Shown: positions 1-64,000 of the stretch, in pieces
How the letters are laid out: each line of letters begins with the position of its first letter
Position numbering within the stretch: position 1 is the first letter of the stretch
Assembly (NCBI GenBank): GCA_944323885.1
Contig: CALUUD010000001.1
Location: 62,001-126,000 of the forward strand
Direction of reading: 5' to 3'
Source of the DNA: an uncultured Helicobacteraceae bacterium
Lineage (GTDB): Bacteria; Campylobacterota; Campylobacteria; Campylobacterales; Helicobacteraceae
DNA length: 64,000 nucleotides
Position numbers and translations under genes: made by a program
Notes under the pieces: generated by a model
Told to the model about the DNA's origin: nothing
The model's input: the letters and a program-made list of their open reading frames with translations, nothing else
Databases searched by the model: none

Positions 1-2181
1 CTGAGCAAGTTTCTTTACACCCATACCATATATAAGTCCAAAATTAATACTCTTTGCAATATTTCTATTATCCTTTGCTAAACTCTCACCAAATATTTTT
101 ACTGCAGTCTCTAGATGTATATCTTTTTCATTTATAAATGCTTCAACTAAATTCTTATCTTGAGAAAAATGTGCTAGCAATCTTAATTCAATTTGTGAAT
201 AATCTGCAGAAATCAAACTATATCCACCTCGTGCAACAAAGCCATATCTAATTTTTCTACCTATATCAGTCTTTACTGGAATATTTTGTAAATTAGGATT
301 TCTTGAACTAAGACGACCTGTGCTAGTACCAGTCTGTATAAATGAAGTATATATTCTATGATTTACATTTAAATTTATTATAGGGATTACATATGTACTA
401 AGAAGTTTATTTAATTCCCTATATTCTAATATATATGAGATGACAGGATGAGAATCTATAAGAGAATCTAATGTCTTTTCATCTGTGCTATATCCACTAC
501 TTTTTAATATTCTACCTTTTTTAAGATTTAATTGATTAAATAAAACATCACCTAATTGCTTAGTGGAATTTATATTAAACTCATTTCCAGTAATATTATA
601 GATAATACTGCTAACATTCTTTATTTTAGATTCAAGTTCTAACTTTAATTCATTAAAAAAAGATAAATCAATACCTATACCATTACATTCCATATCTGCC
701 AATACTCTAATAAATGGAAATTCCACTTTTTCTGCTATATTAATAAGATTAGTATCTAAGGTATTAATAAAATGATAATATAAAGCCAAACTACATACAG
801 AATCTTGAACTCCATACTTTGTAGCTATATCAATTGGCACACTAGCAAATGTATCATCTTTATTTACAATATCTTCAAATTTGATGGTGGTATAATTAAA
901 ATTCTTCTTTATTTGGAAATCAAGATTCAATATACTTGATGGATTCTCTAGCCAAGCAAATATTAAAGTATCGCTATAATTAGCAATTTCTAAACCAAAA
1001 TTCTTTTTTACTACAGCCATATCAAATTTTATATTATGACCTACTATATGATGCTTAAATAACTTATCCAAAGCTAATTTTGCATCAATCATAGATATTT
1101 GATTTTCTACTCCAAGATAAAAATGATTGATAGGAACATAATAACCAATATCAACAGATACCGCAAAAGAAAAACCAATAATATTTGCATTTTTTACATC
1201 AAGAGAATCAGTTTCTGTATCAAATGCAATAATACTATTTTTATCAATACTATCAATGATTTTATGCAATTCATTAGAATCTAATATTTTTATACATTCA
1301 AAATTTAACATATTATTTGAGAAAGTATGCAAATCCCTTTTGATCTTTGATAAAATATTTATATCATACTTTTTCAATTCATCTTCTATTAAAAACAATG
1401 GATTAGTACCAGGCTTCAAAGAAGTTGTCAAGTCAAATGAATTAAGCAAGTCACTTCTTAATCTTACAAGCTCCCTACTTTTATATGCAGAATCTTTGCC
1501 TTCAATAATTCTATTAATCAATTTTGGTGTCAGATAATCCTTGAGCAAAGGAATATTATCATAAATTCCATCAAGAGATTGAAAATTACTGATTAATTTT
1601 TGTGCAGTTTTTGCCCCGATACCTTTAATGCCAGATATATTATCACTTGAATCCCCAACAAGACTTTGATAATCAATAAATTGTTCTGGATATACTCCAA
1701 ACTTTTCAAAACACTCTTCTTTATAAATATTTCTTTTCTTTATTGGATCATATATATAAGTATTGACATCTATTAATTGATATAAATCTTTATCTACACT
1801 AACAATTCTTATAATCACATCTTTAACACAAGATTTAATAGATGCTATAGCATCATCAGCCTCATATCCATCAATAGATATATGTGGTAAATTCATTTTT
1901 TTAATCCATGAAATAGCAGTATCAATCTGGCTAGATAAATCTTCATCTATTTCAGGACGATTTGCTTTATAGGCATCAGAAATATCTTTTCTTACCTTTT
2001 TACCTTCACCTTCTAAAGCAAAAATAATGTAAGTTGAATCATCTTTATATAATTGATTTATTAAATTTGCAAAACCAAGTAAAACACCACTTGGCCTACC
2101 ATCTTTACTCTTCAACTTTGGCATAGCATAAAAATTTCTAAAAAAATAACCAAATGTATCAATAATAGATAGTATCTTCAT
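1..2181 (-). CDS. polA: DNA polymerase I, 3' end beyond window
   Basis: The frame is open from an ATG at 2181 to the window edge (727 codons), so the C-terminal part is missing. The product repairs and fills gaps in DNA and removes primers. The N-terminal 5'-nuclease domain reads through about residue 290. A 3'-5' exonuclease domain follows, with apparently intact motifs: DTETDSL, then NIKFD, then YGVQD. The polymerase domain shows motif A (ADYSQIELR) and motif B (KSINFGLIYG). The gene starts 4 bases after the xth stop, so the two are probably co-transcribed behind fusA. Confidence 0.96.
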   Translation of the reverse strand, partial: MKILSIIDTFGYFFRNFYAMPKLKSKDGRPSGVLLGFANLINQLYKDDSTYIIFALEGEGKKVRKDISDAYKANRPEIDEDLSSQIDTAISWIKKMNLPHISIDGYEADDAIASIKSCVKDVIIRIVSVDKDLYQLIDVNTYIYDPIKKRNIYKEECFEKFGVYPEQFIDYQSLVGDSSDNISGIKGIGAKTAQKLISNFQSLDGIYDNIPLLKDYLTPKLINRIIEGKDSAYKSRELVRLRSDLLNSFDLTTSLKPGTNPLFLIEDELKKYDINILSKIKRDLHTFSNNMLNFECIKILDSNELHKIIDSIDKNSIIAFDTETDSLDVKNANIIGFSFAVSVDIGYYVPINHFYLGVENQISMIDAKLALDKLFKHHIVGHNIKFDMAVVKKNFGLEIANYSDTLIFAWLENPSSILNLDFQIKKNFNYTTIKFEDIVNKDDTFASVPIDIATKYGVQDSVCSLALYYHFINTLDTNLINIAEKVEFPFIRVLADMECNGIGIDLSFFNELKLELESKIKNVSSIIYNITGNEFNINSTKQLGDVLFNQLNLKKGRILKSSGYSTDEKTLDSLIDSHPVISYILEYRELNKLLSTYVIPIINLNVNHRIYTSFIQTGTSTGRLSSRNPNLQNIPVKTDIGRKIRYGFVARGGYSLISADYSQIELRLLAHFSQDKNLVEAFINEKDIHLETAVKIFGESLAKDNRNIAKSINFGLIYGMGVKKLAQ

Positions 2182-2185
2182 TAAT

Positions 2186-2935
2186 TCAAATATCTAGAGT
2201 AATTCCAACTGGGCAATGATCACTTCCATAAATCTCGCTATAAATATTAGCTTCCTTTAAAGAATCTTTCAAAGAAGTAGATATCAAAAAATAATCAATC
2301 CTCCAACCAATATTTTTAGCACGAGAATTAGCCATGTATGACCACCAAGTATATGCATCAGTTTTATCAGGATAAAAATATCTATAACTATCAATAAATC
2401 CAGAACTAAGCAATATATCAAATTTCTCTCTTTCCTCTTTTGTAAAGCCTGCATTTTTTGTATTTTGTTTTGGATTTTTTAAATCAATTTCTTTATGGGC
2501 TACATTTAAATCACCACATAATACAACAGGTTTTTTTAAAGATAATAAATAAGACCTAAAATCATCCTCCCATTCCATTCTATAACCCAATCTATTAAGC
2601 TCTCGCTGAGAATTAGGAGTATATACATTAACTAAGTAAAAGGAATCAAATTCAAGAGTAATTACACGACCTTCATTGTCATGCTTGTCAATATCAATTC
2701 CACAAGATTGAGAAAGTGGTTTTATTTTAGAAAGTATAAGAGTACCAGAGTAGCCTTTTTTTAAAGCACTATTCCAAAAACTATAATAATTTGGAAAATC
2801 AAATATAGATTGCTCCTGTTGCATTTTAGTTTCTTGAATACAAAACAGATCAGAATCTACACTATTAAAAAAATCTTGAAATCCCTTATTCATACAGGCA
2901 CGAAGCCCATTGACATTCCAAGATATCAACTTCAT
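2186..2935 (-). CDS. xth: Exodeoxyribonuclease III (AP endonuclease)
   Basis: The 249-residue protein belongs to the Mg-dependent exonuclease III/APE1 family, which cuts DNA 5' to abasic sites in base-excision repair. Visible catalytic motifs are WNVNGLRA at the N terminus, the metal-binding glutamate in CIQETK, GDLNVAH in the middle, and GSDHCPV close to the C terminus, which carries the general-base histidine. Length matches bacterial ExoA/XthA. It starts 3 bases after the fusA stop and ends 4 bases before polA, which places two base-excision-repair enzymes at the tail of the translation operon. Confidence 0.95.
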   Translation of the reverse strand: MKLISWNVNGLRACMNKGFQDFFNSVDSDLFCIQETKMQQEQSIFDFPNYYSFWNSALKKGYSGTLILSKIKPLSQSCGIDIDKHDNEGRVITLEFDSFYLVNVYTPNSQRELNRLGYRMEWEDDFRSYLLSLKKPVVLCGDLNVAHKEIDLKNPKQNTKNAGFTKEEREKFDILLSSGFIDSYRYFYPDKTDAYTWWSYMANSRAKNIGWRIDYFLISTSLKDSLKEANIYSEIYGSDHCPVGITLDI

Positions 2936-2938
2936 AAA

Positions 2939-5017
2939 TTATGACTGCCTTTTTTCTATGATACCTTTTGCTATATTTGATGGGACCTCACCATAGTGAT
3001 CAAATTCCATACTATAACTTCCACGTCCTTGAGTAGCAGATCTTAGATCTGTAGAATACCCAAACATTTCAGCTAAAGGAACAAAAGCATTAACTATTTT
3101 AATACCCATTCTATCGTCCATGGAGTTAATCTGGCCTCTTCTTCTATTTAAGTCACCTATAACATCACCCATATACTCCTCAGGAACTTCAACTTCAACT
3201 TTTGTAATAGGTTCTAAAAGGACGGGAGATGCACTCTTTGATGCTTCTTTAAATGCCATAGATGCCGCAATTTTAAATGCCATCTCAGAACTATCAACAT
3301 CATGATAACTTCCATCATATAAAGTAACTTGAAAATCAACAACTGGATATCCAGCCAATACCCCACTTTGCATAGCTTCTTGAATACCTTTATCAACTGC
3401 TGGAATATATTCTTTTGGAATTACACCACCACTAATTTCGTTAATAAACTTATATCCGCTGCCTGGCTCTGTTGGCTCCATTTTAATAAATACATGACCA
3501 TACTGACCTCTACCACCGGATTGCTTAGCATATTTATACTCTTTTTGAACACTAGATCTAATAGTCTCCCTAAATGCAACTTGTGGTTGTCCAACTTCTG
3601 CTTCAACCTTAAATTCCCTCTTCATTCTATCAACAATAATCTCTAAATGAAGTTCACCCATACCAGATATAATTGTTTGACCTGTTTCTTCATCAGTTTT
3701 AACTCTAAAGCTTGGATCTTCTTCAGCTAATTTTGCCAATGCTAATGACATTTTTTCTTGATCTGCTTTTGTTTTTGGTTCAACAGCAATAGAAATAACT
3801 GGATCTGGAAACTCCATCCTCTCCAAAATCACTTGATCTTTTTCAGAACATAAAGTATCACCTGTTAATGTATCCTTTAATCCCACAAATGCACAAATCT
3901 CTCCAGAATATACTTCCTTGATATCTTCTCTTTTATTAGAGTGCATCTTTAAAAGTCTTCCAACTCTTTCTTTTGTTTTCTTTGTTGAATTATAAACATA
4001 GCTACCACTCTCAATAGATCCTCTATAAACCCTAACAAATGTTAATTGACCAACAAATGGATCTGTCATAATTTTAAATGCAAGACCAGCAAATTCACCA
4101 TTATCACCAGATTTTACTTGTATTTCTTCATCAGTCTTTGCATCTATACCTTTAATATCCGCAACCTCTGTAGGAGATGGCAAATAATCAATAACTGCAT
4201 CCAGAAGTGTTTGAACACCTTTATTTTTAAAACTAGAACCACAAAGCATAGGAACAATTGACATATTCAGACATCCAGCCTTTAAGCCTTTTTTAATTTC
4301 TTCTTTGCTTAATTCTTCACCATTTAAATATTTTTCCATCAAAGCTTCATCTTGTTCAGCAGCAGCTTCAATCATTTTTTCTCTATATGTGTTGACGATA
4401 TCATTCATATCATCTGGGATATCTAAAATATCATATTTAGCACCCATAGTTTCATCATTCCATATATAACTCTTCATCTCAACTAAATCAACCAAACCTT
4501 TAAAACTATCTTCTGCACCTATTGGAAGTGCAATTGGAACAGGTCTTGATTTTAATCTTTGAGAAATTTGATTTTCAACATTATAAAAGTTGGCACCAAT
4601 TCTATCCATTTTATTAACGAATACTAATCTTGGAACACCATATTTATTTGCTTGCCTCCAAACAGTTTCACTTTGAGGTTGAACCCCTCCAACAGAACAA
4701 AATACGGCAACTGCACCATCTAAAACGCGCATTGATCTCTCAACCTCAATTGTGAAATCCACATGCCCTGGAGTATCTATCAAGTTAATTTGATAATTTT
4801 TCCAAAAACAAGTCGTTGCAGCAGAAGTAATAGTGATACCTCTTTCCTTCTCTTGCTCCATCCAATCCATAGTAGCTGCACCATCATGAACTTCACCAAT
4901 CTTATGACTAACACCTGTATAAAACAAAATTCTCTCAGATGTAGTAGTTTTACCAGCATCAATATGTGCTGCAATACCTATATTTCTTAACATATGCAGT
5001 GGAGTTTTTCTTGCCAT
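2939..5017 (-). CDS. fusA: Elongation factor G
   Basis: This is the GTPase that drives ribosomal translocation and, with RRF, ribosome recycling. G1 (AHIDAGKTT, about residue 17), G3 (DTPGHVDF) and G4 (NKMD) are all present, and the five-domain length of 692 residues is standard. I chose the ATG at 5017 (MARKTP) over an in-frame start four codons upstream because GGAG lies 6-7 bases before it and other EF-G proteins begin this way. The gene follows rpsG by 12 bases in the rpsL-rpsG-fusA order. Confidence 0.98.
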
Positions 5018-5029
5018 CTTACACTCCAA

Positions 5030-5506
<477 letters not shown>

Positions 5507-5893
5507 TTACTTCTTAGATTCTGCTTTTGCTTTTTTTGCACCATACTTACTTCTAGATACTGTCCTCTTAGCAACCCCAGCTGTGTCAAGAGCACCTCTA
5601 ACTATATGATACTTAACACCAGGTAAGTCTTTAACCCTTCCACCTCTAACTAATACAATGGAGTGTTCTTGAAGATTATGGCCTTCTCCTGGAATATAGC
5701 TAATTACCTCTATTTTGCTTGTTAATTTTACTTTTGCAACTTTTCTTAATGCCGAGTTAGGCTTTTTAGGTGAAGTTGTATAAACACGAGTGCAAACACC
5801 TCTTCTTTGAGGACACTCCATTAATGCTGGCGATTTTGATTGTTTAGATACTTTTTTCCTCTCATTTCTTATTAGTTGATTTATAGTTGGCAC
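5507..5893 (-). CDS. rpsL: 30S ribosomal protein S12
   Basis: S12 sits at the decoding centre of the 30S subunit. The 128-residue product carries the conserved [12 protein letters not shown] and [10 protein letters not shown] segments. Lysines are present at the two positions where substitutions give streptomycin resistance in other bacteria, so the sequence looks wild type there. It follows rpoBC by 84 bases that contain stem-loops, and begins the rpsL-rpsG-fusA-xth-polA series. Confidence 0.98.
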
Positions 5894-5919
5894 GATTTTT
5901 CCTTATCAAAAATTTTAAA

Positions 5920-5969
5920 AATGCTTATTCTATATAATAGAATCTTTTATTTCTCTTAAAATAAGCATT
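5920..5969 (-). terminator. Overlapping stem-loops between rpoBC and rpsL
   Basis: On the minus strand, AATGCTTATT (5960-5969) pairs perfectly with AATAAGCATT (5920-5929) and is followed by a T-rich stretch. An inner dyad, ATTCTA (5938-5943) with TAGAAT (5927-5932), shares bases with the outer right arm. The two hairpins therefore cannot both form fully. This could be a partial terminator, an attenuator or an RNA processing site that sets rpsL-fusA output relative to rpoBC. That role is inferred. Confidence 0.5.
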
Positions 5970-5977
5970 CTATAAGT

Positions 5978-14647
<8,670 letters not shown>

Positions 14648-14671
14648 TCATAAAATAAGTAGTTTAGATTT

Positions 14672-14729
14672 CTTAAATATTTTAAATTTAATAAAAATAT
14701 TTTAAATAGCAATATTTAAAATATTTAAG
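14672..14729. repeat. Perfect 16-bp AT-only-type inverted repeat before rpoBC
   Basis: CTTAAATATTTTAAAT at 14672-14687 is repeated in perfect inverted orientation at 14714-14729, with a 26-base loop that is also AT-rich. It ends 33 bases upstream of the rpoBC start. In RNA it would form a weak but long stem in the rpoBC leader. A role in attenuation, processing or translation control is possible but not shown. Confidence 0.6.
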
Positions 14730-14743
14730 CATCCAATAAAAGT

Positions 14744-14769
14744 ATTCTAGAAGCCTTTGCTTCTAGAAT
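14744..14769 (-). terminator. Strong hairpin between rplL and rpoBC
   Basis: An 11-bp perfect stem (ATTCTAGAAGC at 14744-14754 with its complement at 14759-14769) has a 4-base loop. On the minus strand it is followed by ACTTTTATTGG, a weak U tract. Position and form suit the partial terminator/attenuator that often lies between rplL and rpoB and lowers polymerase relative to ribosomal protein synthesis. Confidence 0.6.
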
Positions 14770-14789
14770 TTAGAATAACAATAGCAAAA

Positions 14790-15167
14790 TTACTTAATTT
14801 CTACTTTTGCTCCAGCATCTTCAAGTTTTTTCTTAATATCCTCCGCCTCTTCTTTGCTTATACCTTCTTTTAATGTATGAGGAACTTGTTCAGTAGCATC
14901 CTTAGCCTCTTTTAAACCAAGACCTGTAACTTCTCTAACAACCTTAATCACATTAATTTTCTTATCACCACTATCTGTAATAATAACACTAAATTCAGTT
15001 TTTTCTTCTGCTGCCACACCAGCACCAGCACCAGCACCAGCACCAGCAACAACAGTTGGAGCAGCACTAACACCAAACTTTTCTTCAAACTCTTTAACTA
15101 ATTCCGATAACTCTAATACCGATAAATTAGAAATAAATTCTAAAACATCCTCTTTTGTTATAGCCAT
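14790..15167 (-). CDS. rplL: 50S ribosomal protein L7/L12
   Basis: L7/L12 forms the flexible ribosomal stalk that recruits translational GTPases. The 125-residue product has the N-terminal dimerisation domain, an Ala/Gly hinge (AGAGAGAGAG, about residues 42-51) and the conserved C-terminal domain ([16 protein letters not shown]). The hinge is encoded by a near-perfect direct repeat of GGT-GCT codons at about 15020-15045. It lies 30 bases after rplJ and is followed by the rplL-rpoBC hairpin. Confidence 0.98.
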
Positions 15168-15197
15168 TTTTATCTCCTAAATAATTTTAAAAATATT

Positions 15198-15674
15198 TTA
15201 AACTTCTTTACTTTTTCTTAAATTATCTAATCCTGTTACAAAGTATCTTGCTGGTGCAGTCCAAACAGATAATAACATACCTATCAACTCTTCCTTACTT
15301 GGTAATTTAGATATCGACTCTATATGATTAGTATCTACTATTTTACCATCAAAAAAACCAGCCTTGATAACAAACTTCTCCTTATTTGCATCTGCAAATT
15401 TTTGGGCACTCTTAGCTAAAGCTATTTGATCCTTTCCCCACAAAAAGATATTTGTATCTTTTAGTTCAATACCTTCAATATTAGCATTTTTAAATGCAAT
15501 ATTTGCTAATTTATTTTTAACTACCTGAACTTTAGAATCAGAATTTAATATATCTTTCCTTAATACTTCTAATTCCCTTACACTAAGTCCTTTGTAATCA
15601 CAAATGATAATATTAGAATCTAAAAAGCTAGAACTAAGCTGCTCAATAAGTTTAGACTTATCTTGCCTTGTCAT
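15198..15674 (-). CDS. rplJ: 50S ribosomal protein L10
   Basis: L10 anchors L7/L12 dimers to the 23S rRNA and, in many bacteria, represses its own operon as the L10-L12 complex. The 158-residue sequence begins [13 protein letters not shown] and contains [15 protein letters not shown] and the KNKLANIAF segment of the rRNA-binding domain. It has a very strong AGGAGG ribosome-binding site just before the ATG. The upstream leader can fold as expected for autogenous control. Confidence 0.97.
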
Positions 15675-15687
15675 ATTTCCTCCTTTC

Positions 15688-15754
15688 AGACTAACCTATA
15701 CAAGGACTTTATATAATAAAGAATTAAGGACAATCCCCTTGTAGTCTTCAGTCT
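15688..15754 (-). promoter_or_regulatory. L10-type leader upstream of rplJ
   Basis: On the minus strand AGACT (15750-15754) and a nearby CTACAAGG segment can pair with CCTTGTATAG and AGTCT (15688-15692). This gives a long interrupted stem that ends immediately before the AGGAGG of rplJ. Placement and architecture match the L10-L12-binding leaders that give translational autoregulation in other bacteria. I folded it by hand only. Confidence 0.55.
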
Positions 15755-15771
15755 AAGATAAACAATAAGAA

Positions 15772-16473
15772 TTACTTAATATCAATCAACTCTTGAGAAT
15801 CTATTTCAACAGATGGACTCATAGTCAAAGATATAGATGTCTTCCTAATATATTTTCCCTTGGCACTTGCAGGTTTTAATCTATTAATAGTTTTCACTAA
15901 CTCAACCAAATTATCTTTTATCTTACTTGCTTCAAAACTAGCTTTACCAAGCGGAGCATGAATATTTCCTTTTTTATCAACTCTAAAATTCACTTGACCA
16001 CTTTTTGCATTGTTAACAGCCTTAGCAACATCTAAAGTTACAGTTCCTGTTTTTGGGTTTGGCATTAGCCCTTTAGGTCCTAATATTTTACCAACCTTAC
16101 CTACCATAGCCATCATATCTGGTGTTGCAATAACTATATCGAAATTTAGATTACCACCCCTAATTTCTTCTACAAGATCATCATCACCTACAATATCAGC
16201 ACCAGCATTTTTTGCTTCATCAGCCTTTAAACCTTTAGCAAATACAGCAACTCTAACTACCTTACCTGTACCATGAGGTAAAACAACAGCACCTCTAATC
16301 ATTTGATCAGCATGCCTTGGATCAACTCCAAGTTTCATAGCAATCTCAACAGTTTCATCAAATTTTGCAGAAGCTAACGACTTTACTAAAGTAGTAGCAC
16401 TATCTAAATCATAAACTTTACCCTTCTCAATTTTTGTTTGAAGGTTTTGCAATCTTTTAGCAATTCTTTTCAT
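15772..16473 (-). CDS. rplA: 50S ribosomal protein L1
   Basis: L1 binds 23S rRNA at the mobile L1 stalk that releases E-site tRNA, and can repress its own operon. The 233-residue product contains the family signature around [14 protein letters not shown] and ends in a typical [11 protein letters not shown] segment. The ATG at 16473 is preferred over an in-frame TTG four codons upstream, because GGGAG sits 7 bases before the ATG and overlaps the TTG. Confidence 0.97.
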
Positions 16474-16491
16474 AATAACTCCCAAAAAATA

Positions 16492-16917
16492 TTAATCAAG
16501 TATTTCTATACCCATACTTCTAGCACTACCAGATACTATTCTCTTAGCCGCTTCTAGATCATTAGCATTTAAATCTTCCATTTTAAGCTTAGCAATAGAT
16601 TCAATTTGACTTTGAGTAAGTTTGCCTATTTTATTTTTTAAAGGATTATCAGATCCCTTCTTGATGTTTGCTTCTTTCTTTATTAAATCCGTAACTGGTG
16701 GTTTTTTTGTAATAAAACTAAAACTTTTATCTTGGTAAACAGTAATGATAACTGGTATATTAAAATCTCCCATATCTTTTGTTTTTTCATTAAAAGCCTT
16801 ACAAAATTCCATAATATTTACACCTCTTTGACCAAGAGCTGGTCCAACTGGAGGTGAAGGATTAGCTTTACCTGCTGGAATCTGAAGTTTTAACTCACCT
16901 ACTATCTTTTTTGCCAT
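16492..16917 (-). CDS. rplK: 50S ribosomal protein L11
   Basis: L11 binds the GTPase-associated region of 23S rRNA together with L10. The 141-residue length is canonical. The N-terminal [19 protein letters not shown] segment and the C-terminal rRNA-binding part ending in [12 protein letters not shown] are clear. It lies 11 bases downstream of nusG and 18 bases before rplA. Confidence 0.98.
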
Positions 16918-16928
16918 TTTAACTCTCC

Positions 16929-17459
16929 TTAAACTATTTTTTCTACTTGAGAATCCGAAATCTCAATTGGTGTATTTCTGCCAAAAATAGAAATATTTAA
17001 TTTCAATTTCCTGTGCTCCATATCATACTCTTCAACTGTTGCAGTAAAATTCAAAAATGCCCCATCAATAATACGAACAAATTCACCAGGTAAAAAAGAT
17101 ACTTTTGGTTTTGGAGCAGCACGATTGTAAACTTTTTCCAAAATAACATCAATATCTTTTTGACTTAGCGGTGTTGGCTTTTTTGATTCGCCAATAAAGC
17201 GACCTACTCTAGGCAATGATTGTATCATATGCCACAACTCAGTATTTAAATCAATTTTAATAAAAACATAACCTGGATATAAACTTCTTGCAGTTATTTT
17301 TCTTTTGTTATTTTTGAATTCCACTATATCTTCTGTGGGCACAACTATTTGCTCCATTTTATCCAATAACTTAGTTTCACGAAGCAGATTTTCAATTGCT
17401 AATTTTACCGATTTTTCACTACCAGAATATGTTTGAATTGCATACCATTCTAATGCCAT
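16929..17459 (-). CDS. nusG: Transcription termination/antitermination factor NusG
   Basis: NusG binds the RNA polymerase clamp and, through its KOW domain, couples to Rho or ribosomal S10. The 176-residue protein has the NGN domain at the N terminus ([12 protein letters not shown], then [10 protein letters not shown]) and a C-terminal KOW domain around [21 protein letters not shown]. It lies between secE and rplK as in most bacteria. Confidence 0.98.
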
Positions 17460-17475
17460 AACATAACCTCAAACT

Positions 17476-17655
17476 TTATAAAATACTAGAAGCAATAGCA
17501 CCAAAAATAGCACCAACTAACGCTAAAAATAAAGCAATAACTGTAACAACAACAAGAACAGATATAGAAGCATTTCTAATTTGTTCTTTTGTTGGAAAGA
17601 TAACTTTATCTAACTCTTCTCTTGCCATTCTATAAAATACAAATAGCCTCTTCAT
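17476..17655 (-). CDS. secE: Preprotein translocase subunit SecE
   Basis: A 59-codon frame starts at the ATG at 17655 and stops at 17476. The product is MKRLFVFYRMAREELDKVIF followed by a PTKEQIRNAS hinge and a single hydrophobic helix of about 22 residues ending FGAIASSIL. This is the minimal SecE form: one amphipathic helix, a conserved W/F-P hinge and one membrane helix. The position directly before nusG supports it. SecE stabilises SecY in the inner-membrane translocon. Confidence 0.93.
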   Translation of the reverse strand: MKRLFVFYRMAREELDKVIFPTKEQIRNASISVLVVVTVIALFLALVGAIFGAIASSIL

Positions 17656-17726
17656 TAAATCTCCAAATTAATTATAGTGAAAACATATAGCTGTATCCAC
17701 AAATTCTGCTTAAATAACAACTTAAT

Positions 17727-17802
17727 TGGCAGGCCAGGAGGGACTCGAACCCCCAACAGTCGGTTTTGGAGACCGATGCTCTACCATTGGAGCTACTGAC
17801 CT
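17727..17802 (-). tRNA. trnW: tRNA-Trp (CCA anticodon)
   Basis: A full cloverleaf is visible. The acceptor AGGTCAG pairs with CTGGCCT, the anticodon loop reads CTCCAAA with anticodon CCA, the T loop is TTCGAGT, and a 3' CCA is encoded. The gene lies between rpmG and secE in the same direction, so it is read within the ribosomal-protein transcript. Confidence 0.95.
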
Positions 17803-17831
17803 AAAATATACGAGACTACCTCGTATATTTT
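17803..17831. terminator. 12-bp stem-loop between rpmG and tRNA-Trp
   Basis: AAAATATACGAG (17803-17814) pairs perfectly with CTCGTATATTTT (17820-17831) around a 5-base loop. It fills the gap between the rpmG stop and the 5' end of tRNA-Trp. The symmetry means it could work in either direction. Because secE-nusG and later genes lie downstream, it may be a partial terminator or a processing hairpin that helps release the tRNA. Confidence 0.5.
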
Positions 17832-17990
17832 TTAACTCTTAAGTTTTACCTCTTTATGAATAGTATGCTTATTTAATCTAGGGCAAAATTTCTTGAGCTC
17901 CAGTTTTTCTACATTTGTTTTAGCATTCTTTGTAGTGCTATAATTTATATCACCACATTCTACACATTTTAATCCAACTTTTATTTTCAT
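17832..17990 (-). CDS. rpmG: 50S ribosomal protein L33
   Basis: A 52-residue product begins [20 protein letters not shown] and ends HKEVKLKS, closely fitting bacterial L33. A CxxC pair is at residues 9 and 12. Only one cysteine is found in the second half (FCPRLNKH), so the second zinc-ligand pair looks incomplete. It lies 12 bases downstream of tuf and precedes tRNA-Trp and secE. Confidence 0.95.
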
Positions 17991-18002
17991 AAAATATATT
18001 CC

Positions 18003-19202
18003 TTACTGAAGTATCTTAGTTACAACACCAGCACCAACTGTTCTACCACCCTCACGAATAGCAAAACGTGTTCCCTCTTCAAGAGCAATTGGATTTATAA
18101 GTTCAACAGTAATTTTGACATTATCTCCAGGCATAACCATTTCTACACCATCAGGCAATGTTATAGAACCAGTTACATCTGTAGTTCTAACATAAAATTG
18201 TGGTCTGTACCCATTGAAAAATGGTGTATGTCGTCCACCTTCATCTTTTGAAAGAACATATACTTCACCTTCAAACTTAGTATGAGGAGTAATTGAACCA
18301 GGCTTGCAAAGAACCATACCTCTTTCAACTTCTTCTTTCTTTGTTCCTCTTAAAAGAACACCCACATTATCACCAGCCTCACCTTTATCCAACTCTTTTC
18401 TAAACATTTCAACACCAGTAATTGTAGTTTTTTGGGTATCTCTAATACCAACAATCTCTACTTCATCACCTACTTTTACTACACCTCTTTCAATTCTTCC
18501 TGTTACAACAGTTCCACGACCTGCAATTGAAAATACATCTTCTACAGGCATAAGAAATGTCTTTTCAGTATCTCTTTGTGGAGTTGGGATATAAGCATCA
18601 ACTTCAGCCATCAGTTTAAGAATTTTTTCACCCCACTCACCAATTTGTCCTGTTTTTGCTTCTTCTAGTGCCTTTAACGCCGAACCAGCTACTATTGGAG
18701 TATCATCACCTGGAAATTCATACTTGCTTAATAATTCCCTAACTTCCATTTCAACTAATTCTAATAGATCAGGATCATCAAGCATATCTTGTTTATTCAA
18801 GAAAACAACAATGTATGGAACACCAACTTGGCGAGATAATAAAATATGCTCTCTTGTTTGAGGCATAGGACCATCAGCAGCAGAAACAACAAGTATAGCA
18901 CCATCCATTTGCGCTGCACCAGTAATCATATTTTTTACATAGTCAGCATGTCCAGGACAATCAACATGAGCATAATGTCTATTTTCTGTCTCATACTCAA
19001 TATGAGAAGTTGCAATAGTTATCCCTCTTTCTTTCTCTTCAGGCGCATTATCGATATTATCATAATCTTTTAATTCAGCAAGACCTTTTAATGACAAAAC
19101 AGCAGAAATAGCTGCACTTAAAGTTGTTTTACCATGATCAACGTGTCCAATTGTTCCAACATTAACATGCGGTTTATTTTTAACAAATTTTTCTTTTGCC
19201 AT
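18003..19202 (-). CDS. tuf: Elongation factor Tu
   Basis: EF-Tu delivers aminoacyl-tRNA to the ribosome as a GTP complex. The 399-residue product shows G1 (GHVDHGKTT), G3 (DCPGHADY) and G4 (NKQD), then domains II and III ending [10 protein letters not shown]. The ATG at 19202 (MAKEKF) is chosen because GGAG lies just upstream. An in-frame extension would run into the tRNA-Thr gene and is not credible. It is the only tuf copy in the window, in the conserved tRNA-Thr-Tyr-Gly-Thr-tuf order. Confidence 0.98.
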
Positions 19203-19237
19203 GTTTTCTCCTTTATTTAAAGTATCGTAAATAAAAC

Positions 19238-19312
19238 TGGAGCCCACAAGCGGGATTGAACCGCCGACCTCTTCCTTACCAAGGAAGTGCTCTGCCACTG
19301 AGCTATATGGGC
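19238..19312 (-). tRNA. trnT: tRNA-Thr (GGU anticodon)
   Basis: The acceptor GCCCATA pairs with TGTGGGC, and the anticodon stem CTTCC/GGAAG holds TTGGTAA with anticodon GGT. The T loop is TTCAATC and a 3' CCA is encoded. It lies 35 bases before the tuf start in the same orientation. Confidence 0.95.
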
Positions 19313-19413
19313 ACTTATCTTTAATTAGATATTATTTTGGAAAACTATTTGAAATATTACAACGAAAGATATGCTTGAAATATTTCAGCTCCCAGAATAT
19401 AATTAAATATTTT

Positions 19414-19490
19414 TGGAGCGGGAGACGGGGCTCGAACCCGCGACCCTCAGCTTGGAAGGCTGATGCTCTAGCCAACTGAGCTACTCCCGC
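19414..19490 (-). tRNA. trnG: tRNA-Gly (UCC anticodon)
   Basis: The acceptor GCGGGAG pairs with CTCCCGC across the ends (the 3' side is written CTCCCGC before TCCA). The anticodon stem TCAGC/GCTGA holds CTTCCAA with anticodon TCC. The T loop is TTCGAGC and CCA is encoded. It is part of the Thr-Tyr-Gly-Thr-tuf transcript. Confidence 0.95.
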
Positions 19491-19505
19491 ATCACTCACA
19501 ATAAA

Positions 19506-19591
<86 letters not shown>

Positions 19592-19650
19592 CAAAAAACA
19601 TTAAGAACTGGTAACACACTGAAAATATAAATACTATTATAAAAGTGTTA

Positions 19651-19726
19651 TGGAGCTGGTTAAGGGACTTGAACCCCCGGCCTGCTGCTTACAAGGCAGC
19701 TGCTCTACCAACTGAGCTAAACCAGC
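19651..19726 (-). tRNA. trnT: tRNA-Thr (UGU anticodon)
   Basis: The acceptor GCTGGTT pairs with AACCAGC, the anticodon stem GCTGC/GCAGC holds CTTGTAA with anticodon TGT, and CCA is encoded. It is the first gene after a consensus sigma-70 promoter and opens the tRNA-tuf transcript. Confidence 0.95.
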
Positions 19727-19745
19727 ATAAAATTTAAAAGTCTGA

Positions 19746-19774
19746 ATTATGACAAAAAACAATATAAATGTCAA
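19746..19774 (-). promoter_or_regulatory. Consensus sigma-70 promoter of the tRNA-tuf operon
   Basis: On the minus strand TTGACA (19769-19774) is followed by a 17-base spacer and CATAAT (19746-19751). The predicted start point is near 19739, about 13 bases before the tRNA-Thr(UGU) 5' end. A perfect -35 hexamer with ideal spacing is notable, because housekeeping promoters in this phylum usually lack a recognisable -35 box. Confidence 0.8.
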
Positions 19775-19960
19775 GAACAAAATACATCTAATAATCTCAA
19801 TTAGGTATAATCTTAAAGTTATATTTTTTGGAGCATAAAATAAAACTTAACCTTGTAATAACTAAGCATTGTTTGGACTAACAATACTTCGTTATAGTAT
19901 TATAAATTTTTAGGTTTACTTAATGTATTTTGATGGAATTTAATATTATCTTTATTTTTT

Positions 19961-19980
19961 AAGATGTCTATAGACATCTT
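19961..19980. repeat. 20-base perfect palindrome after ccp
   Basis: AAGATGTCTA followed by its exact complement forms a palindrome flanked by a T run on the left and an A run on the right, which lengthens the stem to about 15 bp. It lies 6 bases beyond the ccp stop. The flanking runs pair with each other instead of forming a free U tail, so it is at best a non-canonical terminator or an mRNA 3'-end stabiliser. Confidence 0.5.
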
Positions 19981-19986
19981 AAAAAT

Positions 19987-21009
19987 CTATTTAAATTGTG
20001 GTTTTGGAGTATCTAGAGTTTGTGCTGGAAGCATAGGATATACTATTTCTGGTTTTACTCCTGTTAAAGAATTAAAAAATATTTCTATTTTTTTTGCATC
20101 ATCATCACTTATTTCAGCACCTAATTGAATACTTGCCATCTCTTTTATAGCATCTTTCACATCCCAGTATTGACCATTATGAAAATAAGGCATAGTTTCT
20201 AATACATTTCTTAATGTAGGTGTTTTTACCATACCATTTACATCACCTTTAAATCCACCAACATTCGCAAATTTATACTCTCTTGCAACTCCAAGTGGTT
20301 GCATTGTTCCACCTAAATTTATATCATTATGACAAGCTGTGCAACCCTTATCTATAAAAACATTTAAACCTTCTTGTTCTTTTGCACTTAGGGCTTTAGT
20401 GTTGCCTCGTAAAAAATCATCGTATCTAGATGGGGTTACCAATGTTTTTTCAAATACAGCGATAGCATCTGCAATAGTATCAAAATCAATTTTTACATTT
20501 TCTCCGTAGGCTTTTTTGAATGCAACTACATACTCTGGAATAGAAGTAATCTTTGCTATAACAACCTCTGGACTTGCATTCATTTCTGGTGCAGCCTGCA
20601 TTGGACCCTTTGCTTGATCTTGAAGGTGTGCACTTCTCCCATCCCAAAATTGAGATGAATTAAAAACAGAATTATAAACTGTAGGAGAATTTAGATGTTG
20701 TGGATTCTGTGTCCATTTATGCCCGATGGCAGCAGGTACTATATCTGCACCACCTAATCCTAAATTATGACAAGTATTACATGAAATCAAATTAGAGCTA
20801 GAAATCCTAGGATCAAAGTAAAGCTTTTTCCCAAGCTCAATTTTTAATTTATTTTGTTTAGTGTTACCTGTAATCTTAGTAAGTTCATTACCAACTGGTA
20901 TTGGCTTTAAGCCAGAATCTATGGCCTTTTTTATCAACTCCTCTCCACTAGCAGCAAACAATATTGTAGCTCCAAGAAAAATTGAACTAATTACGAATGA
21001 AATTCTCAT
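19987..21009 (-). CDS. ccp: Di-heme cytochrome c peroxidase
   Basis: This periplasmic enzyme reduces hydrogen peroxide to water with electrons from cytochrome c. The 340-residue protein starts with a hydrophobic Sec signal peptide (about residues 1-20). It carries two heme c attachment sites, CNTCH (77-81) and CTACH (223-227). The family motifs FWDGR and LRNVLETMPYFHNGQYW are present. AGAGG precedes the ATG. An 18-bp palindrome 30-47 bases upstream is a candidate operator. The gene is divergent from fliQ. Confidence 0.96.
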   Translation of the reverse strand: MRISFVISSIFLGATILFAASGEELIKKAIDSGLKPIPVGNELTKITGNTKQNKLKIELGKKLYFDPRISSSNLISCNTCHNLGLGGADIVPAAIGHKWTQNPQHLNSPTVYNSVFNSSQFWDGRSAHLQDQAKGPMQAAPEMNASPEVVIAKITSIPEYVVAFKKAYGENVKIDFDTIADAIAVFEKTLVTPSRYDDFLRGNTKALSAKEQEGLNVFIDKGCTACHNDINLGGTMQPLGVAREYKFANVGGFKGDVNGMVKTPTLRNVLETMPYFHNGQYWDVKDAIKEMASIQLGAEISDDDAKKIEIFFNSLTGVKPEIVYPMLPAQTLDTPKPQFK

Positions 21010-21038
21010 AAGAAACCTCTCACTTAATTAAATTTAAA

Positions 21039-21056
21039 ATAGAATTCGTATTCTAT
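21039..21056. promoter_or_regulatory. Candidate operator upstream of ccp
   Basis: ATAGAAT-TCGT-ATTCTAT is a perfect dyad with 7-base arms, 30-47 bases upstream of the ccp start and touching a possible -10 box (TATCAT, minus strand, 21055-21060). The core TAGAAT-N4-ATTCTA recurs in the ffh/perR control region at 46992-47009. A PerR/Fur-family protein could bind both. This is an inference from the palindrome and the peroxidase function. Confidence 0.45.
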
Positions 21057-21204
21057 GATATTTTTTATTATTTAACTTGATATATAGCAAGAAAATTCAA
21101 GAAAATAATATTTTTTAAAGATAATAGCTGTTCTATTGTGTTAATATTCTAACCATAATAATGCCAAAATTAATACCAAAAATCATAGAATAAAGTGATA
21201 CAAC

Positions 21205-21471
21205 ATGGAAGCAAAGTTTATATCTCTAGCAATTGAAACATATAAAATAACATTAATTGTATCATTGCCTTTATTGCTTACTGGATTAATTGTGGGTTTA
21301 TTAGTAAGCATATTTCAAGCAACTACACAAATAAATGACGCTACACTTTCGTTTATACCAAAGATTTTAGCAATCATTGCAGTATTAATTTTCACAATGC
21401 CTTGGATGTTAAGTATGATAACAGACTACACTAGAATCTTATTTAACATGATTCCTGATTTTCCATTTTAA
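21205..21471 (+). CDS. fliQ: Flagellar export apparatus protein FliQ
   Basis: FliQ is a small inner-membrane component of the flagellar type III export gate, with FliP and FliR. The 88-residue protein has two hydrophobic helices (about 16-38 and 52-72) and the family core VSIFQATTQINDATLSFIPKI. It is followed 20 bases later by murB, a pairing also found in Helicobacter. Confidence 0.95.
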   Translation: MEAKFISLAIETYKITLIVSLPLLLTGLIVGLLVSIFQATTQINDATLSFIPKILAIIAVLIFTMPWMLSMITDYTRILFNMIPDFPF

Positions 21472-21491
21472 TCATAAAACAAAAATCTAGC

Positions 21492-22286
21492 ATGTTAGAA
21501 AAAAATATAGATTTTAAATATTATTCAAACATTAGAATTGGTGGAATAAAAAAAATAAAAATAGCACAGAATGTAAATGAAGCAATAGAATTGGCAAAAA
21601 CAAATACAATAATTGGAAAAGCAAACAATATACTCATATCGCCAGATGCAGAAAATCTATTTTGTCTTGGAGATGAGTTTGATTACATACAAGATGAAAA
21701 GAATTATATAGAAGTAGGCGCAAAAAGTAACAATAGAAAAGTATTCTTATACTTTAAAGAAAAAAACTTGGGTGGTATAGAGTTTTTAGGTTCTCTTCCT
21801 GGAAGTATTGGCGGAACTATAAAAATGAATGCTGGCATGAAAGAATATGAAATAAAAGATTCTATTATATCTGTATGCATTAATGGTGATTGGATAGAAT
21901 CTAGCAAGATAAATTTCACATATAGACATAGCAATATAAATGGAATAATAACAGCAGTAAGATTTAAAAAGCGAAATGGTTTTATGAGTAATCTAGAATT
22001 ATTATTTAAAGAAATGAGAAAAAACCAACCAAGAGAACCAAGTCTTGGTAGCTGCTTTAAAAATCCAAAAGAAATTCCAGCAGGCAAACTTTTGGATATG
22101 GTAAATTTAAAAGGGTTTAGAATTGGTGATATGTCTTTTAGTAAAAAGCATGCAAATTTTCTAGTTAATCTTGGAAATGGAAGTTTTGATGATGCAATAG
22201 AGTTAATAAATATAGCACAAAATACAATATACAAAAAATACAAAATAAACCTAGAACCTGAAATAATAATTATAAAAGGAGAATAA
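21492..22286 (+). CDS. murB: UDP-N-acetylenolpyruvoylglucosamine reductase
   Basis: MurB is the FAD/NADPH-dependent enzyme that makes UDP-MurNAc in peptidoglycan synthesis. The 264-residue form is the short version seen in this phylum. Recognisable parts are the FAD-binding GGIEFLGSLPGSIGG segment, the catalytic serine in LGSCFKNP, and the C-terminal EPEIIIIKG with the active-site glutamate. The stop is directly followed by the ATG of the phosphatase gene, so the two are coupled. Confidence 0.94.
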   Translation: MLEKNIDFKYYSNIRIGGIKKIKIAQNVNEAIELAKTNTIIGKANNILISPDAENLFCLGDEFDYIQDEKNYIEVGAKSNNRKVFLYFKEKNLGGIEFLGSLPGSIGGTIKMNAGMKEYEIKDSIISVCINGDWIESSKINFTYRHSNINGIITAVRFKKRNGFMSNLELLFKEMRKNQPREPSLGSCFKNPKEIPAGKLLDMVNLKGFRIGDMSFSKKHANFLVNLGNGSFDDAIELINIAQNTIYKKYKINLEPEIIIIKGE

Positions 22287-22739
22287 ATGAAAATTTTGTT
22301 TGTATGCTTAGGAAATATATGCAGATCACCACTTGCTGAAGGTATAGCAAGGGAATATATCAAGAAGCATAACTTAGATATAAAAATAGATTCATGTGGA
22401 ACTAGTGGTTGGCATACAGGAGATGCTCCAGATAAAAGATCAATTGATGTTGCAAATAAATATGGTATCGATATAAGTATGCTAAGAGGTAGGCAAATTA
22501 GTTTATATAGTGATGCAGATTGGGATTATTATATTGTTATGGATGAAAATAATAAAAAAGATTTAATAAATATGGGTTTTCCAAAAGAAAAAATAAAAAA
22601 AATAGGGGAATTTGGTGCAAATAATAATGATGTTCCTGATCCATATAATTACAAAGATATGCAAGGATTTGATAATGTGTTTAATATGATTAAATCTTGT
22701 ATTTACAATATGTTTGAATCTGAAATAAAAATTATTTAA
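22287..22739 (+). CDS. Low-molecular-weight protein-tyrosine phosphatase
   Basis: The N terminus [19 protein letters not shown] contains the C-x5-R-S phosphate-binding loop of the cytoplasmic LMW-PTP family, and DPYNY provides the general-acid aspartate. Length (150) is standard. AAAGGAG precedes the ATG and the gene begins immediately after the murB stop. The substrate cannot be read from the sequence. No capsule or kinase gene is adjacent. Confidence 0.92.
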
Positions 22740-22802
22740 AATTCAAGCAAATATTGTAAGTCTGCTCATATCATACTTTAATAATTATTTTTTAAAATTA
22801 CT

Positions 22803-22838
22803 TGTTATAATGCAAGATATATATGTTACAAAATGTAA
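22803..22838 (+). promoter_or_regulatory. Possible extended -10 promoter and dyad for the fdh locus
   Basis: TGTTATAAT at 22803-22811 is an extended -10 box. About 15 bases downstream lies the small dyad TTACA-AAA-TGTAA (22826-22838), placed where a repressor would block the start region. The 203-base gap to the previous gene otherwise shows only AT-rich sequence. No -35 box is apparent. Confidence 0.4.
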
Positions 22839-22942
22839 TAAGTAATCATTTATAAACAATAACTATATTCATAAAATCGTAAAGTATCAGTTAAAATTAC
22901 TCACAAAAATTAAAATTTGACTTAAATTTAGGTTATAACAAA

Positions 22943-24454
22943 ATGCAGTATGATGATATAAATCCACTATTTCAGATATTAAACGCTACACAAAGTGCAA
23001 TATTAAAAGATGGATATAACATATTATTATCAAATATTGGGTTAGACTATCAAAGCGATATCAGTGCAAATAATACTATACTTGTTGTTGGTGAAAATAA
23101 ATTGGCAAATGAATTTGTCAGTAAGACACAAGATAAATTTAAAATTATACAAAAATCATATATAGAGCAGTATGGTGGAATCATAGGAGACTTTATATCT
23201 ATAGTAGAAAATGAAGAAATCCAAACATCGCAAATAATATTTTTTATTAAACCACAGCTAGATTCTAGAATCATAAGTAAAACAGCACAAATTGGTATTC
23301 ATTTTGCAAATGAATACCACAGTATAGATTCTATGATTAATGCTATAGAAGACCTTATTGGGGATTTTACATACGAAAATACAATTTTGTATAATGAAAA
23401 TAAATGTCAATATCATCATAGAAGCAAAACAGGCAATTCATATTGTTATGAATGTGAAAATATATGTCCTACTTTTGCAATAACAAAAGATGATGAATTG
23501 AAGGAACTAAGGTTTTCAGACATAGATTGCATATTTTGTGGAAAATGTGTAGGTGTATGCCCAAGTGGTGCAATGCAAAAAGCAAATGCTCCACTTATTG
23601 AAATAACAAAAGCTGCAAGATTGTATCAAGATAAAATACCTCTTATTGTTGGTAAACAAGATATAGAATATATTTCACAAATAAACGATATAAAAGACTC
23701 GCAAGTAATTCCATTAGTATTGCCAAACATAAATATGTTAAATGAAGTATATTTATTATCCATATTGCAATCAACTGGCACACAATGTCTTATATATGGA
23801 AACATAGAATCAAATTTGCATGATGCTATTGAATTTGTAAATGAAATATATAACAAAATATTTAACCAAAAAGCTATATATACACAAAATGAATTAACAT
23901 CATTTAATGATATAAAGATAAGTAGCTTTCCAAAATATATATACAATGCAGAATCTACAGAATTTAGTAGAGAAATATTTGCAGAAAGAATAAAATTTTT
24001 CATCAAAGATAATGATTATGGAATTCTAGAAAATAAACCAAGCATAAAATACACAGATTTAAATATAAGATCAGATAAATGCACTCTTTGTATGTCATGT
24101 GTAGAATCATGCAATACAAATGCACTAATTAGTTCAAAAAGCAACTTTGAACTACTATTTAATCCATCAAAATGTACAACTTGTAATGTATGTGTTGATA
24201 TATGTCCAGAGCATGCAATAGAAATGCCACTTGATGGATTTAGACTACATACTTCATTCTTTGAATATAAAACACAAGCATATGATGAGCCGTTTAAATG
24301 TATAGAATGTGGAAAAATATTTGCAAGTGAAAAATCAATAACAAAAGTACAATCAATTATGCTCCCATTATTTGGAAACGATGAAGTTAAGAAAAAATCA
24401 ATATTATGTTGTGCAGACTGTAAAGTAAAAATAATGTTCAAAGCACAAAGTTAG
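22943..24454 (+). CDS. Multi-cluster 4Fe-4S polyferredoxin of the formate dehydrogenase locus
   Basis: The 503-residue protein carries four ferredoxin-type cysteine motifs in two pairs. They start near residues 167 (CYECENIC), 196 (CIFCGKCVGVC), 380 (CTLCMSCVESC) and 411 (CTTCNVCVDIC). A C-terminal CIECG...CCADCK pair near 453 and 491 looks like a zinc or extra metal site. There is no signal peptide, so it is likely cytoplasmic. The N-terminal 150 residues and the segment 215-370 match nothing I recognise. It is 10 bases before the TorD-like gene and probably co-transcribed with fdhA, so an electron-transfer or maturation role is likely. Confidence 0.75.
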   Translation: MQYDDINPLFQILNATQSAILKDGYNILLSNIGLDYQSDISANNTILVVGENKLANEFVSKTQDKFKIIQKSYIEQYGGIIGDFISIVENEEIQTSQIIFFIKPQLDSRIISKTAQIGIHFANEYHSIDSMINAIEDLIGDFTYENTILYNENKCQYHHRSKTGNSYCYECENICPTFAITKDDELKELRFSDIDCIFCGKCVGVCPSGAMQKANAPLIEITKAARLYQDKIPLIVGKQDIEYISQINDIKDSQVIPLVLPNINMLNEVYLLSILQSTGTQCLIYGNIESNLHDAIEFVNEIYNKIFNQKAIYTQNELTSFNDIKISSFPKYIYNAESTEFSREIFAERIKFFIKDNDYGILENKPSIKYTDLNIRSDKCTLCMSCVESCNTNALISSKSNFELLFNPSKCTTCNVCVDICPEHAIEMPLDGFRLHTSFFEYKTQAYDEPFKCIECGKIFASEKSITKVQSIMLPLFGNDEVKKKSILCCADCKVKIMFKAQS

Positions 24455-24464
24455 GGGTTTATAA

Positions 24465-25163
24465 ATGTTGAAAAAAAAAGAACATGCACAAAATAATCAA
24501 GATGAAATATTAAATAATGCTAGAATTTTATATTATGATTTTTTTGCTGGATTATTTTTATACGATCTGTTAATAAATAGACAAGAATTATTATTGGAAC
24601 AAATAAAAATACTAAAAACACAGCCTTTAAATGATGGAGATTTATTTTTTTTTGAAACCATAGAAGACGAAATACAAAAGAATGGAATGAAAAATATAAT
24701 ATTTGAATATACTAAATTTTTTATGCTTCCATTTGATGTTAACGCAGATATATCAACATATAAAAATAAAAGAAAAAATAATAATTGGTATGATGATAAT
24801 TATAAAGAAAAAAAAGATAGCTCTCAAATTTCTCTATATTTGTCTTATTATATAGATGGAACAATAGCAGGTGGTGGATTGGTAAGAGCTAAAGAAAAAA
24901 TAAGAAAAAGTAAAGTAAGATTGAATGAAAAAGAATTTAAAGAAAATGAAGAACATATTGGATTTTTATTTATTTTTAATAAATATTTATTACAAAATAA
25001 AGATTATATTTTACAAACTGAAGTCTTTAAAGATTGCATAGTTCCTATGAAAAATCAAATTATAGAAAATATAAAAAATAAATACCCAAATTCAATATAT
25101 TGTAATATATCGAATTTACTAGAGAGTTTTTTGGATTTTGAAACAGCATTCCTTGTAAAATAA
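24465..25163 (+). CDS. TorD-family redox enzyme maturation chaperone
   Basis: A 232-residue, mostly alpha-helical, lysine-rich protein without signal peptide or membrane segment. Position (directly upstream of a Tat-dependent molybdoenzyme), size and the MLPFDVN and LSYYIDGT segments suit TorD/DmsD-like chaperones that hold the apo-enzyme and shield its Tat signal. Sequence similarity is weak by eye, so the assignment rests mainly on context. A stable hairpin follows it, before the small Tat-signal gene. Confidence 0.65.
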   Translation: MLKKKEHAQNNQDEILNNARILYYDFFAGLFLYDLLINRQELLLEQIKILKTQPLNDGDLFFFETIEDEIQKNGMKNIIFEYTKFFMLPFDVNADISTYKNKRKNNNWYDDNYKEKKDSSQISLYLSYYIDGTIAGGGLVRAKEKIRKSKVRLNEKEFKENEEHIGFLFIFNKYLLQNKDYILQTEVFKDCIVPMKNQIIENIKNKYPNSIYCNISNLLESFLDFETAFLVK

Positions 25164-25175
25164 AACATTAAATCA

Positions 25176-25204
25176 AGTGGAGTTTTTTAATAAAAAATTC
25201 CACT
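25176..25204 (+). terminator. 13-bp hairpin between chaperone and Tat-protein genes
   Basis: AGTGGA-G-TTTTTT pairs with AAAAAA-T-TCCACT (one G-T pair) around a 3-base loop. It lies in the 77-base gap inside the fdh locus. There is no free U tail beyond it. It may be an mRNA-processing or stability element that lets fdhA-C be expressed above the upstream genes. Confidence 0.45.
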
Positions 25205-25240
25205 GGGTTTAACCCTCCAATAAACACATAAAGGAGAAAT

Positions 25241-25438
25241 ATGTCAAATCATAGACGAAACTTTCTCAAAACTACCGCTAAAGCAGGGGCGATAACGGCA
25301 GTTGCTGGGATAGCAATAAGTGCTTGTTCTAATACAAAAGTGGAACAACAAGAGGTTGCAAAAGGTAAATCAAGAAAACAGGAAGTGCTTTATCAAAAAA
25401 GTAAATATTGGGATGCTTACTATAAAGTAGCGCACTAA
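25241..25438 (+). CDS. Small twin-arginine-signal protein of formate dehydrogenase
   Basis: A 65-residue protein begins MSNHRRNFLKTTAKAG, a clear Tat motif (RRNFLK), then a hydrophobic stretch ending in SACSN. The mature part has a basic linker and an aromatic tail (SKYWDAYYKVAH). Such short Tat-signal proteins are known next to fdhA in Campylobacterota and other proteobacteria. Their role is undetermined; they may be a small subunit or export partner. AGGAG precedes the ATG, and fdhA starts 25 bases later. Confidence 0.8.
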   Translation: MSNHRRNFLKTTAKAGAITAVAGIAISACSNTKVEQQEVAKGKSRKQEVLYQKSKYWDAYYKVAH

Positions 25439-25463
25439 TATTTGATAATAACAAGGAAACATA

Positions 25464-28280
25464 ATGAGTGAAAATAAAAATATACAAAATAGAAGGGCGT
25501 TTCTAAAACTCTCATTACTTGGATCTGCTATTGGAGTATCTCAAGTACTAGGAAGTGAAGAAACAAGGATTTTAAGACAGGCAACACATCAAGAACTTAA
25601 AGAAAATTTTCCAAATTCTAAAAAAATAAAAACAATATGCACACATTGTTCAGTAGGATGTGGGATTATTGCTGAAGTTGTTGATGGAATCTGGGTGCGC
25701 CAAGAAGTAGCACAAGATCATCCTGTATCTCAAGGTGGTCACTGCTGCAAAGGTGCTGATATGATTGATAGAGTTAGAAGCACAACTAGACTTAGATATC
25801 CTATAGAAAAAGTCAATGGAGTATGGCAAAAAACATCTTGGGATAACTCTATGGATAAGATTGCCAAAAAAATCAATGAAGTTAGAGAAAAATATGGTCC
25901 AGATAGCATAATGCTTATTGGAAGTGCTAAAGTTAGCAATGAGCAAAGTTATTATATTAGAAAATTTGCGGCATTTTTAGGAACAAATAATATAGATCAT
26001 CAAGCTAGGGTTTGACACTCTCCAACAGTCGCTGGTGTGGCGAATACATTTGGATATGGTGGGATGACAAACCATATAGCTGATATGATGTTTTCTAAAT
26101 TTATTTTTATAATTGGTGCAAATCCAGCAGTAAATCACCCTGTTAGCATGGTACATATTTTGCGCGCAAAAGAAGCAGGTGCAAAAATCGTATGTGTAGA
26201 TCCATACTATAGCAAGACAGCAGCAAAAGCCAATGAATACATCAGAATAAGAAGTGGAACTGATGTAGCTTTAATATATGGCATGCTAAATGTAATCATA
26301 GAAAATAATCTTTATGATAAGCAATATTTAAAAGATCGTGTGTATGGCTATGAAGAAATATTTAAAGAAGCAAAAAAGTATACTCCTGAAGTCACAGCAG
26401 ATATAACAGGCATTCCTGCTGATACTATCATTAGAATTGCAAAAGAGATGGCTAGGGCAAAACCAGCGAGTCTAATCTGGAATCAAGGATTAACACAACA
26501 CACAGTAGGAACTAATAATACAAGAATAATGCCTATTTTGCAAACAATATTAGGTAATATAGGAAAAAAAGGTGGCGGTGTTAATATCTTAAGAGGACAT
26601 GACAATGTCCAAGGTGCTAGCGATATGAATAATCTATCAGACTCACTTCCAGGATATTATGGATTAGGGGAAGGACCATGGAGACATTTCTGTAAACATT
26701 GGCATGTAGATTATGAATGGATGAAAAGTCGTTTCAAAAGCAAAGAAATGATGGAAAAAACAGGATATGCATTGTCAACTTGGAGATTTGGTGTAATTGA
26801 TGAGGAAAACTATGCAAATAATGGAGATACACAAATAAAAGCACTTATTGTTATAGGTAATGGTATTTCAACTACCGCTCTACTTGATAAAACAAAAGAA
26901 GCACTTGATAAATTAGAGCTTCTTGTGTTTATAGACCCTTATGTAAATGATGCAGCTGCAATAACTGATAGAAAAGACAATCTTTTCTTATTGCCTGCAG
27001 CTTCACAAATGGAGACAAGTGGATGTGTTGCTGCTACAAACAGAGCATATCAGTGGAGATATCAAGTTATAAAACCTATGTTTGAATGCAGGGAAGATCA
27101 AGAAATTTTGTTTGATTTAGCGGATAGGCTTGGCTTTAAAGAAAAATTTCAAAAATCTCTGTATGAAATTGCAAAAAAAGAAGGTAGAAGCGAATTTATA
27201 TGGCCTGATGATGCAACAACAGAAATGGCACAAAGTATAAGAAGTATAGGCTTGCAAGGATTAAGTGCAAAAAGATTAAAAGAACATTGTGATAATTGGC
27301 ATATGTTTGATAGCATTACACTAGAAGGGAAAGGTCCTATGAAAGGACAATATTACGCACTACCATGGCCTTGTTGGAGCGAAAAACACCCTGGAACACC
27401 AATAATGTATGCAGATGACATACCAGTAATGAAAGGCGGTATGGGCTTTAGGGTTAATTGGGGAGTAGAAGCACCTGATGGCACAAATATGTTGAGCTTA
27501 AGAGGCTTGCCAAATTCAAAAATTAAGGGGCATCCAGCAATTACCGCCGAAAATATAGAGAGCATCCTTGGAATCAAATTAACAAAGGAAGAAAAAGAAT
27601 TAGTAAAGGGCACAACATTTGCAACTGATAATACAAATATACTAGTTGAGAAAGCTCTGCAAGCTGGTATATGTCCTTATGGGAATGGAAAAGCTAGAAT
27701 GGTAGTATGGAATTGGTATGATAAGATTCCACTGCATAGAGAGCCTTTACATAGCTTTAGAAATGATCTAGTGAAAAAATATCCATCATTCCCAGATAAA
27801 AATGATTTATTTAGAGCTAATATCAAGTATATTTCAAGACAAACAGAAAAAGATTGGAAAAAAGAATTCCCTCTCAATATGCTAACAGGAAGATTGGTAG
27901 CACATATGGGAACTGGAACTGAAACTAGAAGTGCAAAATATCTAGCAGAAGTTCAAAATGAAATGTTTGTAGAAATACATCCAGATACGGCTTTAAATTT
28001 AGGTGTTAGAGATGGTGATATGGTATGGGTGCATGGAACATCTGGAACAAAGATTCTAGTGAAAGCTAGACATTCATATAGGGTTGATGAATTTAGTGTA
28101 TTTTTACCACAAAACTTTTCTGGTGTATATGCAGGAGAAAGCCTGCTTGAAAAATATCCAAAAGGAACTGAACCTTATGCTATAGGTGAGGCTGTTAGTT
28201 TAATTACTAGTTATGGGTTTGATTATAATACTGCATGCCCTGAAACAAAATGTGGATTATGCAGAATAGAAAAAGCATAA
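25464..28280 (+). CDS. fdhA: Formate dehydrogenase major subunit, selenoprotein
   Basis: The periplasmic Mo/W-bis-MGD enzyme oxidises formate to CO2. The 938-residue product is read through an in-frame TGA at 26013-26015 (residue 184) as selenocysteine: RV-Sec-HSPTVAGVANTFGYGG matches the active-site context of FdhA proteins. A Tat signal (RRAFLK) opens the protein. A 4Fe-4S site uses Cys59, 62, 66 and 94. The C-terminal molybdopterin domain follows from about 790. Both sides of the TGA are in the same frame with homologous sequence, so it is not a broken gene. fdhB follows after 10 bases. Selenocysteine machinery must lie elsewhere in the genome. Confidence 0.96.
26013..26045 (+). promoter_or_regulatory. 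Selenocysteine TGA with candidate SECIS stem-loop
   Basis: The TGA at 26013-26015 is followed at once by a GC-richer segment. CCA (26022-26024) can pair with TGG (26033-26035) around a loop that contains a G-U step, and alternative pairing extends it to 26040. Bacterial SECIS elements occupy exactly this place. The exact fold was not computed. Confidence 0.7.
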
Positions 28281-28290
28281 GGGGTGACAA

Positions 28291-28923
28291 ATGAGTGAAA
28301 TGACTAGTGGTGGCTTCAATGCCACAAATCATGCAAGAATAAAGTTTTATTGCGATGAGCTAAGATGTATAGATTGTCATGGCTGTGATGTAGCTTGTAA
28401 AGAAGCACATCATCTACCAGTTGGAGTAAATAGAAGAAGAGTAATATCAATAAATGATGGAATAGTTGGAAAAGAAAAATCGATTTCTATTGCCTGCATG
28501 CACTGCTCTGATGCACCATGTGCACAAGTTTGTCCAGTAGATTGTTTTTATATTAGGGTTGATGGAATAGTATTACATGATAAAAAAACATGTATAGGAT
28601 GCGGCTATTGTTTATATGCATGTCCATTTGGTGCACCTCAATTTCCAAAATCAGATGTCTTTGGTAGCAGAGGAACAATGGATAAATGTACATTTTGTGC
28701 TGGCGGTCCTGAAGAAACATTTAGTGAAGAAGAATTTAAATTATATGGTCAAAACAGAATTGCAGAGGGAAAGGTTCCAATGTGTGCATCTATGTGTTCA
28801 ACAAAAGCTTTACTTGCTGGAAGCAGTGATGAAGTGAGTAATATTATTAGAAAAAGAGTTGTTAATAAAGGTCAAAATTCACATACATCATCATATATGT
28901 GGAGCGCCCCTTATAAAAATTAG
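28291..28923 (+). CDS. fdhB: Formate dehydrogenase iron-sulfur subunit
   Basis: The 210-residue protein passes electrons from FdhA to the membrane cytochrome. It has the four-cluster FdnH/HybA-like cysteine pattern: CIDCHGCDVAC, CMHCSDAPCAQVCPVDC, CIGCGYCLYACPFG and CTFC with a later CASMC. It has no signal of its own, so it is probably exported as a complex with Tat-targeted FdhA. It lies 10 bases after fdhA and 9 bases before fdhC. Confidence 0.95.
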   Translation: MSEMTSGGFNATNHARIKFYCDELRCIDCHGCDVACKEAHHLPVGVNRRRVISINDGIVGKEKSISIACMHCSDAPCAQVCPVDCFYIRVDGIVLHDKKTCIGCGYCLYACPFGAPQFPKSDVFGSRGTMDKCTFCAGGPEETFSEEEFKLYGQNRIAEGKVPMCASMCSTKALLAGSSDEVSNIIRKRVVNKGQNSHTSSYMWSAPYKN

Positions 28924-28932
28924 GAGTAATAT

Positions 28933-29940
28933 ATGAGATTAATAAACATATTATTATTTTGTATAATTATTGCCATTTCACAAGCATCTAATAATAATTT
29001 TAAGGGTGCAATTGACCTAAGTTACAATAAAGATATATATGGAAAAAATCAAATAGAAGCAATAAAAAATTGGGGGGTTGACACACATAGTGCTGGTGTG
29101 TCATTAGGAAATACGCTTAACTTTGAGGGTGGAAGTATAGATCCATTAACAAGTGGTCAAAAAATAGATGGTATTCGAGGAATAGTTGGGCTTGGTGAAT
29201 TGTTCACAGTATTACAAAATCAATACTTTAAGCTGATATTTCTTGCAATTATTATACTAGTACCCCTATCATTTTTTGGGCATTTTATAGTAATTGGTCA
29301 GAGAAAATTTAATCACCATCAAAAGTTACAAGTATTCTCAAAATTTAATATTATAGTTCACTGGGGTGCAGCAATTCCATTTGTTTTAATTTGTATTACA
29401 GGTCTAATTATGGTATTTGGGTCATATCTTGGAGGTGGCAGTTTTGTAAGATTTGCAAGAGACATACATGGACTTGCAACTCCTATATTTGTTGTATTTG
29501 GGGTATTGATGTTTGCTATGTGGTTCAAATACTGCATATTTAAAGCATATGATATTGAGTGGTTTAAAATGATGGGTGGCTACCTAAGCAAGGAAAATAG
29601 ATTGGTCCCTGCTGGCAAATTTAATGCTGGACAGAAAATGTGGTTTTGGATTGCTACCATTGGTGGTGCCATAATGGCTTTTACAGGTGGAGTTATGTTT
29701 TTTCAATACACAGATATCAACACTCTAAGGCTAGTTGCTATTATCCATAATGTTGTTGGTTTCTTAATTATTGCCATGCTGATTACTCATATTTATATGA
29801 GTTTATTTGCTATAGAAGGTGCAATAGAGGCAATAATAAATGGCAAAATGGGTGAAGAAGAATTATCAATACTGCATAGTATATATTATAAAGAGATAGT
29901 AGATTCTGGCAAGATTAATTCTATGAAAGTTGCACACTAA
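28933..29940 (+). CDS. fdhC: Formate dehydrogenase cytochrome b subunit
   Basis: This 335-residue inner-membrane protein carries b hemes and reduces quinone. A signal-like segment (1-18) is followed by a periplasmic stretch of about 75 residues, then four to five membrane helices. Candidate heme-ligand histidines are in IIVHWGAAIPF, ARDIHGLA, AIIHNVVGF and LITHIYMS. The N-terminal periplasmic extension is larger than in the short E. coli FdnI type. It is the membrane anchor of the FdhABC complex. Confidence 0.93.
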   Translation: MRLINILLFCIIIAISQASNNNFKGAIDLSYNKDIYGKNQIEAIKNWGVDTHSAGVSLGNTLNFEGGSIDPLTSGQKIDGIRGIVGLGELFTVLQNQYFKLIFLAIIILVPLSFFGHFIVIGQRKFNHHQKLQVFSKFNIIVHWGAAIPFVLICITGLIMVFGSYLGGGSFVRFARDIHGLATPIFVVFGVLMFAMWFKYCIFKAYDIEWFKMMGGYLSKENRLVPAGKFNAGQKMWFWIATIGGAIMAFTGGVMFFQYTDINTLRLVAIIHNVVGFLIIAMLITHIYMSLFAIEGAIEAIINGKMGEEELSILHSIYYKEIVDSGKINSMKVAH

Positions 29941-29951
29941 GGAAAAAATGG

Positions 29952-30737
29952 GTGCAAAAACACACTATACATATACCAATTATCAAAATATATGATAATA
30001 GCATAGAGTATAAAGATGATATAGTTATAAAAGAAGATAGACTTAATCTATATCTTAATGGAATTAAAATAATATCTACAATGTGCATCTTGGAAGATCA
30101 AGATTCTTATGCAGTTGGATTTTTAATGAGTGAAGGGGTAATAGAAAATATAGATGATATAAAAGATATAAAAGTATCTAAAGATGGTTTAAATGTATAT
30201 GTTAATGCAAAAATCAATGATGACAATATGTCTAATTTGTTTCATGAAAAAACACTAACATCCGGATGTTGTGTTGGAGTTAGTGCAAACTTTGAGGGAA
30301 AAATTATAGAAAAATTTCTATCGCAAAAAACAAAATTTCATATAAATCAAGTAATCTATGCTTTAAATGAATTTAGGAAAAATACTGATTTATTCTCTTT
30401 GACAGGATGTGTTCACAAAGCAATGTTGTTTTGTGATGATATGATTTTTTTAAGTGAAGATATAGGTAGACATAATGCGCTTGATAAAGTTTTAGGGAAA
30501 ACAAAAATGGCAAGAGCTAATACACAAAAATCACTTATTGCTGTTAGCGGAAGATTGTCTATGGAAATGGTTATTAAATGTGCGATGCATGATATACCTG
30601 TAATAATATCAAATGCTGCAACAACAGCACTTGGTATCAAATCAGCACAGAATCTAGGCATCACATTAATTGGATTTGCAAGAAATAATAACCTTAATAT
30701 CTATACGCATAATAGTAGAATTATACTAACGAAGTAA
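29952..30737 (+). CDS. fdhD: FdhD sulfurtransferase for formate dehydrogenase
   Basis: FdhD moves sulfur from IscS to the Mo-bis-MGD cofactor and is needed for active formate dehydrogenase. The 261-residue protein shows the family segments SYAVGFLMSEG, TGCVHKA and SEDIGRHNALDKVLG. It begins with GTG, with AAGGA 8 bases upstream. An ATG four bases earlier is in another frame. The loop that carries CxxC in E. coli reads SGCCVG here, with two adjacent cysteines. It closes the fdh locus and converges on the DedA gene after 14 bases. Confidence 0.93.
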   Translation: MQKHTIHIPIIKIYDNSIEYKDDIVIKEDRLNLYLNGIKIISTMCILEDQDSYAVGFLMSEGVIENIDDIKDIKVSKDGLNVYVNAKINDDNMSNLFHEKTLTSGCCVGVSANFEGKIIEKFLSQKTKFHINQVIYALNEFRKNTDLFSLTGCVHKAMLFCDDMIFLSEDIGRHNALDKVLGKTKMARANTQKSLIAVSGRLSMEMVIKCAMHDIPVIISNAATTALGIKSAQNLGITLIGFARNNNLNIYTHNSRIILTK

Positions 30738-30751
30738 TACATAAATCATAA

Positions 30752-31336
30752 TTATATTTTTTTTGTTATTTTATTTAAGAATATAGTCAATATTCCAATA
30801 ATAACTATAGCAATAATTGGAAAAATATAAGGATTTGCGTATTTATCATAAGTTGTTCTAATAAAATCACCCATTGCATAGCTAAATCCACCAATTACAA
30901 TACCCCATATAAATGAAGAAATAAAATTATATAACAAAAATTTATTATGCTTAAATTTACTAAAACCTATAACAAGTGGTACAATGGTTTTAATTCCATA
31001 TAAATATTTATGAATAAAAATAATAAAATAACTATATTTTTTTATCCATATATGACTTAATGCTATCTTTCTTCTATGCGATCTAAAATATTTTATTACC
31101 TCTTTTTTTTGATATCTAGCCATAAAAAAAAGTAAACTTGATCCTATAAAATTAGCAATAGATGCAATCAGTATACATATATATATATTAAGAGAATTAA
31201 TAGACTCTATAACTCCACTTGATAATATTCCAGCTGCAACAAGTGCAATAAATCCACCGCCAAAAGAGTAAAAAAACAATACTATATATCCCCATAGACC
31301 GATTGATTGACTTAAAGTATCTAAAATAGATTCCAA
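30752..31336 (-). CDS. DedA-family membrane protein
   Basis: A 194-residue integral membrane protein with several hydrophobic helices. The DedA/SNARE-associated core (FMARYQKKEVIKYF, then KYLYGIKTIVPLVIGFSK) is visible, including the conserved glycines and the G...P of the re-entrant region. Family members are linked to undecaprenyl-phosphate or phospholipid flipping and membrane homeostasis. The start appears to be TTG at 31336, with AAGGA 7 bases upstream. It is divergent from flgF. Confidence 0.85.
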   Translation of the reverse strand: MESILDTLSQSIGLWGYIVLFFYSFGGGFIALVAAGILSSGVIESINSLNIYICILIASIANFIGSSLLFFMARYQKKEVIKYFRSHRRKIALSHIWIKKYSYFIIFIHKYLYGIKTIVPLVIGFSKFKHNKFLLYNFISSFIWGIVIGGFSYAMGDFIRTTYDKYANPYIFPIIAIVIIGILTIFLNKITKKI

Positions 31337-31428
31337 TATTTATTCCTTAAACTAAATCATGAAAATGTATTTTATCCAACATTAAATATATAAAATATCT
31401 ACATTACCTAAAAATAAATCAAAAAATA

Positions 31429-31444
31429 TGGAATACCATTTGCT
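31429..31444 (+). promoter_or_regulatory. Sigma-54 promoter of the flgF-flgG operon
   Basis: TGGAAT-ACCAT-TTGCT has GG (31430-31431) and GC (31442-31443) separated by exactly 10 bases and matches the TTGCT half of the sigma-54 consensus. It lies 41 bases before the flgF ATG. Rod and hook genes are RpoN-dependent in this phylum, which agrees with the position. Confidence 0.8.
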
Positions 31445-31484
31445 TTCACTATCATTAATTATGTAAATATATTTAAGGATTATT

Positions 31485-32321
31485 ATGCAAAATGGATTTT
31501 ACAATGCCGTTGGCGGAATAGTGACACAATTTAATAGACTTGATGTTATTTCAAACAATTTAGCTAATACAAACACAAATGGTTACAAAAGGGATGATGT
31601 GGTTATAGGTGATTTTATGAGATTATATGAAGAAGCAAAACACGAACTTCCATTAAAAAACCATACAAGAGATGCTTCAAAATTTTTAAATCGAACATTA
31701 AATAGAGTGCCTATTATTACAGAAGAATACACAAATATGAATATAGGAAGTTTTACAAAAACTGATAATGCTCTAGATTTAGCCCTTAACAGCCAAAATG
31801 CTTTTTTTGCCATACAAACTCCAAATGGAATAAGATACACAAGAGATGGATCATTTAGCCTAAACAATAATGGCATATTAGTAACAAAGCAAGGATATCC
31901 TGTGTTATCAAGTGCTGGCATAGACGATGGTGGAATAATAAATGTCAATCCATCAAGCAATAATTTAGAAATTAGTAAAGACGGAAATATATATGTAAGA
32001 GAATTAGATAATGCCAATATAGGAAGTGCTGAACCAATTGGAACAATAGCAATTGTAAATTTTGTTAATCCAAAATATCTAAAAAAAGTTGGAAATAATA
32101 TGTATGAATTACCAAAAGAAAGAATAAATGAAAGACAGAGTATCAATAATTACAATATAGTATTAAGTGGTTTTGTAGAAAAAAGCAATATAAATCCAGT
32201 TGAAGAAATGACGGCATTAATTAGCACAAATAGATTAGTAGATATGTATTCAAAAGTAATGAAAACATATCAAGATGACCTTAACACAGAAGCAATCACA
32301 AAATTAGCACAAAAAGCATAA
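31485..32321 (+). CDS. flgF: Flagellar basal-body rod protein (FlgF/FlgG2)
   Basis: The 278-residue protein is an axial rod subunit. The N-terminal rod/hook signature is LDVISNNLANTNTNGYKRDD. The FlgF/G middle domain follows (AFFAIQTPNGIRYTRDGSFSLN), and the C-terminal helix NPVEEMTALISTNR closes it. The divergent insert around residues 40-90 sets it apart from FlgG. In Campylobacter the equivalent gene is called flgG2. It precedes flgG by 13 bases and shares its sigma-54 promoter. Confidence 0.9.
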   Translation: MQNGFYNAVGGIVTQFNRLDVISNNLANTNTNGYKRDDVVIGDFMRLYEEAKHELPLKNHTRDASKFLNRTLNRVPIITEEYTNMNIGSFTKTDNALDLALNSQNAFFAIQTPNGIRYTRDGSFSLNNNGILVTKQGYPVLSSAGIDDGGIINVNPSSNNLEISKDGNIYVRELDNANIGSAEPIGTIAIVNFVNPKYLKKVGNNMYELPKERINERQSINNYNIVLSGFVEKSNINPVEEMTALISTNRLVDMYSKVMKTYQDDLNTEAITKLAQKA

Positions 32322-32334
32322 GAGAGGAATTATA

Positions 32335-33126
32335 ATGATTAGAGCGCTACATACAGCAGCTACAGGCATGATAGGAATGCAAACACAGGTTGATACAACA
32401 TCAAATAATATAGCAAATGTTAATACAATAGGATATAAAAAACAAAGAGCTGAATTTGCTGATTTATTTTATCAAGCTATGCAGTATGCTGGAACATCAA
32501 CTAGTGAAACTACAATATCACCAACAGGGATAGAACTTGGGCTTGGAGTAAGACCAATAGCTATTGCAAAACATTTTTCACAAGGTAATCCAAAAGAAAC
32601 AGAAAACAATTTAGACATAGCAATTACTGGAAGAGGTTTTTTTCAAATTGAAATGCCAGATGGAACAATAGCTTACACAAGAAGTGGAAGTTTTAAGCTT
32701 GATAATGAGGGTAATATCGTTACAAGTGAAGGATACAGATTAATACCAAATATTACTATACCAGAAGATGCTACACAAATAAATATTGGAACAGATGGAA
32801 CAATAAGTGTAATGCAAGCTAATTCTACAGAATTAAATACTCTTGGCCAAATAGAAACAACTGTATTTATTAATCCTGCAGGACTTCATTCATTAGGGGA
32901 TAACCTATACATTAATACAAATGCATCTGGAGAACCAATAAATGGAATTCCAGGAAATGAAGGATTTGGGACATTAAGGCAAGGATTTATTGAAATGAGC
33001 AATGTAAAATTAGTTGAAGAAATGACAGACTTAATTACTGGGCAAAGAGCATATGAGGCTAATTCAAAAACAATTCAAACAGCAGATTCTATGCTGCAAA
33101 CAGTAAATGGGTTAAAACGGGCTTAA
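32335..33126 (+). CDS. flgG: Flagellar distal rod protein FlgG
   Basis: FlgG forms the distal rod. The 263-residue length is canonical. It begins MIRALHTAATGMIGMQTQVD, followed by the TTSNNIANVNTIGYKK signature, and ends with VEEMTDLITGQRAYEANSKTIQ. It is translated 13 bases after flgF. The stop lies only 5 bases from the stop of the convergent lipoprotein gene, and no terminator is visible between them. Confidence 0.97.
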   Translation: MIRALHTAATGMIGMQTQVDTTSNNIANVNTIGYKKQRAEFADLFYQAMQYAGTSTSETTISPTGIELGLGVRPIAIAKHFSQGNPKETENNLDIAITGRGFFQIEMPDGTIAYTRSGSFKLDNEGNIVTSEGYRLIPNITIPEDATQINIGTDGTISVMQANSTELNTLGQIETTVFINPAGLHSLGDNLYINTNASGEPINGIPGNEGFGTLRQGFIEMSNVKLVEEMTDLITGQRAYEANSKTIQTADSMLQTVNGLKRA

Positions 33127-33131
33127 GCTTG

Positions 33132-33428
33132 TTAGTTTCCTCTATTGTTCATACAGCTTCGTTTGCAAGATTCACTACTTGATGTACCTTTTCCATATAT
33201 TTTATTACAATCTTGCATGCAGCCTTTAATTTTTATAGATTCGCACATTCCTCTACTTTTATCACAATTACTAAGACACTCTACCCTGGTTTTACCACTT
33301 TGAATACATTTATTCAAACAATTATTATAAACTTCATTACAATTACTAGATGAAAAACCAAATTTATCTTTATTATCACAACCAACAATAAAAATTAAAA
33401 AAAATAAAAACAAAAAAACATATTTCAT
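33132..33428 (-). CDS. Cysteine-rich lipoprotein with CX3C motifs
   Basis: I do not recognise this gene. The 98-residue product has a lipoprotein signal with lipobox IVGC (Cys17), so it is a membrane-anchored periplasmic or surface protein. The mature part holds ten more cysteines at 30, 37, 41, 51, 55, 62, 70, 74, 88 and 92. Those at 30-62 are mirror-symmetric (C-x6-C-x3-C, 9 residues, C-x3-C-x6-C). A second pair of CX3C motifs is separated by 13. This suggests disulfide-linked helical hairpins. The ATG at 33428 is chosen over the preceding TTG, with AGG 7 bases upstream. Confidence 0.8.
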   Translation of the reverse strand: MKYVFLFLFFLIFIVGCDNKDKFGFSSSNCNEVYNNCLNKCIQSGKTRVECLSNCDKSRGMCESIKIKGCMQDCNKIYGKGTSSSESCKRSCMNNRGN

Positions 33429-33458
33429 CAAGAAGCCTATTGTATTACTGAAATATTG

Positions 33459-33467
33459 ATTATATCA
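33459..33467 (-). promoter_or_regulatory. Extended -10 promoter of the lipoprotein gene
   Basis: On the minus strand TGATATAAT (TGn plus a perfect TATAAT) lies 31 bases before the lipoprotein ATG, in the gap after the tRNA cluster. The gene therefore probably has its own promoter and does not depend only on read-through from the tRNA operon. Confidence 0.5.
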
Positions 33468-33480
33468 TAAGAATAAAAAA

Positions 33481-33556
33481 TGGCGACCCCTAGAAGATTT
33501 GAACTTCTGTTTCTACTGTGAAAGAGTAGTATCCTTGACCGCTAGATGAAGGGGTC
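33481..33556 (-). tRNA. trnE: tRNA-Glu (UUC anticodon), copy A
   Basis: The acceptor GACCCCT pairs with AGGGGTC, the anticodon stem CTACT/AGTAG holds CTTTCAC with anticodon TTC, and CCA is encoded. It is the last gene of the five-tRNA operon. It differs from the other Glu gene (33725-33799) in the acceptor, anticodon and T stems. Confidence 0.93.
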
Positions 33557-33564
33557 AATGATAA

Positions 33565-33641
33565 TGGCGGAACGGACGAGGCTCGAACTCGCGACCCCCT
33601 GCGTGACAGGCAGGTATTCTAACCAACTGAACTACCGCTCC
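33565..33641 (-). tRNA. trnD: tRNA-Asp (GUC anticodon)
   Basis: The acceptor GGAGCGG pairs with CCGTTCC (one G-T pair), the anticodon stem CCTGC/GCAGG holds CTGTCAC with anticodon GTC, the T loop is TTCGAGC, and CCA is encoded. Confidence 0.95.
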
Positions 33642-33643
33642 AA

Positions 33644-33719
33644 TGGTGGTCACTACAAGACTCGAACTTGTGACATCTACCTTGTAAGGGTAGCGCTCTA
33701 CCAACTGAGCTAAGCGACC
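33644..33719 (-). tRNA. trnV: tRNA-Val (UAC anticodon)
   Basis: The acceptor GGTCGCT pairs with AGTGACC, the anticodon stem CTACC/GGTAG holds CTTACAA with anticodon TAC, and CCA is encoded. Only 2 bases separate it from tRNA-Asp. Confidence 0.95.
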
Positions 33720-33724
33720 AAAAG

Positions 33725-33799
33725 TGGTGACCTCTAGGGGATTTGAACCCCTGTAACCACCGTGAAAGGGTGGTATCCTAACCGCTAGATGAAGAGGCC
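33725..33799 (-). tRNA. trnE: tRNA-Glu (UUC anticodon), copy B
   Basis: The acceptor GGCCTCT pairs with AGAGGTC, the anticodon stem CCACC/GGTGG holds CTTTCAC with anticodon TTC, and CCA is encoded. This is the second Glu gene of the cluster, with the same anticodon and different stems. Confidence 0.93.
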
Positions 33800-33808
33800 A
33801 GACAAAGA

Positions 33809-33884
33809 TGGTGACCCGTGTTGGATTCGAACCAACGGCCCATTCCTTAAAAGGGAATTGCTCTACCTGCTGAGCTAACGGGTC
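33809..33884 (-). tRNA. trnK: tRNA-Lys (UUU anticodon)
   Basis: The acceptor GACCCGT pairs with ACGGGTC, the anticodon stem ATTCC/GGAAT holds CTTTTAA with anticodon TTT, and CCA is encoded. It is the first gene after the perfect sigma-70 promoter. Confidence 0.95.
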
Positions 33885-33923
33885 ATTAACAACATTTTGA
33901 AGAACTCAATTTTAAAAGTTGTA

Positions 33924-33952
33924 ATTATAGTGGCTTTAATCTATTTTGTCAA
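33924..33952 (-). promoter_or_regulatory. Perfect sigma-70 promoter of the tRNA-Lys operon
   Basis: On the minus strand TTGACA (33947-33952), a 17-base spacer and TATAAT (33924-33929) match the consensus at every position. The -35 box and part of the spacer lie inside the 3' end of the pncC coding region. Transcription should start near 33917, about 33 bases before tRNA-Lys. Confidence 0.88.
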
Positions 33953-34408
33953 TATTCTATAAAATAATTCAACTGCTGCAATAGATGCTGCTAATTGAAC
34001 TTCTTCTCTTTTACCTTCAAACTCATTTTTAATAATAACTGATTGCATATTTTTCTTCTTAATTCCAATAAATACTGTTCCAACTTTTATATTTTTAAAA
34101 CTAGATCCACTTGCAAGTCCACTTGTTGCAATTGCAAATGTAGAATCTGTAAGTTCTATAATACCATTTAACATTGCATCTACAACTTCTCTACTATATG
34201 GAGAATATACATCAATCAAACTTGATTCTATATTTAACATTTTGCTTTTTGCAATATTTTGATAACTAACTACGCTACCAATAAAAATATCTGATACACC
34301 ATTGATTTTTGTAAATTGATAACTTAGTAATCCACCAGTACAAGATTCTGCTATAGATAGAGTTTGTTTAGATTTTCTTAATATTTCAATAATTAACTTT
34401 GTCATCAT
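33941..34408 (-). CDS. pncC: CinA-family nicotinamide-nucleotide amidase
   Basis: The 155-residue protein is the stand-alone C-terminal CinA domain, which deamidates nicotinamide mononucleotide for NAD recycling. The signature SIAESCTGGLLSYQ with the catalytic serine is at about residue 18, and SGLASG lies in the middle. Historical names link it to competence, but the enzyme activity is the better supported role. Two successive ATG codons are possible starts. Its 3' end contains the -35 box of the tRNA operon. Confidence 0.88.
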   Translation of the reverse strand: MMTKLIIEILRKSKQTLSIAESCTGGLLSYQFTKINGVSDIFIGSVVSYQNIAKSKMLNIESSLIDVYSPYSREVVDAMLNGIIELTDSTFAIATSGLASGSSFKNIKVGTVFIGIKKKNMQSVIIKNEFEGKREEVQLAASIAAVELFYRILTK

Positions 34409-34476
34409 TTTGTCTTATGTATATTTCTTTTTAAAGTGATATTATAATAATTATACAAAATAAATAAGGAGACAGA

Positions 34477-35349
34477 ATGTCTAAACAAGTAATAATAAGA
34501 CCTGAAGATTATAAGGAAAATGTATATAAAGATAGAGATGGAAGAATGGTCTTTAAAAGAAAATTTTATGAACAAGAATTATATAAACTTGAGATAGAAC
34601 TTTTAAAACTACAAAAATGGGTAACTACAAACAACAAAAGAATATTAATAATAATGGAAGGAAGAGATGGAGCAGGAAAAGGTGGTACAATAAAAGCATT
34701 AACAGAAAGGCTTAACCCTAGAGGATTTAGAATTGTTGCATTGCAAAAACCAACAGAATCTGAAAAAAATGATTGGTACTTCAAAAGATATATTTCTGAA
34801 CTTCCAAAGCCAGGTGAAATTGTATTATTTGATAGAAGCTGGTATAACCGTGCTGGCGTAGAAAAAGTAATGGGTTTTTGCACTCAAGAGGAATATAAAG
34901 AATTTATATACCAAGTCCTAAATTTAGAACAAATGTTAATTACAAGTGGATTGTATATTTTTAAATATTTTCTAAATGTATCACAAAGTGAGCAAAAAAG
35001 AAGAATAGAAAGACGCAAAACCGACCCATTAAGAATGTGGAAATTAAGTCCAATTGATAGCAAATCATTAAGCCTATGGGATGAATATACAGAAGCATTT
35101 CAAAAGATGTTTTCAAGAACACATAATGCAGAATCTCCTTGGATATTAGTAGATTCAACAGATAAAAAACGAGCAAGAATTAATATAGCAAGAGATTTGC
35201 TATCTAAAATAGATTATGAAGGTAAATCTCAAAGTAAAGCATGTTTACTAGCAGATCCAAATATTGTAAGTCAGTATTCGCAAGGAATTTTTCTTGATAA
35301 AAAAATAAAATACACAAATGGCAACAAAATACAAGATGCCAAGAAATAA
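34477..35349 (+). CDS. ppk2: Polyphosphate kinase 2
   Basis: PPK2 transfers phosphate between polyphosphate and nucleotides. The 290-residue single-domain protein has a Walker A loop (MEGRDGAGKGG, about residue 61), FDRSWYNRAGVE as the Walker B-like part, and the lid RRKTDPLRMWKLSPID. This fits a single-domain PPK2; whether it prefers NDP or NMP as acceptor cannot be settled by eye. AAGGAG precedes the ATG. It converges on the DUF411 gene across a bidirectional terminator. Confidence 0.94.
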   Translation: MSKQVIIRPEDYKENVYKDRDGRMVFKRKFYEQELYKLEIELLKLQKWVTTNNKRILIIMEGRDGAGKGGTIKALTERLNPRGFRIVALQKPTESEKNDWYFKRYISELPKPGEIVLFDRSWYNRAGVEKVMGFCTQEEYKEFIYQVLNLEQMLITSGLYIFKYFLNVSQSEQKRRIERRKTDPLRMWKLSPIDSKSLSLWDEYTEAFQKMFSRTHNAESPWILVDSTDKKRARINIARDLLSKIDYEGKSQSKACLLADPNIVSQYSQGIFLDKKIKYTNGNKIQDAKK

Positions 35350-35359
35350 TCAAGAATTA

Positions 35360-35384
35360 AACTTTTAGTATTTTGCTAAAAGTT
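35360..35384. terminator. Bidirectional terminator between ppk2 and DUF411 gene
   Basis: AACTTTTAG (35360-35368) pairs with CTAAAAGTT (35376-35384) around a 7-base loop. It lies between two convergent stop codons. Short T-rich stretches follow it in both directions. Confidence 0.55.
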
Positions 35385-35385
35385 G

Positions 35386-35844
35386 TTAATTAGATATCTT
35401 TTCTTTGCCTCTATATGTAGCATAAACTTGACTACTTCCATCTTTATATAAGATTAAAACATCATATACATCATCTTCCATGCCTTGCTCCATTCCAGGA
35501 CTTCCTTGTGGCATACCTGGAACTGATATACCTATTACATTTTGCGGCTTTTCTTTTAATAATTTCTCAACCTCAGTATATGGAACATGCCCTTCTATGA
35601 TGTAACCATCAATAACAGCTGTATGACAACTAATATATTCAGATTTAATACCATATTTTGATTTTATACTCAAAATATCATTTGTTTTTATCTCTTCTAC
35701 ATCAAACCCACTCTTTGACATATAATCACTCCAAAATACACAACATCCACAAGTAGGACTCTCATACACAAGTAGTTTTTCAACAGAATCTGCATATAAA
35801 AAATTTACAAAAAATAGAATAAAAATAATATTTAATAATTTCAC
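35386..35844 (-). CDS. DUF411-family exported metal-binding-type protein
   Basis: A 152-residue protein with a Sec signal peptide (cut near residue 18). It has the DUF411 core: YESPTCGCCVFW near the mature N terminus, CHTAVIDGYIIEGHVP in the middle and VPGMPQGSPGME near residue 110. Members are often found with copper-handling genes, and the CGCC and Met-rich segments suit metal or thiol chemistry, but the function is unproven. Here it is the last gene after pflB-pflA-recR, not in a copper locus. Confidence 0.82.
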   Translation of the reverse strand: MKLLNIIFILFFVNFLYADSVEKLLVYESPTCGCCVFWSDYMSKSGFDVEEIKTNDILSIKSKYGIKSEYISCHTAVIDGYIIEGHVPYTEVEKLLKEKPQNVIGISVPGMPQGSPGMEQGMEDDVYDVLILYKDGSSQVYATYRGKEKISN

Positions 35845-35864
35845 ACAATCCTCCTATTTGTAGA

Positions 35865-36434
35865 TTAAATTCTAATTCTAGATTCTAAAGCTCTAGTTAA
35901 GGATAATCTATCAATATTATCTAATCCAACACCTGTTGGCACACCTTGTGCAATTTTTGAAAATTTTATATTTTCATTTTTTAAATTATCTTCAATATAA
36001 AGCATCATGGCATCGCTAGCAAGGGATGGACTAAATGCAAATACAATCTCTTTAACATTGTAAAATTTAATATTTGCAATAATAATCTTAAAATCTATAT
36101 CACTGCGTTCATTAACTACAAGATAAAAACCATCAAATATATTTGCATCTTCAATTACCAATATATCCTTTGGGCTGCCAACAATACATAATATGCCACT
36201 ATAAAGCCTACTTTCATCTCCACAGATTCTACAAATACTACTTTCACTAATTCCGCCACATATATCACATTTTTGTATATTATTTACTGCATCTTCTATA
36301 CAATGTGCAATATTTAAAGCAAGGACCTTATTTTCTAGTGCCAATGTATATGCTATTTTTAGGGCCGATTTTTTTCCAATAGTTGGAATTTGTTCCAACT
36401 GCTCAACTAATAATTCAAACTTATTTTTTTTCAT
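35865..36434 (-). CDS. recR: Recombination protein RecR
   Basis: RecR loads RecA at single-strand gaps together with RecO. The 189-residue product shows the helix-hairpin-helix start (IPTIGKKSALKIAYTL), the four-cysteine zinc motif (CDICGG...CRICGD) and a Toprim domain ending with GVPTGVGLDNIDRLSLTRAL. I give the ATG at 36434. A GTG at 36458 overlapping the pflA stop would add 8 residues. Neither has a clear ribosome-binding site, so the start is uncertain. It appears to be the third gene of the pfl operon. Confidence 0.93.
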   Translation of the reverse strand: MKKNKFELLVEQLEQIPTIGKKSALKIAYTLALENKVLALNIAHCIEDAVNNIQKCDICGGISESSICRICGDESRLYSGILCIVGSPKDILVIEDANIFDGFYLVVNERSDIDFKIIIANIKFYNVKEIVFAFSPSLASDAMMLYIEDNLKNENIKFSKIAQGVPTGVGLDNIDRLSLTRALESRIRI

Positions 36435-36454
36435 CAACAGAAATATAACATAAA

Positions 36455-37216
36455 TCACAATGGAAGTTTATATTGCATTAATATATTTTGAGCATTAAGC
36501 ATTTCTTCATTGGATGGGATTCTAGTAGTTTCTAGCTTATATGGAATTTTTAATTCTTTGTATTTGTAACTACCTAACTGATGAAATGGTATCAACTGAA
36601 CCTTTTGAATACAAGAGTAATCACTTAGCATATTTCCTAGCTTATGCAATTTATCATCATCTAGTGTATATCCAGGAACACATACATATCTTATCCATAC
36701 ACACTTATTAATACTTTGTGCATAATCTAATGTCTTTAATGTATTTTTATTGCTATACTCAGTTAATGCAATACAATCTTCTTCATCAACTTCTTTTATA
36801 TCAAGTAAAATCATACTTGCTTTATCTATACATTTCTTTGAATATTTTAAATCAATAAAACCATTTGTATCAATAGCAGTATGAAATCCAAAAATATCCA
36901 ATGCTTCAAGCAATGAATATAAAAATTCGTGTTGCAATAAAGGCTCACCACCTGATATGGTGACCCCTCCATTTTTATAAAATTTTTTATATGCTAGCAC
37001 ATTTTCTAATATATTTTTTATACTAACTTCAGTGCCACCATTTGGATTCCAAGAATCTGGATTATGGCAATAAAGACATCTCAAATGACAACCCTGTAAA
37101 AACAATACAAATCTAATACCAGGCCCATCAACTGCACCAAATGTCTCTATTGAGTGAATTCTTCCTTTTATTTTTTTATAATTACTTAAAATTAGATCTT
37201 TATCTATTTTTGCCAT
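36455..37216 (-). CDS. pflA: Pyruvate formate-lyase activating enzyme
   Basis: A radical SAM enzyme that makes the glycyl radical on PFL. The 253-residue protein has the signature CHLRCLYCHNPD (CxxxCxxC) near residue 43, preceded by GRIHSIETFGAVDGPGIRF, and the SAM-binding SGGEPLLQ near residue 85. An N-terminal extension of about 15 residues is present. The sequence looks closer to Firmicutes-type activases than to E. coli PflA by eye. It follows pflB by 11 bases. Confidence 0.95.
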   Translation of the reverse strand: MAKIDKDLILSNYKKIKGRIHSIETFGAVDGPGIRFVLFLQGCHLRCLYCHNPDSWNPNGGTEVSIKNILENVLAYKKFYKNGGVTISGGEPLLQHEFLYSLLEALDIFGFHTAIDTNGFIDLKYSKKCIDKASMILLDIKEVDEEDCIALTEYSNKNTLKTLDYAQSINKCVWIRYVCVPGYTLDDDKLHKLGNMLSDYSCIQKVQLIPFHQLGSYKYKELKIPYKLETTRIPSNEEMLNAQNILMQYKLPL

Positions 37217-37227
37217 ACATAATAAAA

Positions 37228-39465
37228 TTATATTCTTTCATGAAATGTTCTAGATATTACATCTTCTTGTTGTTCTCTAGTTAGCTTAATAAAATTCACA
37301 GCATAACCGCTTACACGGATGGTAAGCTGTGGATATTTTTCTGGATGATACATAGCATCTTCTAATATTTCCTTTTGTAATACATTTACATTTAAATGAT
37401 AACCACCATCACTAAAATATCCATCCATTAATTGAACAAGATTAACTATTTTTGATTTATCATCACTTCCAATTGCGCTTGGAATAATAGAAAATGTGTT
37501 AGATATACCATCTTGAGAGTATCTAAATGGTAATTTTGCAACCGAACAAAAGCTAGCTACGCAACCGCTAGTGTCTCTACCATGCATAGGATTGGCACCT
37601 GGAGCAAAAGGTTCTCCTGCTTTTCTCCCATCTGGAGTGGTGCCTGTTTTTTTACCATATACCACATTTGAGGTAATTGTTAAAACACTCATAGTAGGAG
37701 TAGAATCTCTATATGTCTTATGAAGCGATAAACGCTTAGAAAAACTCTTAACTATATCAACTGCAATCTCATCAACTCTATCATCATTGTTACCATATTT
37801 TGGATAATCACCACTAACATTAAAGTCTACAATAAGACCTTCTTTATTCTTTATTGGTTTTACTTTTGCATATTTAATAGCAGATAAAGAATCTGCTATA
37901 ACAGACAATCCTGCTATACCACCTGCCATAGTTCGCTTTATATCTTCATCATGCAACGCCATTTGTATTCTCTCATAGCAATATTTATCATGCATATAAT
38001 GGATTACATTTAATGTGTTGATATATAATCTTGAAAGCCAATCAAATACAACATCAAGTCTTAATCTCACTTCATTATAATCTAAATATTCTCCATCTAC
38101 TGGTGATATCATTGGGCCAACTTGAATGCCAAGTTTCTCATCTTTACCTCCATTAATTGCATACAATAAGGCTTTTGCTAAATTACATCTAGCTCCAAAA
38201 AACTGCATTTGCTTACCAATCTTCATTGGAGATACACAACAAGCAATGCCATAATCATCACCAAATTCTTCAAGCATAATCTCATCACTTTCATATTGTA
38301 TTGATGATGTTTGAATACTAATCTTTGCACAAAATTCTTTGAAGTTATTTGGAAGACGATGATTCCATAACACTGTCATATTTGGCTCTGGTGCTGGACC
38401 AAGATTTTTTAATGTATGTAAGAATCTAAATGACATTTTCGTAACCAAATGTCTACCATCAATACACATACCACCTATACACTCAGTTATCCAGGTAGGA
38501 TCACCAGAAAATAATTCATCATACTCTGGTGTTCTAAGAAACCTTATCATTCTAAGTTTCATAACAAAATGATCTACCATTTCTTGAATTTCTTCTTCAG
38601 TATATTTACCATTATCTAAATCTTTTTGTGCATAAATATCTAGGAATGTGGAGATTCTACCAATACTCATTGCTGCACCATTTTGTTCCTTTGTAGCAGC
38701 AAGGTATGCAAAATATAGCCATTGGATTGCTTCTTTTATATCATCTGCAGGTTGTGATATATCAAAACCATACGATAAAGCCATTTGTTTTAGTTCCTTT
38801 AAAGATCGTATTTGTTCTGATAATTCCTCTCTAATCCTAATAGTATCAGAATCCATAAAATCTGGATTCATATTTTTCTTTGCCTTGGTTTTTTCCTCTA
38901 TTAATCTATCAACACCATATAATGGAACACGCCTATAATCACCAATAATTCTACCTCTTCCATATGCATCTGGAAGTCCTGTAATAATCGCAGCCTTTCT
39001 TGCTAAAAGCATTTCATCGGTATATGCATCAAAAACACCATCATTATGAGTTTTTCTATATTTAAAGACATTTGCTACATTTGGATCTTCTTTTTTATCA
39101 TATGCATTAAGAGAATTAAGAACCATTCTATATCCACCAAATGGCATAATAGATCTCTTAAGTGGTTCATCTGTTTGTATACCAACTATCACTTCTAAAT
39201 CCTTATCAATATATCCTGGCTTGTGTGAAGTAATAGTAGAAATAATATCTGTACTTACATCATATACACCTTTTCTTTGACGCTCAATCTTCATTAAATC
39301 ACAAACTTTATCCCATAACTTAATTGTATTTTTTGTAGGTTGTGATAAAAAACTATCATCACCATCATAAGGTGTATAATTTTTTACAATAAAATCTCTA
39401 ACATTTATTTCATCTTTCCATAAACCGCTTTCAAAATAACTACAATATTGGCTTGTATTACCCAT
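37228..39465 (-). CDS. pflB: Pyruvate formate-lyase (formate acetyltransferase)
   Basis: This oxygen-labile glycyl radical enzyme converts pyruvate and CoA to acetyl-CoA and formate. The 745-residue protein keeps the catalytic pair Cys409-Cys410 (IACCVSPM) and the radical loop RVSGYAVNF with the glycine near residue 720. All expected parts are present, so it should be active. AAGGAG precedes the ATG. Upstream lies a promoter with a FNR-like site. PFL is not usual in Helicobacter relatives, which normally use pyruvate:flavodoxin oxidoreductase. No formate channel gene is adjacent. Confidence 0.97.
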
Positions 39466-39503
39466 TCAAAGCTCCTTATAACAAAATAAATATAAACGAC
39501 TAT

Positions 39504-39545
39504 ATTATAGAATATACCTTACTAGCTAAATTTGAGAAAAATCAA
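39504..39545 (-). promoter_or_regulatory. FNR-type class II promoter of pflB
   Basis: On the minus strand TTGAT-TTTT-CTCAA (39532-39545), one mismatch from the FNR consensus TTGAT-N4-ATCAA, is followed after exactly 22 bases by a perfect TATAAT (39504-39509). With a start near 39497 the site is centred at about -41.5, the standard position for class II FNR/CRP activation. No good -35 box is present, as expected for an activator-dependent promoter. Confidence 0.65.
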
Positions 39546-39568
39546 AAATACAATAAAAGGACTTGCAC

Positions 39569-40735
39569 TCATTTTATTATGTGAGATACGAATTTCGCAT
39601 AATTGTCTAATATATTTCCACCTCTTCTAAATCCAAGCCCGCAACTCTCATATGCAAAAAATACATTTGGTTGATAATATAAATTATTATGAGAGTTTAA
39701 TTCATAAAATTCCTGATATACGCTTTTGTAGTTACTATATTCTCCACCTCTTTTATCTAGTATTCCATTAGAATCTAAGATATCTATATTTGAGCCTTCT
39801 CTGCCAAATGAAACTTTTCTAACCTGCTTTTTAGGTAATTGTTCAAATGAGCTCTCAAGTAATAAAGGATGATTTGGGAATAAATCCCATAAAATTTTTA
39901 ACATTCTCTTACTTTGAAATAAAAGAGTATATGCAGGGTTAAGAAAAATTGTGTTTTTATTTTTCATCATATTGTTTATTATTAATACCAACTCTGGCTC
40001 TTCTATACTAATAATCTCCCAAGGCAACAACTTAAACAAAAATTCATATTTAGCTCCATCAAATGATACACCTTCATCTTCATTAAAATTTATTTCATCA
40101 ATGTAGCAAAATTCACTAACAAAACCTGCTTCTTTTGCACATTCCATCAAAAACTTTGTAGTTCTTTCTTCTTCAATATTACCTCTAATACTAGAAAATA
40201 AAACGCCCCAATTTTCATACATATCAGCAAACTTACTTATGTCATCTCCAAGTGTAATCATTCTTTTAAAATTATCAACAATAGCATTAAATATATTATT
40301 AAATTGCATTTCTTCATTTAATCCATTATGCTTTAATAATGCCCATTGTATAAACGCACTTTCATACAGCAATGTTGGTGTATCAGCATTAAATTCTAGT
40401 AATTTTATTGGTTTTCCATCAAGACCTCCTGCAAAATCAAATCTACCATAAATATGCCAATGAACTTCGTTGTCCCAACTTTGTTTTATAGTGTCAATTA
40501 GTGTTGGTGGAATATCCAAGTCAAAAAATAAATTATTTTTTATAACATATTCTCCAGCTTCAATAAACATATCATAAAGCTCATTGCCAGCATCATAAAA
40601 GGCATTAGCTTCAGATTGTGAAATCTCTACTACCTCATTTGTTATATAATCTGAATTATCCAAATCAGTATGCCAATCTAATCCAAGATCCTCTAGCATA
40701 CTATTTGTTAATGGTTTAAGCTTTATAACATTCAT
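39569..40735 (-). CDS. Glutathionylspermidine synthase-like ATP-grasp protein
   Basis: The 388-residue protein matches the synthase domain of the glutathionylspermidine synthase family (YgiC/YjfC type) without an amidase domain. Visible parts are YGRFDFAGGLDGKPIKLLEFNADTPTLLYES near residue 98, the acidic LLPWEI segment and the C-terminal ESCGLGFRRGGNIL. Its substrate is unknown; YgiC-type members do not necessarily make glutathionylspermidine. The start overlaps the kdsB stop by one base, so it is translationally coupled. Confidence 0.82.
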   Translation of the reverse strand: MNVIKLKPLTNSMLEDLGLDWHTDLDNSDYITNEVVEISQSEANAFYDAGNELYDMFIEAGEYVIKNNLFFDLDIPPTLIDTIKQSWDNEVHWHIYGRFDFAGGLDGKPIKLLEFNADTPTLLYESAFIQWALLKHNGLNEEMQFNNIFNAIVDNFKRMITLGDDISKFADMYENWGVLFSSIRGNIEEERTTKFLMECAKEAGFVSEFCYIDEINFNEDEGVSFDGAKYEFLFKLLPWEIISIEEPELVLIINNMMKNKNTIFLNPAYTLLFQSKRMLKILWDLFPNHPLLLESSFEQLPKKQVRKVSFGREGSNIDILDSNGILDKRGGEYSNYKSVYQEFYELNSHNNLYYQPNVFFAYESCGLGFRRGGNILDNYAKFVSHIIK

Positions 40736-41457
40736 TATTTACTCCTCAATAACTTTAATGCATTATTATAATCTTCCATAGTATCAATACCTATTGAATT
40801 TGATTTTACTTTTATCATCAATATTTTTTTACCATACCAAAGCGCCCTTAATTGTTCTAGCTTTTCTATATTTTCTAGTGGAGATTTATCAAATAGACAA
40901 AATGCTTTTAAACTTTTAACGCTAAATCCATATATTCCAATATGACCAAAATATGAAACACTAGTATTATCTCTATTGTATGGAATCTTGCTTCTTGAAA
41001 AATATAATGCATAATTATTATCATCAATAACAACTTTTACAATATTTGAATCATCGGCACTTAAATCATCTATCACCTTGTAACAACTAACCATAAATGC
41101 TACATTACCAGATATTGCATTATTCATTGTTTCTTTCAAATTATATATTACATCAGTTTCTAAGAATGGCTCATCACCTTGTAGATTAATAATAGTTTCA
41201 TTATCATCCAACTGAAGCTTTGTTACAACTTCAGCACATCTATCAGTTCCACTTATGTGCTTATCTGATGTCAATATACATTCTATATTATGTTTCTTAC
41301 ACATATCCAATATTGCTTCATTATCACAAGCAACAATTGTAGAATCCACTTCTTTTGCTATATTTGCAGTACGGATAATAATTGGTATTCCGCCAAGTGG
41401 CAACAAAAGTTTATTTGGCAATCTAGTTGAATTAAGTCTTGCAGGAATAATAATCAT
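40735..41457 (-). CDS. kdsB: CMP-KDO synthetase
   Basis: KdsB activates 3-deoxy-D-manno-octulosonate with CTP for lipopolysaccharide inner-core synthesis. The 240-residue protein has the nucleotide-binding start MIIIPARLNSTRLPNKLL, then SGTDRCAEV and NLQGDEPFL, which are diagnostic. The start codon overlaps the msrQ stop by 4 bases (ATGA), and the end overlaps the next gene by one base. Confidence 0.95.
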   Translation of the reverse strand: MIIIPARLNSTRLPNKLLLPLGGIPIIIRTANIAKEVDSTIVACDNEAILDMCKKHNIECILTSDKHISGTDRCAEVVTKLQLDDNETIINLQGDEPFLETDVIYNLKETMNNAISGNVAFMVSCYKVIDDLSADDSNIVKVVIDDNNYALYFSRSKIPYNRDNTSVSYFGHIGIYGFSVKSLKAFCLFDKSPLENIEKLEQLRALWYGKKILMIKVKSNSIGIDTMEDYNNALKLLRSK

Positions 41458-42005
41458 ATTTTTCTCCTATTTTTTATACTTTCTATACACATCAAAAACA
41501 ATAAAATGAAAAATGCAAAAACTGCCCATAATGATATAACTTTTGTTGAAAACAAATAATGCAAAGCACCCAATAAACTAAATGGTAGTAATAATGGTGA
41601 CAACTTAAAAAACATTTTCTTGCAAATAAAGCTAAATAAAAACATAAAAAGCATCAATAAAAATAATAAAAATCCAAGTAAAATATATCGCCTTTGCATT
41701 ATCTCAAAAATAAAATTATCAATACTAATGCTTAATGCATATAGAATTATATGTAACAATGCAAATAAAAATGAGCTAATACCAATTTCTTTTTTACAAT
41801 TACTAAGCATTGATAAAAGTGGTATTTTTGCAAGATACTTAGAAAGATGCATAAATATTAATAGCCAAAGTGATATTTGTCCAAAAATATGCAATATCTC
41901 CTTAGTAAACTCTACGCCAAAATATCCTATAAATACACCAATAATAACTAAAAATAAAGGAAATATGAAAAAAAACATATAAGGAGCCATTTTTTTGTAA
42001 AACAT
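41454..42005 (-). CDS. msrQ: MsrQ-like heme-binding membrane protein
   Basis: A 183-residue protein with about six membrane helices. The segments KEIGISSFLFALLHIILY, RRYILLGFLLFLLML and LLGALHYLFSTK match the ferric-reductase-like MsrQ (YedZ) pattern, including two histidines in positions suited to heme binding. MsrQ gives quinol electrons to the periplasmic methionine-sulfoxide reductase MsrP. No msrP is adjacent. The ATG at 42005 has GAGG 8 bases upstream and is preferred to an in-frame TTG nine codons earlier. Confidence 0.75.
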   Translation of the reverse strand: MFYKKMAPYMFFFIFPLFLVIIGVFIGYFGVEFTKEILHIFGQISLWLLIFMHLSKYLAKIPLLSMLSNCKKEIGISSFLFALLHIILYALSISIDNFIFEIMQRRYILLGFLLFLLMLFMFLFSFICKKMFFKLSPLLLPFSLLGALHYLFSTKVISLWAVFAFFILLFLMCIESIKNRRKI

Positions 42006-42145
42006 TTGTAAACCTCGTAATAAATATACCAATACAAATACTTGTATTATAATGTAGTATTAAATTTTATTTTAGTTAAGATATAATGCATACTTTATCA
42101 CAATTTTAATAAATGCTATTTTATATAGCTAAAGGATTTTTCACT

Positions 42146-43498
42146 TTGGAGAGTTCGACGAGTCAGTTGTTTATGATTGTATTAGCAATCATTTTTGTTG
42201 GGTTGAATGGATTTTTCGTATTATCTGAATTTGCAATTGTGAAGGTAAGACGATCTAAATTGGAGGAATTAGCAAAAAAAAACAAAGGAAATGCAAAGTT
42301 AGCATTAAAAATTACAAAAAAACTTGATACTTATTTAAGTGCTACACAACTTGGAATCACACTATCATCATTGGCATTAGGCTGGATTGGAGAGCCTGCT
42401 ATAGCTAGAGTATTAGAGAAACTATTTACTACTTTTTTTGTTAATAATCAGATTTTACTTCATTCTATTAGTTTTATTATTGCTTTTACGATTATTACAT
42501 TATTGCATGTAGTTTGCGGTGAACTTATACCAAAATCAATTGCTATAGCAAGAGCAGAACAAGCCACATTATTTGTGGCACGCCCACTGTATATTTTTAG
42601 GACTGTGTTTTTTCCATTGATTAAAATTTTTGAATCATTAGCTGGTTTTTTTCTAAGAAGAATAGGAATTGAGCCAGCAAAAGATAATGAAAATGCACAT
42701 TCTGATGAAGAAATAAAAATAATTATAGGAGAAAGTCTAAAAGGCGGATATCTAGATTCTATTGAAAGTGAGATTCTAAAAAATGCTGTTGATTTTAGTG
42801 ATACAACTGCAAAAGAAATAATGACACCAAGAAAAGACATAGTGTGTTTATTTGAAAAAAATACATATGAAGAAAATATGGAAATCATAAAACAAACAAA
42901 TCATACAAGGTATCCATATTGCAAAGAAGGAAAAGATAATATAATAGGTATGATTCATATCAGGGATTTATTGCAAAACGCCTTACAAAAAAATGATCAA
43001 AATAAAAATCTATCAAATTTAGTAAGAGAACTTATCATAGTACCTGAAAATGCATCCATATCTAATATATTAATGAAAATGAATAAAAAGCAAATTCATA
43101 CAGCACTTGTAGTTGATGAGTATGGGGGAACCGCAGGGCTTCTTACAATGGAGGATATAATTGAAGAAATTATGGGTGATATAAATGATGAACATGATAA
43201 AAAAACTGAAGGAATAGAACAGATAGATAAAGATCATTATATAATTGATGGAATGCTAGATATTGACAGTGTATCTGAAATGTTAAATTTTGAAATAACA
43301 GAAGATGTAGAACAAGTAACAATAGGTGGATATGTGTTCAACTTATTAGGAAAGGAACCTATTGTAGGCGATAATGTAATGAATGAAAATTTCATATTTG
43401 AAGTTTTAGAAGTTGATGGAATGAGAATAAAAAAGATAAAGGCAAACAGAATTAAAAGCGAATTAGATGAAGAAAATGATGAAACAGAATTAATATAG
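42146..43498 (+). CDS. CNNM/CorC-family membrane protein with CBS domains
   Basis: The protein (450 residues from this start) has an N-terminal CNNM (DUF21) transmembrane domain (GLNGFFVLSEFAIVKVRR, then LSATQLGITLSSLALGWIGEP). Paired CBS domains follow (EIMTPRKDIVCL; MGDINDEHD at the end of the second), then a C-terminal CorC/HlyC domain (GMLDIDSVSEML). Members are linked to Mg efflux and sometimes labelled hemolysins. I prefer the TTG at 42146 because AAAGGA lies 9 bases upstream; the ATG at 42113 lacks a ribosome-binding site. Confidence 0.9.
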   Translation: MESSTSQLFMIVLAIIFVGLNGFFVLSEFAIVKVRRSKLEELAKKNKGNAKLALKITKKLDTYLSATQLGITLSSLALGWIGEPAIARVLEKLFTTFFVNNQILLHSISFIIAFTIITLLHVVCGELIPKSIAIARAEQATLFVARPLYIFRTVFFPLIKIFESLAGFFLRRIGIEPAKDNENAHSDEEIKIIIGESLKGGYLDSIESEILKNAVDFSDTTAKEIMTPRKDIVCLFEKNTYEENMEIIKQTNHTRYPYCKEGKDNIIGMIHIRDLLQNALQKNDQNKNLSNLVRELIIVPENASISNILMKMNKKQIHTALVVDEYGGTAGLLTMEDIIEEIMGDINDEHDKKTEGIEQIDKDHYIIDGMLDIDSVSEMLNFEITEDVEQVTIGGYVFNLLGKEPIVGDNVMNENFIFEVLEVDGMRIKKIKANRIKSELDEENDETELI

Positions 43499-43504
43499 TT
43501 ATTG

Positions 43505-43533
43505 AAAATAGTAGGATAAAACTACTATTTTTT
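43505..43533. terminator. Bidirectional terminator between the CorC-family gene and rplS
   Basis: AAAATAGTAG (43505-43514) pairs with CTACTATTTT (43522-43531) around a 7-base loop, followed by a T run on the plus strand and a T-rich stretch on the minus strand. It overlaps the rplS stop codon and ends both convergent transcripts. Confidence 0.75.
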
Positions 43534-43896
43534 GGTATCCTGTTTTCTTAATTCTTTAATTCTTGCAGATTTACCTTTTTTGTCTCTTAGATAATACAAC
43601 TTAGCTCTTCTTACTCTACCTATCCTAATAACCTCTATGCTAGCCAAACTTTCACTATAAATTGGAAAGATCTTCTCAACACCAATATTATTTGCACCAA
43701 TCTTTCTTATAGTAAAACTTCTATTCAATCCATGACCTCTGATTGATATGCAGATACCCTCAAAATATTGCGTTCTTGTTTTATCACCTTCTTTGATTAA
43801 TATACCTACTTTTACAGTATCTCCAGCTTTAAATTGTGGAATCTGCTTATCTTTTATTTGAGACTGCTCAAACATTTCTATATATCTATTTTGCAT
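43525..43896 (-). CDS. rplS: 50S ribosomal protein L19
   Basis: L19 lies at the 30S-50S interface. The 123-residue protein begins [14 protein letters not shown] and contains [18 protein letters not shown] and [25 protein letters not shown], both typical. The ATG at 43896 is chosen; a longer frame would start inside trmD. The start overlaps the trmD end by 11 bases. It is the last gene of the ffh operon. Confidence 0.97.
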
Positions 43897-44605
43897 TTTT
43901 TCCTCTTTGGATTTGATATTCCCGATAAATATCAGGACGAAAATACTTAGTCTTACATAAAGACAAATCATACTTCAAAGCTTTGATTTTACTATGGTTT
44001 CCCTTTGAATACTCTGAAGGTAATTTTAAATTTGATATTTTTTCTATTTTATTTGTTTGTTTAGTAAAGACTGGAGCTTCAAGAATATAATTTTCAAAAC
44101 TTTCTCCACATAAAGATTCTACATTACCTAAAACAGAATCAATATTCCTAGATATAGAATCGCATAAACATAATGCAGGAAGTTCGCCACCAGTTAAAAT
44201 AAAATCACCAATACAAAACACTTCATCAACATACTCTTCAATAATACGCTCATCGATACCTTCATACCTGCCACAAATAAAAACAATATGAGAAAATGAG
44301 CGAGCTAATCTTTTTGCATCATTTTGAGTAAATAACTTTGCAACTGGTGTAACATAAATTACATGTGAGTTTTTTGTAATAACAGATTGCAGCACATGTG
44401 ATAACACATCTGCACATAACACTAAACCTGCACCACCACCAACTTGGAAATCATCAACCTTTTTATATTTATTATTACTAAAATCTCTAATATTAATAAT
44501 TTCTATACAAATCAAATTACGCGATATAGCCCTTTTTAAAATAGAATCCTCAAAATATCCAGTAATTAAATTTGGGAATAGAGTTAAAAAAGTAAACTTA
44601 AGCAT
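43886..44605 (-). CDS. trmD: tRNA (guanine-N1)-methyltransferase TrmD
   Basis: TrmD methylates G37 of tRNAs to keep the reading frame. The 239-residue protein shows the SPOUT trefoil-knot elements [18 protein letters not shown] and [15 protein letters not shown], and the C-terminal GNHSKI. It overlaps the rimM stop by one base and rplS by 11 bases. Confidence 0.97.
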
Positions 44606-45123
44606 TATGATGTTTCTAGTATCCCAATAGCATCCCTAGTATAAATTATTTTGCTTGATAAATCTACACTAATAATATATCTATCAATATATGGGAGTAA
44701 AAACTTTTTTGTCTTAAAGGCACTATTGTTATTTACATTAATAACTAGATAATCGATATTGCCTATACGCTCTATATCATCTACAATACCCAAAAATATA
44801 TTGTTATCAATAATATTTACCCCTATAATATCAAACCAAAAAAATTCATCATTATCTAATTTGCATATTTGAGAAGTAATTTCTCTAGTAGTATATAATT
44901 CAAGGGAAGTAAAAGATTTTGCTTCATCAATACTATTTATTTCAATAAACTTTATAATATTCCTATGGTGGTTAAAGTGCTCAATGGTAAGCAATCTATT
45001 GTTGCACAAAAAAACATTCTTTGGTTTAAAAATATCAATAAAATCTGTATAAATGACAAGCTTTAAATGTCCTTTTAAACCTACGCTTCTACCGCATTTA
45101 GCTACTAAAATATCAAAATTCAT
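44605..45123 (-). CDS. rimM: Ribosome maturation factor RimM
   Basis: RimM assists 30S head assembly by binding S19. The 172-residue protein has the N-terminal RimM domain (VAKCGRSVGLKGHLKLVIYTD) and a C-terminal PRC-barrel (DNDEFFWFDIIGVNI). It is more diverged than its neighbours, as is usual for this protein. The gene lies between khpA and trmD. Confidence 0.92.
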   Translation of the reverse strand: MNFDILVAKCGRSVGLKGHLKLVIYTDFIDIFKPKNVFLCNNRLLTIEHFNHHRNIIKFIEINSIDEAKSFTSLELYTTREITSQICKLDNDEFFWFDIIGVNIIDNNIFLGIVDDIERIGNIDYLVINVNNNSAFKTKKFLLPYIDRYIISVDLSSKIIYTRDAIGILETS

Positions 45124-45124
45124 T

Positions 45125-45367
45125 TTATATAGATTTTACAACTATTTTATAACTCATTCCATTTTTTGCTTTACAAGCAGATACAAGTGTCTTGATAGAA
45201 CTAATCATCTTTCCATTTTTACCAATAATTCTACCAACATCAGCATCACTTGCATAAATAACTATATCACAAGTAGTTCCATCATTACCGATATCCATTG
45301 TGATATTAACCTTTTCTGGGTTTAATACTATCTTTTGTATGTATGACTTAATAAAATCATCTATCAT
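45125..45367 (-). CDS. khpA: KH-domain RNA-binding protein KhpA
   Basis: An 80-residue single KH domain with the motif VGRIIGKNGKMI (GKNG loop) at about residue 45. KhpA binds RNA broadly, commonly as a dimer with KhpB. It sits between rpsP and rimM, its usual place. Confidence 0.92.
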   Translation of the reverse strand: MIDDFIKSYIQKIVLNPEKVNITMDIGNDGTTCDIVIYASDADVGRIIGKNGKMISSIKTLVSACKAKNGMSYKIVVKSI

Positions 45368-45374
45368 TTGATAA

Positions 45375-45599
45375 TTATTTGGTAATTTCTTTCACTCTAT
45401 CACTCATTTTTGCACCAACACCAATCCAGTATTCTAATCTATCTTTATTAACATTTTTAAAATCTGGATTTAGTGGATTATAATAACCAATAGATTCTAT
45501 CCAACCACCATCTCTTCGTTTTCTACTATCAGTTACCACAATTCTATAAAATGGTTTTTTCTTTCTTCCAGCTCTTGTAAGTCTTATAACTGTTGCCAT
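45375..45599 (-). CDS. rpsP: 30S ribosomal protein S16
   Basis: A 74-residue 16S rRNA-binding assembly protein. The start [20 protein letters not shown] and the segment [15 protein letters not shown] are diagnostic. It follows ffh and precedes khpA by 7 bases. Confidence 0.97.
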
Positions 45600-45637
45600 A
45601 ACGCTCCTTTAATATTAAATTTGAAATATTACCTTAA

Positions 45638-46969
45638 TTATCTAATTTTGTTAAGGTTTGCACCTTTAATCATATTCATTATATTTTTTACACCATTTGG
45701 AGAAGACATTTGTTTTGCCATCTTTGCAGCTGTTTCAAATTGTTTTAATGATCTATTGATATCACTTACATCAAGTCCGCAACCTTTTGCTATACGCTTT
45801 TTTCTACTACCATTTAAGATAGAAGGATTGTCACGCTCTTTCTGTGTCATAGATGAAACCATAGCTTTGATATTTTTAATTTCAACAGAATTATCAATAT
45901 CAACATTTTTTAATGCATCACCCATAGCTCCAAGACCAGGCATCATTGAAATCAATGACTTCATAGAACCCATTTTCTTAATACTTTCTAATTGAGATAA
46001 AAAATCTGTAAATGTAAATTCACCCTTTCTAATTTTCTTTGTCAATCTTTTTGCTTCTTTTTCATCAACGACAGCCGTAGTTTTTTCTATAAATCCAGCT
46101 ACATCACCAGCCCCCATCAACCTACTAACGATTCTATCTGGTATAAAAATATCTAAATCAGCAATCTTTTCTCCACTACCTATAAATCTAATAGGAACAT
46201 TAATTTGTCTTGTGACAGACAAAGCTATACCGCCTTTTGCATCACTATCAAACTTACTAAGTATAATACCACTTAATCCAATCTCTTGATTAAAATTATC
46301 AGCACTCCTTACTGCATCTTGACCACTCAAACTATCTAAAACATAGAACACTTCATCTGCTCGCACACTACTTTTGATATCTTTTAACTCTTCCATTAAT
46401 TCCTTATTAATAGATAATCTTCCTGCCGTATCAATTATAACAACATCATAGGTAGATTTTTTAGCATATTCAATAGAATCTTTAGCTACAGTTACTGCAG
46501 AAATACCCTCTTTTGAAAATACATCAACTTCCATTTCAGTTGCAAGCTGCTTTAACTGCTCAATAGCTGCCAACCTCTGTAAATCACAGGCAACAAGCAA
46601 TACCTTTTTTCCTCTTAGTTTTAAATAATTTGCCAACTTTGCACTACTTGTAGTTTTACCACTACCTTGTAATCCAACCATAAGTACCACAGTGGGAGGT
46701 CTTTGTGCGTAAGAAAAACCGTAATTACCACTAAATACACTTTGTAAAGATAAAGCAAGAGCATTTGAAAAAGAATCTTTCCCTATTCCATTTTTTTTAC
46801 ATTCAATTTCAATCTGAGATATTATATCTTTTGCAACTTTATGGTATACATCGTTTCTTAATAATGTTTTCTTTAATTCATCTAGGCTACGAATAAGTGC
46901 TTTCTCATCGTCTAAAAATCTAATCTTATTAACAATATTTTTAAAAGAATTAGTTAATGTATCAAACAA
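45638..46969 (-). CDS. ffh: Signal recognition particle protein Ffh
   Basis: Ffh binds signal sequences and SRP RNA and delivers ribosomes to FtsY. The 443-residue protein has an N domain, a GTPase G domain (GLQGSGKTTSSAKLA; DTAGR; SKFDSDAKGG) and a C-terminal methionine-rich M domain (MKSLISMMPGLGAMGD near residue 335). A perfect TATAAT lies 17-22 bases upstream with an 18-base palindrome directly before it. It heads the ffh-rpsP-khpA-rimM-trmD-rplS operon. Confidence 0.97.
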   Translation of the reverse strand: MFDTLTNSFKNIVNKIRFLDDEKALIRSLDELKKTLLRNDVYHKVAKDIISQIEIECKKNGIGKDSFSNALALSLQSVFSGNYGFSYAQRPPTVVLMVGLQGSGKTTSSAKLANYLKLRGKKVLLVACDLQRLAAIEQLKQLATEMEVDVFSKEGISAVTVAKDSIEYAKKSTYDVVIIDTAGRLSINKELMEELKDIKSSVRADEVFYVLDSLSGQDAVRSADNFNQEIGLSGIILSKFDSDAKGGIALSVTRQINVPIRFIGSGEKIADLDIFIPDRIVSRLMGAGDVAGFIEKTTAVVDEKEAKRLTKKIRKGEFTFTDFLSQLESIKKMGSMKSLISMMPGLGAMGDALKNVDIDNSVEIKNIKAMVSSMTQKERDNPSILNGSRKKRIAKGCGLDVSDINRSLKQFETAAKMAKQMSSPNGVKNIMNMIKGANLNKIR

Positions 46970-46985
46970 AATATCACCCCAAAAA

Positions 46986-47009
46986 ATTATAGTAGAATCT
47001 AGATTCTAC
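46986..47009 (-). promoter_or_regulatory. ffh promoter with adjacent 18-base palindrome
   Basis: On the minus strand the perfect palindrome GTAGAATCTAGATTCTAC (46992-47009) abuts a TATAAT box (46986-46991), so it fills the -10/-35 spacer of the ffh promoter. The core TAGAAT-N4-ATTCTA is the same as at the ccp promoter. It is also the control region of the divergent PerR/Fur-family gene, whose start is 127 bases away. A regulator-binding role is inferred. Confidence 0.5.
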
Positions 47010-47135
47010 AATTATTTTTTTAAATAAACAATATTCAAGATTTTTGTTATATAATAAAAATTATCATTTGTATTAAATCATAATATATAACACTTATTTT
47101 GATAGATACTTTAATATTGATTAGGAGATTTGATT

Positions 47136-47558
47136 ATGAGCAAAGCTATTCTTATAGAAATGTTAAAAGAAAAACAATTAAAGATAACTCCACAAAGAAT
47201 TGCAATTATGGAAGAATTAGAAAAAAATGGGCATCTCACTGTTGATGATATTTTCAATGGCATAAAGCTTAGAGTGCCATCTGTATCACTAGCTACTGTT
47301 TATAAAAATATTTTAGCTTTGCAAAATGCAAATATATTAAAGAGTGTAAAAACACCAACACATAAACAAAAGTATGAGATTAATACAAGCCCTCATGTAC
47401 ATTTATTTTGTAAGATATGCGAAAATCTAGAGGATTTTGAAATTAACATAAATAATTTTAAAGAATATTGCAAAAAAGAAAGTGGTTATCATTGTATAGA
47501 TGAAGCATCCATCCTATTAACTGGAATATGCAAAAGATGCTCTAATACAAGAAAATAA
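47136..47558 (+). CDS. Fur-family regulator, PerR-like
   Basis: The 140-residue protein has an N-terminal winged helix (LKITPQRIAIMEEL; VPSVSLATVYKNI is the recognition helix) and a C-terminal metal/dimer domain with SPHVHLFCKIC and GICKRC, giving two CxxC pairs for structural zinc. The DNA-binding half is closest to PerR/Fur of this phylum. Whether it senses peroxide or iron cannot be decided by eye. The ATG at 47136 has AGGAG 8 bases upstream and is chosen over an in-frame TTG two codons earlier. Confidence 0.88.
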   Translation: MSKAILIEMLKEKQLKITPQRIAIMEELEKNGHLTVDDIFNGIKLRVPSVSLATVYKNILALQNANILKSVKTPTHKQKYEINTSPHVHLFCKICENLEDFEININNFKEYCKKESGYHCIDEASILLTGICKRCSNTRK

Positions 47559-47610
47559 AAATATAATTATTCAATATAGACATTTTTCTATTTAAATAAT
47601 AAGTGCTAAA

Positions 47611-48840
47611 TTAAGCACCACCTTTTGCAGCGGCACCTAACCCCCACATTGGCAAAAAAATTCCAAGTGCAAGCAATAAAACTAAACCAGCAATAAAAAA
47701 TGTCATAATAGGCTCTATGTAAGCAGATAAATTATCAATAATATAATCATATTTAATTTTATAATATTCAGCAACAGATGCTAACATTTTATCTAATTCA
47801 CCAGACTGCTCACCAGTATTTACCATCTGTATAGTCATAGGCTCAAAATAACCTGTTTCAGTTAATGCTTCTGTAAGAGTAACACCTCGTTTTATAGAAC
47901 CATCAACAACCATAAACTTATTTTTAATGAAGTCATTATCAAGCAATGAAGCCGAAGATTCTAAACCCTCTTCAAGCGATATACCAGCTTTTAACAATAA
48001 AGAAAGAGTAGTAACATACTGATTCATATTGGCTAAAAATGTAATTTTACCTATTAATTTTACTTTTAAAATATATTGGTCAAATTTTAATTTAAATGAT
48101 GGACTGTTTCTATATCTATTTTTTGTAATTACAATAGTCAAAAATATTCCCAAGCCAACCAGTAATCCATAATTAGACATAACTTCTTCTATACCTATCA
48201 AAATTCTTGTTGGTAGCGGTAAATCTGCACCAAGTTCTGCAAATATGCTTTTAAATTGTGGGATAACAAGTAAAATAAGTGCAACAAATGCTATAGCCAT
48301 AGCAGAGATAACTATAATTGGATAACGCATAGCTTTTTTAAATTTTGCTTTATTGTTTCTTAATTCTTCTAAGCTCTTTACAAGCATAGCCAAAGATTCT
48401 GCTAGATTACCAGTTTTCTCACCTAAAGAAATCATGGATATAGTTAGACCACCAATAATTTTCTTGTGATCCATAAAAGCTTCCGTAAGTGTTCTACCAC
48501 TATTAACTCCATTTAATACACTATCAAAAACAACTACAAGTCTTTCATTAGCTGTATATTTGACCAAATCCTCTAATGTAGCATGTATTGAAATACCAGA
48601 ATTTAACATAAAAGACATTTGTTTAAATGCTGCAATCAAATCATCATACTTAATTTTTTTATCTTTTGTTAAATCATTATAAAATTTTAAATAAAATGGA
48701 GGATCAGCCTCAACTGCTGATATCGGTTTAATTTTATATTTTGTTCTAGCTACATCAAATGCCATTTCTGGAGTTGTTGCTCTAACAACAACATCAACTT
48801 TTCTACCATTTTTTCGTGAAGATACTTTATAAAATTTCAT
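47611..48840 (-). CDS. ctsF: Type II secretion/type IV pilus platform protein (GspF/PilC/MshG)
   Basis: The 409-residue inner-membrane protein organises pseudopilus assembly with the ATPase. It contains the tandem GspF domains (FKQMSFMLNSGISIHATLEDL; later FLANMNQYVTTLSLLLKAGISLEEGL) and three main membrane helices (about 175-195, 220-240 and near the C terminus). The start overlaps the ATPase stop by 4 bases. In Campylobacter the homologous gene is ctsF, needed for natural transformation. Confidence 0.93.
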   Translation of the reverse strand: MKFYKVSSRKNGRKVDVVVRATTPEMAFDVARTKYKIKPISAVEADPPFYLKFYNDLTKDKKIKYDDLIAAFKQMSFMLNSGISIHATLEDLVKYTANERLVVVFDSVLNGVNSGRTLTEAFMDHKKIIGGLTISMISLGEKTGNLAESLAMLVKSLEELRNNKAKFKKAMRYPIIVISAMAIAFVALILLVIPQFKSIFAELGADLPLPTRILIGIEEVMSNYGLLVGLGIFLTIVITKNRYRNSPSFKLKFDQYILKVKLIGKITFLANMNQYVTTLSLLLKAGISLEEGLESSASLLDNDFIKNKFMVVDGSIKRGVTLTEALTETGYFEPMTIQMVNTGEQSGELDKMLASVAEYYKIKYDYIIDNLSAYIEPIMTFFIAGLVLLLALGIFLPMWGLGAAAKGGA

Positions 48841-50597
48841 AATTTTGCCACCCTATATACTTCATCTAAACTTGTCCTACCTTCCAAAGCTTTCAACAAT
48901 GCATCCTCAAACATAGTAACAAATCCATCTTTTCTTGCTTCTGCTAGCAATTCATCCTTTGTTGCATTTGCAGAAATTAACCTTCTCATACCTTCTGTAC
49001 CAAGTATAACTTCAGATACCACCTCACGACCAACATAACCCTGCATTCCACAATTACCACAACCATGGGATTTATAGAAGTGATAATCTTCTGGTATTAA
49101 ATTCTTAATTTGTGCAAGCATCTTTTCTGGTGGCTCCACTTCATATCTACAATGTGGACAAAGCTTTCTTACAAGCCTCTGAGCTTGAAATCCACATATA
49201 GTAGAACCAATAAAAAAGCTTTCAACCCCCATATCAAGCAATCTTGCAACACCGCTAATAGCATCATTTGTATGCAATGTAGCAAGAACAAGATGTCCTG
49301 TAAGAGCAGCTTGCAGCGCAATCTGCAATGTCTCCTTATCACGAATCTCACCTATCATAATAATATCAGGATCTTGTCTAAGGATTGATCTAAGACCAGC
49401 TGCAAAAGTCATACCTGCACGCTCATTAACCATAACTTGCTGTATCATATCCATTTGATATTCTACAGGGTCTTCAACCGTAATAATTTTGTGTGTTATA
49501 CTTTTAATAGCATTTAATGCAGCATATAATGTTGTAGTCTTACCACTACCTGTTGGACCAGTAACCAATACAATACCATTAGGTTGTTTTATTGCTTCAT
49601 TAAATCTATTATAATTTAATTCAGAAATACCTAAATCTTCTAATCTTACTAAAACCTTACTTTTATCTAATATCCTAATAACAATACTCTCTCCAGTAAT
49701 AATAGGAAGTGTTGATATACGAAAATCATATGGTTTCCCTGCAATAATATCACTATATCTACCATCTTGAGGCTTTCTACGCTCTGCAATATCTAAATTT
49801 GCCATAAGTTTCATTCTAGAACTAAGAGGTGCAAACATATCTTTATCAAACTTAAATGCTTCTCGCATAACACCATCTACACGGTTTCTAACTAATGTAG
49901 ATGTTTCTGTGGCTTCTATATGAATATCACTTGTTTTTTGTTTAACAGCAGTCTCAAAAATAACACCTATAAGTTTTGTAATAGCTGATTTATTTCCATC
50001 ATCATCCGCCATTATTGTACCAGTAGCACCAGTCATTTCTTCTCGAATATTTTGAACAAGTAATTTAACGCTATCATTTAATGACAATCTAATAACAACA
50101 GCAACAACTTGTTCCTTTTTGGCTATACAGAAAGCTACTTTTTTTCCACGAATTGATCTACTTATAGCCTCTTTTGCTTGTATATCAAATGGATCTGCTA
50201 ATACAACTTTTATTGTGTCACCATCTTGTGCAAAAGGAAACGATGTATACCTTTCTATAATACCAAATGGAACACAATCAGCAATAGAAGGATTAAATTC
50301 ATAATTATCTAAATCTACATACTCCATGTTTATTATTTTTGATAATAACATAAGAATATTCTCTTCACTGTTTGGAAAATCTTCCAAAATAGATAGTAAA
50401 TTTAACTCACCTCTTTTGCAAAGTTCAACAAAAAAACCTAATAACTTAGATTCTTCTAGATAACCTAAATCAACAAGAACACGAACAATTTTTTTACGCC
50501 TAACTTGTTTTCTTTGTTCCTCAAGAGCTCGTTCTAATTGAGCATTAGTAATCAAACCGGCAGAAATTAACCTATCACCTATTCTAACTTTAGCCAC
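48837..50597 (-). CDS. ctsE: Assembly ATPase (GspE/PilB/MshE)
   Basis: The 586-residue cytoplasmic hexameric ATPase powers pseudopilus assembly. The N terminus (residues 5-28) fits the MshEN c-di-GMP-binding pattern RxGxx..G..xxxxLxxxLxxQ, with a second, degenerate copy behind. The Walker A loop GPTGSGKTT is near 345, followed by the Asp box and Walker B (DPDIIMIGEIRD), the His box (ATLHTNDA) and a zinc-type CPHC...CGNC. It starts with GTG, overlapping the previous stop region, and is coupled to ctsF. Confidence 0.95.
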   Translation of the reverse strand: MAKVRIGDRLISAGLITNAQLERALEEQRKQVRRKKIVRVLVDLGYLEESKLLGFFVELCKRGELNLLSILEDFPNSEENILMLLSKIINMEYVDLDNYEFNPSIADCVPFGIIERYTSFPFAQDGDTIKVVLADPFDIQAKEAISRSIRGKKVAFCIAKKEQVVAVVIRLSLNDSVKLLVQNIREEMTGATGTIMADDDGNKSAITKLIGVIFETAVKQKTSDIHIEATETSTLVRNRVDGVMREAFKFDKDMFAPLSSRMKLMANLDIAERRKPQDGRYSDIIAGKPYDFRISTLPIITGESIVIRILDKSKVLVRLEDLGISELNYNRFNEAIKQPNGIVLVTGPTGSGKTTTLYAALNAIKSITHKIITVEDPVEYQMDMIQQVMVNERAGMTFAAGLRSILRQDPDIIMIGEIRDKETLQIALQAALTGHLVLATLHTNDAISGVARLLDMGVESFFIGSTICGFQAQRLVRKLCPHCRYEVEPPEKMLAQIKNLIPEDYHFYKSHGCGNCGMQGYVGREVVSEVILGTEGMRRLISANATKDELLAEARKDGFVTMFEDALLKALEGRTSLDEVYRVAKL

Positions 50598-51641
50598 TTA
50601 AATCAAACCTTGTCTTATATTTTTTAATGCCTCAATTGCATCTCTTGAATTTGTTTTTGCAATATATCGATTTAATACATCAATAGCTTGCTCTTTTTTA
50701 CCATTTGCATATAGCGATTTTGCATAAATTATAAAACTTTGTGCCTTTGTCTTACCTTTTGAATCTGCTTCTGATGCATTTAATGACCATCTAATAGAAT
50801 TATTGTAATCTTTGATACTAAAATAATATTCTGCAATTTCTATTGCAGTATCATAACTATTAGTATTCTTAAAATCATTTATTTTGAATTCAATCTCTTT
50901 CTCTTTGGTAATTTTTTCAGAACTTATATTAATTAATGGTTTAGATTCTACAGTGTTAGAAATGTTATCTTGAGCGATATTATGCGGAATATCAATACTT
51001 CTTACATCATTTAATTTTGATTGCGTATTTGCAATATTTTCTCTATTGCTTAATACATTAACTTCTTGCATTGGAGCCTGTGCTGCAATAGCTAAGATAT
51101 CTCTATACTTATGAAAACCAGAATCTACAAACATATTAACTTTTACAATCTCACTAAATTTATCATTAGCACTAATCCATCCATTGGTAGTTTGAACTAA
51201 GCCATTAACATTTTTATTTTCTGCACAAAATATACCATTTTTAATATAATGTCCAACTGGTTTAGAATTGAAACTAGGTCCACTTCTAACTGTAAGTTTA
51301 CTACTAATAACTTTTCTACAAACAAAATTAATACTTGGATAATCAGGAGAGTTGCTAATATTGGAATCCGCATCTATGTTTAATTTATTATTTACATCAG
51401 ATTCTATACTAACTATCTTATTCATATCCTTATCTTTTGCTAATACCGATGTATTTGATACTAGTTTAGTGCTACTTTGTTTTGTTAAATCACTCTTTAT
51501 ACTATATTTCTGATATTGACTTTTAACAAAAAGACCAACAAATACAAGAAAAACAACAAATACAAGAATAAATATATAAAATATATAAGATTTGTATTTA
51601 TATGCTTTCCATCGTCCTTCTAATTCTATTATTTTTTTCAT
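50598..51641 (-). CDS. Bitopic SH3/repeat protein of the pilus operon (MshN position)
   Basis: The 347-residue protein has a short cytoplasmic N terminus, one membrane helix (about 18-42) and a periplasmic part. An SH3b-like domain lies at about 110-165 (VISSKLTVRSGPSFNSKPVG, NGWISANDKF). After a linker, TPR-like repeats occupy about 250-347. I recognise no specific family. Its place between secretin and ATPase matches MshN, a TPR protein, in MSHA operons. A scaffold or peptidoglycan contact for the pilus machine is a reasonable guess. Confidence 0.7.
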   Translation of the reverse strand: MKKIIELEGRWKAYKYKSYIFYIFILVFVVFLVFVGLFVKSQYQKYSIKSDLTKQSSTKLVSNTSVLAKDKDMNKIVSIESDVNNKLNIDADSNISNSPDYPSINFVCRKVISSKLTVRSGPSFNSKPVGHYIKNGIFCAENKNVNGLVQTTNGWISANDKFSEIVKVNMFVDSGFHKYRDILAIAAQAPMQEVNVLSNRENIANTQSKLNDVRSIDIPHNIAQDNISNTVESKPLINISSEKITKEKEIEFKINDFKNTNSYDTAIEIAEYYFSIKDYNNSIRWSLNASEADSKGKTKAQSFIIYAKSLYANGKKEQAIDVLNRYIAKTNSRDAIEALKNIRQGLI

Positions 51642-51672
51642 ATTCTATAAAATTAATAATATAAATCAAATA

Positions 51673-53400
51673 CTACTTACTTTCATTCGTATCTGTTTTA
51701 GACTCTTCTAAACCAATAGTTGCATCATTAGTCTCTACAATATGGCCAACCGTATCTGAATATCCTAAATCTTGTAAACTAGGATTATCATCTGACCTCT
51801 TAACTATATGAGGAGTAATAATAATAATCATCTCTGTAGTTTGTTCTGATGTCCCATCATAAGAAAATAAATATTTTAATAATGGTATATAACCCAATAT
51901 TGGAATTCTATTTGTATTATTAGTAACACTTTTACTTATTAATCCACCCAATACTACCTTATCACCATCTTTTGCCCTAACTAATGATGAAAGCTGATTT
52001 GATGATAAGTTTGGTGGTTCTGGTAGTGCTGTAGCCTTATTTTCTGTATTTAAATCCTTAGTTTGAGTTATAGAAGGATTAATCTTTAACATAATATACT
52101 CACCCTGAACTGAAGGAGTAACATCAAGTAAAACACCTGAAAATACAGACGGGAAACTAGTTGATGTATTCTGAGTAGTTCCACCAGAAGATGAATTCTG
52201 GAAAACAGAACTTTGCGCATACCTTAAAATACTACCAACACTAATTAAAGCAGGTTGATTGCTAAGAGTTAAAACTTTTGGATTTGATACAGATCTTACC
52301 TTACCATATGCATTCAAAAACTCAACAATCCTAGTCATTTGAACACCAGCTGAAAAGATATTAATTTTAGTACCTCCCCCGCCTATACCAATTTGACTAT
52401 TATCTTCATTGCCTGAAGCATAAGCAGGAACTAAAAGATTTCCAAAATTCCAAAACTGATTCCAATCTACGCCAACAGTATTTGAGTTAGTATGCGTTAC
52501 TGTTAGTATATTTACATCAATCATAACTTGATTTTGAATTTGATCTTCTAAATTTTTAATATATTTCCTAACTCTATCTAATTGCTTTACAGTACCTGTT
52601 ACAGTCACTAGCCCAGCAATTTTATTTACAATAACACTTTGTCCATCACCTATACCATCTTGTGATTGATTTGCATTATTTTGTGCACCACCTTGAGAAG
52701 CTTGTTGGGATTGATTATTAGAAAATATTCTTCTTGGTTGATGAGCATCCCCGGGTCTAAAAGCAATTTCAAAAATCTCTTGTTCTAACCTGCCCCAAAA
52801 GTCAAATTGATCCATAGAAAGAATCTTTGTTCCAGAAACACTATCTGCATTACCAGTCTGTAAGCCATTTGATGTAAGAGATGAATGAACACTATTTTGA
52901 ATATCCATAGTTGTGTTAGCAGCAGTTAATCCACCACCTGATGTTCCAGTGCTTCCACCACCTGTAGTAGAAGTATCAGAAGTCATAGAATTCTGTGATA
53001 ATACTATATCTGTATTACTAGCTCCAACCCTAGAAGTTCCTATATAATTTATTTGGAAAGTCTCAGTAATTAAAAACGATACTTTTAATAAATTGCCATC
53101 AAACTCATAATTTAATTCATTTTCAGTTAATATTAAATCAAATATTTTCTCTATAGGAAGCTGTCTTACATTAACTGATGCTATACTTTTTGACAATTTA
53201 TCTTTAGCTGCTCTATCTTGAACAAGCATACTGTAACCACATTCAGAAGCAAGCTGACTAAGCAAATCACCAACTGCAACACCATCTTGACTAGAGGTAG
53301 AAATAGTAAATAATCTATCAGAGCATAAATTATTCGCATATAAAAAGTGCGCACCTAAAAGTAAATTCAAAAACAATAAAGTAAAAATATTTTTTTTCAT
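51673..53400 (-). CDS. ctsD: Outer-membrane secretin (PilQ/MshL/CtsD type)
   Basis: The 575-residue secretin forms the outer-membrane pore. It has a Sec signal peptide (1-22), an STN-like domain (GVAVGDLLSQLASECGYSMLV) and a TFQINYIG segment typical of MshL. A Ser/Gly/Thr-rich linker, an N-domain near 300 and the C-terminal secretin core follow (VRAKDGDKVVLGGLISKS; IPILGYIPLLKYLF). The ATG at 53400 is preferred over an upstream TTG/ATG extension because the signal peptide begins there. It starts 19 bases after the PilP-like stop. Confidence 0.93.
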   Translation of the reverse strand: MKKNIFTLLFLNLLLGAHFLYANNLCSDRLFTISTSSQDGVAVGDLLSQLASECGYSMLVQDRAAKDKLSKSIASVNVRQLPIEKIFDLILTENELNYEFDGNLLKVSFLITETFQINYIGTSRVGASNTDIVLSQNSMTSDTSTTGGGSTGTSGGGLTAANTTMDIQNSVHSSLTSNGLQTGNADSVSGTKILSMDQFDFWGRLEQEIFEIAFRPGDAHQPRRIFSNNQSQQASQGGAQNNANQSQDGIGDGQSVIVNKIAGLVTVTGTVKQLDRVRKYIKNLEDQIQNQVMIDVNILTVTHTNSNTVGVDWNQFWNFGNLLVPAYASGNEDNSQIGIGGGGTKINIFSAGVQMTRIVEFLNAYGKVRSVSNPKVLTLSNQPALISVGSILRYAQSSVFQNSSSGGTTQNTSTSFPSVFSGVLLDVTPSVQGEYIMLKINPSITQTKDLNTENKATALPEPPNLSSNQLSSLVRAKDGDKVVLGGLISKSVTNNTNRIPILGYIPLLKYLFSYDGTSEQTTEMIIIITPHIVKRSDDNPSLQDLGYSDTVGHIVETNDATIGLEESKTDTNESK

Positions 53401-53419
53401 TCTTGTTACACCTACTATT

Positions 53420-53902
53420 TTATTTAATTTTAATCTTATTATTATTTGTATATACATAGAGAACTTTTTTCTGAGTTCTAAATTTTAGTTCAACTCTATC
53501 TTGTTGTATGTCAGATACAGTCCAACCCTCAACAATATCATCTTTGCCCACCCAAATATTATTTATACTTGCTTTATTTTCAAAAATACCATTTAAAACA
53601 AGTACAGCTTGCTCTGTTTTTAGGATATGCTCCAAATCCTCATCTGATTGTGGAAAGACATATATAAATGGATCATCTATTCTTGAATTTTCTTTAATAT
53701 AATCAATCCTATCAAATGTGATAATTTCATCTTTTAGCTGTTCATCATCGCTCAATACATTATTTTGGATTTTAGAATCTAAAGAAGAAACTTTATTACT
53801 AACAATTTCATCATTATTTGATGACTGATTAATATCTATTGTTGCATTATTATCGGCAAATACCATACATGCAATAAACAAAAATAAATTTATAATTCTC
53901 AT
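53420..53902 (-). CDS. PilP/MshK-like periplasmic protein
   Basis: A 160-residue protein with a hydrophobic signal (1-17), an acidic Asn/Ser-rich linker and a compact C-terminal part (DDPFIYVFPQS, then LVLNGIFENKASINNIWVGKDD, a PilP-type beta-strand pattern). PilP and MshK link the inner-membrane PilNO complex to the secretin. Identification rests mainly on size, order and the secretin neighbour. It begins with the ATG at 53902, overlapping the PilO-like stop by one base. Confidence 0.7.
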   Translation of the reverse strand: MRIINLFLFIACMVFADNNATIDINQSSNNDEIVSNKVSSLDSKIQNNVLSDDEQLKDEIITFDRIDYIKENSRIDDPFIYVFPQSDEDLEHILKTEQAVLVLNGIFENKASINNIWVGKDDIVEGWTVSDIQQDRVELKFRTQKKVLYVYTNNNKIKIK

Positions 53903-54543
53903 CAAGCTCCCCCTCTAAAATTTCTTATTGCTATACTAAAGTTTAACCTATTATCTTTACTTTCTATTATAACACTATCAATTGATATAAACTTACCATA
54001 AGTTTCTAGCCAATCCATATATCGCAATATAGATGAAAATTTACCATGTCCAAAAAGTATAAAAGATGAATATCTCATACCACCCAATGTTTCATTTTCA
54101 CCACTCATTGCAATATCTGTACCATTAACTATCAATCCCATAGCAGTAGCAGCCTTAGAGGCATCATCAAATGTTAAAAACCAATCCTTGCTATAAACAA
54201 AAATTTCCTCTCTTAGTTTATTTAATAAATCTAAATCATTTTTTGCCTGTGATATTTCTTCTTGAGAAGTCCTGATTTTTTGCTCAAGTGCAAGAAAACC
54301 ACCATTTTCCATATTGTCTATATAATTTTGCTCTTCTAAAACTTTATTATATATTTCATTATATGAATTATTAGAATTTAATTTTGAATTACTACTCAAA
54401 TCAAATAAAACAAAATAAACAATACCTACCAATGCAAAACCAACTATAACACCAAGAAGCAATCTCTCCGATTGATTCTTACCTGCCAAATACTCATCTA
54501 ACTTATCTAATTGCTCATAAATTTGTGCTTGAAAATCATTCAT
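53902..54543 (-). CDS. PilO/MshJ-like inner-membrane protein
   Basis: The 213-residue protein has one membrane helix near residues 26-47, a coiled-coil stretch (about 65-105, EEISQAKNDLDLLNKLREEI) and a C-terminal ferredoxin-like domain (YSSFILFGHGKFSSILRYMDWLETYGKF). This is the PilO topology, a pseudopilus alignment-complex subunit. Its start overlaps the PilM-N stop by 4 bases. Confidence 0.75.
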   Translation of the reverse strand: MNDFQAQIYEQLDKLDEYLAGKNQSERLLLGVIVGFALVGIVYFVLFDLSSNSKLNSNNSYNEIYNKVLEEQNYIDNMENGGFLALEQKIRTSQEEISQAKNDLDLLNKLREEIFVYSKDWFLTFDDASKAATAMGLIVNGTDIAMSGENETLGGMRYSSFILFGHGKFSSILRYMDWLETYGKFISIDSVIIESKDNRLNFSIAIRNFRGGA

Positions 54544-56255
54544 CTAACAACCACCCTAACAATAGAATTCAAATAACCTTTTATAGAGCCACCTAATTCC
54601 TCATTGCCACTCAAATCAATATTTGCTGAAATGGGATTTACAGATTGAGAAATAGTAGCATTATTATCTTGTTTCTTACTAGAACTTTGATTATTGGTAT
54701 TAGAAGATTCTTCAGAATCTGAACTTGCACCAGCAAGACTACGATCATCCTCAAATCCTATTTTTACAACTCTATCAGTAATAACCTGCTTATATACACC
54801 CTGATCATTCAATGCTTTTATAAAATCAGATATATCTTGCTGTGTTTTTGAGAATAAATTTAATTCAATAACTAAATTTCTATTATCCCCTGATGAATTT
54901 GCCGTAGCTTTAATAACTTTTACTTTACTTCCTTGAGCAACTTTCAATATGTCATTTAATATTTTTGATTTTTGAATATATTCGACCTGCCAAGATCTGA
55001 TTGCTCCCATGTCACCACGTATACCACTAATCTTAACATCAATACTCTCTTTTTCTTGTTTTAATGTTTCAATCTGCCTATTTAATCTCTCCTCATCAGC
55101 TCTATATTGTTCTGCCTTAGGAAAAATTTCATTATCATAAGATGATTGCAACATATCACCTCTTATAGAATAAAATCCCATCATACCAAAATTGTAAATA
55201 GGATAAATCAATGAAAGCACAAATAAACCAGATGCAATAGCAACAAATTGTGCAGAATCTCTCTGACTAAGCGGCTTTGGTCTTTTAGCGTGTGAAAAAT
55301 TTGGAATACTGTTATTAACATTGGAAATTAGATAACTAGCATAAGTAAGTGAAATATCTGCAATAGCCAATAAACCTTTATTAACAGGTGTTACTGAAAG
55401 TGAATTATATGGTTTTGTTTCAATCAAAAATGTATCTCTAAAAAATGATAAAAATTCTTCATCATATTCTATGCTCATACCATAATATATAGCAGTTGGA
55501 TCAAGATCTTGGTAAACTCTCTTTACATACATAATGTTTTCTTCGATATCTCTGCTAATTTTATTCAACATAGAATCTATATAAGTTCTATAATCAGCTG
55601 CTTCTTGTGATTTACCAGCTATCAAATTCTCAAATTCTACACTATTTAATTCTAAAGACGATTCCTGATTAAATTCAACTCTCAATTTATGTATATTTGA
55701 ACTTAATATTTTTGTATAAACCAATTCCCCTTTACTATAAAAAGCAAATGTTCCATTGTTATCACCAATAAATATAAAAATATGATTTGAAATGATATCC
55801 AGTCTATTATTTTTATATAAGACTAAAGGAAGAAAAGGAACGGAGGTAATAATATCAATAAATTGCGTCTTTTCTCGCAAATCTCCATATGTAGTATCTA
55901 AATATTTCTCATCAACCAAATAAACATCATAGCTCCAATTATCAGCATCAAACCCAGAATCCACCTTGCAATAATACATTTCAAAATTTGCATCTGGCGA
56001 CATATTAAGTTGTTTATATATATTTTCTGATAAAAAAGTATCAACATCTACTTCATCAACAGTTTTAGGAACCTCAATTGTAGTTTTCATTAATGCATCA
56101 AATGAAAATGTACTAACAATCCGAGATTTATTAGTTAACTTCTTTAAATAAGGAACAATACCATTACCATTGCTAACATAAGCTAACCTAGTGTTTGAAT
56201 CGTAATAAATTATATCGTTTAATCTTTTATTACTTTTTTTTATCTTAAGTTTCAT
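54540..56255 (-). CDS. PilM-PilN fusion (GspL/MshI-like) protein
   Basis: The 571-residue protein joins a cytoplasmic actin-like PilM region (1 to about 320) to one membrane helix (about 336-358), a coiled coil and a PilN-like periplasmic domain (about 425-500). The tail is Ser/Asn-rich. This is the architecture of GspL/MshI, an inner-membrane adaptor that binds the assembly ATPase. It is the first gene of the seven-gene operon, with a possible promoter at 56346-56375. Confidence 0.75.
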   Translation of the reverse strand: MKLKIKKSNKRLNDIIYYDSNTRLAYVSNGNGIVPYLKKLTNKSRIVSTFSFDALMKTTIEVPKTVDEVDVDTFLSENIYKQLNMSPDANFEMYYCKVDSGFDADNWSYDVYLVDEKYLDTTYGDLREKTQFIDIITSVPFLPLVLYKNNRLDIISNHIFIFIGDNNGTFAFYSKGELVYTKILSSNIHKLRVEFNQESSLELNSVEFENLIAGKSQEAADYRTYIDSMLNKISRDIEENIMYVKRVYQDLDPTAIYYGMSIEYDEEFLSFFRDTFLIETKPYNSLSVTPVNKGLLAIADISLTYASYLISNVNNSIPNFSHAKRPKPLSQRDSAQFVAIASGLFVLSLIYPIYNFGMMGFYSIRGDMLQSSYDNEIFPKAEQYRADEERLNRQIETLKQEKESIDVKISGIRGDMGAIRSWQVEYIQKSKILNDILKVAQGSKVKVIKATANSSGDNRNLVIELNLFSKTQQDISDFIKALNDQGVYKQVITDRVVKIGFEDDRSLAGASSDSEESSNTNNQSSSKKQDNNATISQSVNPISANIDLSGNEELGGSIKGYLNSIVRVVVR

Positions 56256-56345
56256 ATATGCTATCCCTGAAAATAAAAAATTTAATAACTAACCTAATAA
56301 AATACCAGGATTTAAATCAACAACTTGCATACAAATTCTTTAAGT

Positions 56346-56375
56346 ATTTTATTAACAAATAATTTATATTGTCAA
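56346..56375 (-). promoter_or_regulatory. Possible promoter of the pilus/competence operon
   Basis: On the minus strand TTGACA (56370-56375), an 18-base spacer and TAAAAT (56346-56351) lie 90 bases before the first gene. The remainder of the 270-base gap (56256-56525) is AT-rich and shows nothing else I can name. Confidence 0.35.
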
Positions 56376-56525
56376 TATATACTACACTATTCATATAGGT
56401 CCAAACTATTGATATAAACTTGTGATTGTATCAAAACTAAGGATATAAAACAACATCTATCAACCCAAAAAAGCAATAAATTTTGTTAAATAATCTAATT
56501 TAACACATAAAGTATTTATAATATA

Positions 56526-58745
56526 TTAAAATCTAACAATTTTTGCTCCAAAACCTCCACTTTGTGGTGGTGCATCAGTAAAACTTTTAACTTTTTTATG
56601 TCCATTTAAAAATTCCTTTACAACTTTTGCTAATATACCACCACCTATACCATGCTTAACAAGCACCTCATCATAGCCTGCTATAAGACATCTAGAGATA
56701 TAGTCATCCAATATTTCTAACGCCTCATCAACACGCTTTCCATGCAAATCAATAAATGGTAAACAAGAAGCTACATTTGAAACAATACTAATATGTTGTT
56801 TTTGCTGTTTATTTGTCTTTGGGATTAATCTTAACATTGATATATGTATCTTCATTTTTCTACCATTATCTAATTCAACTAAAGCAATATTATTATTAAT
56901 GTTTAATATAATTCCGCTATTATTTCTATTCTGCACCCTATCACCAATTTCAAATTTTATATTTTTGTTTATTTCTGGATTTGGGAGTGCTTTCATAATT
57001 TCATTTTGCTTATTTAAAGTCTGTTGCATTGTTTTTGTATTATTTGTTTTTATTGCAGATTTTAATTCCTTAATTAATAAGTAATAAGTTTCATCTAGTT
57101 TAATCTTTTTATTGTTTAATTCAATATTTTGTTTAGAAATAAGTTCATCCAATTCATTGCTTTTATTTTCATTTGATTTCAATAATTTATCTAACTCATA
57201 TTCTTTTTGTTTTAATCTAGATTGCAATAGCGAGGTTTGCTCTATCAACTCATTTAAATTTTCTAAATTATCACCATATAAAGACTTAGCATCATTTACA
57301 ATATTAATTGGAACTCCATATCTAATAGCACTCTCAAATGCATAAGATTTGCCAATACATCCTTGCAAAAATGCATATGTAGGCATCCTTGAATCTTCAT
57401 CATACAATGCTGCCATAAGTTCTACATTGGTATTTTTAGCCATCATTGAAGCAAGTTGCTTATGATGAGTAGTAATAACAATCTTAACACCTCTACTACT
57501 CAAATAATTTAATATAGAAAAATATAATGCACTAGCTTCATTTGCATCAGTTCCTAACTCTATTTCATCAACACCAAGCAATAAAAAATCCATAGATAAA
57601 ATATTTTTAAATTCCATCATTCTACCTGCAAATGTTGATATATCATTTTTAGAATTTTGAGGATCATTAATTACTGCATAAATATTTTTAAAACTTGCAA
57701 TTTGTGATTTTTGTGAATTTATTTTAAATGGAATAAGATATTTGGCAAGCAATGCAGCACTTAATATAGATTTAAGAAGCATCGTTTTTCCACCTGCATT
57801 AACACCAGTGATAATCAATATTTGTTTAGTAAAATCAATATTGCTCAATACTGGATTGCTTAAAGCGGGATGTGCAAAATCATATAAAACAATATCACCC
57901 TTATTGTTTGGTAATATAAAGTTATAATCAAATGACTTAGCAAAAATTACTCTAGCCTGAATACAATCAAATCTATCAAATTCTCTATTTATATATTTCA
58001 AAAATGAATAATGTTTTAAAAAAACCTTAGAAATATCCTTTTCAATTTCATAAATAAAAATTTCGATTTCATTATATAGCTTATCAAGTTTTTCATAAAT
58101 GCTTTGAAGCATAGATGGGAATACATAAAAATATCCAGCTGCTGAACGCTCTAAAATTCTACCATCTAATTCTTTATTAAATCCTGCCTTAAGCAAAAGA
58201 CATTCTTTAGAATCTATTAAATGGGTATTCTTATCAATAAAATAAGGATAAAGCTTTTCATTTTGAAAAATTTTATTAATAGATTTTTTTAACTCATTTT
58301 TTAATGAAATAATATTGTCATTAATAGAATCCAATTTTGGATAAATTCCATTATTTATACACCCATCATCATTAAAACTCTTTGCAATATCTACAATATC
58401 TCTTGGTATATCAATATTTGATAACCAACTTGATATATATTTTGAATTATCAAAATTTATCTTCTTTAGGTAGAGGAAATATTTGATAATTTTAATAAAC
58501 TCAAATATAGAATCTAATTTCAAAATTCCAAGTTTTTTTATATGAGTTAATTCATTATCTAGATTTAAAATCCGTTTTGGTGGTATAAACTCAATTTTAT
58601 CAAGTTCATAAATAAATTTCTTTATAATATTTATATCACCATCAATACAAAATGGAGAAATACGTGATAAATAACCACTAAATCTATTAATAAATTCGCC
58701 TAAATCAAGCTTATTACATAGTATTTCTATATCTTTTAATAACAT
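56526..58745 (-). CDS. mutS2: MutS2-family ATPase/endonuclease
   Basis: The 739-residue protein has the MutS core/clamp and ATPase domains but lacks the N-terminal mismatch-recognition domain. Walker A is GVNAGGKTMLLKS (near residue 315), and Walker B is DEIELGTDANEASAL. A coiled coil follows, then a C-terminal Smr nuclease domain (IDLHGKRVDEALEILDDY; VKHGIGGG). MutS2 limits recombination in Helicobacter and acts on collided ribosomes in Bacillus. The start overlaps the preceding small gene by 10 bases. Confidence 0.96.
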   Translation of the reverse strand: MLLKDIEILCNKLDLGEFINRFSGYLSRISPFCIDGDINIIKKFIYELDKIEFIPPKRILNLDNELTHIKKLGILKLDSIFEFIKIIKYFLYLKKINFDNSKYISSWLSNIDIPRDIVDIAKSFNDDGCINNGIYPKLDSINDNIISLKNELKKSINKIFQNEKLYPYFIDKNTHLIDSKECLLLKAGFNKELDGRILERSAAGYFYVFPSMLQSIYEKLDKLYNEIEIFIYEIEKDISKVFLKHYSFLKYINREFDRFDCIQARVIFAKSFDYNFILPNNKGDIVLYDFAHPALSNPVLSNIDFTKQILIITGVNAGGKTMLLKSILSAALLAKYLIPFKINSQKSQIASFKNIYAVINDPQNSKNDISTFAGRMMEFKNILSMDFLLLGVDEIELGTDANEASALYFSILNYLSSRGVKIVITTHHKQLASMMAKNTNVELMAALYDEDSRMPTYAFLQGCIGKSYAFESAIRYGVPINIVNDAKSLYGDNLENLNELIEQTSLLQSRLKQKEYELDKLLKSNENKSNELDELISKQNIELNNKKIKLDETYYLLIKELKSAIKTNNTKTMQQTLNKQNEIMKALPNPEINKNIKFEIGDRVQNRNNSGIILNINNNIALVELDNGRKMKIHISMLRLIPKTNKQQKQHISIVSNVASCLPFIDLHGKRVDEALEILDDYISRCLIAGYDEVLVKHGIGGGILAKVVKEFLNGHKKVKSFTDAPPQSGGFGAKIVRF

Positions 58746-59071
58746 TGTCTGATAGAAATAATTTTTCCATGAAATTCTGTATCTTTTTTACCAATAAAAC
58801 TTAATGTAGGACTTGAAAAATTAAATTTATCATTCTTTACTTCAATATCACCACATTTTAATACTTCACCACGCACAAACATAGCAATCAAATCAACATC
58901 TTTTTTATTATTACCATCTTGTATTGCTGTATACACACCTATAATAATGAATAATAAAAAAAATAATATAGATATAATTATTTTTCTTTGCTTTGTTAAC
59001 CCACCTCTTATAATAAAATAAAATATAACACCAAGTATAAACGCAATTAAAAAATAAATGAATATCCGCAT
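58736..59071 (-). CDS. Small two-helix membrane protein between murC and mutS2
   Basis: I do not recognise a named family. The 111-residue protein has two membrane helices (about 2-22 and 29-49) and a C-terminal soluble domain of about 60 residues with cysteines at GEVLKCGD and IRQCY. It overlaps mutS2 by 10 bases and follows the murC stop by 2 bases, so it is translated with both. A similar small gene occupies this place in Helicobacter genomes, which supports its being real. Confidence 0.8.
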   Translation of the reverse strand: MRIFIYFLIAFILGVIFYFIIRGGLTKQRKIIISILFFLLFIIIGVYTAIQDGNNKKDVDLIAMFVRGEVLKCGDIEVKNDKFNFSSPTLSFIGKKDTEFHGKIISIRQCY

Positions 59072-59073
59072 AT

Positions 59074-60399
59074 CTATATGCTTCCTCGAATCTGATATGT
59101 AATATCACCTGCACCAAATCCAACAATAAGCCCAGAATCTAAAACATCTAATATCTTATCATCTTTTAATACTTCAATACTTGAACCATTTCTCTTAATT
59201 TCATCTGCAAATATAGGATCATATCTACCAAAATAACCATTAAAATCAATTTCAATTGGTTCTTCATAGGCACGCCAAACAGGTAATATAATCAACTTAT
59301 CTACACCATTAAAACAATCTACAAAACCATTAATATTATGGATAGTTCTAGAATATTTATGTGGTTGCCAAATGGCACTAATGGTGTGAATTTTCTTTAG
59401 TTTTGTATATTGTTTTATAGAATCTAGAGTACTCTTTATTTCAGTTGGATGATGTCCATAATCATCTATAATAACACAACCATCATTGCATAAAATATCA
59501 AATCTCTTTTTAATGCCTTTATAGTTTTTTAGATTTTCTTGTATCAAATCTATATTTAACTCACCTAATGATGCAAGAATTGCAAGTGAGGCATTTAATG
59601 CTGTATGTCTACCAAAACCCCAAACCTCAAAATTGCCAATAAACTTATCATTGTTAAACAGACTAAAAGAAGTATATGGCTCGTTATTCTTTAAAAAAAA
59701 TCTTAGATTTTTAATATCTCTACTTGGATAAAGTCTAATTGCATTAATTTTTAATGTAGATAAAAATTCATCTTCTGCATTAATAATACGAATCTTTGCC
59801 ATATTTAAAAAATCAATATAAGCTTTATGAAATCGATTCAAATCATAATCATAGTATTCCATATGTTCTGGTTCTGCATTTGTTACTATAGAGCAATATG
59901 GGTTAGAGTTTAAAAAACTACCATCACTTTCATCAGCCTCAAAAACAACACTATGATTTTTTGTAGCACGAACATTTGAATCAAACTCTTTTGATTGTGC
60001 CCCAATAATTGCTCCATATTGGTTTAAGATAGCACTTAACATTGCTGTTGTAGAACTTTTTCCATGTGCTCCACACACAGAAAATACACGCTTTTGAGAT
60101 AATATTATCTTGAGAGCCTCTGCTCTTGATAATACGCTAATACCTTTATTTTTTGCTTCAATCAATTCTTCATTATCCTGCTTAATTATTGCAGAATGAA
60201 TAACCAGAGATGGATTTGTTATATATTTTTTATTATGAGGGATATTGACTGCAACACCAAGAGATTCTAAATATTTTGTAGAACAACTAGCGGCAACATC
60301 AGAACCACTAATTTTAACACCTTGTGCTTGCATGTATCTTGCTAAGCCAGAAATGCCAATACCTCCTATGCCAACAAAGTGTATATATTTTATATCCAC
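59074..60399 (-). CDS. murC: UDP-N-acetylmuramate-L-alanine ligase
   Basis: MurC adds the first amino acid of the peptidoglycan stem peptide using ATP. The 441-residue protein has an N-terminal Rossmann fold (HFVGIGGIGISGLA), the ATP loop GAHGKSSTTAML near residue 110, VFEADESDGSF, and the C-terminal DDYGHHPTEIKSTL. It starts with GTG at 60399, inside the last codons of dapC (10-base overlap). Confidence 0.96.
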   Translation of the reverse strand: MDIKYIHFVGIGGIGISGLARYMQAQGVKISGSDVAASCSTKYLESLGVAVNIPHNKKYITNPSLVIHSAIIKQDNEELIEAKNKGISVLSRAEALKIILSQKRVFSVCGAHGKSSTTAMLSAILNQYGAIIGAQSKEFDSNVRATKNHSVVFEADESDGSFLNSNPYCSIVTNAEPEHMEYYDYDLNRFHKAYIDFLNMAKIRIINAEDEFLSTLKINAIRLYPSRDIKNLRFFLKNNEPYTSFSLFNNDKFIGNFEVWGFGRHTALNASLAILASLGELNIDLIQENLKNYKGIKKRFDILCNDGCVIIDDYGHHPTEIKSTLDSIKQYTKLKKIHTISAIWQPHKYSRTIHNINGFVDCFNGVDKLIILPVWRAYEEPIEIDFNGYFGRYDPIFADEIKRNGSSIEVLKDDKILDVLDSGLIVGFGAGDITYQIRGSI

Positions 60400-61514
60400 T
60401 TTTTCAGCCTTTTTAGTACATCTATAATAACATCTTCTTCATACACAAGAGCAAGTCTTACATATCCATTGCCTGCTCCTTCACGACCTAAATATCTCCC
60501 TGGAAGAACTAAAATTCCTTCATCTTTATACAATTGCTTAGTAAATTCCAAATCATCTTTAACTTTAAGCCAAACATAAAATGTATATGGACTTACATCA
60601 ATGCCTAAAATCTCCCTTGCATGTGCCAAATTTTTTGCATACTTTTTCCTAAAAATCTCAGGACTTTCATCATCACCCCAAGCAACTGCTGCAGCTTTCT
60701 GCAAAGGAAGAGGAATAGCCATGCCAACATATGTTCTATACAATCTATACTTACGAAGTATTTCTGCATCTCCAGCAATAAAGCCACTTCTAAGCCCAGG
60801 CACAGAAGAACGCTTGGAGATAGAATTAACACATACAATATTTTTAAAATCCAAATTTCCAGCACTTATGCAGGCTTCAAGTATAGAGTGAGGCCTAGAA
60901 TCTTCATAAATTTCACTATAGCATTCATCACTTAGTAAAACAAAATCATATTGCAGAGCTGATTGAGCCCAAAACTCAAGATTATTTCTACTCATAACTT
61001 CACCGGTTGGATTATTTGGAGAATTTAGAATAACTAAATCAACTTTTTTTAAATCCTCTTCATCCAAATACGGCTTATAATCATTTGATTTCTCTAAATT
61101 CATATAAATAATATTTGCACCACTTGCAATAGCGCTACCCTCATATATTTGATAAAATGGATTTGGAAAAGCCATAGTTTTTGTTGCATTATTTTTTAAT
61201 GAACTAAATATAAAACAAGGAAAATTAAATAAACATTCTCTTGTGCCAAATGTTGGTATAATCTGTTCTTTTGTAATATCTACAGAAAATCGCCTTTTTA
61301 TAAATCCAATTTGAGAATCTATAAGATAAGACTCTCCAGTGCTACTTGGATATTTATTTAACAAACTTGCATTATTTATTAATTCATCTTGTATATTTTT
61401 TGGTGCATCAAATTGTGGCTCTCCAATTGTTAACTTTATTACATCTTTTTTGGGTCTAATATTTTTTATTAACTCATTTAATTGCTCAAATGGATATGGT
61501 GAAAAATCTATCAT
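60390..61514 (-). CDS. dapC: PLP aminotransferase, probable succinyl-DAP aminotransferase
   Basis: A 374-residue fold-type I aminotransferase. The key motifs are NSPNNPTGEVMSR, the PLP lysine in SISKRSSVPGLRSGF and the C-terminal arginine in YVRLALVYEE. In Helicobacter the gene next to murC is assigned as N-succinyldiaminopimelate aminotransferase, which suits a role in lysine and peptidoglycan DAP synthesis. Other aminotransferase specificities cannot be excluded by sequence reading alone. Confidence 0.85.
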   Translation of the reverse strand: MIDFSPYPFEQLNELIKNIRPKKDVIKLTIGEPQFDAPKNIQDELINNASLLNKYPSSTGESYLIDSQIGFIKRRFSVDITKEQIIPTFGTRECLFNFPCFIFSSLKNNATKTMAFPNPFYQIYEGSAIASGANIIYMNLEKSNDYKPYLDEEDLKKVDLVILNSPNNPTGEVMSRNNLEFWAQSALQYDFVLLSDECYSEIYEDSRPHSILEACISAGNLDFKNIVCVNSISKRSSVPGLRSGFIAGDAEILRKYRLYRTYVGMAIPLPLQKAAAVAWGDDESPEIFRKKYAKNLAHAREILGIDVSPYTFYVWLKVKDDLEFTKQLYKDEGILVLPGRYLGREGAGNGYVRLALVYEEDVIIDVLKRLKKWI

Positions 61515-61516
61515 AA

Positions 61517-62890
61517 TTAAACTCTTTTTGTTCTTTTTCTGCTTCTAGAATTACGCTTCGGCTTTACGACCTCATCTAAACTATCTTGCAATTCTTTTAT
61601 TTTGCTTTGAGATATTCCATTTAAACTATCACATAAATATGATAAAAGTTTGCAAACAAGCTGAGCATTATCTATTTTTGAACTCAACATAGGATATAAA
61701 TCAAGAGATTCTGATGATATTTTGTATTCCAATATCTTTGATATAAAATCATCCGTATTGTAATTATTCGGTAACTCAAACAATTCCAAAGATGTATTTA
61801 TCTGTTCTTTAATCCTCTTTAAATCTCTAAATTCAAGTGGTGTAACAAGTGTTATTGCAACACCCTTTTTACCAGCTCTTCCAGTCCTTCCAATTCTATG
61901 AACATAACTCTCTGGATTAAGTGGCATATGATAATTAAAGACATGACTAACATCACTTATATCAAGCCCTCTACTTGCAACATCTGTAGCAACTAATATT
62001 TCTACTTTATTTTCTTTAAATGTCTTAATTGCAACTCTTCTTTCTCTTTGCTCCATATCACCATGCAAAGAAACAGCCTTATATCCTTTAGATATAAGAA
62101 AATTGGATAATTTATCAGCTTCTTTTTTCATCCTTGTAAAAATAATACTTTTCTGCGGCGTTGTTGCATCTATTAAACGAGTAATAGCACCATCCCTTTC
62201 ACTCTCATTAATAATATAATATTTTTGATCTATATCTGTATTTGTAATATTAGCAGCTGTTATTTTCACACTTTTTGGGTTGTTAAGAATCTTATTTGCA
62301 AGATTCTTAATTGGTGTTGGCATAGTAGCTGAGAACAACAATGTCTGCCTATCACGAGGAATAAATCTAAAAATCTCCTCAATACTATCTAAAAACCCCA
62401 TATCAAGCATTTCATCACTCTCATCTAAAACAACGATTTTTGGATTAAATTTCTTGATTCTATTGTTCCTTAAATGATCAAGCAATCTTCCTGGTGTTGC
62501 AACCATTACCTGTGGCTTTTTTCCAAGCAGTTCAATTTGTCTTTTTATCGATTGACCACCATAAACACATATAGTTTTTGTTCGGATAAATTTACCAAGT
62601 TTAAAAATTTCATCACTAATCTGTATAGCAAGCTCCCTTGTTGGCGTAATAATTAGTGCTTCAATTTCACTATTATTTTTTAGCATATTTAAAATAGGGA
62701 TTGAAAATGCTGCAGTTTTACCTGTACCTGTTTGTGCTTGTGCTATTAAATCATGTCCCTCTAAAATAAGTGGAATAGAATCTCTTTGAATAGGGCTTGG
62801 GGTGTTGAAACCTAACTCAACAATACCTTTTAAAACTTTTTCTTTAAGATTAAAGTCTAAAAAGCCATTATTTTTATCTGAATGTTTCAT
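61517..62890 (-). CDS. deaD: DEAD-box RNA helicase
   Basis: The 457-residue ATP-dependent RNA helicase shows the Q motif (GFNTPSPIQRDSIP), motif I (AQTGTGKT), Ia (PTRELA), II (DESD, a variant of DEAD), III (SAT) and VI (HRIGRTGRAGK). A lysine/arginine-rich tail follows. It resembles the single Helicobacter DEAD-box protein that works with RNase J. I use the ATG at 62890; an in-frame TTG 13 codons upstream is less likely. It is followed 2 bases later by dapC. Confidence 0.95.
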   Translation of the reverse strand: MKHSDKNNGFLDFNLKEKVLKGIVELGFNTPSPIQRDSIPLILEGHDLIAQAQTGTGKTAAFSIPILNMLKNNSEIEALIITPTRELAIQISDEIFKLGKFIRTKTICVYGGQSIKRQIELLGKKPQVMVATPGRLLDHLRNNRIKKFNPKIVVLDESDEMLDMGFLDSIEEIFRFIPRDRQTLLFSATMPTPIKNLANKILNNPKSVKITAANITNTDIDQKYYIINESERDGAITRLIDATTPQKSIIFTRMKKEADKLSNFLISKGYKAVSLHGDMEQRERRVAIKTFKENKVEILVATDVASRGLDISDVSHVFNYHMPLNPESYVHRIGRTGRAGKKGVAITLVTPLEFRDLKRIKEQINTSLELFELPNNYNTDDFISKILEYKISSESLDLYPMLSSKIDNAQLVCKLLSYLCDSLNGISQSKIKELQDSLDEVVKPKRNSRSRKRTKRV

Positions 62891-63054
62891 AAAATTTATC
62901 AACCTTAATTGTAAATATTTGATAACCAAAATATTAAATATTTGGCAGCAACTATAAACCGCTGATTATAACTAAATGTTGATTTAGTTTAGATATAATT
63001 TAACACTTCTTTAGCAAGGATAACAATAAATATGATAATCAAGGAATAAGTTTT

Positions 63055-63780
63055 ATGGAATTAGCACTATTAAGTCTTTTTGAAAAATTACCATATTCTA
63101 TTTCATTTTTGGCTGGAATCTTAACTTTTTTAAGCCCTTGTGTATTACCCTTGATACCACCATATATGTCATATATCAGCGGGATTTCAATTGAAGAAAT
63201 GCAAACCAAATCTATGAAAAATAAAATAAATATATTCAATAGAGCGTTGTTATTTGTAGCTGGGTTCTCATTAATCTTCATACTAATTGGTATTTCATTT
63301 AATACAATACTTGGAAATATTCTAAGTAATAGCATATTCAATTATATTGCAGGTGGCATTATTATTTTATTTGGAATTCATTTCCTTGGAATTATAAAAT
63401 TTGGTTTTTTATATAAAACAAAAAGAATAAATACTGCAAAATTAGAAAATAATAAGTTTCTAAAATATATATCACCTTTTATACTTGGTATTGGTTTTGC
63501 ATTAGGATGGAGTCCTTGTGTGGGACCTATACTAAGTAGTATTATGGTATTAAGTAGCACAGATAAAGCTAGTGGATTAAGTTTTATGATAGTATATGCA
63601 ACTGGTCTTGCCATTCCATTTTTATTAACTGCACTTGCAATAGAAAAATTCTTTAAAATATTTCACAAAATCAAACAATATGCAAGAGTTATAGAAATCA
63701 TAAGCGGCATACTCCTTATTGCAATAGGTGCAATAATAGCATTTGGGGGATTAGACAAATTAAATGAATTAATAAGCTAG
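63055..63780 (+). CDS. ccdA: CcdA-type thiol/disulfide transporter
   Basis: The 241-residue, six-helix inner-membrane protein passes reducing power to the periplasm for cytochrome c maturation. The two redox cysteines lie in LTFLSPCVLPLIPPY (first helix) and ALGWSPCVGPILSS (fourth helix). A TATAAT box lies at 62994-62999. It fits with the many periplasmic c-type and Tat/Sec redox proteins of the window. pyrC starts 12 bases downstream. Confidence 0.93.
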   Translation: MELALLSLFEKLPYSISFLAGILTFLSPCVLPLIPPYMSYISGISIEEMQTKSMKNKINIFNRALLFVAGFSLIFILIGISFNTILGNILSNSIFNYIAGGIIILFGIHFLGIIKFGFLYKTKRINTAKLENNKFLKYISPFILGIGFALGWSPCVGPILSSIMVLSSTDKASGLSFMIVYATGLAIPFLLTALAIEKFFKIFHKIKQYARVIEIISGILLIAIGAIIAFGGLDKLNELIS

Positions 63781-63792
63781 AAGGTTAGATAA

Positions 63793-64000
63793 ATGATTTT
63801 CAAAAATGCAAAACTATGTGATAAAAGTAAATTTATAGAGTGTGATATACAAATAAGAGATAATATCATTGTAAAAATAGATTCTAAAATAGATGATTAT
63901 GATACAATAATTAATTGTAAAGATAAAATAATAATGCCTAAATTTATTGACTTTAATGTTTATCCAAAAAACAAATCATTATCAAGAAAAAATCTAGAAT
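63793..64000 (+). CDS. pyrC: Dihydroorotase-like protein, 5' end only
   Basis: The window ends after 69 codons. The sequence IFKNAKLCDKSK...IIMPKFIDFNVYPKN has the amidohydrolase N-terminal beta-sandwich pattern (NAxL...D, then MPxFIDxxV). The ccdA-pyrC pair is known from Helicobacter. The usual HxH metal ligands after the FIDxH position are not evident; this reads FIDFNVY, as in inactive PyrC-like proteins. Catalytic status therefore needs the missing part. Confidence 0.7.
   Translation, partial: MIFKNAKLCDKSKFIECDIQIRDNIIVKIDSKIDDYDTIINCKDKIIMPKFIDFNVYPKNKSLSRKNLE

What the first reader, a model, noticed from the sequence alone, without database searches (positions are those of the whole stretch)
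33132..33428. Lipoprotein with mirror-symmetric nested cysteines
After the lipobox, six cysteines are arranged C-x6-C-x3-C / 9 residues / C-x3-C-x6-C, which would allow three stacked disulfides across a helical hairpin (30-62, 37-55, 41-51). A second CX3C-x13-CX3C unit follows. The pattern recalls twin-CX3C helical hairpins of eukaryotic intermembrane-space proteins, but in a bacterial lipoprotein of 98 residues. I know of no named family.
Basis: partly seen in the sequence, partly recalled or inferred. Interest (0 to 1): 0.6.

Follow-up and report, generated by a model that had tools for sequence, protein, structure and literature searches.

The report
Disulfide-stapled helical-hairpin lipoprotein of Helicobacteraceae
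A small lipid-anchored protein of Helicobacter-like bacteria, in no protein-family library searched here, is predicted to be two helical hairpins sharing one long helix and stapled by five disulfide bonds, a design otherwise known from plant defence peptides, scorpion toxins and mitochondrial proteins; in many relatives its gene sits beside one for a protein that resembles a lipid-carrying bridge between the two cell membranes.

Summary
Window 33132-33428, minus strand, encodes a 98-aa lipoprotein with C30-x6-C37-x3-C41-x9-C51-x3-C55-x6-C62, then C70-x3-C74-x13-C88-x3-C92. It is a conserved family: 19 distinct intact copies, all with the lipobox Cys and all ten further Cys; only the hairpin loop C41-C51 varies (5, 6, 9 or 10 residues). 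AlphaFold2 gives helices 30-43, 48-78 and 83-97: two hairpins sharing a central helix. The three proposed pairs each sum to 92 and the second unit's to 162, i.e. one antiparallel register per hairpin. No Pfam, NCBIfam, PHROGs or PADLOC family matches. A secreted, mostly acidic one-hairpin family with the same six-Cys module occurs in many Campylobacterales and is homologous. The best solved analogues are alpha-hairpinins. In three genera the gene lies directly upstream of a TM-anchored, beta-groove, TamB-like gene, so I propose an envelope lipoprotein accessory to that bridge (inferred). The window's genome lacks detectable DsbB/VKOR but has an HP0231 (DsbK)-like oxidase candidate. Disulfides, location and function are untested.

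The parts
33132..33428 (-). lipoprotein gene, 98 aa (ATG at 33428; a TTG at 33431 is possible)
   Evidence: homologues
33378..33428 (-). signal peptide and lipobox (residues 1-17, ...I-V-G-C17)
   Evidence: sequence; lipobox Cys invariant
33243..33341 (-). first hairpin, six-Cys module C30-C62 (proposed pairs 30-62, 37-55, 41-51)
33153..33221 (-). second hairpin, CX3C-x13-CX3C, C70-C92 (proposed pairs 70-92, 74-88), sharing helix 48-78
33459..33464 (-). TATAAT -10 box with TG before it, conserved as TATAATC upstream of the gene in four of five genomes of the genus
33481..33884 (-). tRNA array Lys-Glu-Val-Asp-Glu directly upstream; same order upstream of the gene in six genomes (five of the genus and G010)

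Best explanation
The gene makes a small envelope lipoprotein. After export and lipidation at C17, the mature chain is tethered to a membrane by a short flexible linker (18-29). Residues 30-97 fold into helix A (30-43), long helix B (48-78) and helix C (83-97): helix A packs antiparallel on the first half of B through three disulfide rungs (30-62, 37-55, 41-51) and helix C on the second half through two (70-92, 74-88). The disulfides are probably put in by an HP0231 (DsbK)-like oxidoreductase. The result is a rigid, basic, protease-resistant rod. The first hairpin is mainly scaffold; the conserved basic surface of helix B and the second hairpin (R59, M61, K68, Q72, N75, G79, K80, K89) is the working face. 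The most likely task is docking or accessory to the TM-anchored, beta-groove, TamB-like protein encoded directly downstream in several genera, i.e. in traffic or contact between inner and outer membrane, comparable in role (not in fold) to E. coli YnbE with YdbH. Supported by sequence and prediction: lipoprotein, ten-Cys family, two hairpins. Inferred: oxidation state, pairing, membrane location, partner and task. Split of confidence: disulfide-laddered hairpins about 0.85; accessory to the TamB-like protein about 0.35.
For: All ten Cys and the lipobox Cys invariant in 19 distinct proteins, spacings x6, x3, x3, x6, x7, x3, x13, x3 fixed, only one loop varying. AlphaFold2 helices 30-43, 48-78, 83-97, pLDDT 89-95 over residues 30-90. 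Homologous one-hairpin secreted family with the same six-Cys module: module-only profile E 3.3e-9, score above all 200 column permutations that keep the Cys fixed. Solved analogues with the same nested pairing: vicilin alpha-hairpinins, pairing Cys1-Cys4, Cys2-Cys3 per PMC7191063. HP0231-like protein with CGYC in the window's genome and in all eight lipoprotein-bearing genomes tested. Gene directly upstream of the partner on the same strand, in genera g3, g7 and g8, although the upstream neighbour differs (IleRS, tRNA array, other). Within the family sampled, 11 of 11 genomes with the lipoprotein carry a strong partner match, against 11 of 25 without it. Partner: N-terminal TM helix, repeated beta-groove, C-terminal helices; two of nine members match NCBIfam TamB, best E 3.2e-7; TamAB chain among structure hits, weakly. 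Conserved non-Cys residues concentrate in helix B and after; net charge +3 to +8.
Against: In the window's own genus the two genes are apart: the partner is in a hemH-ccsBA-partner-rsmH-ftsL cluster, and at least eleven related genomes have the partner without the lipoprotein, so it is at most an accessory. Gene adjacency within related genera can be inherited neighbourhood: malic enzyme is retained next to the pair too. The partner gave no Pfam match and no hhalign match to E. coli YdbH or TamB as single sequences. By the E. coli sorting rule an Asp after C17 would keep the window's protein in the inner membrane (own knowledge; the rule is untested in Helicobacteraceae, and relatives have N, G, S or E there). 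No DsbB, VKOR or Thioredoxin_4-type DsbA was found in the window's genome.
Confidence: 0.4

Rival explanations
1. Same disulfide-laddered fold, but the function is unrelated to the TamB-like neighbour: a free-standing lipoprotein of the envelope or cell surface, for example binding LPS, peptidoglycan or a host or competitor molecule through its basic face.
For: Genes are apart in the window's genus; gene is next to tRNA array/flgG there and next to a flagellin gene in another family; patchy presence (22 of 399 genomes of the order match, of which 12 are ten-Cys lipoproteins); own promoter.
Against: Adjacency to the same gene in three genera with different upstream neighbours.
Confidence: 0.37
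2. The cysteines stay reduced and line a helical bundle that binds metal ions such as copper, as CX3C pairs do in copper storage proteins (Csp).
For: CX3C pairs on helices also occur in Csp-type proteins (own knowledge); the window's genome lacks DsbB/VKOR; one subgroup of one-hairpin relatives has His-rich ends.
Against: Spacing is mirror-symmetric with an even number of Cys in one register per hairpin, as disulfide rungs need; loop length varies freely; exported to the periplasm; HP0231-like oxidase present; the model is two hairpins on a shared helix rather than a four-helix core; Foldseek to Csp1 poor (E 7.8).
Confidence: 0.1
3. A periplasmic protease inhibitor or antimicrobial module, by analogy with plant alpha-hairpinins, some of which inhibit trypsin through an Arg in the loop or kill microbes.
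For: Same fold class as alpha-hairpinins; basic charge.
Against: The loop is the least conserved part and has no fixed Arg; the conserved residues lie on helix B and the second hairpin; it is lipid-anchored.
Confidence: 0.06

Closest known systems
alpha-hairpinins (plant defence peptides; vicilin leader peptides, PDB 7uv4, 7uv2, 7lve) and kappa-KTx scorpion toxins (2ndd)
   Same: Two antiparallel helices with CX3C on each, nested pairs Cys1-Cys4 and Cys2-Cys3 (PMC7191063); the Cys of the one-hairpin profile align in register.
   Different: Bacterial lipoprotein; third outer rung 30-62; two hairpins share one helix; sequence similarity too weak for homology (E 0.019 at best).
twin-CX3C small Tim and twin-CX9C (CHCH) proteins of the mitochondrial intermembrane space
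   Same: Helical hairpin with nested disulfides in an oxidising compartment between two membranes (own knowledge; PMC3759932 listed).
   Different: No Pfam or PDB sequence match to any of them; lipid anchor; extra rung; no chaperone hexamer evidence.
one-hairpin secreted proteins of Campylobacterales (unnamed; alignment A2)
   Same: Same six-Cys module C-x6-C-x3-C-x7..10-C-x3-C-x6-C; homologous by reciprocal profile search.
   Different: No lipobox, no second hairpin, acidic or neutral (net -13 to 0), other gene neighbours: M42-like peptidase, SnoaL-like, small unknowns.
YnbE, the small lipoprotein of the E. coli ydbH-ynbE-ydbL operon
   Same: Small lipoprotein gene next to an AsmA/TamB-superfamily-type gene, annotated as putative intermembrane phospholipid transport lipoprotein.
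   Different: No sequence similarity beyond the lipobox; no Cys-hairpin; gene order differs (ynbE lies downstream of ydbH, here the lipoprotein lies upstream).
Csp copper storage proteins
   Same: CX3C pairs on helices.
   Different: Csp: four-helix bundle with thiols in the core; here even, mirror-symmetric spacing with one register; poor fold match.

Membership tests
alpha-hairpinin fold | C-x3-C-xn-C-x3-C | tested here: met
   C37-C41/C51-C55 and C70-C74/C88-C92, conserved in 19 proteins
alpha-hairpinin fold | two antiparallel helices joined by a loop | tested here: met
   AlphaFold2 model, predicted only
alpha-hairpinin fold | disulfides Cys1-Cys4 and Cys2-Cys3 | not testable with these tools
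   register is compatible; no coordinates or experiment
alpha-hairpinin family (by descent) | significant sequence similarity to plant members | tested here: not met
   best E 0.019 with A2, none with A1 except a toxin at 0.75
small Tim / twin CX3C (zf-Tim10_DDP) or CHCH | match to the Pfam families or solved members | tested here: not met
   no match in Pfam at E 10 for P0001 and at E 1 for six relatives nor in PDB sequences
bacterial lipoprotein | signal peptide with lipobox and invariant Cys | tested here: met
   IVGC17; Cys invariant
YnbE-type partner of an AsmA/TamB-like bridge | gene linked to such a bridge | tested here: inconclusive
   adjacent in g3, g7, g8, not in the window's genus or f2; partner class rests on NF047952 hits in 2 of 9 members and a predicted fold
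YnbE (by descent) | sequence similarity to YnbE | tested here: not met
   only the lipobox aligns
Csp copper storage protein | Cys-lined four-helix bundle | tested here: not met
   three helices, two hairpins on a shared helix; no Pfam match

The most novel reading that the evidence does not exclude
Bacteria independently evolved a disulfide-laddered helical-hairpin module in the periplasm, the counterpart of mitochondrial intermembrane-space proteins, and in Helicobacteraceae a two-hairpin lipid-anchored form serves as a structural partner of a TamB-like bridge between the membranes.
Probability: 0.3. Interest if true: 0.65.

Novelty: new variant of a known kind. Interest (0 to 1): 0.45.

Why it matters
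It defines a conserved protein module absent from the family libraries searched here (19 ten-Cys and 26 six-Cys distinct sequences) with a clear structural hypothesis: a periplasmic disulfide ladder. With five predicted disulfides in about 70 residues it would be a demanding natural substrate for the unusual HP0231-type oxidative pathway of Helicobacter relatives that lack DsbB, and so a direct test of that pathway. If the link to the TamB-like protein holds, it also points to an accessory of an uncharacterised inter-membrane bridge in Campylobacterota.

Tried and rejected
Chance pattern: rejected (homologues). Overlapping or artefactual ORF: rejected, conserved on the minus strand between tRNA array and flgG. 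Pfam, NCBIfam, PHROGs, PADLOC: no match above cut-off; weak hits such as Vanabin-2 (E 0.23), Lepto_8Cys (0.94) and BhsA (0.027) were judged composition or signal-peptide effects. Plasmid collection: none. Fold search of the lipoprotein in PDB and BFVD: no match at E <= 0.001, so it adds nothing. Flagellar link (flgG neighbour here, flagellin in f2): rejected as the neighbours differ and most relatives lack either. Paralogue in the window's genome: none found. hhalign of the partner with E. coli YdbH and TamB: negative. The viral scan with A2 could not run for lack of a conserved stretch.

Full report
OBSERVATION. The gene lies on the minus strand, 33428 to 33132, between a tRNA array and flgG. 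The six-Cys pattern occurs once in the window and never in 100 shuffled windows. A TATAAT box with a preceding TG, 53-30 bases before the start region, is kept in four of five genomes of the genus, so the gene probably has its own promoter after the tRNA genes.

FAMILY. One-protein search of 59 relatives found eleven strong homologues besides the window's own (44-72% identity). Genome collections name carriers such as Helicobacter rodentium, H. valdiviensis, H. burdigaliensis, H. turcicus and several unnamed Helicobacteraceae, plus one other Campylobacterales MAG. In 19 distinct intact proteins all ten Cys and the lipobox Cys are kept; spacings x6, x3, x3, x6, x7, x3, x13, x3 never change, and only the C41-C51 loop does: 9 in sixteen, 10, 6 and 5 in one each. 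One MAG copy (L043) is broken by a frameshift.

A WIDER MODULE. A profile of the lipoproteins, searched in 399 genomes of the order, also met short secreted proteins with one hairpin and no lipobox. A profile built from those alone found 39 genomes and, in return, the lipoproteins, including the window's (E 1.3e-5). All of the returned loci that I read have C-x6-C-x3-C-x7..10-C-x3-C-x6-C. Comparison of the modules alone, without signal peptides, gives E 3.3e-9 and a score of 37.4 against a mean of 16.3 (maximum 29.6) in 200 permutations of the other columns with the Cys fixed, so the likeness exceeds the Cys spacing. These sequences were found by similarity, so the test is somewhat favoured. 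The one-hairpin proteins are acidic or neutral (net -13 to 0) and the lipoproteins basic (+3 to +8).

STRUCTURE. AlphaFold2 with the 12-row alignment gives helices 30-43, 48-78 and 83-97, pLDDT 89-95 over residues 30-90, pTM 0.60. All three first-hairpin pairs sum to 92 and both second-hairpin pairs to 162, matching turns centred at 45.5 and 80.5. On an ideal helix the Cys at 51, 55 and 62 face one way and 70 and 74 about 100 degrees round (my arithmetic), so helices A and C pack on neighbouring faces at opposite ends of B: a rod, not a bundle. Coordinates were not given, so distances are not measured. Fold searches gave nothing significant. By sequence the best solved matches are vicilin alpha-hairpinins for the one-hairpin profile (E 0.019, Cys in register) and a kappa-KTx toxin for the second hairpin (E 0.75). 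These folds have nested pairs Cys1-Cys4 and Cys2-Cys3 between antiparallel helices and recur in unrelated plants, scorpions and cone snails (PMC7191063). I take this as analogy, not descent.

OXIDATION. The window's genome has no DsbB match even at E 10, no VKOR and no Thioredoxin_4 match. That would weigh against disulfides, but enterohepatic Helicobacter and Wolinella are known to lack DsbI and to rely on HP0231 homologues (PMC4460558). An HP0231-type protein (nearest solved entries 3tdg and 8pxe) with a CGYC site is present in the window's genome (G000:C3:19747-20445) and in all eight lipoprotein-bearing genomes tested.

NEIGHBOURHOOD. In genera g3, g7 and g8 the lipoprotein gene is directly upstream, on the same strand, of a gene for a 640-710 aa protein, although the upstream side differs: divergent IleRS in g3, the tRNA array in g7, other genes in g8. 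That protein has an N-terminal TM helix, a repeated beta-groove and C-terminal helices in the model; two of nine members match NCBIfam TamB (best E 3.2e-7), and a TamB chain is among weak fold hits. Pfam and single-sequence hhalign to YdbH and TamB were negative, so 'TamB-like' is probable, not proved. In the sampled family 11 of 11 genomes with the lipoprotein have a strong partner match, against 11 of 25 without (not corrected for shared ancestry). In the window's genus the two genes are apart; the partner sits in a hemH-ccsBA-partner-rsmH-ftsL cluster. The lipoprotein is therefore at most an accessory.

MECHANISM. Best reading: a lipid-tethered, disulfide-stapled rod whose first hairpin is scaffold and whose helix B and second hairpin carry a conserved basic face (R59, K68, Q72, N75, K80, K89), probably docking to the TamB-like bridge or its surroundings. 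The fold is well supported, the task is inferred. Rivals are a free-standing envelope or surface lipoprotein, a thiol metal store, and a protease inhibitor or antimicrobial module; the last two fit the conservation less well.

VERDICT. A real, conserved family, unnamed in the libraries searched, with a known fold principle in a new setting: new variant of a known kind.

Noticed in passing
L063 1498-1773, L074, L076, L077, L080, L081: A subgroup of the one-hairpin secreted relatives has His-rich ends (such as ...EHGHH) around the six-Cys hairpin and sits beside a lipoprotein and, in three of these loci, a WD40-like beta-propeller gene; possible metal binding.
   Followed up: partly
L069, L070, L073, L079, L083, L086, L091, L092: One-hairpin genes are followed on the same strand by genes for an M42-like peptidase, a SnoaL-like protein and small unknown proteins in varying combinations.
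   Followed up: partly
L097 852-8416 (G000:C1, about 638850-646420): In the window's genome the TamB-like gene lies between a ccsBA-like cytochrome c biogenesis gene and rsmH/ftsL-like genes, after hemH and a thioredoxin-like lipoprotein.
   Followed up: no
window 33481-33884: tRNA array Lys-Glu-Val-Asp-Glu with two tRNA-Glu(TTC) genes; the order is kept upstream of the lipoprotein in six genomes.
   Followed up: yes
window 35386-35844, minus: Small exported protein with CGCC motif that looks like the DUF411 (copper-related) family by eye; not tested.
   Followed up: no
L043 3858-4174: The lipoprotein gene in Helicobacter sp. SUG33 (MAG) is split by a frameshift: decay or assembly error.
   Followed up: no
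L102 (G029): One g3 genome has the TamB-like gene directly beside IleRS without the lipoprotein, so the lipoprotein can be lost from the pair.
   Followed up: yes

Follow-up and report, generated by a model that had tools for sequence, protein, structure and literature searches.

In Escherichia coli, FNR acts on focA-pflB; its sites are of the TTGAT-N4-ATCAA type and typically lie in a class II position in FNR promoters, and the protein is marked by three clustered N-terminal cysteines and one internal cysteine. Nss-type Crp-Fnr regulators have been published for Campylobacter jejuni, Wolinella succinogenes and Nitrosophilus (PMC11539149, PMC4601167). NssR of C. jejuni (targets cgb and ctb) is associated with a truncated haemoglobin of group III, has few cysteines, carries A180/Q181 and binds the FNR-like spaced palindrome TTAACnnnnGTTAA, residues 180 and 181 of Crp-Fnr proteins being correlated with the bases of the site (PMC1274295). 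The DNA binding of NssR is unaffected by NO, and how it senses NO is described as unknown (PMC4601167); pflB is not named among its targets in the available text. NssA, NssB and NssC of W. succinogenes and two Crp/Fnr proteins of Nitrosophilus labii have a DNR-type DNA-binding domain and respond to nitrate, NO or N2O; the targets named for them are respiratory genes (nap, nrf, nor and nos) and do not include pyruvate formate-lyase, and the consensus TTGA-N6-TCAA starts 48-49 bases 5' of the predicted napA, norE and nosB starts in Nitrosophilus (PMC11539149). DNR of Pseudomonas responds to NO and uses sites of the type TTGATnnnnATCAA (PMC1274295); it controls denitrification genes. No description of CRP/FNR control of pfl in Helicobacter was found in the literature searched, at the level of titles and the beginnings of abstracts.

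Here, the pflB locus of an uncultured Helicobacteraceae bacterium (genome G000) was analysed in a window of 64,000 nucleotides, this being the whole stretch of DNA under study, and was compared with relatives that include four members of the same genus (G001 to G004). The operator-like site 5' of pflB has its first base at -48, the same geometry as the Nitrosophilus Nss sites, and recalls the FNR system both in the type of site and in having pflB as the target. The two CRP/FNR-fold regulators of the genome, CRP1 and CRP2, differ from FNR in their cysteines and fall below the NCBIfam Fnr cut-off. CRP1 shares with NssR the link to a group III truncated haemoglobin, the FNR-like palindrome and the small number of cysteines, and differs in having A180/E181, with the sites TTAAC-N4-ATCAA at ctb and TTGAT-N4-CTCAA at pflB. 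The likeness to DNR is a weak sequence match of CRP2 to the DNR structure 3dkw, at low overall similarity; the other PDB comparisons gave general CRP/FNR relatives only. What is novel is the gene under control: few members of the family have a pyruvate formate-lyase, and here it stands under a predicted Nss-type site.

The pflB promoter region

Features of the locus and of the regulator genes are given in Table 1.

Table 1 Coordinates of the pflB locus (window positions) and of the two regulator genes (genome positions)
Feature	Position	Strand	Remarks
pflA, pyruvate formate-lyase-activating radical SAM enzyme	36455..37216	-	TIGR02493; 11 nt 3' of pflB
pflB, pyruvate formate-lyase, 745 aa	37228..39465	-	TIGR01255 equivalog, 1192 bits vs cut-off 994; Gly_radical domain
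AAGGAG ribosome-binding sequence, 5' of pflB ATG (39465)	39472..39477	-	Read directly from sequence
Predicted transcription start	39497	-	Inferred from -10 element
-10 element TATAAT	39504..39509	-	TACAAT in G004, CATAAC in G003
Spacer, 22 nt	39510..39531	-	Length same in G004 and G003, sequence diverged from G000
Predicted Crp-Fnr-type operator TTGAT-TTTT-CTCAA, TTGATTTTTCTCAA	39532..39545	-	9/10 to TTGAT-N4-ATCAA; at -48 to -35
Upstream gene, glutathionylspermidine-synthase-like	39569..40735	- (as pflB)	PF03738, 402 bits
CRP1, 198 aa	G000:C2:544859-545452	-	cNMP_binding and Crp-type HTH; helix AE..SR
CRP2, 236 aa	G000:C2:484228-484935 (L072)	-	cNMP_binding and Crp-type HTH; helix QE..SR

The 14-mer ends 66 nt 5' of the pflB start codon and exactly 22 nt 5' of the TATAAT hexamer. 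The coordinates thus confirm what a sequence-only reading of this DNA had described, namely TTGAT-N4-CTCAA at 22 bases from a perfect TATAAT. Its class II geometry also stands: with the -10 hexamer placed at -12 to -7, i.e., with a start 7 nt past the -10, the centre of the site falls at about -41.5 from the predicted start. The downstream gene is pflB, as proposed, with the activase gene next to it. The same reading had found no -35 box, and in the pflB direction the sole promoter-like pair was a weak TTCTCA/TATATT, with no consensus -35. Promoters of this bacterial group often have no -35 box, so that its absence is weak evidence. The match to the FNR-type site is 10/10 in G004, and a class II Crp-Fnr reading of the pflB site is probable.

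Conservation and chance expectation

The sequence 5' of pflB in G004 is TTGATTTTTATCAA-N22-TACAAT, in which one change relative to G000 makes the palindrome perfect, and in G003 it is TTGATTTTTCTCAA-N22-CATAAC, with the 14-mer identical to that of G000. When anchored on the site, G000 and G004 are identical at 13/14 positions of the site, 7/22 of the spacer, 19/60 of the upstream flank and 14/38 downstream of the -10; the corresponding values for G000 and G003 are 14/14, 8/22, 17/60 and 13/38. Both relatives have therefore kept the operator-like block and the length of the spacer but not its sequence. Being close kin (spacer identity 17/22), G003 and G004 are not independent and amount to little more than one comparison. 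Such a site was absent 5' of pflB in G001, G002 and G011, which limits the conservation to one subgroup of the genus; the expectation that close relatives would keep the site was thus borne out in two of the four other genus members and failed in the rest. Control of pflB through the same site across the whole genus was rejected, G001 and G002 having no site. The pflB of G003 (L011-L013) is degenerate, with several internal stops and a poor -10, yet with the 14-mer intact; since this genome is 56% complete (no CRP gene was found in it), an assembly error may lie behind the degenerate gene.

The loose palindrome TTGATNNNNNTCAA, with at most one mismatch, was seen 64 times in the window against 57 (sd 8) expected, which is no enrichment, and the module TTGATNNNNMTCAA-N22-TANAAT, with at most two mismatches, 5 times against 3.9 expected; the strict module has one zero-mismatch match in the window. 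Under a first-order Markov model of the 160 bp 5' of pflB, 0.054% of draws (probability 0.0005) contained a palindrome of at least 9/10, the N22 spacing and a -10 of at least 5/6. With several hundred promoters, a fraction of one chance match would still be expected, and the probability is small for one chosen gene and not decisive genome-wide; a pflB-type module could occur somewhere in the genome by chance alone. Exact TTGAT-N4-[A/C]TCAA occurs at 26 distinct places in the 1.45-Mb genome, 25 of them within ORFs of 80 aa or more, and the pflB site is the sole extragenic one. It was likewise the only extragenic TTGA-N6-TCAA match of a relaxed N22 search in G000 (1 of 20) and in G004 (1 of 9). 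The counts of this relaxed pattern against control were 20 vs 24 in G000, 15 vs 20 in G001, 17 vs 12 in G002, 7 vs 3 in G003 and 9 vs 7 in G004. A large TTGAT regulon in G000 was rejected on these grounds, given the places inside ORFs and the relaxed pattern without excess. The pflB site itself is placed above chance because it is conserved in genomes of the same genus and is the sole extragenic exact place in the genome.

Across 121 genomes of the family, TTRAY-N4-ATCAA-N22-TANNAT gave 126 matches vs 17 in a reversed control, counts that are not independent since many of the matches are orthologous sites in sister species. The pattern gave 51 matches vs 1 in genus g3 (19 genomes), 7 vs 2 in the genus of the window (5 genomes) and 4 vs 2 in genus g6 (34 genomes); no CRP1 or CRP2 matches were found in the three g6 genomes tested. 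Judged from these patterns, the N22 geometry clearly appears to be in use across the family, in most genera, and it supplies a usable family rule, TTRAY-N4-ATCAA exactly 22 nt from the -10. Beside NssR-type genes, the asymmetry of the site is fixed, with TTAAC as the upstream half and ATCAA as the downstream half.

The two candidate regulators

A PF00325 profile search of the genome gave no match, and two genes, CRP1 and CRP2, have both cNMP_binding and HTH_Crp_2 domains. The cysteines of CRP1 are C81, C85 and C99. CRP2 has C7, C11, C68, C90, C115 and C119, with C7 and C11 forming an N-terminal CX3C, and it is present in G000, G001, G002 and G004. All four of these proteins keep C7, C11, C90, C115 and C119, including that of G001 (at positions 6, 10, 89, 114 and 118), which is 54% identical overall. 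Two cysteines in the first 20 residues were found in no other aligned family or order relative. Among the aligned proteins the cysteine set is confined to this genus, and CRP2 (L072; also L073, L074, L075) is a candidate for a Crp-Fnr protein that responds to redox state or binds metal. The FNR cysteine pattern is absent from both CRP1 and CRP2, and other ligand sets are possible. With the NCBIfam Fnr model, CRP1 scored 26 bits vs a cut-off of 228, and CRP2 was not listed (FnrL 21 vs 300). FNR proper was rejected, as a PF00325 match and the cysteine set of FNR are both lacking. In the E..SR helix, E181 of CRP1 and of CRP2 fits TTGA-type half-sites.

CRP1 is divergent from the gene of a 125-aa protein (ctb), the best solved relative of which is 2ig3, a group III truncated haemoglobin, and the region between the two genes contains TTAACTAATATCAA-N22-TATGAT, facing ctb. 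CRP1 thus has two marks of an Nss/NssR regulator, namely the combination of cNMP_binding with a Crp-type HTH and the linkage to a truncated haemoglobin of the ctb type whose promoter has an FNR-like palindrome. In a tree of 49 proteins, composed solely of unnamed family and order members, CRP1 pairs with its G004 relative (100/96), and the pair falls in a clade (100/99) of 16 family proteins, many of which are encoded beside ctb. For half of these genes (8/16), TTAAC-N4-ATCAA-N22-TANNAT was found without mismatch at a distance of up to 250 bp and directed away from the regulator gene. A site of the TTAAC-N4-ATCAA type is present at ctb in G004 (one mismatch) and in G022, and slightly further upstream in G034; none was found upstream of the CRP2 gene. 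In G004, the syntenic ctb is 84% identical and has neither such a site nor a neighbouring regulator, and CRP1 adjoins a second ctb, 63% identical, at a non-syntenic place. G004 therefore has two ctb genes (L243, L246), only the second being beside an NssR-type gene.

These results bear on the remaining claims of the sequence-only reading. A CRP/FNR regulator with an N-terminal cysteine cluster was recovered in part: two CRP/FNR-fold genes exist, and the FNR cysteine pattern does not. FNR-like, oxygen-responsive control of pflB finds no support in the form stated, since the regulators available are of the Nss kind, with no PF00325 match and no FNR cysteine set. CRP1 is NssR-type and lies divergent from the gene of a truncated haemoglobin of group III, so O2 sensing of the FNR type is no likelier than signalling by nitrosative stress or low O2. 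The remark that oxygen-responsive CRP/FNR control is sparsely documented in relatives of Helicobacter overstates the case for CRP/FNR control in this family, given the N22 geometry seen in most genera and the published Nss-type regulators.

Proposed mechanism and alternatives

On balance, we favor the reading that the pflB 14-mer serves an Nss/NssR (DNR-like) Crp-Fnr activator as a class II operator, with CRP1 the likelier of the two proteins. An Nss-type dimer centred at -41.5 would overlap the place of the -35 region and bring RNA polymerase to the TATAAT promoter from which the pflB-pflA unit would be transcribed, and the signal could come from NO or nitrosative stress, from low O2, or from the two together; an oxygen-labile glycyl-radical enzyme would be a sensible target for any of these. 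Binding, activation, the acting regulator and the signal are the parts of this model that we infer. The pflB site has TTGAT, not TTAAC, as its upstream half and so is not identical to the ctb-type sites; a protein able to accept ATCAA, the complement of TTGAT, as one half of the ctb site should also be able to accept TTGAT as the other half. It is rather unlikely that CRP2 binds the site instead of CRP1, possibly as a redox or O2 sensor replacing FNR, in which case the anaerobic logic of the sequence-only reading would hold. The QE..SR helix of CRP2 fits TTGAT, five of its cysteines are kept in all four genus members despite the divergence of the G001 protein, and the TTGAT half departs from the sites beside CRP1-type genes; against this, CRP2 has no set of three N-terminal cysteines as in FNR, its own gene has no site upstream, and it is also encoded in G001 and G002, whose pflB genes have no site. 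The distribution of CRP1 mildly favors CRP1 in a two-vs-two comparison, as it is present in G000 and G004, the two well-assembled genomes with the site (the G004 protein being 55% identical to that of G000), and absent (G002) or found as fragments only (G001) where the site is missing.

The site is unlikely to be a chance AT-rich palindrome at a plain housekeeping-sigma promoter (TATAAT, no -35), partly kept by descent. Such an origin would agree with loose matches at chance level in the window and the genome, with housekeeping promoters of the group that often have no -35, and with the absence of the site 5' of pflB in G001, G002 and G011, but it does not account for a 14-mer kept at 13-14/14 beside a spacer kept at 7-8/22 with its length exactly preserved, for the low probability of the module in the 160-bp region, or for the strong family-wide over-representation of the N22 geometry. 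We give almost no weight to the inverted repeat being a terminator or RNA structure of the upstream gene: it starts 23 nt past the stop codon of that gene, but no terminator-like structure was found at the repeat and the region folds no better than shuffles (z 0.15), for which reasons this candidate was rejected.

Origin of pflB and wider meaning

PflB was found in 7 of the 121 family genomes, all five of the genus of the window and two of another genus, and its closest named relatives among the matches listed (at least 80 loci) are from Clostridia MAGs, at up to 78% identity. This rarity, together with the nearest listed relatives being Clostridia, suggests that the pflB-pflA pair was acquired horizontally. 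A bolder reading, which we hold to be quite unlikely, is that an Nss-type circuit took over the horizontally acquired pflB in a single Helicobacter-like lineage with CRP2 as the activator, its conserved, lineage-specific cysteines (C7, C11, C90, C115, C119) making it an independently evolved oxygen/redox sensor that would do the job of FNR where there is no FNR. If the operator assignment at pflB is true, the Nss-type Crp-Fnr regulon of Campylobacterota would take in, besides respiratory and NO-detoxifying genes, a fermentative enzyme that is oxygen-labile, and the locus would offer a modest example of how a foreign gene comes under a local circuit for stress or low oxygen. The glutathionylspermidine-synthase-like gene is a stand-alone gene, directly 5' of pflB.
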